This document shows, in pieces, positions 1 to 37,270 of a stretch of 37,270 nt of DNA. A model generated the notes under the pieces. That model saw only the letters and a list, made by a program, of their open reading frames with translations, ran no database searches and was not told where the DNA came from. Made by a program: the position numbers and the translations under genes. Location: positions 1-37,270 of the forward strand of contig VMGT01000005.1 in assembly GCA_007376725.1 (NCBI GenBank), given 5' to 3'. Origin of the DNA: Parcubacteria group bacterium Greene1014_15. Its GTDB lineage: Bacteria; Patescibacteriota; Minisyncoccia; Phycocordibacterales; VMGT01. Each line of letters begins with the position of its first letter. Within the stretch, counting starts at the first letter, position 1.

Positions 1-1
1 G

Positions 2-253
2 GCCATTTTTTCATCGCTTGGTTCGAACCTAACTCTGAAAGACAAAAAACTCAATATTCAAGCCTTTAAACCGTATCTCATGATCAAAGAAGCTCTTGCG
101 GCTGTCCGAGCCGAACAAGAGATGTTCGAACCTGCAAAGTATGGCTCTATACCAAGAGAAAAAGTGGCTTTCGCCGCCTCTTCTCCAAGCTGGCTGCCGG
201 GCAGGGACTCGAACCCCGATACTCAGGACCAAAACCTGATGTCCTACCATTAG
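2..253 (+). pseudogene. C-terminal fragment of serine recombinase (resolvase/integrase family), 5' end outside window or lost
   Basis: Open frame AIFSSLGSNLTLKDKKLNIQAFKPYLMIKEALAAVRAEQEMFEP... resembles the recombinase C-terminus at 34877-35500 (xxGSNLxLKDKKLxI); it reads antisense into the tRNA-Gln gene. Confidence 0.7.
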
Positions 254-264
254 ACGACCCGGCA
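191..264 (-). tRNA. tRNA-Gln (anticodon TTG), CCA encoded
   Basis: Reverse complement TGCCGGG..TCAGG TTTTGGT CCTGA..GGTTCGAGTCC..CCCGGCAGCCA; 7-bp acceptor stem, TTG in the anticodon loop. Confidence 0.93.
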
Positions 265-344
265 ATACCTGTATTCTATCATTTTGGCGGCTTCTACGAC
301 TCTTAGATTACACATTCCCACTATCCAATCTGAAACCTTTGGAG

Positions 345-380
345 AAAACACGGCATGAGATTTTCCCCATGCCGTGTTTT
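345..380. terminator. Intrinsic terminator hairpin
   Basis: AAAACACGGCATG ... CATGCCGTGTTTT, perfect 13-bp arms. Confidence 0.75.
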
Positions 381-402
381 GCTATGAATATTTCAAATAG
401 AT

Positions 403-636
403 TTATGACAAAGATACCTTTTTCTGAATCAGCAAAACAAGTTCTTTGTCAGCTTCTAATAAATCAACGATTCCAAGATCTCCGACTTTCACCCATGAAA
501 CCTTCTCGTGCCAGAGGGGTTGCGGTTCACCATGGGAAACTTCACACAGAAAACTATGAAATTTAAATTTTCTGCCACCCCGATATTCATAATCCCACAT
601 CATAAACGGTTCAAGAATAGCAATGGTCTCCAACAT
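403..636 (-). CDS. C-terminal part of a NUDIX/MutT-like hydrolase (probable fragment)
   Basis: KFHSFLCEVSHGEPQPLWHEKVSWVKVGDLGIVDLLEADKELV resembles the NUDIX C-terminal half (GGEP..EH..lrWv..del..L.aD); the Nudix box itself is absent. Confidence 0.45.
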   Translation of the reverse strand: MLETIAILEPFMMWDYEYRGGRKFKFHSFLCEVSHGEPQPLWHEKVSWVKVGDLGIVDLLEADKELVLLIQKKVSLS

Positions 637-665
637 GTTACCACTCCTAACATTTGCGGGGGAAA

Positions 666-1064
666 TTACGAGAGATGTGCTGCAACCAATTTCGTCATCT
701 CGAACATGGACACTGTTGCTTTGCCGCCGAAAACTTTTTTGAGGTTTTCGTTCGCGTTGATGTTGCGCTTGTTGGTCTGATCCTGAAGACCTTCTTTTCT
801 GATGTACGCCCAGAGTTTCTTCACGACTTCCGAACGAGGCATCGGCCCCTTGCCAACAACCACCGCAAGATCTGTACTAATCTGCATAGGTTTCATAAAC
901 GCGATGTTGCCCGCCACTTTTTTAACCACAGATTTCTTAGCCGTTACCGGCTTTGCCTTCTTCGCCACAGCCTTCTTTACGACCAATTTTTTTGCCGCTA
1001 CCTTCTTTGCGACAACCTTCTTCACTGCTGCTTTCCCCTTCTTTGCGACTGTTTTCTTTGCCAT
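666..1064 (-). CDS. SWIB/MDM2 domain protein with N-terminal histone H1-like Lys/Ala/Val tail
   Basis: MAKKTVAKKGKAAVKKVVAKKVAAKK... followed by a SWIB-like domain (PMPRSEVVKKLWAYIRKEGLQDQTNKRNINANENLKKVFGG). Confidence 0.88.
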   Translation of the reverse strand: MAKKTVAKKGKAAVKKVVAKKVAAKKLVVKKAVAKKAKPVTAKKSVVKKVAGNIAFMKPMQISTDLAVVVGKGPMPRSEVVKKLWAYIRKEGLQDQTNKRNINANENLKKVFGGKATVSMFEMTKLVAAHLS

Positions 1065-1165
1065 ACTGATGATGATTAACTTTTAATAGTACCCGTCCAG
1101 TATACCAAGCAGAAAATAAATGAACAGCAAGGGGGTATTGCCGGACGTATTTCCCTCTTTTTTGC

Positions 1166-2251
1166 TCACGAAGCAGCTGCTCTCGAGATCGCAATCCCTT
1201 TCAACAGGGGCATATCTCTACTTTCTCCGAGAAGGCGCATGAGAGCAAGTTCTATAGGAAGCTGCGGTATGATCGCGCGTGGTATTTGCTCGTATGCCAC
1301 GAGCATATCCCGCAAAACATCGGTAGTAATAAATGCATCTTTATTCTGGGCATACTGCCGCACAAGAGTTAGATCGCTTTCAGAAAACGCCTGTTCGATT
1401 TCGCGCTCCATCGTGTTTGCAAATCGCAGAAGAAGAATAAACCGCATTTTTTGCAGCACCAGACGCATAAACACACGCATATCAGTTCCAGATGCAGACG
1501 CTGCATCTATCGCCTGGAGCGCCTGCGGGAGGGCTTTATCTGCAACCGCCGCAATAAGCGCATTCACCAATATACTTCTGGGGGCACCGACAAGCTCTTC
1601 CACGTCTTCAACACTCAATTGTTTGCCGTTGTATGCATTAAGCACCTTTTCCAAAACACCGTGTGTATCACGAAACGACCCATCGCCAAGCATAGCAATG
1701 AGATCAGCAGAAGCTGGTAGGAGCATCGTCCCCTCTTTTTTTGCCACAGTGAGCACGAGGTCTTTCAGAATCCGCTGCGAAGGTTTTTTGAATGTAAATA
1801 CCTGACAGCGCGACACAACAGTTTCCGGTAATTTCTCTCCTTCTGTCGTCGCAAGTATGAAGATCACATGACGCGGCGGCTCTTCAAGCGTCTTGAGCAA
1901 TGCGTTAAACGCATCTTTCGTAAGCATGTGCACTTCATCTATGATGTACACCTTGTACTTTGAACGAAAAGGAAGAGTGTGGGCAGCTTCGCGCAAAGCG
2001 CGCACATCGTCAATGCCGCGATTCGATGCGGCATCTATTTCATAGAGGTCGTCATCATTTGTTTCAAGCGTCCGAGCAAAGATACGCGCAATGCTTGTTT
2101 TTCCCGTCCCCCTAGAGCCGCAAAAAAGATAGGCATGCGAAACAGTGCCGTTTTTGAGTGCTGCCGAGAGTGCGGAAACAATGTGCTCTTGTCCGCGCAC
2201 TTCCTCAAACGTCTTTGGGCGATATTTTCGATAGAGAGATAGGTGTTGCAT
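1166..2251 (-). CDS. dnaX: DNA polymerase III subunit gamma/tau (short form)
   Basis: SLYRKYRPKTFEEVRGQEHIV, GSRGTGKTSIARIFARTL, IDEVHMLTKDAFNALLKTLEEPP; start taken at the internal ATG. Confidence 0.93.
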   Translation of the reverse strand: MQHLSLYRKYRPKTFEEVRGQEHIVSALSAALKNGTVSHAYLFCGSRGTGKTSIARIFARTLETNDDDLYEIDAASNRGIDDVRALREAAHTLPFRSKYKVYIIDEVHMLTKDAFNALLKTLEEPPRHVIFILATTEGEKLPETVVSRCQVFTFKKPSQRILKDLVLTVAKKEGTMLLPASADLIAMLGDGSFRDTHGVLEKVLNAYNGKQLSVEDVEELVGAPRSILVNALIAAVADKALPQALQAIDAASASGTDMRVFMRLVLQKMRFILLLRFANTMEREIEQAFSESDLTLVRQYAQNKDAFITTDVLRDMLVAYEQIPRAIIPQLPIELALMRLLGESRDMPLLKGIAISRAAAS

Positions 2252-2258
2252 GGGGAGA

Positions 2259-3152
2259 TTATACCCCAACCACTCGTTCTGCACTACGAACACTCTGATC
2301 TGCGTAAACTGCGTTAAGAATCCCGTGTTCGCGCAATGCGCGAATCATGCGCGTCATACCGATACCGCCGCCAAAACGCGGAAAGAAATCAAACGAGAGA
2401 AATTCATCAAGTTCTTTTTCGACCCGATCTTTGCCAAATTTGTCGTAAAGAGTTTGCGCATACATACCTCCGCTAATCGTATGAAATTGATCGCGCATTT
2501 CGACTTTGTTGCTGCTCCGCTCTGCACTGCCAATAGTCTCTTGGCCGTGTAAAATGACGTCTATTTTATTTGCATGGTCGCCATTCTTTCGCATATTCCA
2601 AAAAGGCGAGGTCCGAATAGGAAAATTCTTGAGGAATACCACTGGACCAAAATCACCCCTCATCTGCATTTCATTTGCGCTCGTTAATTCATCGGCCCCA
2701 TAGAAAGCGGCGAGTTCTTCGTACTGCTTGTAGTGAAAATCACTCCTTGAACCGAAACCAAGATATTCACAAAGTTCTGTTTCGAGAATTTCAAGATTTC
2801 GCATTTCTCCTTTCACTTCAAACTCAAACATGGGAAAGATAATCTCGTGCCTCCCGGGAACAGGGTTCGGTTCGTTGCGATAACTCGTACTCACACAAAA
2901 CACGCCGGGAAGGGCAGGGTTCTTGAGCAATTCGTACTCAAGCCACATTTGCCCCGTCTGCGGAAGCGGCCAGATTGTGTTGGTGTATTGATATGTCGCA
3001 ATCGTTGTCGGATCTTCGCACGCCGCAAGAATGCTTAAACGATCCTGTGTGTGCACTTCGACAAAGCCTTTTCCAAGAAAAAAGGACCGAAGCGCATTAA
3101 CTGCATAGCTAAATGCAACGATATCTTTCGTTGCGCGGTAGTTGTGAATCAT
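2259..3152 (-). CDS. Class II aminoacyl-tRNA synthetase catalytic-core protein (Asp/Asn-type), no anticodon-binding domain
   Basis: SYRNEPNPVPGRHEIIFPMFEFEV (motif 2-like) and FFPRFGGGIGMTRMIRAL (motif 3-like); starts directly at the catalytic core. Confidence 0.8.
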   Translation of the reverse strand: MIHNYRATKDIVAFSYAVNALRSFFLGKGFVEVHTQDRLSILAACEDPTTIATYQYTNTIWPLPQTGQMWLEYELLKNPALPGVFCVSTSYRNEPNPVPGRHEIIFPMFEFEVKGEMRNLEILETELCEYLGFGSRSDFHYKQYEELAAFYGADELTSANEMQMRGDFGPVVFLKNFPIRTSPFWNMRKNGDHANKIDVILHGQETIGSAERSSNKVEMRDQFHTISGGMYAQTLYDKFGKDRVEKELDEFLSFDFFPRFGGGIGMTRMIRALREHGILNAVYADQSVRSAERVVGV

Positions 3153-3162
3153 ATCGCAATAG

Positions 3163-3285
3163 TTAGTTATTAAAAAAAAGACCTCCAAATGGAGGTGGGA
3201 GAATAATGAACTTTGATGAAACGATAAACTCGAAAAAGAAGAGGTGGAACAGATGTCGCGGATTTTCTGAATTCTTTTTTCTCAT
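3163..3285 (-). CDS. Putative 40-aa Phe-rich leader peptide MRKKNSENPRHLFHLFFFEFIVSSKFIILPPPFGGLFFNN
   Basis: ATG at 3285, TAA at 3163, 10 nt before the start of the aaRS-like CDS; 9 of 40 residues are Phe; overlaps an intrinsic terminator. Confidence 0.45.
   Translation of the reverse strand: MRKKNSENPRHLFHLFFFEFIVSSKFIILPPPFGGLFFNN
3172..3196 (-). terminator. Intrinsic terminator in the 5' leader of the aaRS-like gene (attenuator candidate)
   Basis: Minus strand: GACCTCC/ACCTCC ATTT GGAGGTC then U8, upstream of the start codon at 3152. Confidence 0.65.
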
Positions 3286-3306
3286 ATCGTAACTCAAATT
3301 GATAAC

Positions 3307-3334
3307 AGTGTATCACCAAGCGCGCAAGCGTCAA
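3307..3334 (-). promoter_or_regulatory. Putative sigma70-like promoter for leader + aaRS-like gene
   Basis: TTGACG - 16 nt - TACACT on the minus strand. Confidence 0.4.
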
Positions 3335-3368
3335 CATGTCTTTGAACTATTACTGTGGATAAAATAGA

Positions 3369-3400
3369 GCACCGGAATTTTCCGCGGAAAATTCCGGTGC
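3369..3400 (-). terminator. Perfect 32-nt palindromic hairpin downstream of the 3413-4264 CDS
   Basis: GCACCGGAATTTTCCGCGGAAAATTCCGGTGC. Confidence 0.65.
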
Positions 3401-3412
3401 TTGATCCGCAAA

Positions 3413-4264
3413 CTATGCCTTTATCACATACTTCAGAAAAACATGCGCATCACGCAGCTCCATCGCATACGGCGCGATAAAGTCGTTACCGGCATAGGAA
3501 AAGACTTTTTCATATGAGAACGCGGACAAGCAGTGTTCTATGTCGCGCAACGTATTTACCGCACTTATGCTTATAATTGCGCCAAAGAGCGGCCGTTCGT
3601 TTTTGAACCTCGTACCAAAAAAATGGAGGAAGTCATGGCCACCCTTTACGATCAACGTTGTCGTAGCCCTGTTAAGGTCGTTATTCCTACGTTTGACCTC
3701 TGCGTTTCCCGATACAAAGGTGAGTTTTGCTGTTGGAGGAATCACAGTAAGCTCAAACAACTTTGCAAGGATCTGCTTCCTACCCTGCTTTCCGTAGCGA
3801 GCAGGCTCCCACCACATATTTGGCATATCTTGCTTGCCAAACCCTATATCTTCAAAAACAGTCTTTTTGAACACTCTCGCCCAGTAAAAATCGATCCCAC
3901 AAAAAGGATAGTAACCGAGCGCTTTCACTTCTGTCGGTAATTGTTGTGCGATCGCATCAATACGCGAGGCATACCAATGAATAGCGGGGAAGCCCTCTGT
4001 TTCCTCAAGCAACTCCAACTCACAGTACGCAGCAAGATACTTGTCCCACTCTTCACGAACTGAAACTTGAACCCTCGTCACAAAATCAGTATCTGACAAC
4101 GCTTGATCTAAGTTGCCACCGAACTCTTTATCTACCATTTCTGTGGCGACTGCGAGAGCTCTGTGATGAGAATCAAGAATCAAACGCTCCAATTCTTTTC
4201 TTACAAGAGATTTCCGCACACATCGTCCTCCGGATTGGAAGTTACTTACAATTCTACAAAACAC
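3413..4264 (-). CDS. Hypothetical protein (283 aa)
   Basis: Long uninterrupted ORF with downstream hairpin; no family recognised. Confidence 0.65.
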   Translation of the reverse strand: MFCRIVSNFQSGGRCVRKSLVRKELERLILDSHHRALAVATEMVDKEFGGNLDQALSDTDFVTRVQVSVREEWDKYLAAYCELELLEETEGFPAIHWYASRIDAIAQQLPTEVKALGYYPFCGIDFYWARVFKKTVFEDIGFGKQDMPNMWWEPARYGKQGRKQILAKLFELTVIPPTAKLTFVSGNAEVKRRNNDLNRATTTLIVKGGHDFLHFFGTRFKNERPLFGAIISISAVNTLRDIEHCLSAFSYEKVFSYAGNDFIAPYAMELRDAHVFLKYVIKA

Positions 4265-4380
4265 AATAGAGCTTTTTAGGACTTTGTCAAGAACTGGCGC
4301 ACGATGTTTTCTACATCAGACACATTTTTTGCGTCCATGAGTTTAATGCGAAGTTCCTTTGGATAAGTAAGTTCTGCACG

Positions 4381-4566
4381 TTAGGGCTCGTTAAAAAATT
4401 AATTCCCAAAGATCGCGCACAATGCGCGGTCAGATACGACTTGGCGCGGAATGAGCGAAACCCGAGTTGTATTCCGATACAACGAGTGGTTTTGCGAGTG
4501 AGCACGAGTCGGAGATGGCTACGCAGTGTGTGCGAGATTGGGAAGTTATTTTTTAACAAGCCCTTA
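4381..4566. mobile_element. MITE-like long imperfect palindrome (186 bp)
   Basis: Ends TTAGGGCTCGTTAAAAAATTAATTCCCAA ... TTGGGAAGTTATTTTTTAACAAGCCCTTA; pairing continues to a central GTTGTAT-TCCG-ATACAAC hairpin. Confidence 0.75.
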
Positions 4567-4585
4567 TGCGGTGTGCAAGAGAGAG

Positions 4586-4618
4586 AATCCCCAGCAATCG
4601 TCAAGATTGCTGGGGATT
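4586..4618 (-). terminator. Intrinsic terminator hairpin
   Basis: AATCCCCAGCAATC gtcaa GATTGCTGGGGATT. Confidence 0.65.
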
Positions 4619-4647
4619 GAGTTTTACACTTGTGAGTTTCGGGGTTT

Positions 4648-4854
4648 CTATATATGTAGTTTTTGGGCACGAACAAGAATAAAAAAGCCACAAAACATTA
4701 AAACAACACTTAAAGCAACTGTAATCGCTTGTGATTGCAATGCATTAAGCGTCCACAGTGATTGTAGCAGGTGTGTCACTGGAACATTAGCTAATAGCAT
4801 TACTCCACCCAGAGAACCAACACAAGTGCCGAATACAATTCTCACCTTGCTCAT
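4648..4854 (-). CDS. Small membrane protein (68 aa, two predicted TM segments)
   Basis: Hydrophobic ORF followed by a terminator. Confidence 0.5.
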   Translation of the reverse strand: MSKVRIVFGTCVGSLGGVMLLANVPVTHLLQSLWTLNALQSQAITVALSVVLMFCGFFILVRAQKLHI

Positions 4855-4875
4855 TCGAATGCCCCTTCTGCTTTT

Positions 4876-5295
4876 CTATTGAATTTTGAATGTGACCGAT
4901 TGGAAAAATCGCTGTATCTTTGAAACGATTTGTTCTTGATCGGTGTTGTGGAAAGTCAACTGCTCCCAACTTTTTTTTCTTTGACCCATGTCTTCCATTG
5001 CATATATTTCTTTCAGCATGCACTGAATCATGAGCAACTCATACGTCGTAAACACACATTGTGTGTTTAACTTAAGCAGGTCGAGAATCTTTTTGCGCAA
5101 TGCTTTAAGCTGCATCGTCATACTGCCTGCGTCTGTTTCTGGAAGACCACATTCGAGAAAAAAGATTGTTTTACTGCAAGCCATGCTTGACGCTAGAACA
5201 TAATCAATTGCATCAAAAATAACACCGAAATCATAAGTTGACAGTTTCAGGGTTGGTTCGAGCTCTTTGGGAAAGTCTAATCTCGTCGCAACCAT
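4876..5295 (-). CDS. Hypothetical protein
   Basis: ORF MVATRLDFPKELEPTLKLSTYDFG..., internal start preferred (upstream AAGGAGGGAT-like SD). Confidence 0.6.
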   Translation of the reverse strand: MVATRLDFPKELEPTLKLSTYDFGVIFDAIDYVLASSMACSKTIFFLECGLPETDAGSMTMQLKALRKKILDLLKLNTQCVFTTYELLMIQCMLKEIYAMEDMGQRKKSWEQLTFHNTDQEQIVSKIQRFFQSVTFKIQ

Positions 5296-5357
5296 TGCTA
5301 TCCCTCCTTTGGTTGAAATGCACGCAACTAAACATCTTGTAAAACTATATAGCACCA

Positions 5358-6308
5358 TTATGTTTCTGTCAAGAATTTTTGCACGATTTTCTCTACGTCA
5401 GATGCATTTTTCGCTTGCATGAGTTCGACACGCAGTTCTTTTGCTCTATCAAAACCATTCACGTACGCTTTGTAATGTTTTTTCATAATCGCGAAATTTT
5501 TCACTGTGCCGAGGAGTTCCTCAAAGAGTTTCGTGTGTTCAATCATTATCTGCAATTTTTCTGGAACTGACACTTCCCCTTTATTGCGGTCAAAGAGCCA
5601 CGGGTTCCCAAAAATAGCCCTTCCGAGCATCACTCCGTCTACGTCATACTCCTCTACCTTCTGTTCTGCATCAACAAGATCAAAAACATCGCCATTGCCA
5701 AGTATAAGCGTTTTGCTCTTGAGTTCGTTCCGAATCTCCACTGCGCGTGCAATCACGTCCCAATGCGCAGGGACAAGGGACATTTCTTTTCGCGTCCTCC
5801 CATGTACCGTGATTGTCGCAGGTTCTTCAGCAAGAAGTTCCGGCAACCATGTTTCGATTTCGTTTTTATTGTATCCAATGCGGACTTTAAGAGACACTGG
5901 TAGTTTTCCTGCGCCTTGTTTTGCAGCGGCAACGACCGCCCGCGCCCGAGAGTAGTTCTTCATTAATGCCGCCCCCGCACACTGCTTTTCAACAGCGCGG
6001 TCGGGGCAGCCCATATTGATATCAACACCATCAAATCCGAGCTCCCGCACAAGCGTTGCCGCCTTCTCCATGTTTTCCGGCTTTCCTGTAAAAAGTTGCG
6101 CGACAATAGGCCGCTCCGCTTCTGTGTATATAAGATCGTGTAACAAATGTTCACGTCCAGCGCTGCAGAGGCCATCTGCAGAAACAAATTCAGTAAAAAA
6201 GACATCCGGCTTGCCGTACTTCGCGATCAGACGACGAAAAGCCGCGTCAGTCACATCTGCAAGCGGCGCAAGAACAAATATGGGTTTTTTAAGTTTCTGC
6301 CAAAACAT
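5358..6308 (-). CDS. dus: tRNA-dihydrouridine synthase
   Basis: LAPLADVTDAAFRRL, DINMGCPDRAVEKQCAGAALM, TVHGRTRKEMS, LGNGDV, GVMLGRAIFGNPWLF. Confidence 0.93.
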   Translation of the reverse strand: MFWQKLKKPIFVLAPLADVTDAAFRRLIAKYGKPDVFFTEFVSADGLCSAGREHLLHDLIYTEAERPIVAQLFTGKPENMEKAATLVRELGFDGVDINMGCPDRAVEKQCAGAALMKNYSRARAVVAAAKQGAGKLPVSLKVRIGYNKNEIETWLPELLAEEPATITVHGRTRKEMSLVPAHWDVIARAVEIRNELKSKTLILGNGDVFDLVDAEQKVEEYDVDGVMLGRAIFGNPWLFDRNKGEVSVPEKLQIMIEHTKLFEELLGTVKNFAIMKKHYKAYVNGFDRAKELRVELMQAKNASDVEKIVQKFLTET

Positions 6309-6333
6309 AAAATATATACTTTACATCATAAAC

Positions 6334-6460
6334 TTAGGACTTACGCACTTGGATGCAGTTTGAGGCGCGAGTGAGGCTTGTGACCAAGCCGTATTACCTA
6401 TACAGCGCGGGAACAAACGAGCGAAGCAACGAAGAAATGCGCCAAGTGCGTAAGTCCTAA
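6334..6460. mobile_element. MITE-like palindromic element (127 bp)
   Basis: Perfect 19-bp terminal inverted repeats TTAGGACTTACGCACTTGG ... CCAAGTGCGTAAGTCCTAA. Confidence 0.8.
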
Positions 6461-6492
6461 AACTAAAGGAGCCATTTCTGGCTCCTTCCTTG

Positions 6493-6717
6493 TTACTTGT
6501 CCATAGTCCAAAATGGAAAAATCACTTGACGAATATTTCCATTTCTCTCGATGAGTAAACTTGCTCCTTTATTCGTTTCATCGAGAGTCCACCGGAGAAA
6601 CCGTAAGGCCTGGCGTATCAATTCAGCTCTGGTGGGCATAGCTGTAGCTTTTCGAAGTTCATCAATCTCTTTAACAGCTACCTCATCAAAATCAAACTGC
6701 AGTCTTTTCTTTTCCAT
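6493..6717 (-). CDS. Ribbon-helix-helix (CopG/MetJ-like) DNA-binding protein
   Basis: MEKKRLQFDFDEVAVKEIDELRKATAMPTRAELIRQALRFLRWTLDE. Confidence 0.7.
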   Translation of the reverse strand: MEKKRLQFDFDEVAVKEIDELRKATAMPTRAELIRQALRFLRWTLDETNKGASLLIERNGNIRQVIFPFWTMDK

Positions 6718-6955
6718 GCACGTAAGCTCCTTGCTTTTACCTTTGTGTACGGCGATTAACGCGAACTGGCACGAGCTGCGGAGCAGGAATGGTCGGCCAC
6801 AAAGTTTCGATACCGAGTACGACAACCAAACAAAGCAATCCTGATGTTGCCACGAAGCATACGATATCAATTGCCGACATCATACGTTTGTTCCTTATCG
6901 CAATAATTGTGAGAACATCAAACCCTCTACAGGATAAACCGTTTTTACTATTTTG

Positions 6956-9433
6956 TCAATTCTTTTTTGCGAGTTCCTCGGGCAAGAGCGTTATTGTGGT
7001 CCCTGCCTGCGCCGTGCCTGCTATGATTTTCTTTGCAATCGCCTCTTCGATCGTTTGTTGCATTGCGCGGCGCATAGGGCGTGCGCCGAATTGGGGATCG
7101 TAGCCTTCGTGAACAAGCACCTCCACAAGCTCGTCGGTAATTTGAAGCGTGATGCCTTTTTTCTGTAATTTCCAATAGAGCTTATCGAGCATAATGCGCG
7201 CGATTTTTCGTAAAGATTCAATGCCGAGCGGCTCAAACAAAACAATATCGTCAAAACGGTTGAGCAGTTCCGGCCGGTATATGCGATCCTTAATGATCAT
7301 GTTGACCAATTGATCTTTGAGTTCACTCACTTTTTCTCCCCGCTTGCTTGCTTCCCAAATGAAACTGCTCCCTGCATTCGATGTCGCAATAAGAATCATG
7401 TTGCGCATGCCAACACGCTTGCCGTACATGTCTGAGAAAAATCCTTCGTCAAATATCTGAAGAAAAAGATTATGCACATCCGGCGTCGCTTTTTCAAATT
7501 CATCGAGAAGAAGCACACCGTAGGGGTTTTCACGAACAAGCGTTGCAAGCGTTCCTGCACGCTTGTTCGGCACGGAACCGATCAATCGCTCAAGAGAATC
7601 GTCACCACTGTACTCAGACATGTCAAGACGCAGAAGCTTGTCTTCATCGCCGAAATAGGTTGCCGCAAGAGCCTTTGCCGTCTCTGTTTTGCCAACTCCC
7701 GTTGGACCAAGAAAAAGAAACGAACCAACTGGTCGATCGAGATTACCGATTCCCGAACGTACGCGCCGGAGCGCATTCGCAACTGCGGCAACCGCAGTGT
7801 TCTGATCCACGACGCGCTTTTGCATAAGTTCTTCGAGATTTTCGAGCTTCTTTTTTTCTTCGGCGCCGATCGCGCCAACAGGAATGCCGGTCTTTACCGT
7901 AATAATATCGAGAACATGGTTTTTTCCAATGACAACGATTCCTTTCTGCTGCATTTCCGGAACAATTTCAAGAAGCAAATCAACAGCCTTGTCGGGCATC
8001 ACTCCATAGGGAAAATACTGATCTGCGCTTTCCGCAATAGTCTTGATCGCGGGATAGGTAAGTACGACATCGTTTCTCGCCTCAATATCATTAGCACGGT
8101 CTTCAAGGACGCGTAGGGTCGTTTCTAACTCGGCTTCCTCGACAAGCACCATATTAAAATGCTTCATGACATTGCCGTTATTTTCCAAATGTTGATGGAA
8201 CTCTTCCAAATTGCTCGTTGCGATAATCTGCGTGGCCGTCGAGCCAAGATAAAAGTCGAGCACCTCGATAATATCAACACCGATAGCAGCTCCGCTCTGC
8301 ATGCACGCCGGCAAATCTTCAATGAGAAGAATGACATTTCCCGCAGAAATCGCCTGCCGCATGATTGCCGTGAATTTCTTCTCAAATGATTGCTTGTCTG
8401 TCGTTCCAGAAATAAGTCCTTCAAAATCAAAAATGAAAACATTCTTTCGAGCAAGCGCCGGCAGCGCATGACCTCGGTCTATTTTTTTCGCAAGGCGTGC
8501 AACAACATCAATTTGTCCTACACCCGCCTCTCCCACGAGAAGTGCGTTTGCTGAACTTTCTTTCGCTAAGATAGCTTCAAGTTTCTCTTCGGATTCCTTA
8601 CCGAAAGGCGAGTCCTCATCAATATGCGCAAACACGGTTTCAGATGAAATCGGACGACTATACCGCTCTACTGAATATGTTTCCCCGTATGCAAACGCGT
8701 CTCCGAGACCGACATGCGCGAGCAGGTGTTCCCTGCTCCACCAGCGCTCGGCATTTTTCTGTCTTCGTATGAGGCGCTCCACCCACTGTGCAGTCGCACG
8801 GAAATCTTCTAGAGTCACTCCGTGCGAGAGCAAAAATGTCTCGAACTCCTTATCAATACGCACGAGCGCAGAAGCAAATTGCGATAGGGTTGCGATTTTC
8901 GGTCCGGGAGCTTGAGCGGCGACAAAATCGATCTTCGGATTCCTGTGTTCAATAAAAACTCCGATAGAAGCTATGTCGATTCCAGAACGGATAAGAATGC
9001 GTGCGCCATACGGTGACGCACAGAAACCAGTGACAAAATCTTCGTGACGGGTATAAAACAGTATCGCTGCAAGTTCAAACTGCGGCGGCACAACTTCGTC
9101 TTGGCCCAATTTCGTTGTCACGGTAGTTTTTTCAAGTCCGTAAAAATAGAGTGAATGATACATTGCGTCAAACATGAAAAAAAGGAGCCAGCATGAAAAC
9201 GATATGAATGCAACGCCGATAAACTGCTGCTCCAAGAGTGAAAGAATTGCAAGAAAAGGCTGTTGCGGAAAAAGAGAAATTACGTTCGACACTATGACAA
9301 AAAGAGCGGGGATAACGGTAAAAAACGCAAAAAGTTTTTTCAAAAAATGCCGGGCACGGTGAGAAATTGCGCGATCAAGGAGCAAGGCCGGGTAATAGAG
9401 AGATACGATTTGTTGTAATTCTTCCTGTAACAT
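6956..9433 (-). CDS. Membrane-anchored ClpC-like double AAA+ ATPase
   Basis: Two N-terminal hydrophobic segments; AAA2 GPTGVGKTETAKAL, LLLDEFEKA, RPELLNRFDDIVLF, GARPMRRAMQQTIEEAIA; AAA1 Walker A degenerate (GEAGVGQID). Confidence 0.88.
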   Translation of the reverse strand: MLQEELQQIVSLYYPALLLDRAISHRARHFLKKLFAFFTVIPALFVIVSNVISLFPQQPFLAILSLLEQQFIGVAFISFSCWLLFFMFDAMYHSLYFYGLEKTTVTTKLGQDEVVPPQFELAAILFYTRHEDFVTGFCASPYGARILIRSGIDIASIGVFIEHRNPKIDFVAAQAPGPKIATLSQFASALVRIDKEFETFLLSHGVTLEDFRATAQWVERLIRRQKNAERWWSREHLLAHVGLGDAFAYGETYSVERYSRPISSETVFAHIDEDSPFGKESEEKLEAILAKESSANALLVGEAGVGQIDVVARLAKKIDRGHALPALARKNVFIFDFEGLISGTTDKQSFEKKFTAIMRQAISAGNVILLIEDLPACMQSGAAIGVDIIEVLDFYLGSTATQIIATSNLEEFHQHLENNGNVMKHFNMVLVEEAELETTLRVLEDRANDIEARNDVVLTYPAIKTIAESADQYFPYGVMPDKAVDLLLEIVPEMQQKGIVVIGKNHVLDIITVKTGIPVGAIGAEEKKKLENLEELMQKRVVDQNTAVAAVANALRRVRSGIGNLDRPVGSFLFLGPTGVGKTETAKALAATYFGDEDKLLRLDMSEYSGDDSLERLIGSVPNKRAGTLATLVRENPYGVLLLDEFEKATPDVHNLFLQIFDEGFFSDMYGKRVGMRNMILIATSNAGSSFIWEASKRGEKVSELKDQLVNMIIKDRIYRPELLNRFDDIVLFEPLGIESLRKIARIMLDKLYWKLQKKGITLQITDELVEVLVHEGYDPQFGARPMRRAMQQTIEEAIAKKIIAGTAQAGTTITLLPEELAKKN

Positions 9434-9442
9434 AACAAGCTC

Positions 9443-9838
9443 TTAAAAGAATATATAGGTGAATCCACGAATGAACAACGCAGCAACAAAAACCGGCAAA
9501 AAAACCCAAGCAACTAAAAGTGCCGTCCCAAGCAGCGCCACCACAAACAGACTCACGATACCCGCAATAATGAGCGCCCCCCGCAGAAGCACGCCAACAA
9601 TACGCATGATGATATTCACCGTCATTGACGCGATATAATCAGCGGGATGAAATCCGCGCGGCGACATTTCGCGCAATCGGTGAAAGGGAGAAAAAAAGGT
9701 ACGGAGCAATAAGGACAAAGAGAAAAAATGCACAATAAAACGAAAACCATTTTCCCACAACGAAAAAAAATCATGGAGTCCGCGCGAGTAATGCCAGACT
9801 GCATAGATAACCAAGAGTTGTGAGAGATCAAGGGGCAT
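9443..9838 (-). CDS. Membrane protein (131 aa)
   Basis: Hydrophobic ORF adjacent to the Clp-like gene, same strand. Confidence 0.6.
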   Translation of the reverse strand: MPLDLSQLLVIYAVWHYSRGLHDFFSLWENGFRFIVHFFSLSLLLRTFFSPFHRLREMSPRGFHPADYIASMTVNIIMRIVGVLLRGALIIAGIVSLFVVALLGTALLVAWVFLPVFVAALFIRGFTYIFF

Positions 9839-9847
9839 AAAGCTTTT

Positions 9848-10669
9848 TTATTCTTTATAAAAAACCCTGTTATCAAAGCGAAGATCAATATATTTAAATT
9901 TTCGTGAACTTGAAGCGGTATCTTTGAAAATGGGGGTGAGCACTGATGCTAAGTTATTAAAAAGTTCCGGATACGAGTCATGCGCATTAAAAATAATCTT
10001 GCCGCCATTGTGAAAATATACTTCGTGTCCGGTCGGTCCAAGAACAACATCTTGCGGCTCAAGACCAAGATCCCGTAACGAGAGAATGAATCTTCCTAGA
10101 GCAATAAAACTTTCCGGATCAAGAAGCGCTCTCCCCACGGGATCCTCTGTTCCGACTACCCCGTAATATTTGATAAATGCTGTGCCGGAAAAATAGGGCG
10201 CCGATGCAAAAATAGTTCCCTGTTCATCCACAAAATAACAATCTGTAGCGGCAACCACTTGAACATTTCCACACCATGTCGCAAACGGCTTTCTGTCAAC
10301 AATGCGCACCATGAGCACATTATCGCTACCAAGAGCAACCGCAGCGCTTAAAACCCGATCAAACTCACGGACAACTGTATATTCGATCATTTCCTTGGGA
10401 TATACCAACACATTTTTTCGCGGAAAAATAAACAAAAATTTTGTGTCAAGAATACTTTCGACAAGCGCAACGACGTTAGCTGCGGGCACAACAGTATCGC
10501 CCGTGACGCGAACGCTCTCTATCGCAAGGCCTGGGGATCGCAAGATATATGAGATCCCTATTGCAATCACAACACTACCGAAAGCTATCGCGAACGAATA
10601 GAAAATAATTTTCTTTCTCTTATCCTGTTTACGCTTCGCTGAACGGACTGTCGTAGGTCTACGTAACAT
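9848..10669 (-). CDS. FtsQ-like cell division protein (POTRA-type)
   Basis: Basic cytoplasmic N-terminus, one TM, IESVRVTGDTVVPAANVVALVESIL POTRA-like segment, V-R-IVDRKPFATWC. Confidence 0.65.
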   Translation of the reverse strand: MLRRPTTVRSAKRKQDKRKKIIFYSFAIAFGSVVIAIGISYILRSPGLAIESVRVTGDTVVPAANVVALVESILDTKFLFIFPRKNVLVYPKEMIEYTVVREFDRVLSAAVALGSDNVLMVRIVDRKPFATWCGNVQVVAATDCYFVDEQGTIFASAPYFSGTAFIKYYGVVGTEDPVGRALLDPESFIALGRFILSLRDLGLEPQDVVLGPTGHEVYFHNGGKIIFNAHDSYPELFNNLASVLTPIFKDTASSSRKFKYIDLRFDNRVFYKE

Positions 10670-10799
10670 TGTAGTAAAAAATAATCATACATACCAGAAA
10701 AAGAATGTACATTCAAAACACAAAAACTCTGCTTCATACTTTGCGGTCAGATAGTGGATAGGCTCGAAACCATAGTAAGAACCTCTTCATTCTACAATA

Positions 10800-12074
10800 T
10801 TATGAAGCAGGGCCTATAATCTTTTTCCCCATATATTTCTCCAGGGCTTCGGGAATGACGATAGAACCATCTTTCCGCTGATTATTTTCTACAATAGCGA
10901 TAAGAATGCGTGGCGTAGCTATTGCAGTGTTATTAAGCGAGTGAACGAAGCGCAGTTTCCCATCACGATCACGATAACGGATATTGAGACGTCGCGACTG
11001 AAAATCATGAAAATATGAAGAGGAGTGCGTTTCGCGATAGGTCTTTTCAGAGGGAATCCATGCCTCGATATCGTATTTCTTTACCTGTCCAAGACCAAGA
11101 TCACCGCCGCAATTAAGCACAACGTGATACGGAATATTGAGGCGTTGCATAATGCGCTCGGAGTTTGCTGTAAGTTCTTCGTGGTGTTCCACAGATTTCT
11201 CATGGCTTGCTTCACAAAGAATAATTTGTTCGAGTTTAAAAAATTCATGAACGCGCATGAGCCCGCGCGTATCTTTGCCATAACTTCCCGCCTCTCTTCG
11301 AAAACAAGGTGAGAACCCGAGAAACTTCACGGGCAGCATACCGTAGTCAAGCACGTCGTCCATATAATACGCCATCATCGCCACTTCAGCAGTTCCCGCA
11401 AGATAATCCCCGTCTTGGGTTTTATAGAGATCTTCTTCTCCTTGTGGCAAATATCCTGTTCCCAAAAACGCCTCGCGTTTAAGAAGCGACGGCGCAAAAA
11501 CAGGATGAAATCCAGGCCCTTCGACAAGCACATCGCGAACAAAGTTCCACACAGCGAAAGAGAGCAATGCCCCGTCATTTTTTAAAAAGTAGCCGCGAAA
11601 GCCTGCAGTTTTCGCGCCGCGCTCGAAATCCGCCATATCAAGATCGCGCATCAACTCTACATGATTCTTTGCAATAAAATTAAAATCAGGCTTCTCTCCC
11701 CATGCACGCACCTCTTGATTTCCCTTGTCATCAGCGCCATCAGGAACCGAGATATCAGGTATGTTCGGCACACGCAACATCAGCCGTTGCCACTGTTCCA
11801 TAACTTCCTTAAGCCTGCTTTCAATTCTTTGCAGTTCCTCTTTGAGACCGCGCATCTGCTCGATCATATTGTCCCGTTCGGTCGGATTTTTCGAGCGTGA
11901 AATGCGTTCCGTATATTCGTTCTGTTCCGAGCGCTTCGCTTCGACTTCCTGCAGTATTTCGCGACGTGTAACGTCCACAGCGAGCAATTCTTCGACGTCA
12001 AAATCAATATGTTTCTTTTTAACAGCAAGGACTATAAGATCTTTGTTCTCCCGAATAAATTTGATATCTAACAT
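10800..12074 (-). CDS. serS: Serine--tRNA ligase
   Basis: MLDIKFIRENKDLIV..., GTAEVAMMAYYMDDVL, FRREAGSYGKDTRGLMRVHEFFKLEQ, ALEKYMG. Confidence 0.96.
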   Translation of the reverse strand: MLDIKFIRENKDLIVLAVKKKHIDFDVEELLAVDVTRREILQEVEAKRSEQNEYTERISRSKNPTERDNMIEQMRGLKEELQRIESRLKEVMEQWQRLMLRVPNIPDISVPDGADDKGNQEVRAWGEKPDFNFIAKNHVELMRDLDMADFERGAKTAGFRGYFLKNDGALLSFAVWNFVRDVLVEGPGFHPVFAPSLLKREAFLGTGYLPQGEEDLYKTQDGDYLAGTAEVAMMAYYMDDVLDYGMLPVKFLGFSPCFRREAGSYGKDTRGLMRVHEFFKLEQIILCEASHEKSVEHHEELTANSERIMQRLNIPYHVVLNCGGDLGLGQVKKYDIEAWIPSEKTYRETHSSSYFHDFQSRRLNIRYRDRDGKLRFVHSLNNTAIATPRILIAIVENNQRKDGSIVIPEALEKYMGKKIIGPAS

Positions 12075-12123
12075 ATGACCTATGGTAGCAAAACAATCAC
12101 AATTCGTGAAGCTGATAAAGAAA

Positions 12124-12152
12124 ACAGACATCTGTCGAAAACAGATGTCTGT
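12124..12152 (-). terminator. Intrinsic terminator
   Basis: ACAGACATCTGT cgaaa ACAGATGTCTGT, T-rich tail on minus strand. Confidence 0.6.
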
Positions 12153-12171
12153 TGGTTTTCAGCGCAGTATA

Positions 12172-13227
12172 TTACTGTTGCGCCGTAAGATCATAGATCT
12201 CAAGCTTATTCAATGTAGCTGCGGTCAAATCCAAACGGAATGTTCTCCATGGTGGTACGACCACACGGTGCATGCCCATTGCTTCTACAAAAACCGCAGC
12301 ATTCACGGCAGAACGTGTCGTCTGCCTGATTCGTGTTTCAATACGCGAATAGTTGCGCTTCTCTGCAATCTCTCCAAGCCGCACAAACAGCGCTTTCCCA
12401 ACTCCCTTGCGAGGAAAGAACGTATGCAGGTCTTCAATCACCATGTATGGACATTGCTCCCACGATGAGTACGCTTGGTAGTAAATGGCAAACCCTACAG
12501 GAACTCCATTTCGTTCTGCAATAAGACATTCAAAAAAATTTCGATCAAACGCAAATTCAAGTTTTTCGACAACACGCTTGCGATTTACTTTATATCCAAG
12601 TCCCTGAAAATCAGCAGACTTTTGAATGTACGTCGAAATGTCGCGAAGATCACCACGCCCTGCTTGTCGAATGCGCACATTTCCTGTCGCTGCGCGAATC
12701 GTTGTCGGTACATCGAGACGATATGTCTTAAGCTCCGACGTGATATACATATCGAATTCTCGATAGAAAACACGAGATTCTTGGTGTGTTATGAGTGAGC
12801 GGGTTTCAATTCGCGGACAGCCTTCTTTCCAGGCTTCACTCACGGTTCCTCTCATCAAGGCCTTCTCAATAATACGACAGTCGCCAACATCATAGATACT
12901 CTTCGAGTACAGATCTTCAATCCATGGATACGCGGAATGCGACCAATCAGAGAATGCGGGATAATACAACGCAAATCCAACCGGCCCCTGTGTGGTATGT
13001 TCTGCGATACTACAACGAAACGGCGGGCGCTCTGAACCCAATTGCGATTGTAGACGTAGAACTGCGCCATCGGTTTTTATAAAACTGACAGCGGGCTGAT
13101 TTTCTTCCACACCCATATTGTTTTTCCACGCGATAACTCCAAACCGCATGGCACAACTTCGAATAAACCCCAAAATTGCTTCTGCATCGTTTGGTTGAGC
13201 AACCCTAATCTTTGGAACATACAACAT
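12172..13227 (-). CDS. Tandem GNAT-family N-acetyltransferase (two GNAT-like modules)
   Basis: Repeated pattern PVGFALYYPAFSDW..PWIEDLYS and PVGFAIYYQAYSSW..MVIEDLHTFFPRKGVGKALF. Confidence 0.8.
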   Translation of the reverse strand: MLYVPKIRVAQPNDAEAILGFIRSCAMRFGVIAWKNNMGVEENQPAVSFIKTDGAVLRLQSQLGSERPPFRCSIAEHTTQGPVGFALYYPAFSDWSHSAYPWIEDLYSKSIYDVGDCRIIEKALMRGTVSEAWKEGCPRIETRSLITHQESRVFYREFDMYITSELKTYRLDVPTTIRAATGNVRIRQAGRGDLRDISTYIQKSADFQGLGYKVNRKRVVEKLEFAFDRNFFECLIAERNGVPVGFAIYYQAYSSWEQCPYMVIEDLHTFFPRKGVGKALFVRLGEIAEKRNYSRIETRIRQTTRSAVNAAVFVEAMGMHRVVVPPWRTFRLDLTAATLNKLEIYDLTAQQ

Positions 13228-13330
13228 GCAATACTCCTTACGTATGGCGTATGAGGCTCACTAGAGAACCTTTCTTTGTGTGCAATCCACATACAATATA
13301 ATAATAAAATGGAAAAAATGTCAAACGGTA

Positions 13331-13469
13331 ATAAGGTGCAGGGGAATAAGGTGTCAGGAACCTTTTATCGTTAGGAACCTTTTATCGTTCCATAGTATCT
13401 TGATTCTTCTACTGGGTGGAAAAATAAGATGCATAAAAGGTTCCTGACACCTTTATCCTGCACCTTTAT
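13331..13469. repeat. REPIN-like inverted repeat pair
   Basis: ATAAGGTGCAGGggaATAAGGTGTCAGGAACCTTTTAT and its near-exact reverse complement ATAAAAGGTTCCTGACACCTTTATCCTGCACCTTTAT, 64 nt apart. Confidence 0.8.
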
Positions 13470-13544
13470 CCTGCCATCTGGGAATGTTGCACTTGTGGGT
13501 AGAATGTAGGCATACGAGCAGACAGAGAAATTTTTCTGTACAAT

Positions 13545-14405
13545 GTGTGCATGCATCAACCGATACATCTCGTCAGTAAAGAAAATTTTCCTCCGCTTTT
13601 GCAGGAGATCACTGATCCGCCAGAACAATTGTACATGCGGGGTGTATTTCCCGATCCACGTTCACACACATTCCTCACCGTTGTCGGATCAAGAAAATTT
13701 ACACCCTACGGCAAGCAGGCATGTGAAAAGCTCTTGAGCGGACTACGTGGATACCCGATCATCATCGTGAGCGGACTTGCGCTCGGCATGGATGCGATCG
13801 CACATCGCGCCGCTCTCGAGAGTGAGTTGCTCACGATCGCTGTTCCCGGCTCTGGACTCGATCCGAGTGTTCTATATCCATCGACTAATCGAGGGCTCGC
13901 AGAAACAATCCTACAAAAAGGCGGGGCGCTTCTTTCGGAGTTCCCGAATGTGTTTCATGCTACGCCGTATGCGTTTCCGCAGAGAAATAGAATCATGGCG
14001 GGACTTTCGCATGCCGTTCTCGTTATTGAGGCAGAAGAACGTTCTGGCACGCTCATTACCTCGCGACTTGCCACAGAATACAATCGGGATGTTTTCACTG
14101 TCCCCGGATCAATATTTTCGAGCACCAGTCGCGGCCCGCACATGCTTTTGCGTCTTGGCGCAACTCCTATCACCACAAGCGCCGAATTGCTACTCGCGCT
14201 CGGGTTTTCAGTACAAGAAAAGACAAGTGATGAAATTTATTCTCCCGAAGAAAACTCCATTCTTCAAATTCTTTCATTCCCAAAGACACGAGACGATTTG
14301 ATATGCGAGCTCGCCTTACCTGTACAGCAAGTCAACAGTATTCTCACCGTCATGGAACTCAAGGGCCTCGTCACAGAACAAGGCGGAATGTTGCGGAAAG
14401 TATGA
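13545..14405 (+). CDS. dprA: DNA-processing protein DprA
   Basis: VVGSRKFTPYGKQ, IVSGLALGMDAIAHRAAL, SEFPN..PYAFPQRNRIMAGLSHAVLVIEAEERSGTLITSRLA, FTVPGSI. Confidence 0.93.
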   Translation: MCMHQPIHLVSKENFPPLLQEITDPPEQLYMRGVFPDPRSHTFLTVVGSRKFTPYGKQACEKLLSGLRGYPIIIVSGLALGMDAIAHRAALESELLTIAVPGSGLDPSVLYPSTNRGLAETILQKGGALLSEFPNVFHATPYAFPQRNRIMAGLSHAVLVIEAEERSGTLITSRLATEYNRDVFTVPGSIFSSTSRGPHMLLRLGATPITTSAELLLALGFSVQEKTSDEIYSPEENSILQILSFPKTRDDLICELALPVQQVNSILTVMELKGLVTEQGGMLRKV

Positions 14406-14411
14406 AGAAGG

Positions 14412-14448
14412 AAAAGGCAGCGAATGCATCATGCATTCGCTGCCTTTT
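14412..14448 (+). terminator. Intrinsic terminator after dprA
   Basis: GGCAGCGAATGCA tca TGCATTCGCTGCC TTTT. Confidence 0.75.
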
Positions 14449-14532
14449 GTGTCAGTTTACAACTTCAATTCCCTACTATGAATTACGAAACGCCAAAATC
14501 CCATTTGGTCCTTACCGATTTTTGTACAAAAT

Positions 14533-15231
14533 TTACTGCACCGGCACAGTGGCCAAGAAGTCGAGGACAAAATTGCGAGAGAACACCTGGCCGCTACCGC
14601 GCCACCTGAGCGGATGCTCGACGGAGCCCGCGTGCACAAGCCAGCCGCCGTCGAGCCAGTGCGCGATAACCGTCCGGAGCACACCGCCAGTATCGCGAAT
14701 ATAAAAGATGTTGATATAGCCGTTGTTAAGAAGAACGCCGGGTTGGCCATGCCCCTGTTCTCTCATAAGAGAGAACATTGTTGTCAGCGACATCTCAGCG
14801 GTCGCTTCACCACCGAGTTCAGCAATGATGGGACCGTCGACCGAAGGCTTCTGCAACTTCGCATATCGAAGCACTTGTTCGGCCATTGCGTTTTCGATCT
14901 TGCCGTTACCCTTGAGAAACCATTCGGTGAAATTGTCGCCAAGATACCTGATACTGACTTCAGCGTTCTCGCTCGTGTCACGAACGAATTCCTCACGAGC
15001 GACAAACGTGCAGGTTGTTGCCGGTACAATAACCGTCGAGATAAATTCCAAGATAGAATTCATAGCAAGTTGCCCGCCGCCTACCGTCATAAAACGATCG
15101 CGTGCATCCTTGCTCAGACCAACGAACCATTCGAAGTGACTCAGAGTCACGTGACCCTGCCGCATTTTCTGCAATAGGTCGATTTGCAAACCAGCCAATT
15201 TGACCGCATCTGCGTCGATGATAGTGCTCAT
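14533..15231 (-). CDS. Hypothetical protein (232 aa)
   Basis: Intact ORF; no family recognised. Confidence 0.65.
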   Translation of the reverse strand: MSTIIDADAVKLAGLQIDLLQKMRQGHVTLSHFEWFVGLSKDARDRFMTVGGGQLAMNSILEFISTVIVPATTCTFVAREEFVRDTSENAEVSIRYLGDNFTEWFLKGNGKIENAMAEQVLRYAKLQKPSVDGPIIAELGGEATAEMSLTTMFSLMREQGHGQPGVLLNNGYINIFYIRDTGGVLRTVIAHWLDGGWLVHAGSVEHPLRWRGSGQVFSRNFVLDFLATVPVQ

Positions 15232-15484
15232 CGTTTTTCCCTTCCCTTGCGAGAGTTTTGGAAATCTAACAAACCGCTTATATTTGTATCACAAGAGAAT
15301 ATACTTGTCAAATTTTTGGTTCCTCCTAATGAATCTCAAAAGTTGCTATCTCATAGAGAAAGATTAAAAACAAAAAAACAGGTACTATAGAAGGACTTAT
15401 GTACATACAAATACGCACTTCGCATTTGCAAGTCTCTTGTTTTTGTAGTATCTATAGAGCTTGTACCTTTTTCAACACAAATAC

Positions 15485-17662
15485 ATGAAACTCGTCATCG
15501 TCGAATCTCCGGCAAAGACAAAAACAATTTCAAAGTATTTGGGCAAAGACTACATCGTCAAGGCATCGATCGGACACGTTCGCGATCTGCCCAAAAATAA
15601 CAAAGACGCCATCGATATCGAGGGTGGTTTTAAGGCGCACTATGTTCCCCTTCCCGGAAAAGAAAAAGTGATCAAGGAACTCGCTCTCGCTGCGGCAAAA
15701 TCAAGCGAGGTGATTCTTGCCACCGATCCCGATCGTGAAGGAGAGGCGATCGCATGGCATGTAAGTGAAGCGATTGGCATAAAAAATCCAAAGCGCATCG
15801 TATTTCATGAGATTACCGAAACCGCTGTGCACGAAGCTCTCAACCACGCACGACGTATTAACATCGACCTTCTGCACGCCCAAGAAGCACGGCGTGTTCT
15901 CGACCGTCTATTCGGCTATGAATTAAGCGGGCTTATTTGGAAAAAAGTGCGCTATGGTCTCTCCGCCGGCCGCGTGCAATCCCCCGCCTTGCGCATCCTT
16001 GTTGAACGGGAGCGGGAAATCAAAGTATTCAAATCGGAGGATTATTGGGTTATCACTGCTCAAGTCGCAAATGCTGAAGGAGCAGAGTTTACGCTCACGT
16101 GCTCGGAAGAACCGCGCGACGAAAAAAAGGTTCAAGAAATTTTGACAGCCGGAAACAAAGAGACATGGCGAGTTGCTGATGTCAAAGAGCGCGACACATC
16201 GCGCTCACCACGGCCGCCCTTTACAACCTCGACACTTCAGCAGGCAGCAAGTTCCCGTCTCGGGTACTCTCCTTCAAAAACGATGGGGATCGCACAAAAG
16301 CTCTACGAAAGCGGATGCATCACCTACATGCGCACCGACAGCGTCGCTCTTTCGTCTCTCGCACAGAAACAAATTTCAGCTCTTGTGCTCGACGCGTATG
16401 GTAAAGAATACCTTCGGCCAGTTCAGTACAAAACGCAAAGCAAAAGCGCACAGGAAGCCCATGAAGCGATTCGTCCGACAAACGCAGCCCACAAAAGCGC
16501 CGGGCGCACCGACGAACAAAAGAAGCTCTATCAGCTCATTTGGCAACGCGCTGTTTCATCACAGATGTCTCCCGCAAAACTACTAACAACAAAGATCACC
16601 GTAAAGATCGGGGATGGCAAAATTCCTGAATTCGCCGCAACCGGCACACGAACTCTTTTCAGGGGCTGGCTTGCCGCATATCCCTACGCCGCCGGAGAAG
16701 ACATTGAACTGCCCAAAGTAACCGCTGGCGAAACACTCTTATTTAAATCAATCGAAAGTATCGCAAAACAAACACAACCGCCACCACGATATTCAGAGGC
16801 AGGGCTCGTGAAAGAACTCGAAAAACGAGGCATCGGGCGACCGAGCACGTATGCTTCCACGATCAAGACAATAGTCGACCGAGGCTATGTGGAAAAAGAA
16901 AACAAGGCGCTCAAACCTACTGACGTCGGCGAAGTGGTAAGCTCTTTCCTTGAAACAAATTTCGGACAGTACATCTCGGACTCATTCACATCTAACATGG
17001 AGGATAAACTTGATAATATCGCGAACGGAAAAAATCATTACGTCGAGACACTCACTGAATTTTATAAGCCGTTTCATGCCGATGTCGCATCAAAAGAAAG
17101 TATAGAGAAGCTCACCAACCTTGGACCCACCGATGAAAAGTGGAAATGTCCTGTCTGCGGCGCACGCATGATCATTAAACTCGGCCGCACCGGCAAATTC
17201 ATGAGCTGCTCTCGATATCCCGATTGCGAGGGCGGCAGAACGATAGACGGTGAAACTATGGAGGGTCCGAAAGACACAGGGAGGCCGTGTCCAAAGTGTG
17301 AGGATGGCATACTCGTCGAGCGACACGGTAAATTTGGAAAATTCATCGCATGCAAGAACTATCCAAAGTGTAAGTATATCGAGCAAGATCCCGAGGAAGA
17401 AAAAAAGATGCGTACGGGAGTGCACTGTCCGATCTGCAAAAAAGGAGAGATGGTAGAGCGGCGTGGACGCTTCGGCCCATTCTACAGCTGCTCGGAATAT
17501 CCGAAATGCAAGAACACAACAAAAGCGCGACCGACCGGAGCTCTCTGTACGATGTGTGGCGCACTCATGATGCAAGGCACCAAAACAATTCCGGAGCGCT
17601 GTAGTGACAAAACATGCCCAAATCACAATCCACAAAAATTGACACAGAATGAAGCGAAATAA
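15485..17662 (+). CDS. topA: DNA topoisomerase I with C-terminal zinc ribbons
   Basis: MKLVIVESPAKTKTISKYLG, ATDPDREGEAIAWH, YMRTDS, four C-terminal Cys-containing ribbons. Confidence 0.97.
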   Translation: MKLVIVESPAKTKTISKYLGKDYIVKASIGHVRDLPKNNKDAIDIEGGFKAHYVPLPGKEKVIKELALAAAKSSEVILATDPDREGEAIAWHVSEAIGIKNPKRIVFHEITETAVHEALNHARRINIDLLHAQEARRVLDRLFGYELSGLIWKKVRYGLSAGRVQSPALRILVEREREIKVFKSEDYWVITAQVANAEGAEFTLTCSEEPRDEKKVQEILTAGNKETWRVADVKERDTSRSPRPPFTTSTLQQAASSRLGYSPSKTMGIAQKLYESGCITYMRTDSVALSSLAQKQISALVLDAYGKEYLRPVQYKTQSKSAQEAHEAIRPTNAAHKSAGRTDEQKKLYQLIWQRAVSSQMSPAKLLTTKITVKIGDGKIPEFAATGTRTLFRGWLAAYPYAAGEDIELPKVTAGETLLFKSIESIAKQTQPPPRYSEAGLVKELEKRGIGRPSTYASTIKTIVDRGYVEKENKALKPTDVGEVVSSFLETNFGQYISDSFTSNMEDKLDNIANGKNHYVETLTEFYKPFHADVASKESIEKLTNLGPTDEKWKCPVCGARMIIKLGRTGKFMSCSRYPDCEGGRTIDGETMEGPKDTGRPCPKCEDGILVERHGKFGKFIACKNYPKCKYIEQDPEEEKKMRTGVHCPICKKGEMVERRGRFGPFYSCSEYPKCKNTTKARPTGALCTMCGALMMQGTKTIPERCSDKTCPNHNPQKLTQNEAK

Positions 17663-17695
17663 TACAAGGCACAGCATAGAAGCTGTGCCTTGTAT
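17662..17695 (+). terminator. Intrinsic terminator after topA
   Basis: ATACAAGGCACAGC ... GCTGTGCCTTGTAT. Confidence 0.65.
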
Positions 17696-17717
17696 GGTGA
17701 GGGATATACTTTAATAT

Positions 17718-19286
17718 ATGGCAGACACAGAAATAAGCGTACAGGATAAAATAAAGGAGATTACATCGCTTCGTGCCGCTCCATTCTCAAAGGAGGGCAT
17801 GATGCTCATGACGAGAGCATATCTCTTTGCTTTGAATGCCCATAAGAACCATACACGGTACTCCGGTGAGCCTTACATGGTTCACCTCCATGAGACTGCA
17901 AAAAACCTCGCCAAGCTCGGCATGGGATCGCATACGATTGCCGCAGGCCTGCTTCATGACGTTATTGAAGACACTGGAATTGATCAAAAGATAATCCAAG
18001 CTGAATTTGGCAATGAGATCCTCGGGCTCATTGAGGGGGTCACGAAACTGGGAACACTCAAATACCGCGGACTCAAGCGGCATACGGAAAGCTTGCGAAA
18101 ACTCTTTATCGCAATGTCGAAAGATTTGCGCGTGCTCATCATCAAACTTGCGGATCGTCTTCACAACATGCAGACACTCATGCATGTACCTCTACACAAG
18201 CAAAAACGCATCGCTGAAGAAACGCTCGAGATTTTTGCTCCGCTTGCCTATCGCCTTGGTATGCGATCTCTTAATCGCGAACTTGAAGACCTCGCATTTC
18301 CCTACGTCTATCCCAAGGAACATGCAGAGATAAAAAAAATGCTCAAACAAAAAAGCAAAGAAACAGGGGTACATCTCGAAAAGAATCTTCGTTCACTTCA
18401 GAAAGCGCTTGCAAAGGAGAATGTGCGCAACACCCATATCAGCTTTCGTATCAAGGGACTCTATAGCACATACAAAAAATGGCTGCGAAAAAACAAGGAT
18501 ATCAACCAGATTTATGATATTTCAGCAATACGTATCGTCGTGCCGTCAATACACGACTGCTATCATGTTCTTGGCATCATTCACGGCCTCTGGCGGCCTA
18601 TGCCAGGACGAATCAAAGATTACATCGCATTTCCAAAACCAAACGGGTATCAGAGTATTCATACAACGATCTTCACGGGCGATGGCAGTATTATCGAAGT
18701 CCAGATCAGAACGGAAGATATGGAACGAGATGCAGAGTTTGGTATTGCTTCTCATTTGATTTATAAAGAAGGACGGCCAGCGGACGAAACAAGCAATTTT
18801 GTCCGCCTCATGCAACTACTTTCCTATCGCACATGGTTTAGTGGAGAAAAAAGCGATTCGCAATCAGGAGCAACACCGCATGCGCCTGATGCATCCACGC
18901 CTCTCTGGGTACAACAGCTTGCCGAGTCGCAAGCAGAGATCACCGAGCCGCAAGAATTTTTGGAGAACCTGCGTGCTGACTTTTTCCAGCATCGTGTATT
19001 CGTCTTTACCCCTATGGGCGATGTCGTTGATCTCCCGGTCGACTCAAGTCCGATAGATTTTGCATACGCGATACATTCAGATATCGGGAATCATATTTCG
19101 GGCGCAAAAGTGAACGGTAAACTCGTCTCTTTAGACACAAAACTGCACAACGGCGATGTCGTGGAAATTCAGACAAAACAATCAAGCAAACCATCGTCCA
19201 AATGGCTTGAGTTTTGTAAAACCGGCGTCGCTAAAAGAAAGATTCAGGCATCTCTACAACCTCAAGATCAGAATCATTCCGCTTGA
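17718..19286 (+). CDS. RelA/SpoT-family (p)ppGpp synthetase/hydrolase, short C-terminus
   Basis: HD domain (GLLHDVIEDT), synthetase domain (RIKDYIAFPKPNGYQSIHTTI), TGS domain; ORF ends after TGS without an ACT domain. Confidence 0.93.
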   Translation: MADTEISVQDKIKEITSLRAAPFSKEGMMLMTRAYLFALNAHKNHTRYSGEPYMVHLHETAKNLAKLGMGSHTIAAGLLHDVIEDTGIDQKIIQAEFGNEILGLIEGVTKLGTLKYRGLKRHTESLRKLFIAMSKDLRVLIIKLADRLHNMQTLMHVPLHKQKRIAEETLEIFAPLAYRLGMRSLNRELEDLAFPYVYPKEHAEIKKMLKQKSKETGVHLEKNLRSLQKALAKENVRNTHISFRIKGLYSTYKKWLRKNKDINQIYDISAIRIVVPSIHDCYHVLGIIHGLWRPMPGRIKDYIAFPKPNGYQSIHTTIFTGDGSIIEVQIRTEDMERDAEFGIASHLIYKEGRPADETSNFVRLMQLLSYRTWFSGEKSDSQSGATPHAPDASTPLWVQQLAESQAEITEPQEFLENLRADFFQHRVFVFTPMGDVVDLPVDSSPIDFAYAIHSDIGNHISGAKVNGKLVSLDTKLHNGDVVEIQTKQSSKPSSKWLEFCKTGVAKRKIQASLQPQDQNHSA

Positions 19287-19310
19287 CATTGTTTAGTTTT
19301 GTGATATCAT
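19283..19310 (+). promoter_or_regulatory. Putative sigma70-like promoter
   Basis: TTGACA - 16 nt - TATCAT at the 3' end of the rel/spoT gene. Confidence 0.45.
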
Positions 19311-19366
19311 ATCGGCAGGTATCCCAAACAATTTCCAATATCCACCAACTTTGGGGAGATGAGCCA

Positions 19367-19966
19367 ATGGAAACTGAAGACGAACTTCAACAGATTCATG
19401 ATATTGAAAAGGGCTTTGCACTGCTCCATGATATGTCTGTATCTGCAGACATTATCAGTGCAAAGACAAAACTGCTGGCCGAGCTTGCCACCGAGCCAAA
19501 AACGCTCGATGGTACGCCCCTTTCGCAACTAGGCAAGGGGTTGCGGCAGCCTGGCGTTGAAACACTTCTCTGTATGGTTTGTCAAAAAGCAGGCTATATC
19601 GAAAATAAGCGGCCTGTTATGGCGAACTGCCCCGAGTGCCATGGAGCAGGCACACGCCCGCAAACATTTGAGTGCTTCCCGTGCCAAGGCTCGGGCAAGT
19701 TCACCCAATGGCGCACAGGACGTATCGTGCGGTGCAGAGTGTGTAAGGGATCGGGCAGATTTACCTCTCCAACGCTCACACAGGCATGCCAGACCTGTCT
19801 AGGACATAAAACCGTGCCCATCGACAACCAGTTCGTTGTCGATTATGTCAAGTGCTCGAAATGTCAAGGAATGGGGGAAACAAAAGCCCCATTCAAGCCC
19901 GTTTTCAACGACAACACGCGCCAAAAACTGCTGCAAGCACGAGAACGTGCAGCAACATCAAAGTAG
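19367..19966 (+). CDS. DnaJ-type zinc-finger (CxxCxGxG-like) protein lacking a J domain
   Basis: CPECHGAGTRPQ, CFPCQGSGKF, CRVCKGSGRF, CQTCLG, CSKCQGMG. Confidence 0.75.
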   Translation: METEDELQQIHDIEKGFALLHDMSVSADIISAKTKLLAELATEPKTLDGTPLSQLGKGLRQPGVETLLCMVCQKAGYIENKRPVMANCPECHGAGTRPQTFECFPCQGSGKFTQWRTGRIVRCRVCKGSGRFTSPTLTQACQTCLGHKTVPIDNQFVVDYVKCSKCQGMGETKAPFKPVFNDNTRQKLLQARERAATSK

Positions 19967-19970
19967 TACC

Positions 19971-19997
19971 AGCCTGCTCTCGCACCGGGAGCAGGCT
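19971..19997 (+). terminator. Intrinsic terminator-like hairpin
   Basis: AGCCTGCTC tcgcaccgg GAGCAGGCT. Confidence 0.55.
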
Positions 19998-20006
19998 GTC
20001 CATTTT

Positions 20007-21170
20007 TCATATACTAAAGTTTCTGACTGAATAAAGATTTTCCTCTTCGATTTTATCTTCGACAATAGTTTCTCGCGGTGGGGGCATACGCTCTTCCTCT
20101 TCAGATATATGCTCTTGTTCGGCAGGAAGATCACTTGGCGCAAGTTCTTCGATATTATCGCCATCATCACTATCAACAGCAAGCGGATCTCCTCCCATCA
20201 TTTCCGAAACCAACGCCGCTTTTTCTGTGGCATCTCCTGAAGAATCTTCGATCTCTACCTGACGCGCTTCTGCCACCACAGGCTGCTTTCGCAATTGTTC
20301 TTCCATATAGTTCTTAAGCAGTAAATCGGGATCTTTTAATTCATTCGTATGAATGAGCTCCAATATTTTGTGCAAGTCCTCATTCGAGAAAAAATCAATC
20401 ACAAGTTTGCCACCGACCTCGCGCTGTTCTATTTGCACACGCGTTCCGAGCGATTCTGCAAGACGCTTTTCAAGTTCGATGATCTCGGGATTATATCCTC
20501 GATCTTTCTTGCGAACGCGATCGGTCGCAATCCTTCTCGCAATTGATTCCGCCTCTCGGACGGTCAGCTGTTTGAAAAGAATTTCTTTATATAACGTCAT
20601 CTGCTCTTCTTCTCGATCACTCAACATAAGCAGCGCACGCGCATGGCCTTCAGAAACTTTTCCTTGCGATACAGCATTCTTAATTTCTTCAGACAATCCA
20701 AGAAGACGAAGACTATTTGAAACATATTCGCGGCTTTTTCCTATCTTTTTCGCCACCTGCGTGTGGCTGAAATGAAACTCGCTTACGAGACGATCGAAAG
20801 CCTTCGAACGATCGATAGCGTTGAGGTCTTCGCGCTGCAGATTTTCTATAATAGCGAGTTCAAGTTTCATCTGATCATTTTCTTCCCCGCTTCGTATCAT
20901 CACGGGAATATGCGCAATACCAGCCATTTTCGATGCGCGAAGGCGGCGCTCTCCCGCAATGAGTTCGTATGATACGGTAATACCACCCTCTTCGGTCGTG
21001 GATTCATGCCGCGTCACAACAAGCGGCTGAAGAATACCGTACATGCGAATCGATTCTGCAAGGTCGTTTAACCGATCCGGATCAAAATCCCGTCGTGGCT
21101 GGTAGGGATTTGGCGTAACCTTGTCGACTTCAACCCAGAAAATAGCATCATTTTGAAATTGTTGTGCCAT
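20007..21170 (-). CDS. parB: ParB/Spo0J-family partition protein with long acidic C-terminal tail
   Basis: NPYQPRRDFDPDRLNDLAESIRMYGILQPLVV, GERRLRASKMAG, ENLQREDLNAID, HTQVAKKIGKSREYVSNSLRLL. Confidence 0.93.
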   Translation of the reverse strand: MAQQFQNDAIFWVEVDKVTPNPYQPRRDFDPDRLNDLAESIRMYGILQPLVVTRHESTTEEGGITVSYELIAGERRLRASKMAGIAHIPVMIRSGEENDQMKLELAIIENLQREDLNAIDRSKAFDRLVSEFHFSHTQVAKKIGKSREYVSNSLRLLGLSEEIKNAVSQGKVSEGHARALLMLSDREEEQMTLYKEILFKQLTVREAESIARRIATDRVRKKDRGYNPEIIELEKRLAESLGTRVQIEQREVGGKLVIDFFSNEDLHKILELIHTNELKDPDLLLKNYMEEQLRKQPVVAEARQVEIEDSSGDATEKAALVSEMMGGDPLAVDSDDGDNIEELAPSDLPAEQEHISEEEERMPPPRETIVEDKIEEENLYSVRNFSI

Positions 21171-21243
21171 GAAGATTAATGAATAGATCTATCAAATAAT
21201 GATAGTAGATAGTATACCATATAGAAATTCTGGGGAGAGCAAG

Positions 21244-21323
21244 TTTGGTGTGTAAAAAAATCCCTCCCATCATCCGAAAACCTTCCCCTTTATCAAAGGG
21301 GGAATGAGGGGGATTTACACAAA
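21244..21323. repeat. Palindromic repeat of the AAATCCCCC..CCCCCTTT type
   Basis: TTTGGTGTGTAAAAAAATCCCTCCCATCATCC ... CTTTATCAAAGGGGGAATGAGGGGGATTTACACAAA. Confidence 0.65.
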
Positions 21324-21378
21324 TGGAGGAGTTCATATTGATTTATGCACACATTTTTCGTACTATATGTTCATTCTA

Positions 21379-21460
21379 GCCGCGGTGGCGGAATTGGCAG
21401 ACGCATACGACTCAAAATCGTACGGGGAAACCCATGAGAGTTCGATTCTCTCCCGCGGCA
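21379..21460 (+). tRNA. tRNA-Leu (anticodon CAA), CCA not encoded
   Basis: GCCGCGG TGGCGGAATTGGCAGACGC ATACGA CTCAAAA TCGTA, long variable arm, GTTCGATTC, CCGCGGCA. Confidence 0.93.
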
Positions 21461-21654
21461 CACGAGCATACCTGCGAGTGTGGTGCGGAGCGAGCCAACT
21501 GCTTGGCTCGCGTGAGAGAATCGAAGGGCGCAGGCATATCGCGTACTCGCGATGCCGAGCCGGGGTCGAGAGCACTTGGGCTTTTGGGGTCCGAAGGACG
21601 AACAAAAGACTTAGTGACTCGTGACCGATTCTCCACATTCTCTCCCGCGACACA
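21461..21654 (+). other. Structured module bracketed by a duplicated tRNA-Leu 3' end
   Basis: ATTCTCTCCCGCGGCACA (21445) repeated as ATTCTCTCCCGCGACACA (21637); interior has several nested hairpins. Confidence 0.55.
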
Positions 21655-21697
21655 AACACAATTGATCGAATTCACGCCTCCACGTATAGTTTGATGT

Positions 21698-22348
21698 ATG
21701 ATTCAAAAACGCGAAACACTCACCAAAAAGGAACGCTCTGCGGAAAAAGCTTTCTTCGCCAACCTCAACATCAAGAAGCGTACTACCAAGACACCTCTCG
21801 TCGTAGCTCTCATCGGCCTCGTCGGTTCGGGCAAAACTTCAGTGGCACAAGAATTGGCAAAGCATATTGGCGCTACAATCGTTTCGAGCGACATCATTCG
21901 AATCGAACTTCGCAAACAGAAAGAACGGTACGAAAATGCGCGCACTATTGCCGAAAACGCCGCTATCAAAGTTATTGAGTCCGGCGGCAATGCTATCCTT
22001 GATTCTGATTTTATAGACCGACACAAGCGCGCGAGTTTGCGGTTGCGATTTCGAGCAACTAATGTTCATCCTGTCTTCATTCGCATACACTGCAACATTG
22101 ATGCCCAAATCACTCGCATGCTCGCAGAATTCTGCGACGATCACACGAGCGAATTTTTGCGTCCGGAAGTAAAAATTCGCGAAATGTGGCGCCGCACACC
22201 CCTCCATTATCGTTCCACAAACCAACGAGGCGGTATATGGGCGCTCAAAAAACTACCGTTCACCGTCTCTGCCGAGATTAACACAACACATTCCGATGCA
22301 TGGAAGAAAGAAGTTGAGAAAATTGCACAACGATTCCTCGATGCATAA
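21698..22348 (+). CDS. P-loop kinase/ATPase (zeta-toxin/AAA-like nucleotide kinase fold)
   Basis: VVALIGLVGSGKTSVAQELAKHIGATIVSSDIIRIELRK; ILDSDFIDRHKRA. Confidence 0.7.
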   Translation: MIQKRETLTKKERSAEKAFFANLNIKKRTTKTPLVVALIGLVGSGKTSVAQELAKHIGATIVSSDIIRIELRKQKERYENARTIAENAAIKVIESGGNAILDSDFIDRHKRASLRLRFRATNVHPVFIRIHCNIDAQITRMLAEFCDDHTSEFLRPEVKIREMWRRTPLHYRSTNQRGGIWALKKLPFTVSAEINTTHSDAWKKEVEKIAQRFLDA

Positions 22349-22434
22349 ATCTTGCAAAAACATTTTTCCCATATACCCTATATTCATAGCTTTACAGCGG
22401 TTCTTACTAAACCCATTTGTAGAAAGGATGACAA

Positions 22435-22881
22435 ATGCTGCGCTCACTGCGTTTCTTGTTTTTGATCGTAACCATCAGTTTACTCACAATCTCATGCGCC
22501 AGTAGAGGAGAACTGATTCCCTACCCCGAAAAATACACGCTACTTCAGAGACGCTCATTCGATTTCTACGTGCATCTTGCGCAAAAAAGATATGACCGCA
22601 TGTATGACATGCAAAGCACAAATATTCGTCAAGAAGAAACCAAAGAGAAATATGTTGCCGATCTCACAAATTTTTTCAAGGGACTGCAGGTTTGGACACA
22701 TCCAACTGAAGTCGTGAGCAGCTTGGGTCGAGTAGGCATAACAAAAACAATCGTCTTCTTACGCCTTGGCGAATATACACGTGCCGGGTGCCTGCAGTTT
22801 TCTTGGATATTTGAGAATAACAACTGGTTTATGAACGGCGACGGCGGAAACTGCGACGTCCCGAGTGATGCATTTCAGTAG
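22435..22881 (+). CDS. Putative lipoprotein (148 aa)
   Basis: Signal peptide with lipobox-like LTISC; no family recognised. Confidence 0.6.
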   Translation: MLRSLRFLFLIVTISLLTISCASRGELIPYPEKYTLLQRRSFDFYVHLAQKRYDRMYDMQSTNIRQEETKEKYVADLTNFFKGLQVWTHPTEVVSSLGRVGITKTIVFLRLGEYTRAGCLQFSWIFENNNWFMNGDGGNCDVPSDAFQ

Positions 22882-22887
22882 TACGCA

Positions 22888-22915
22888 GAAGCTCGAGAGA
22901 ATACTCTCGAGCTTC
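22888..22915. terminator. Bidirectional terminator hairpin
   Basis: GAAGCTCGAGAG aata CTCTCGAGCTTC between convergent genes. Confidence 0.65.
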
Positions 22916-22917
22916 AC

Positions 22918-24123
22918 TCATTTACCATAGAGTATATGTAACTGTGCGCGCGTCAGCCGTTCAGCAATTCCACTTGCTTCTAAATGATATTTCTTCTGAA
23001 ACGCTTTCACTGCGCGTTTCGTGCATTCAAAAAATATACCCGTGAGCGGACAATCATTTTTTGTTGAACCTTGCGGTGGATAGAGTCCCTCAAGATTCAG
23101 GGCGATTTGAAGCGCAAGCACATCCGGATGATTTTTTATCCCCATGGACAAATCCTGCATCCATGAATACGGCAACACCGCTGTTTCACCGACTCCTCGT
23201 TCACGGTTTTCAAAAAAATCAACAATGCCGAGATATGTCTGCAGCGCAGCTTCATGCAGCCATAATTTCCGAACAACACTCGACTGAAATTGAGGCTCGT
23301 AAATGTATGCGTACTCAATAAAGAGCGACGGTGCGTCAAGAGAATTGCTCGCGCCGAGACCAATAAGCTGTTGATCTTCTAGTATTCCATCTTTTTCTGG
23401 TGGCACGTCGCTTTGCGGAAAACGATCAAAAAGACGAACGTACACATTTTGAGCTATATTTTTACTAACGGCAGCGTTTGAATATTGATGATCCGGTATG
23501 TATAGAGCAAAACCTGAATTCTCACCGGCAGAGCGCACATTTTTTCTCGCAGTGTCGTTGAAATGAATATGGATCACGAGATCAATACCGTTTTCATTTG
23601 CCCACATATTGAGGCCATAGAGTTTAGTGACTGTATCTCCCGGAGCGTTGTTGTGCTGTACCTGTACATTACTTTGTACAAGTCCTGTTTTTTGAATCGA
23701 ATACATTCCTAAATGTTTTTGACGTCGAAATTCCAATATCTGATCGTTTTTTTCAGTAAAGTACGTTTGCAACATCGGATTGTATCCTTTCGAGTCCTGT
23801 GCAAGAGTCACGTCGAATCGTGTGTCGGTGAGAAACAATTCTTCGAGTTTGCCACCGAGTTCTAGATTAAGTCCGAGTTCTGATACTTTTTTGAAAACTG
23901 CTCCGCCCGCCTCCTTGTCGTGCCCGGGTACAATCAGAACTTTTATTCGTTCACCTCCTTTTTTTGCTGTCTCAAACTCCGCTCGAATTTTTTTGACCGT
24001 CGTGCTATCGACAAAAAAAATACTGCCCGATTGCGAGCGCATATCAAAATTTTTGTCTACTATAATAATCAGTGCACACAGAAGAATCAGAAGATATATT
24101 GCGTGTCTATGAACATAGTACAT
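22918..24123 (-). CDS. N-acetylmuramoyl-L-alanine amidase (Amidase_3) with C-terminal peptidoglycan-binding domain
   Basis: IKVLIVPGHDKEAGG, DLVIHIHFND, LFIEYAYI; C-terminal DVLALQIALNLEGLYPPQG..RAVKAFQKKYHL. Confidence 0.8.
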   Translation of the reverse strand: MYYVHRHAIYLLILLCALIIIVDKNFDMRSQSGSIFFVDSTTVKKIRAEFETAKKGGERIKVLIVPGHDKEAGGAVFKKVSELGLNLELGGKLEELFLTDTRFDVTLAQDSKGYNPMLQTYFTEKNDQILEFRRQKHLGMYSIQKTGLVQSNVQVQHNNAPGDTVTKLYGLNMWANENGIDLVIHIHFNDTARKNVRSAGENSGFALYIPDHQYSNAAVSKNIAQNVYVRLFDRFPQSDVPPEKDGILEDQQLIGLGASNSLDAPSLFIEYAYIYEPQFQSSVVRKLWLHEAALQTYLGIVDFFENRERGVGETAVLPYSWMQDLSMGIKNHPDVLALQIALNLEGLYPPQGSTKNDCPLTGIFFECTKRAVKAFQKKYHLEASGIAERLTRAQLHILYGK

Positions 24124-24165
24124 TTAGCAAGTATAGCAAATTACGCAAAGAAGGATTGAGTATTG

Positions 24166-24192
24166 TTGACACAAGAGAACGTCCAGTATAAT
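24166..24192 (+). promoter_or_regulatory. Putative promoter for the PRTase gene
   Basis: TTGACA - 15 nt - TATAAT. Confidence 0.4.
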
Positions 24193-24238
24193 TTTGCTAG
24201 AGACACGGTCTTCCCATACCCCATAAAGGAAACTATGC

Positions 24239-24961
24239 ATGCGCCAGAAATCGCCCCTGCTCTCCCTCATCACAAAAATACCTCCCTTGGCTTTCGTCAA
24301 CGATCCGCTTTCAAAAGAACAATTCATCGAGATCGCAAAAGCATGCGATGCCTATTGGATACACAATGGAGATCTAGCTCTGCCGCACGCAGAGCTTGCA
24401 AGCGGTCTTTGCAGCAACGGCTACCTTAACCTCATGAACATCTTGCAATACCCGAATCTTTCGCAGATTCTCGCGCAGGAGATAGTAAGTAATATACGCA
24501 CTATCTCCTATTTCACTACTATTGACTGGGTCTTCGGTTCAGCCTACACTGCAACGGGACTCGCGAAAGACGTTGCGAATATCCTCGATGCACAGTGGGT
24601 TCCTCTTGAAAAAAAGGCGCAAGGCGAGCAGATATGCACGCGAGCAAACCTTGTCCCGGAAGATATTGTTCTGCACGTTGAGGACATCATTACCACGGGA
24701 AAAAGCGCTCTTTCTGTCGATACCGCTTTGCGTAGCGTATGTCCCGATATATTCATTATTCCCTATATATCTGCAGTCATCGATCGATCTGCAACGGACA
24801 TACTTGTGGCAGAAGAGCTCACACTTCGCGACAGTGCGTTCTACCCCCTATTCACATTGAGGGAGTTCTGGATTTCTTCAAAGGAAACCTGTCCGCTCTG
24901 CACTGCAAAAAGCGAACGCATGAAACCAAAAGCAAACTGGGTACATTTTTCCGCGCCATAA
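24239..24961 (+). CDS. Phosphoribosyltransferase-fold protein (orotate PRTase-like)
   Basis: DWVFGSAYTATGLAKDVANIL, VLHVEDIITTGKSALSVDTAL (PRPP-binding motif). Confidence 0.75.
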   Translation: MRQKSPLLSLITKIPPLAFVNDPLSKEQFIEIAKACDAYWIHNGDLALPHAELASGLCSNGYLNLMNILQYPNLSQILAQEIVSNIRTISYFTTIDWVFGSAYTATGLAKDVANILDAQWVPLEKKAQGEQICTRANLVPEDIVLHVEDIITTGKSALSVDTALRSVCPDIFIIPYISAVIDRSATDILVAEELTLRDSAFYPLFTLREFWISSKETCPLCTAKSERMKPKANWVHFSAP

Positions 24962-24984
24962 TCACAAGCGAGGAGAGACAACTT

Positions 24985-25176
24985 ATGCATTGGCCTATCG
25001 TAGGACAAATTCACCTGTGCTCTATATGCAAGAGAAAAATACTTGTCGAACGAGGTCTCGCAGGAAAGGACACCACCATAGAAATGATTGTTGCCTGTTT
25101 CGATTGTCTAGACGAGTCTACGCAGAGACAATCTCTCGCTCGATATCCCCTCGCACTACCTATTGAACAAAGATAG
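24985..25176 (+). CDS. Small zinc-ribbon-like protein A (63 aa)
   Basis: CSICKRKILVERGL...CFDCLDE; SD AGGAG upstream. Confidence 0.6.
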   Translation: MHWPIVGQIHLCSICKRKILVERGLAGKDTTIEMIVACFDCLDESTQRQSLARYPLALPIEQR

Positions 25177-25181
25177 GCGCC

Positions 25182-25376
25182 ATGGAAAATCCGCCCGTTA
25201 TAGCAAGAGTCTGTGCATGCGCAAAATGCGGAAGAAAAATACTCGTTAGGCAAATTCGCGTCGGCATCGCCACCATCCCAATGGTCATCGTCGATTGCTT
25301 TGAGTGTCTCGACCAAGAAGCACGCGAATATGTTTGGGAGACAATCCCGGTCGAAATACCTGTCATGGAAGGTTAA
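25182..25376 (+). CDS. Small zinc-ribbon-like protein B (64 aa), paralogue of A
   Basis: CAKCGRKILVRQIRVGIATIPMVIVDCFECLDQEA. Confidence 0.6.
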   Translation: MENPPVIARVCACAKCGRKILVRQIRVGIATIPMVIVDCFECLDQEAREYVWETIPVEIPVMEG

Positions 25377-25382
25377 AAATAG

Positions 25383-25410
25383 CACGCTTGGAAAAAACTT
25401 TCCAAGCGTG
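25383..25410. terminator. Bidirectional terminator
   Basis: CACGCTTGGAAA aaac TTTCCAAGCGTG TTTT. Confidence 0.65.
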
Positions 25411-25432
25411 TTTTCTCATTCTATTCTAATCG

Positions 25433-26062
25433 TTATAGTTTTCCAACGAGAGAAAGACCAGGCTCAAGTGTATCATCTCCCGGCTTCCAACTTGCCGGAC
25501 ACACCAAGCCTCCATGCTCATACACAAATTTCGCAGCCTGTAGTTTGCGCAGAAGTTCTTGTGCACTGCGGCCGATATTGTTCGAGTGGAGTTCGATCAC
25601 GCGCAGAATCCCCTTCGGGTCAATGATAAACGTTCCCCGCACCGAAAGGCCTTCGTCTTCGACAATGCCAGTAGCGCTATTTTCTATATACGTCCCAAAA
25701 GCTTTGGTGATCTTGCCCGATGGATCTGCTACCATGGGAAATGATATTTTTTTGATGGCTGGAGACTGGTCATGCCATGCTTTATGCACCCACACCGTGT
25801 CCGTGCTGATCGAGAGCACTTCCGTATTTAATTTCTGAAATTCCGCATAATGAAACGCTAACTCTTCAAGCTCTGTTGGACAAATAAACGTAAAATCAGC
25901 GGGATAAAAAAAGAGAACAAGCCACTTGCTCTTATAGCTTGCAAGTGACATGTGTTTTATTTCTTCATTGTGGAACGCTTCAAATTCAAAATCTGGGATC
26001 GGTTTGCCGAGAGTAGCCCTTATTTCATGATCGTTGCACGCGCCCGTAGATTGTGTATTCAT
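25433..26062 (-). CDS. 2-Cys peroxiredoxin (AhpC/Prx)
   Basis: FFYPADFTFICPTELEELAFHYAEF, GLVCPASWKPG resolving-Cys region. Confidence 0.95.
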   Translation of the reverse strand: MNTQSTGACNDHEIRATLGKPIPDFEFEAFHNEEIKHMSLASYKSKWLVLFFYPADFTFICPTELEELAFHYAEFQKLNTEVLSISTDTVWVHKAWHDQSPAIKKISFPMVADPSGKITKAFGTYIENSATGIVEDEGLSVRGTFIIDPKGILRVIELHSNNIGRSAQELLRKLQAAKFVYEHGGLVCPASWKPGDDTLEPGLSLVGKL

Positions 26063-26098
26063 AGAGATATTCTCAATGTGTAGTGCAACTACCATAGC

Positions 26099-27007
26099 AT
26101 GATCCCACAAAACAACAAAATTAAAGTTTTGGCCATCGTCGGCCCAACAGCAACCGGTAAGAGTGATCTGGCTGTTTTGTTAGCGAGAAAATATAACGGA
26201 GAGGTTATTTCAGCCGATTCCCGCCAGGTATATCGGGGACTCGATATCGGATCGGGAAAAATTACAAAAAAAGAAATGCGGGGAATTCCCCATCACATGA
26301 TCGATATTGCGGATCCAAAACGCACGTATACAGTTGCGCAGTATCAAAAAAAAGCACGTAAGGAGCTCTATTCAATAGTAAAACGAAAAAGACTCCCTAT
26401 CATCTGCGGCGGTTCCGGCTTTTATGTGCAAGCTATTATTGATAATCTTGAATTCCCCAACGTTCCACCCAACAAAAAGCTTCGCTTACAGCTCGCACAA
26501 CAATCTCCCGAAGAACTCTACGTCGCTCTCTCTTCGCTCGATCCAAAACGGGCTGCCGTAATTGACAAACACAATTCTCGCCGTCTTGTTCGCGCTCTTG
26601 AAATAGTGAATATACAAGGGTGTGTGCCGAAACAAAAACAACAAGAGTCTCGGTTCAATGTATGCAGTATTGGCATCACATTCCCCAAAGATATTCTGCA
26701 TGAAAGAATTCGTATTCGCCTTAAAAAACGTTTCAAAAAAGGAATGGTCCGCGAGGTCGCGTGCCTGCATGAGTATGGTATATCGTGGAAACAACTTGAA
26801 TCTTTCGGACTCGAGTATCGTTTTATAGCAGAGTATCTTCAGAAAAAAATGACTTTGGAAGAAATGAAAGAAAAATTGGAACAAGCAATTCGACAATTTG
26901 CTAAGCGGCAGATGACATGGTTCAAACGAGATACACATATTCGCTGGTTTGATCACGAGCAACAGAAAGAAATAAGCGCGAGAGTGTGGAAATTTTTGTC
27001 TAGATAA
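26099..27007 (+). CDS. miaA: tRNA dimethylallyltransferase
   Basis: IVGPTATGKSDLAVLLARKYNGEVISADSRQVYRGLDIGSGKIT, PHHMIDIADP, GGSGFYVQAI. Confidence 0.96.
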   Translation: MIPQNNKIKVLAIVGPTATGKSDLAVLLARKYNGEVISADSRQVYRGLDIGSGKITKKEMRGIPHHMIDIADPKRTYTVAQYQKKARKELYSIVKRKRLPIICGGSGFYVQAIIDNLEFPNVPPNKKLRLQLAQQSPEELYVALSSLDPKRAAVIDKHNSRRLVRALEIVNIQGCVPKQKQQESRFNVCSIGITFPKDILHERIRIRLKKRFKKGMVREVACLHEYGISWKQLESFGLEYRFIAEYLQKKMTLEEMKEKLEQAIRQFAKRQMTWFKRDTHIRWFDHEQQKEISARVWKFLSR

Positions 27008-27011
27008 ATTT

Positions 27012-27039
27012 TTGCTTTTTTACAAAGACTGTATATAAT
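27012..27039 (+). promoter_or_regulatory. Putative promoter of the desaturase gene
   Basis: TTGCTT - 16 nt - TATAAT. Confidence 0.45.
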
Positions 27040-27092
27040 TAGTTTCAGACTCCACACACCGCCAATCTATCGAACAAACAAGGACAAGTTTA

Positions 27093-28139
27093 GTGGACCC
27101 ATCGAACGCATTCTCCACACTCAATCGAAAAGTACACATACAAGGACTGCTTCGCAAACAACCACAGTATTATAACTGGGTTATCGCCCGCAATCTGGCA
27201 ATGCTTGCAATCACCATCGGAGGAGCAGTAACAGTACACGCATATTCGAGCAATTTCTCCTTCCAGATACCGTTCGCAATCGCACTCGGCTTCGTTTTTG
27301 GCCAGTTCGCTTTCCTTTCACACGACACTGGACATGAACAGATCGCACACACGTTCATACCAATATCTGTCCTTTCATATTTCAGTAATATCTTCCAGTA
27401 TGGCTCACTTAAGGGTTGGCACATCAAACATAATGTCCACCATACGACGCCCAACAACACGGAGCTTGACCCCGACTGCGATATTCCAGCATTCGCCTTC
27501 ACCAATAAACAAGCAGAACAGAAAAGAAGCTTTTGGCGGTGGTTAACAAAGTATCAAGCGTACTTTTTTTTACCGGTTATGTGCTTCACGGGCATCAGTA
27601 TTCGTGCCACCGGCATAAAATACTTGCTCCAAAATAGAGAGAACGAGAACTTGTTTCGAGAGCTTATGCTCTGTGTGTTCAGTCTCACCACATACATGCT
27701 GTTGTGGAGTTTTGTGCTCGGTTTTTGGCACGCTCTCGCATTCATGCTCATCTGTGAACTCATCTTTGGTTTGTACATGGGTATGACATTTGTGACCAAT
27801 CATTATGGTATGTCGTTTGATGTTCCTGACGAAGTTGGATTTCTCATACGACAAGTTACCGCGACTCGAAATATTGGTAGTACATCAAAATGCTTCGATA
27901 CCCTCATTCATTTTCTCTACGGCGGTCTCAATCGCCAGATCGAACACCATCTTTGGTCGTATATGCCGCGTTGCAATCTCAAACGCGCAGAGGAGATCGT
28001 CCGAGAACAATGTGTTCGTTTGGGTATTGTTCACCATCGTAGTACACCATTTCGTGCGTACTGCGAGATATATAACAACTTTGCTGATATCGGCAGACAC
28101 CTGCGAGAATATGATTGCCAGAAAGCCCAAAGGACATAG
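27093..28139 (+). CDS. Fatty acid desaturase (membrane, front-end-like QIEHH box)
   Basis: His boxes HDTGH, HNVHH and NRQIEHHL; GTG start. Confidence 0.9.
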   Translation: MDPSNAFSTLNRKVHIQGLLRKQPQYYNWVIARNLAMLAITIGGAVTVHAYSSNFSFQIPFAIALGFVFGQFAFLSHDTGHEQIAHTFIPISVLSYFSNIFQYGSLKGWHIKHNVHHTTPNNTELDPDCDIPAFAFTNKQAEQKRSFWRWLTKYQAYFFLPVMCFTGISIRATGIKYLLQNRENENLFRELMLCVFSLTTYMLLWSFVLGFWHALAFMLICELIFGLYMGMTFVTNHYGMSFDVPDEVGFLIRQVTATRNIGSTSKCFDTLIHFLYGGLNRQIEHHLWSYMPRCNLKRAEEIVREQCVRLGIVHHRSTPFRAYCEIYNNFADIGRHLREYDCQKAQRT

Positions 28140-28142
28140 TCC

Positions 28143-28169
28143 AAGAGAGCATCCTACCGATGCTCTCTT
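28143..28169 (+). terminator. Intrinsic terminator after desaturase
   Basis: AAGAGAGCATC ctacc GATGCTCTCTT TT. Confidence 0.75.
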
Positions 28170-28275
28170 TTCACACCTGCTGAATTGTAATCGGATAATC
28201 GTCGGGATTATCCGATTATCGGGACACATTTCCCCCATTCATTTTGGATTATTCATTCACCTTACGTATCAGGAA

Positions 28276-28330
28276 CTGTGAATTACGAAACTCCCGCACA
28301 CACCTGCTGCGGGAGTTTCGTAATTCACAG
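28276..28330. repeat. Perfect 23-bp-arm hairpin; core repeated at 37174-37218
   Basis: CTGTGAATTACGAAACTCCCGCA cacacctgc TGCGGGAGTTTCGTAATTCACAG. Confidence 0.85.
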
Positions 28331-28645
28331 TAGACAATGGCTCAACAGAGGCACAAAAGAGGGATTTTGTGACGCAGAATCCACGCTGGCAGGGGCTCGT
28401 GGACGACGTTCGAACCTCCTGCCGGGAATATGGCTCTATAGAGCCATTGGGGAAATTGGTAGAGCGGCTCTACCTTGCCGTAAGCGCTCTCGTTTCTGAG
28501 AGCCAAGCGGCATAGCGCCATGTCCACAGTAGAGACTGTCCACAATTTGTTGTCTGGACAAAGCAGTCCACTTTACTCCTCATGAGTAGGGTCGTCTCAA
28601 AGACGATCGCCGCTTTCGAGAGTTAGGTACTTAATAGAACGCTCG

Positions 28646-28944
28646 TTAGAATGATCCGTCGGTTGGTGTGCCACTTCCTTCTTGTTCCTGAATGTACTTA
28701 CGTATCTGCTCTTCGTTAAATCCCACAGTTGATACGCCATACCCTCGTGACCAAAAGTGCTCTCCGGTAAAATTACGCTCTTTCCTACTGTATTTGCGTA
28801 AGAGTGCTATCGTGCTCTTGCCTTTCAGAAATCCGATAATTGATGATACTGCGTGTTTCGGCGGTATCTTGATAAGCATGTGCACATGGTGTGGTATTTG
28901 CAATCCCATTTTGTGTGCGATAGGCTTTCATAGGTTGTTGACAT
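28646..28944 (-). pseudogene. IS200/IS605-family TnpA (Y1 HUH transposase) with internal deletion
   Basis: MSTTYESLSHTKWDCKYH in one frame, then HHVHMLIKIPPKHAVSSIIGFLKGKSTIALLRKYSRKERNFTGEHFWSRGYGVSTVGFNEEQIRKYIQEQE in another. Confidence 0.82.
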
Positions 28945-28988
28945 AGTATTGTGGCGAAAGCGCTCATCAAGCCTTTCGCCATACTATG
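28942..28988. repeat. Left-end-type subterminal hairpin of the IS200-like element
   Basis: CATAGTATTGTGGCGAAAG ... CCTTTCGCCATACTATG; the tnpA start codon lies inside it. Confidence 0.65.
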
Positions 28989-29034
28989 TTTTTCGTGGGA
29001 CCTATGGAACGGTCAAACCTTTTCAAGTCGCACC

Positions 29035-29269
29035 GGTAGAACCGGTGGCTTACCTTTTGGGATTGGAGTTAGGGAGAGGTAAACTCGAAAGTCTCAACAA
29101 TGCTTCTCGGTCTCCAAAGAAGAGGCGTAAACGACAGTGGTTTCCACTCATCATCGAGAAGATCAAACGTATCAGATTTGAACATCCAAATCTTGGCAAA
29201 GAGAAGCTCCATCCACTTCTCAACAAATTCTGCGAAACGCAACAGCTTGCAACATCTCCTGCCGCATGA
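29035..29269 (+). pseudogene. Transposase fragment (IS481/IS3-like HTH region)
   Basis: KLESLNNASRSPKKRRKRQWFPLIIEKIKRIRFEHPNLGKEKLHPLLNKFCETQQL, then abrupt loss of homology. Confidence 0.5.
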
Positions 29270-29460
29270 CCCCCCATGCCATCAAGCACCCCGAACATTT
29301 TCTGTTCTTTTATCACAAACACTGCATCCTCATTATGATTCGGATGCTCCTCGCTCGCAATACTTTTATTCCAAACATCAAAATCCTCCGACAATGTTTC
29401 TTGATGTGGCGTTTTGATGCTACAGTAGCCTACACATTGTAAAAAATCTATCGCGCACAA
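29256..29460 (-). pseudogene. N-terminal fragment of a PP2C-family Ser/Thr phosphatase
   Basis: EEHPNHNEDAVFVIKEQKMFGVLDGMGGHAAGDVAS, typical PP2C N-terminus, cut off at the transposase junction. Confidence 0.7.
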
Positions 29461-29490
29461 TACCGATAAGACAAGGAGGACAGCAAAACT

Positions 29491-31911
29491 TTATGGCGCT
29501 AACTCTTTCAGTTCAGCGGCAATGCGATTCAGTTCAGCAAGCACGCTTTGGAGCACAGCGGCAAGAGCTTGTTTTGGCTGCAGTGGAATTCTCGTTGCAG
29601 TCGGATCTTCTTCATCGCCTCCCGTATCGGAAGGCAGATCAACAACAGTGAAGGGAAACAACACCGAGGTGGTAAATCCAGCTGTTGTGCCGGATACTTC
29701 CATAGTTCCACTCCCGGCTGTTGGACTTGCGGCTATCGTCAATATTGTCGTACAGGGCGGGGTACATGAAGTTGGCAAGAATGAGGTGGTTATACCTGTT
29801 AGACTTGCGGTGCTTGCCCCATGTGAGGAAGCAAACATTGCTGTCTGCGGTGGCAATACCGATGTTGTGGTGAGCGTGATCGGCACGATCACAGAACCAT
29901 CATGTGGTACATGCACTGGCGCCGTATCAATGTTCATTGTGAAGGAGAAGATGTCAGCAAGGTCTGCAAGCTCGGCGTCTGTGAGCTCGCGGTTATAGAT
30001 ACGAAGGTCGTCTATAAGACCGTGAAAATACTTCGTGCTATATCGGCCGATGAATAGCTCTTTGAGGTTCGTCTTGAGATCGTCTGAAATGACAGCTCTG
30101 TCCTGCAACTTGCCGTTCACAAAAAGCTTCATGGATTGCATGTCGTAGCGAAATGCAATGTGCGTCCAGGTGCCTGGTGCAAGCACCTTGGGTTGGGATC
30201 GAAGGGTCCGTGTCCCCCCGAATGTGTCTGCGTAGGTCATCTGGACATTCTTCGATGAGGAGCCAACGCCGACAGAAAAATGCATCACGTTCGCGTCGGT
30301 TTTTGATAGAAAATCGTCTGCGCCATTGCTAATTGTCGTGGGCTTGATCCACATCGCTATGGTAAGCGGGCCCTTCAATGCAAGGTCTGCCTTGTGAGGA
30401 ACAGTCACGAAATCATTTATGCCGTCGAGTGAGAGTGCGCCGCCTATCTTTCCAAGAGTGCTCCACGTTGCGCCGTTTTTGAGCGTACCGATGTGACCAT
30501 TGCCGCTCGCGTCGTTTGCTAAGAGTCCAGTCCCCTCATCAAATTTCCAGTGGGCGATGGGTCCAGAGGCGATTGGAGGTGTGACAGGTGGCGGGGGAAG
30601 AGGTAATGGCGGTGGAGGGAGCGGTGCTGGTGGGAGGGGCGCTGGCGGCTCCGGGAGAGGCGCTGGGGATGGTGGGAGGGGCGCTGGCGGCTCCGGGAGA
30701 GGCGCTGGGGATGGTGGGAGCGGTGTTGGTGGTGGAGGGAGAGGAGTCGTTCTAGTTGGACACACAAGATAGTGAACGCCAAGAGCATCCAAAGTTTGAC
30801 CATTGATGGTGATTTGACTAGGTTGGCCGATTGTGCCTCGTATAGAGGAGATTGCGGGAGGTACATCAGGAATAACGACCCAGTTTGAAGAAGCACTGAT
30901 CTCGGCGTTGACATTAAAGGTGGTGTAGTCACCGCGTGGCCTGACCAATTGCTCAAGCACTAAGCCACTGCCAAGCGAGTCACTCGTTAGCGTGTGTATG
31001 CCTCCTACACTTTGAGAGAAACATGCGACGAATCCAGGACACCCTACGGCCAACCTTGCCTTTGCATCCATAAGTAAAAAGCTCGTATTAGCAGTGCCGG
31101 GCGGAATGTTCAACTCATGCGTGAGAGGAAATTGAAACTTGACGGGAACCGTGGCACGGCTCGCGAGGGCGGCGTCGGCAACCACAGGAATGAGATTTCC
31201 CAAATCCGCACTGTCTACGAAAACCGTATAATCAACTCGAGCAAACCCCTGTCCTCGAAGAAAAACCGATGGTGTCTTGTCGTGGGCAAACGGAACATCG
31301 AGTGCAAACCCGCCGTCCGAAAGAATTTCTGCTCTCACCAAGGCCTTGGCGATCCAATCCGGATGATTAACGGGATCTTGCAATTCTTCCGCATATGCCT
31401 CGACGACATTCGGAGTTAGGGGAGAACCGTCAAACGTTATCGTTTTGCTCGTCACTCCTGTATTGAAAAGATTGTCAGAAGCAAGATAGGTCAGCGATCC
31501 CGGAGAAGTGACTGGGCACGCCAGAGGTTTTTTGGGCTCGATGGTAAGGAATTGGCCGGCGCCCCATCCATCGGCGCCAATATCATAATTTATCTTCCAC
31601 CAAGTGAATCCATCGGCGGTCACTGGCCCGCCAATAATCGTGCCGCTGTGGCCAAACTCGTGCACGCCCAGAATGCTCGCGAGAAGCGACGGCTCACTCC
31701 GCACATTCACCGGAGTGAACCCGACTCTTACGCGCAGGGGTTCAGTTGTGCTTATGGGCGCCAAAGGTGGAGGAGTAATCTGTGCCTCAACAGTAAGGGG
31801 GAGAAAGAGCGCTCCCCCCCACGTTATAATCAAAAAGACAACTGCGCGCACAAGCCAATAGATCATCACACGAAATTGCAAGTCTTCGATAGTTATTTGA
31901 AAACGAGACAT
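29491..31911 (-). CDS. Secreted/membrane-anchored protein with SH3-like domain, Pro-rich linker and LamG (jellyroll) domain
   Basis: N-terminal TM; VNVRSEPSLLASILGVHEFGHSGTI (SH3_3-like); PLPPSPAPLPEPPAP repeats; HWKFDEGTGLLANDASGNGHIGTL...GLIDDLRIYNRELTDAEL (LamG). Confidence 0.83.
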   Translation of the reverse strand: MSRFQITIEDLQFRVMIYWLVRAVVFLIITWGGALFLPLTVEAQITPPPLAPISTTEPLRVRVGFTPVNVRSEPSLLASILGVHEFGHSGTIIGGPVTADGFTWWKINYDIGADGWGAGQFLTIEPKKPLACPVTSPGSLTYLASDNLFNTGVTSKTITFDGSPLTPNVVEAYAEELQDPVNHPDWIAKALVRAEILSDGGFALDVPFAHDKTPSVFLRGQGFARVDYTVFVDSADLGNLIPVVADAALASRATVPVKFQFPLTHELNIPPGTANTSFLLMDAKARLAVGCPGFVACFSQSVGGIHTLTSDSLGSGLVLEQLVRPRGDYTTFNVNAEISASSNWVVIPDVPPAISSIRGTIGQPSQITINGQTLDALGVHYLVCPTRTTPLPPPPTPLPPSPAPLPEPPAPLPPSPAPLPEPPAPLPPAPLPPPPLPLPPPPVTPPIASGPIAHWKFDEGTGLLANDASGNGHIGTLKNGATWSTLGKIGGALSLDGINDFVTVPHKADLALKGPLTIAMWIKPTTISNGADDFLSKTDANVMHFSVGVGSSSKNVQMTYADTFGGTRTLRSQPKVLAPGTWTHIAFRYDMQSMKLFVNGKLQDRAVISDDLKTNLKELFIGRYSTKYFHGLIDDLRIYNRELTDAELADLADIFSFTMNIDTAPVHVPHDGSVIVPITLTTTSVLPPQTAMFASSHGASTASLTGITTSFLPTSCTPPCTTILTIAASPTAGSGTMEVSGTTAGFTTSVLFPFTVVDLPSDTGGDEEDPTATRIPLQPKQALAAVLQSVLAELNRIAAELKELAP
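30629..30720. repeat. 42-bp tandem repeat (about 2.2 copies) encoding the Pro-rich linker
   Basis: GGTGGGAGGGGCGCTGGCGGCTCCGGGAGAGGCGCTGGGGAT at 30629 and 30671, partial at 30713. Confidence 0.85.
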
Positions 31912-32150
31912 CATTACCATTGTGTTATTGGTGTAATTGAGGGGTGTGTAAATATTTTTGTGTAAACAACCTGTGGATAACATAGACGGCGAAATCTAAA
32001 TCTTAATTTTGTCAGGAAACACAATCATCAATTGTGCGACCATATCTCTAAAGTATCTCCTCTCCTTTCTAAAGAAATGCATGAGAAGTTATTGCCACGA
32101 TTGCACAACAAGCACTGCGCTTATTATGCAAACAGGAGTAATAGTCGCAA

Positions 32151-32861
32151 TCACTTAAGAAAATGAAATGTTTTAATCATGTGTTCGATCATCTTTTTGT
32201 CATCGTCCTCATTAAAATGGACCTCAACAAAATAATAACTATGACCATACTTCTCAAAATATATCCGGAGAGATTCTCGACTACTTTCTGAATCTGAATA
32301 ATCGATAAATAGGTCCATCCCGTGCATTGTAGCATCGGGAGTCATCCCTTGTTTTTTGAAACGCTCGTCAAAATAGGTACTTTCTCCTATGAATTCCGGG
32401 AGACTTTTTGGAGAGATACTGATAGCCAGGAGGGTAGCATGTCCTTTAGGATATACAAGTGGATTAACGTGCTTGAGTGAATTAATATAAATATATGATT
32501 CTATTTCCTTATTACTACTCTCACCCCTCTCTATCCAAAACCCCGTCGGATACTCCATAGTAAAACCATATTCTTTGTTGACGTAGGTCTGCCATTCAAT
32601 ACCGGGAACTTCGGGGATCGTTTTATCTCGGAATCGTTCCCCCCAACTTCTAATGTCAACAGACCCCTGGGGTTTTCCTAGCGGCTGAGGAATGGTCATG
32701 GGCGTTGGTGGTATTGATGGTAGCGGCGGCATAGAGATATTCTGTATCTGCCGTCTGCCCATATACTCTTTCAATAGGCTCCATCCTATGTATCCAATAC
32801 TGCCTCCGATCGTAATAAATATAGTAAAAAGAAAAAATTTGGGGCGTGAAATTTTGTGCAT
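32151..32861 (-). CDS. Membrane-anchored protein, PsbP-like C-terminal domain
   Basis: One N-terminal TM, Pro-rich spacer, WQTYVNKEYGFTMEYPTGFWIE. Confidence 0.6.
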   Translation of the reverse strand: MHKISRPKFFLFTIFITIGGSIGYIGWSLLKEYMGRRQIQNISMPPLPSIPPTPMTIPQPLGKPQGSVDIRSWGERFRDKTIPEVPGIEWQTYVNKEYGFTMEYPTGFWIERGESSNKEIESYIYINSLKHVNPLVYPKGHATLLAISISPKSLPEFIGESTYFDERFKKQGMTPDATMHGMDLFIDYSDSESSRESLRIYFEKYGHSYYFVEVHFNEDDDKKMIEHMIKTFHFLK

Positions 32862-32935
32862 ACTCTAATAGTTATCTTTTAATCCTTCTTTTCCAATAGT
32901 ATCAAAGTTTTCCTGACTTCCGCAATGCAGCACCC

Positions 32936-33142
32936 TCACTTCTTGCGGATAACGTCGTAGAGCATCCGTTGTTCCTTATCCATTTGGAGAACAATCTTCG
33001 TTGGAGCTATCGTGTCGGGAAGCGTACAGACGAGCTCATACATCGTATGCGTGAGCTCGCTTGCCCGCTTCACACTCATGCCTTCGTCTTTGATTGCTGA
33101 TAATATTTTTGCCCGTTGTTCAGGGCTGATGTACTGTGCCAT
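32936..33142 (-). pseudogene. Small ORF with transposase-like HTH N-terminus (probable remnant)
   Basis: MAQYISPEQRAKILSAIKDEGMSVKRASE resembles the start of an IS3-like OrfA HTH; the rest does not. Confidence 0.35.
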
Positions 33143-33199
33143 ATATATGTACGTTAAGCCCTACTAATGCGATAATGCGAGGGCAGTACTGTACAGTAT

Positions 33200-33853
33200 A
33201 TGGGGTACACTCCAGTGAGAGAGCGCAATCCAGCTTGTTTTTTGGACAAAGGTTTCTTGACTATAGCAGATATCAATAAAATTGAAGACCGACTTAACGA
33301 TACTGATGTGGATATATATATTGATAAGAAATTTCTAAACAAATTGAAGGCGTTAGCTGCGTATGTTGACTTTGGCTTTGCATCTTTGAAAGCGATAAAG
33401 AGAGGCAATCCACTGACTTATTCCAATGACCTAATACTAGCTGATAGTCCGACAAAAGTTTCTGGCCAAGACTTGACCCACGAAATGTTTCATGCAATTT
33501 TTGATTTACATGACGATGAGCTCAGTTCTGCACAAATACCAGATGATGAGGCTTTGACAGCTTATTTTGACTTCGTTGTGCAAATTGGATTTCAAAGGCT
33601 GATACCGGTTGAAAAAGAATTAGAGAAAGCAAGAAATGGGAAAAAGTGCAACCAAAGAATATTTAATAAGAGTCTAGACGGTTTTGAATCTGAGTTGACT
33701 AATTTTCTGATCACAGGTAATGGAAATAAATTCCTGCCAATCCTTCCTCAGGCTCTTGAATTGATGAAACAATTAACTGGATTCAATGTTCCCATTACAG
33801 AAATTGTCAACCGGTATCGCAACGGAGAATGTGGTGTATGTATAGCGAAATAG
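33200..33853 (+). CDS. Putative small zinc metallopeptidase-like protein (HExxH)
   Basis: DLTHEMFHAIFDLHDDELS..PDDEALTAYFDF. Confidence 0.5.
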   Translation: MGYTPVRERNPACFLDKGFLTIADINKIEDRLNDTDVDIYIDKKFLNKLKALAAYVDFGFASLKAIKRGNPLTYSNDLILADSPTKVSGQDLTHEMFHAIFDLHDDELSSAQIPDDEALTAYFDFVVQIGFQRLIPVEKELEKARNGKKCNQRIFNKSLDGFESELTNFLITGNGNKFLPILPQALELMKQLTGFNVPITEIVNRYRNGECGVCIAK

Positions 33854-34061
33854 TATCAGGCAGGAATGGCACTGCCTTAAGCAACTTTTCTTGGAAAAAC
33901 AGGGAGACACAAAGGCGAAGAGTCCTCGCCCTCATCGAGGCTCTCGTTGAGAGCGAGCGGAATTTCAGGCATTTCAGGAAAGCTCTATCCCAACGGTTTG
34001 TACCCGAAGCCCTCAATGCCACAGGGTTTTCCCTTAAGGCAGTGCCATTCGTATCAGGCAG
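33853..34061. mobile_element. MITE (187 bp) with 18-bp TIRs and 11-bp target-site duplication
   Basis: GTATCAGGCAG|GAATGGCACTGCCTTAAG ... CTTAAGGCAGTGCCATTC|GTATCAGGCAG. Confidence 0.85.
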
Positions 34062-34293
34062 CAATTCCAATGATTAAGTGTGACAGCAAGGTTTTCCTCA
34101 GCAAAGTAGATAAAATAGACATCTGCAATCGATAAGGCAGTATTAATGCAAATCTCACTGCCAGACTGGTAATAAGCATCTTCTTTGTCTAATCATTCTA
34201 TGATATGTTTATTATATTCAGATAGAATAAACTCGTAAACTTTTTGTAGGAGTTATAACAGCTTATAAATGTTCCTATATAATTTCTAAAATA

Positions 34294-34632
34294 ATGTTAA
34301 CTCTCGCTCCTTTTATTTTTTTAACTTCAGTAAGTATTATCAGCTTTATTGTTATACATTTCCGTAAATCTAGTGAGTACATTTCATTTTATTCTCTCAT
34401 CAGTTTTTATATTTTCCTTACCGGTGGTATTCCTTGGTACCACATCCGCAGTTTTGAAATGTGGAGTGATGTAAATCATTGGTTTTTCACAGCAGCAATA
34501 CTTCTGAGCGTTCTACACTTCCTTCTTAAACCACGAACTAAAAGTGTCTTCCATTGGCTAGCGATAGTAGCAATGATAGGGGGGGTATTCTTCTTGATGA
34601 TCAGTCCCTTTCCATATTTTATGGATGTATGA
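34294..34632 (+). CDS. Small membrane protein (112 aa, multiple TM)
   Basis: Strongly hydrophobic intact ORF. Confidence 0.5.
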   Translation: MLTLAPFIFLTSVSIISFIVIHFRKSSEYISFYSLISFYIFLTGGIPWYHIRSFEMWSDVNHWFFTAAILLSVLHFLLKPRTKSVFHWLAIVAMIGGVFFLMISPFPYFMDV

Positions 34633-34876
34633 TTGGACATTATAGTTAGCGGCATATCCTTTAGCAGCCAGAATCTCGGAGCGCTAATGAACAGTAAAGA
34701 AAAAGAGCCAGCCGTGGTAGATAGCGCGCTGGCTCGTGGTGAGTAGTAACGCCGCCAAATCCTCGCGGATTTTGGCGCGGTACATTGTCACCTCGTAGAA
34801 AGAACTGAAAGAACTATGTGGCTGGTGAGGGGGTAAGGCTGTCCTTCACCAGCCTTCGCTCAGACACCTGCACGGC

Positions 34877-35500
34877 GTGGTAAAGCAGCCATTGCAGATG
34901 CCGTATCGCGAAACGCATGAGCAAGAGGTGGCTGCACGCGAGGACCTAGTGAGCGCCCAGCGGCGCGCCTACGATGCGTGCGTTCAGCAGATAGACAACC
35001 TCCTCCGGCTCAAGCTCTCCCCAAGCAATACGGATGGAAGCCTCTTGAGTGATGAAGAGTACGGTAAGCAAAAAGCCCGGCTGTTGGCTGAAAAAGTGCG
35101 ACTGGAAGAAAAACTGCGGGACACAGAGCATCACGTTGAACACTGGCTCGACATAGCAGAAAAGACGTTTATGTTTGCCTGTCATGCCCGAGAATGGTTT
35201 ATGCGCGGAACTCTGGAAGACAAGCGACAGATTCTCATGGCCATCGGTTCGAACCTCGTGCTGAAAGACAAAAAACTCCGTATTGAAGCCACAAAACCGT
35301 TCTTTATACTCGCAGCAGGACTCAAAAGTGTGCACCAAGAAAACGGGGCGTTCGAACCTCTCAAAAACGGCGCAACTAAGCCACAAAAAAGCTATTTTGC
35401 CGTGCCAAATCCTTTATGGCAGGGGCGACAGGACTCGAACCTGCAACCTCTCGTTTTGGAGACGAGGGCTCTACCAATTGAGCTACACCCCTATATGTAA
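34877..35500 (+). pseudogene. C-terminal portion of serine recombinase, lacking the catalytic resolvase domain
   Basis: Coiled region YGKQKARLLAEKVRLEEKL...TFMFACHAREWFMRGTLEDKRQILMAIGSNLVLKDKKLRIEATKPFFIL; in-frame stop upstream; frame continues antisense through tRNA-Trp. Confidence 0.75.
35417..35492 (-). tRNA. tRNA-Trp (anticodon CCA), CCA encoded
   Basis: Reverse complement AGGGGTGTAGCTCAATTGGTAGAGC..TCGT CTCCAAA ACGA..GGTTCGAGTCC..CGCCCCTGCCA. Confidence 0.95.
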
Positions 35501-35547
35501 TTTCTATGCTATCATACGACCGCATAATCGTCAGTCTGTATACAACT

Positions 35548-35574
35548 TCGCCCCTCTGGTTCACAGAGGGGCGA
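35548..35574. terminator. Intrinsic terminator hairpin
   Basis: TCGCCCCTCTG gttca CAGAGGGGCGA. Confidence 0.65.
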
Positions 35575-35577
35575 TGT

Positions 35578-36270
35578 TTAGCTGAGGCAGAGCTTTGTGT
35601 AGACTTTTTCGAGCAACCTTGTGCCTTCTTCGGCGTTGTCGTAGAGGCGCAAGCTCTCGACCCTTGGTTCATACAGACCCTTGTTGTCGTATGTATCAAG
35701 CACGGCAGAAAACATATTCCAGACAAGCTGATTTTCTTCGTCCGACGATGTCATCCATCGAAAGGACGTGCTGATACGCTGCTCATGGAACCACGCAAAT
35801 GGATGTGTTGATCTGGCATGCCTTTCTCGATACTTCTTGCTCGGTTCGCTTTCTTCCATATCGTCCGCGATCAACATGCTAAACGGCATGGCAGAAAACC
35901 GCTTTTTACATAACGCAGAGAACGCAGCACGAACCGAAACATGTGGGAACACAATGCCAATATACGGATCCGTCCGCACGTCTCCTGCATGGCCCGAACA
36001 GCACTCATCTGTAAGCCACTTAAGATCAATGATTCTTTTGACTATCGACCGAATGCCCGCATCGGCAAATAGTGCTACTCTGCCGCTCACAAAGCCGACG
36101 CGAAAAAACAACTCCCAAAGTTCATCGTGTGATAACTCATTCTTGGTTCTTATATCCTGAGCACGATCCCAGTTGAGAAAGAGGGCGCTTAGTATCATGT
36201 CGCAATTGTTTGGCGGAATTTCAGCATCGAAACCACAGGCACGTCGCAAAACATCATATGCGCAAGCCAT
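35578..36270 (-). CDS. Hypothetical protein (about 230 aa)
   Basis: Intact ORF from MACAYDVLRRACGF with SD-like GGGGGAAG upstream. Confidence 0.65.
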   Translation of the reverse strand: MACAYDVLRRACGFDAEIPPNNCDMILSALFLNWDRAQDIRTKNELSHDELWELFFRVGFVSGRVALFADAGIRSIVKRIIDLKWLTDECCSGHAGDVRTDPYIGIVFPHVSVRAAFSALCKKRFSAMPFSMLIADDMEESEPSKKYRERHARSTHPFAWFHEQRISTSFRWMTSSDEENQLVWNMFSAVLDTYDNKGLYEPRVESLRLYDNAEEGTRLLEKVYTKLCLS

Positions 36271-36391
36271 ACTTCCCCCTTGGTAAAATAGCCATATCCA
36301 GACTACTTTATACAATAGTATTAAATTTGTGTCAATTACAAAAAACCGCCTGTTGGGGGCTTTTTGACATTAAACCAACGATACAACTATA

Positions 36392-36550
36392 TTACTTCTT
36401 TGCTTCCTTGTGTGCCAAATGCTGTCTACACCAATTGCAGTATTTTTTAAGGTCAATTTTCCGCTCTACTTGTTTGCGATTTCTCGTAGACCAATAGTTA
36501 ATCCGCTTGCACTTTGAGCACGCCAATTTAATGAGATGATCCTGTGACAT
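36392..36550 (-). CDS. rpmG: 50S ribosomal protein L33 (bL33)
   Basis: Translated by hand: MSQDHLIKLACSKCKRINYWSTRNRKQVERKIDLKKYCNWCRQHLAHKEAKK*; CxxC...CxxC bL33 pattern; below the ORF-track length cut-off. Confidence 0.88.
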   Translation of the reverse strand: MSQDHLIKLACSKCKRINYWSTRNRKQVERKIDLKKYCNWCRQHLAHKEAKK

Positions 36551-36646
36551 ATTTGGTTAGTTCGCACAGCATACGACAAACATGCAAAAAATGCAAACTC
36601 CAAAAATGTAACTATCCAGAACTTCCCAGTAGACATGTATAATCCA

Positions 36647-36729
36647 GTCATTGCGAGGGCGAAGCCCGAAGCAATCCAGAGTATCGTGACAAAATCCTAG
36701 ATTGCTTCAGGCTTCGCCTTCGCAATGAC
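36647..36729. repeat. REP/MITE-like palindrome of the GTCATTGCGA..GAAGCAATC type
   Basis: 33-bp arms GTCATTGCGAGGGCGAAGCCCGAAGCAATCCAG and its reverse complement with 3 mismatches. Confidence 0.8.
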
Positions 36730-36811
36730 GGAAACAATATTCGCACCGTGCAGGGTAAGGTTCGTATAGTAAACCACCCACTGGGAAATTCTGGGTAGTT
36801 ACCCAAAAATC

Positions 36812-37108
36812 TTACTTCTTCTCATGATCAATTTTTGCAATTTTCTTTGCAACGATAAAAATAATAAGTGCAAGAATGAGAAAATTCAACAGTTCGGCAA
36901 AAAATGAACCAACCGCAATATGTGCAGGACCAATATCTACGACAGCTTCCCTCCAAGCATTCGTGGATAGAAATGGCTGGATACCCGGCATAACCACATC
37001 CTTGACAATGGAATTCACGAGAGTCGTGCTCGCCGTACCCATGATAAAAGCAACTGCCAAAGAGAATATCTTGTACTCTTTTAAAAAAGTCACAAATTCT
37101 TTGAACAT
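36812..37108 (-). CDS. mscL: Large-conductance mechanosensitive channel
   Basis: MFKEFVTFLKEYKIFSLAVAFIMGTASTTLVNSIVKDVVMPGIQPFL; FFAELLNFLILALIIFIVAKKI. Confidence 0.93.
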   Translation of the reverse strand: MFKEFVTFLKEYKIFSLAVAFIMGTASTTLVNSIVKDVVMPGIQPFLSTNAWREAVVDIGPAHIAVGSFFAELLNFLILALIIFIVAKKIAKIDHEKK

Positions 37109-37173
37109 ACATTGAAAGTATAGCATGTGTATATATCCAAACGCATTAGGTTTGCGAATGTTGCCGGGTATAT

Positions 37174-37218
37174 AACTGTGAATTACGAAACTCCCGCACA
37201 CACCTGCTGCGGGAGTTT
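37174..37218. repeat. Second copy (45 nt identical) of the 28274-28318 hairpin repeat
   Basis: AACTGTGAATTACGAAACTCCCGCACACACCTGCTGCGGGAGTTT. Confidence 0.85.
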
Positions 37219-37270
37219 TTTCATACATCACAAAACCGCTTCAAGATTGAAGCTTCTGTCTTTCACACAA

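Follow-up and report, generated by a model that had tools for sequence, protein, structure and literature searches.

A structured non-coding module behind a Patescibacteria tRNA-Leu gene is probably one copy of a mobile-element family with arms that match the neighbouring tRNA

Genes for tRNA are favoured targets of mobile DNA, and tyrosine-recombinase integrative elements use tRNA 3' ends as attB. To our knowledge, the ends of elements that target tRNA genes are fixed, and such elements favour a single tRNA or a small number of them. Among short non-autonomous palindromic elements are the Rickettsia palindromic elements, and in the case of integron attC sites and the ends of IS200/IS605 elements it is the folded single strand that serves as the substrate. 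REPs are described (PMC3733652) as sequences of 20-40 bp that bear fixed sequence tags.

The DNA analysed here (the window, 37,270 nucleotides) is contig C54 of a 1.17-Mb draft genome (G000), assigned to the same phylum as genomes recorded as Patescibacteria. It carries an intact tRNA-Leu (CAA) gene followed by a module, the parts of which are listed in Table 1. The genes located just upstream of the tRNA (17718-21170) are ordinary ones, coding for a RelA/SpoT homologue (HD, RelA_SpoT, TGS), a DnaJ zinc-finger-like protein and ParB. A sequence-only reading of this DNA had noticed that an 18-nt tRNA-Leu end, ATTCTCTCCCGCGGCACA (21445-21462), recurs with a spacing of 192 nt as ATTCTCTCCCGCGACACA (21637-21654), and this was borne out, 17 of the 18 positions being identical. 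The repeat proved to be longer than was claimed, the downstream copy beginning already at the T-loop nucleotide C56 (CGATTCTC..., 21626). Two of the strong hairpins that had been placed between the repeats were also found (H and core stem 2), together with a second arm that had escaped notice, an inverted T-arm copy (A2) lying between the two direct copies. We agree that there is no believable ORF: those listed across the module overlap the tRNA and look mechanical. The predicted folding energy of the 199 nt following the tRNA end was -91 kcal/mol, compared with -67.4 ± 4.2 kcal/mol for 200 shuffled sequences (z -5.69), none of which folded as well. When the window locus was searched against Rfam at gathering and at permissive thresholds, the tRNA alone reached a gathering score; a weak match of the module to ROSE_3 (E 4.2) was below gathering.

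Table 1. Coordinates of the tRNA-Leu (CAA) gene and of the parts of the module behind it
Feature	Position	Strand	Description	Basis
Host gene	21379..21461	+	intact tRNA-Leu (CAA)	ARAGORN; Rfam tRNA, 56.7 bits
U	21443..21463	+	3' portion of the tRNA, beginning with C56 of the T-loop (CGATTCTCTCCCGCGGCACAC), from which both arms are copied	sequence comparison
hp1	21460..21481	+	short hairpin ACACGAGCatacctGCGAGTGT directly 3' of the tRNA	
A1	21479..21489	+	imperfect inverted copy of the acceptor 3' strand	
H	21490..21511	+	hairpin GCGAGCCAA-CTGC-TTGGCTCGC, splits the inverted arm into two halves	
A2	21513..21525	+	T-loop and 3' strand of the T-arm in inverted copy (TGAGAGAATCGAA)	94% complementary
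Core	21521..21628	+	conserved two-stem structured module	covariance model R1, 109 bits (the window copy is itself among the model sequences)
Core stem 1	about 21527-21563	+		
Core stem 2	about 21564-21626	+	long nested stem GGTC..GACC	
D	21626..21654	+	direct copy of the tRNA 3' part (CGATTCTC-cacattctc-TCCCGCGACACA)	

Comparison of the window stretch with 197 genomes of the same order yielded, beyond tRNA-Leu, many matches that covered the module only, often several per genome. A covariance model (R1) was built from an alignment of the core, for which 17 well-aligned sequences were available; on these, RNAalifold found 28 base pairs, and at 17 of the pairs there were compensatory changes on both sides. 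R1 is a home-made model that was seeded from matches to the window, and its E-values are rough. The sequence-only reading had proposed a covariance search of relatives, the lack of any homologous module being named as evidence against it, and a search for the module elsewhere in the same genome. Homologous modules were found in many relatives, with 20 copies in G107, 22 in G029, 23 in G041 and 29, the maximum, in G178; the genome of the window has three copies, and R1 found none in G004, G088 and G193. Applying strict filters, 40 of the 380 Patescibacteria genomes sampled were carriers. The genomes compared were mostly drafts, and the relatives were species representatives. The core of the family measures about 70-160 nt. 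An exact 19-mer taken from the 3' end of the core matched at least 116 stretches when 84,980 species genomes were scanned. Among the matches listed, the named records were all Patescibacteria (Yonath-, Kaiser-, Nomura-, Campbell-, Vogel-, Lloyd- and Niyogibacteria) and the remaining ones were bacteria without a group name, and the element is likely to be restricted to this phylum. Three exact pattern matches were obtained in viral contigs, none of which (0/3) had a tRNA detectable by ARAGORN; in L357 and L359 the 19-mer lies inside apparent coding sequence and the rest of the core is absent, so that these look like chance matches. No description of such an element was found among open-licence papers, and this family of small non-coding elements behind tRNA and tmRNA genes of Patescibacteria is apparently undescribed.

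Of the 185 copies left after deduplication, 127 have a tRNA gene of the same strand no more than 150 nt upstream, and 150 have one no more than 400 nt upstream; the typical distance is ~60 nt. All 20 isotypes and 40 anticodons are represented among the tRNA-linked copies, and at six loci the neighbour is a tmRNA gene (Rfam tmRNA), whose 3' end is also copied in the arms. Typical copies have a constant order, consisting of U, the hairpin hp1, A (inverted U), the core and D (direct U from C56), which means that the tRNA stays intact. Occurrence of the same architecture at more than 100 other tRNA-linked copies excludes chance. The hairpin hp1 is variable, and in many relatives a terminator-like hairpin occupies its position. 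In 42 of the 127 copies a hairpin H, whose loop is of the CTGC type, divides A into two halves; the H loop of the window copy is also present in relatives and in a remnant behind a tRNA-Phe gene of the same genome. This truncated remnant (G000:C30, L002, 1522-1580) consists of the hp1 motif and the H hairpin, then TTTTTT, so that H can serve as a plain terminator after loss of the core and D.

The direct repeat D begins at C56 and is usually 6-12 or 18-23 nt long. In the largest class its end coincides with the tRNA 3' end or lies no more than 4 nt away, and in the second class it comprises the T-stem only. Most copies would have inserted in the T-loop between T55 and C56, whereas rarer variants are situated at the D-loop or the 3' end of the tRNA. 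In some copies (G107 Glu-CTC and Glu-TTC, G057 Arg-GCG, G102 Ala-TGC) the arms match the tRNA 3' end and the flank (CACAAA..), not the T-loop, which indicates that a second preferred insertion point exists. At the Phe and Ile tRNA genes of G029 a second copy of the tRNA lies downstream and contains a related module in its D-loop. Downstream of tRNA-Ile(TAT) of this genome (G029:C8, L399, about 9468) a second tRNA-Ile has hairpin-rich inserts in the D-loop, the anticodon loop and the variable loop; it is possible that a related family is aimed at other tRNA loops.

To what extent arms and cores follow the adjacent tRNA was determined for the 127 copies (20 isotypes, 40 anticodons). The D arm scored 14.1 with its own tRNA and 5.3 with other isotypes (permutation z 54), and the corresponding values for the reverse complement of A were 11.8 and 6.4 (permutation z 36). 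In contrast, the closest relative of a core was located at a different isotype in 107 of the 121 cases in which both isotypes were known. For example, the Asp-GTC and Leu-GAG copies of G178 show 97% identity over a stretch that starts with the T-loop complement and includes the core, whereas hp1 and the inverted arm differ, each being suited to its own tRNA. Likewise, the Ala copy of G014 and the Ser copy of G041, two genomes of different families, share the core at 91% and have different arms. Of 992 arm positions beside the core, 820 were identical in U, A and D. A difference confined to D was seen at 77 and one confined to A at 71, while at only 11 did both arms agree against U. The large excess of single-arm differences over this last class indicates that A and D are independently drifting copies of the tRNA and not a co-maintained stem. 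A maintained A:D stem was rejected, having received no support in the proximal arm covered by this comparison.

Two Campbellbacteria of one genus, G107 and G029, differ in the occupancy of syntenic tRNA genes, among them those for Lys-CTT, Leu-TAA, Phe-GAA and Ile-GAT. In a second genus, G340 but not G286 has a copy at Arg-TCT, whereas for Leu-TAA the reverse is true; the cores are 91% identical. Units were also seen in tandem arrays, and in the genome of the window a pair of them follows tRNA-Cys (G000:C1, L111, 1185-1650). In this array the second direct copy continues beyond the tRNA for 16 nt of identical flanking sequence, pointing to duplication at the DNA level. A perfectly clean empty site, with the flanks aligned on both sides, was found in none of the species-representative relatives, and at the window locus itself the comparison by way of the downstream kinase-like gene met no orthologue of that gene in 40 relatives. 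Our preferred reading, which we consider probable, is that the window module is one copy of a mobile-element family that targets tRNA and tmRNA genes in their 3' part. Gene conversion between resident copies could underlie some of the core sharing.

It can be asked whether the module is instead a functional RNA linked to the tRNA, with a 3'-trailer or regulatory core and an antisense arm A pairing with the tRNA or with D, which would control folding, processing or level, selection keeping each arm matched to its tRNA. In six orthologous pairs comprising 370 stem pairs, both sides had changed and still paired in 16, one side had changed with retention of pairing in 10, and 18 were broken, compared with changes at 59 of 325 unpaired positions. 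The core and the hairpins keep pairing, which shows that the core is under structural constraint, be it for mobility or for function; the retained pairing could also mean a resident function. The very regular spacing from the tRNA is in line with such a role, and an invariant G-U pair in the core favours RNA of the + strand, the excess of G.T over A.C within the core being biased by the RNA model. In the hp1/A/H region, however, G.T and A.C (15 and 12) show no strand preference, and in many copies the tRNA and the core are separated by terminator-like hairpins. Judged from these sequence features, the earlier suggestion of an ncRNA co-transcribed with the tRNA seems less likely. The patchy distribution of carriers, the variable presence at the same tRNA within a genus, the independent drift of A and D, and the jumping of cores between isotypes likewise make a functional RNA unlikely. 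Old residents homogenised by gene conversion would provide a different explanation, according to which each tRNA had one ancestral element, the cores being swapped by recombination while the arms stayed. The start of the core identity blocks coincides exactly with the T-loop sequence that is shared, and those of G178 reach more than 100 nt beyond D, and many of the nearest core neighbours are within the same genome, as would be expected. This explanation is opposed by sister genomes with syntenic tRNA genes that lack all trace of arms or core, by the confinement of copies to a minority of the phylum and by nearest neighbours in different families (see the Ala and Ser copies above), and we leave it a small chance.

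The suggestion of a tiny integrated element with attL/attR-like repeats, which also came from the sequence-only reading, was right in so far as the element is probably mobile and has a direct repeat that comes from the tRNA. It does not represent an att-site element of the classical kind, given that the repeats vary by target, an inverted copy of the target is present and the complete carrier G107 has no match to the tyrosine recombinase profile PF00589 (other genomes have mostly a single copy). A miniature site-specific version, in which a tyrosine recombinase inserts a circle at the T-arm and leaves U and D as attL and attR, would agree with the fixed T-loop start of D and its frequent stop at the tRNA 3' end, which are like the identity blocks of tRNA-integrating elements, and with the tandem arrays. 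Yet a fixed att cannot explain arms that vary with 40 anticodons, nor the inverted copy A, and its chance seems likewise small. Finally, in view of the repetition of the tRNA 3' end, one could think of a degraded tandem tRNA copy, an outcome that had been considered from the start, or of chance palindromes; but the module contains neither a D-arm nor an anticodon arm, and its core is conserved throughout the phylum and alien to tRNA. The existence of a covariance family refutes this interpretation, to which we attach hardly any credence.

Returning to the mobile-element reading, the T-loop motif is found at both ends of the core, as TCGAA at the start and CCGA at the end, that is, as CGA-3' on both strands. 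We infer that the core could gain both arms at insertion through twofold copying of the target. For example, a core that is single-stranded or nicked would prime with its CGA-3' end on the complement of the T-loop in any tRNA gene, and extension of the primed end as far as the tRNA end would give rise to D on one side. Fold-back at a hairpin would generate the inverted arm A on the other side, and resolution at the palindromic hp1 would leave the tRNA intact. Fold-back copying of this kind would explain why the start is fixed at C56 and the ends lie at the tRNA 3' end, why tmRNA and tRNAs of every isotype are used, and why A and D are independent of each other. We tentatively propose, as a plausible scheme, a new mode of transposition in which a gene-less core passes from one T-arm to another among all tRNA and tmRNA genes, its ends being rebuilt by two-way copying of the target via self-primed fold-back at the conserved TTCGA of the T-loop; every tRNA could then act as a target and suffer no damage.

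Candidate agents would be a single-strand nuclease of the HUH/Y1 type with the folded core as its substrate or, as a fallback, template switching by host polymerases. Y1_Tnp (RAYT-like) genes were detected in 29 of 47 carriers and 16 of 49 non-carriers (Fisher p 0.0075), and were absent from the carriers G040, G284, G286, G340, G348 and G460. Reverse transcriptase (PF00078) was above the cut-off in one of 11 carriers tested and absent from the complete G107. By these gene-presence tests in carriers, none of tyrosine recombinase, reverse transcriptase and Y1 appears to be required. A retroviral-like stop at m1A58 was also rejected, since the sequence of A extends beyond A58. The window contains, at 28646-28909 (-), a truncated Y1_Tnp frame (IS200-like/RAYT-like) that covers profile positions 50-121 only, and there are five further Y1_Tnp matches in the genome.

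What is envisaged is a tiny gene-less element that occurs on tRNAs of all 20 isotypes and on tmRNA in a phylum of minimal genomes, and that seems to remake its ends from each target. If this is true, it represents a mechanism of mobility without described parallel and a new family of structured nucleic acids in one of the largest bacterial groups; it would also be a source of confusing tRNA-like repeats beside tRNA genes in Patescibacteria annotations.

Of the described systems, REP/REPIN sequences (RAYT, TnpA-REP, Y1 HUH transposase) are similar in being small, multi-copy, non-coding and hairpin-based, with a GGAG-like tetranucleotide before the hairpin, and RAYT-like genes are common in the genomes studied here. 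REPs, however, are not tied to tRNAs, whereas the present element has target-derived arms and several of its carriers lack Y1_Tnp; its two-stem core, given its size, is not a 20-40 bp palindrome with a GTAG/CGTC tag. MITEs are short, non-autonomous and palindromic, a likeness shared with the Rickettsia palindromic elements, and A and D resemble terminal inverted repeats. But MITE ends are constant and element-specific, while here they copy each target: the arms match the local tRNA and not each other between copies, and the direct repeat, with its two usual size ranges, is not a target-site duplication of fixed length. The intact tRNA, the identity-block-like direct repeat from C56 in the T-loop to the tRNA 3' end and the tandem accretion are as in tRNA-site integrative elements, from which the element differs by its size of less than 250 nt, the lack of an integrase in the complete G107, the additional inverted copy and the use of all isotypes. 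The near absence of reverse transcriptase from the carriers tested (see above) does not fit a retroelement. Like Rfam families it is a structured, covarying nucleic acid, but it corresponds to no Rfam family at gathering score. A MITE with fixed ends, an integrase-bearing tRNA island, a known RNA family and a broken tRNA were all rejected. With integron attC sites and IS200/IS605 ends the element shares a conserved folded structure of variable sequence, and it differs from them in that its arms are derived from the target.
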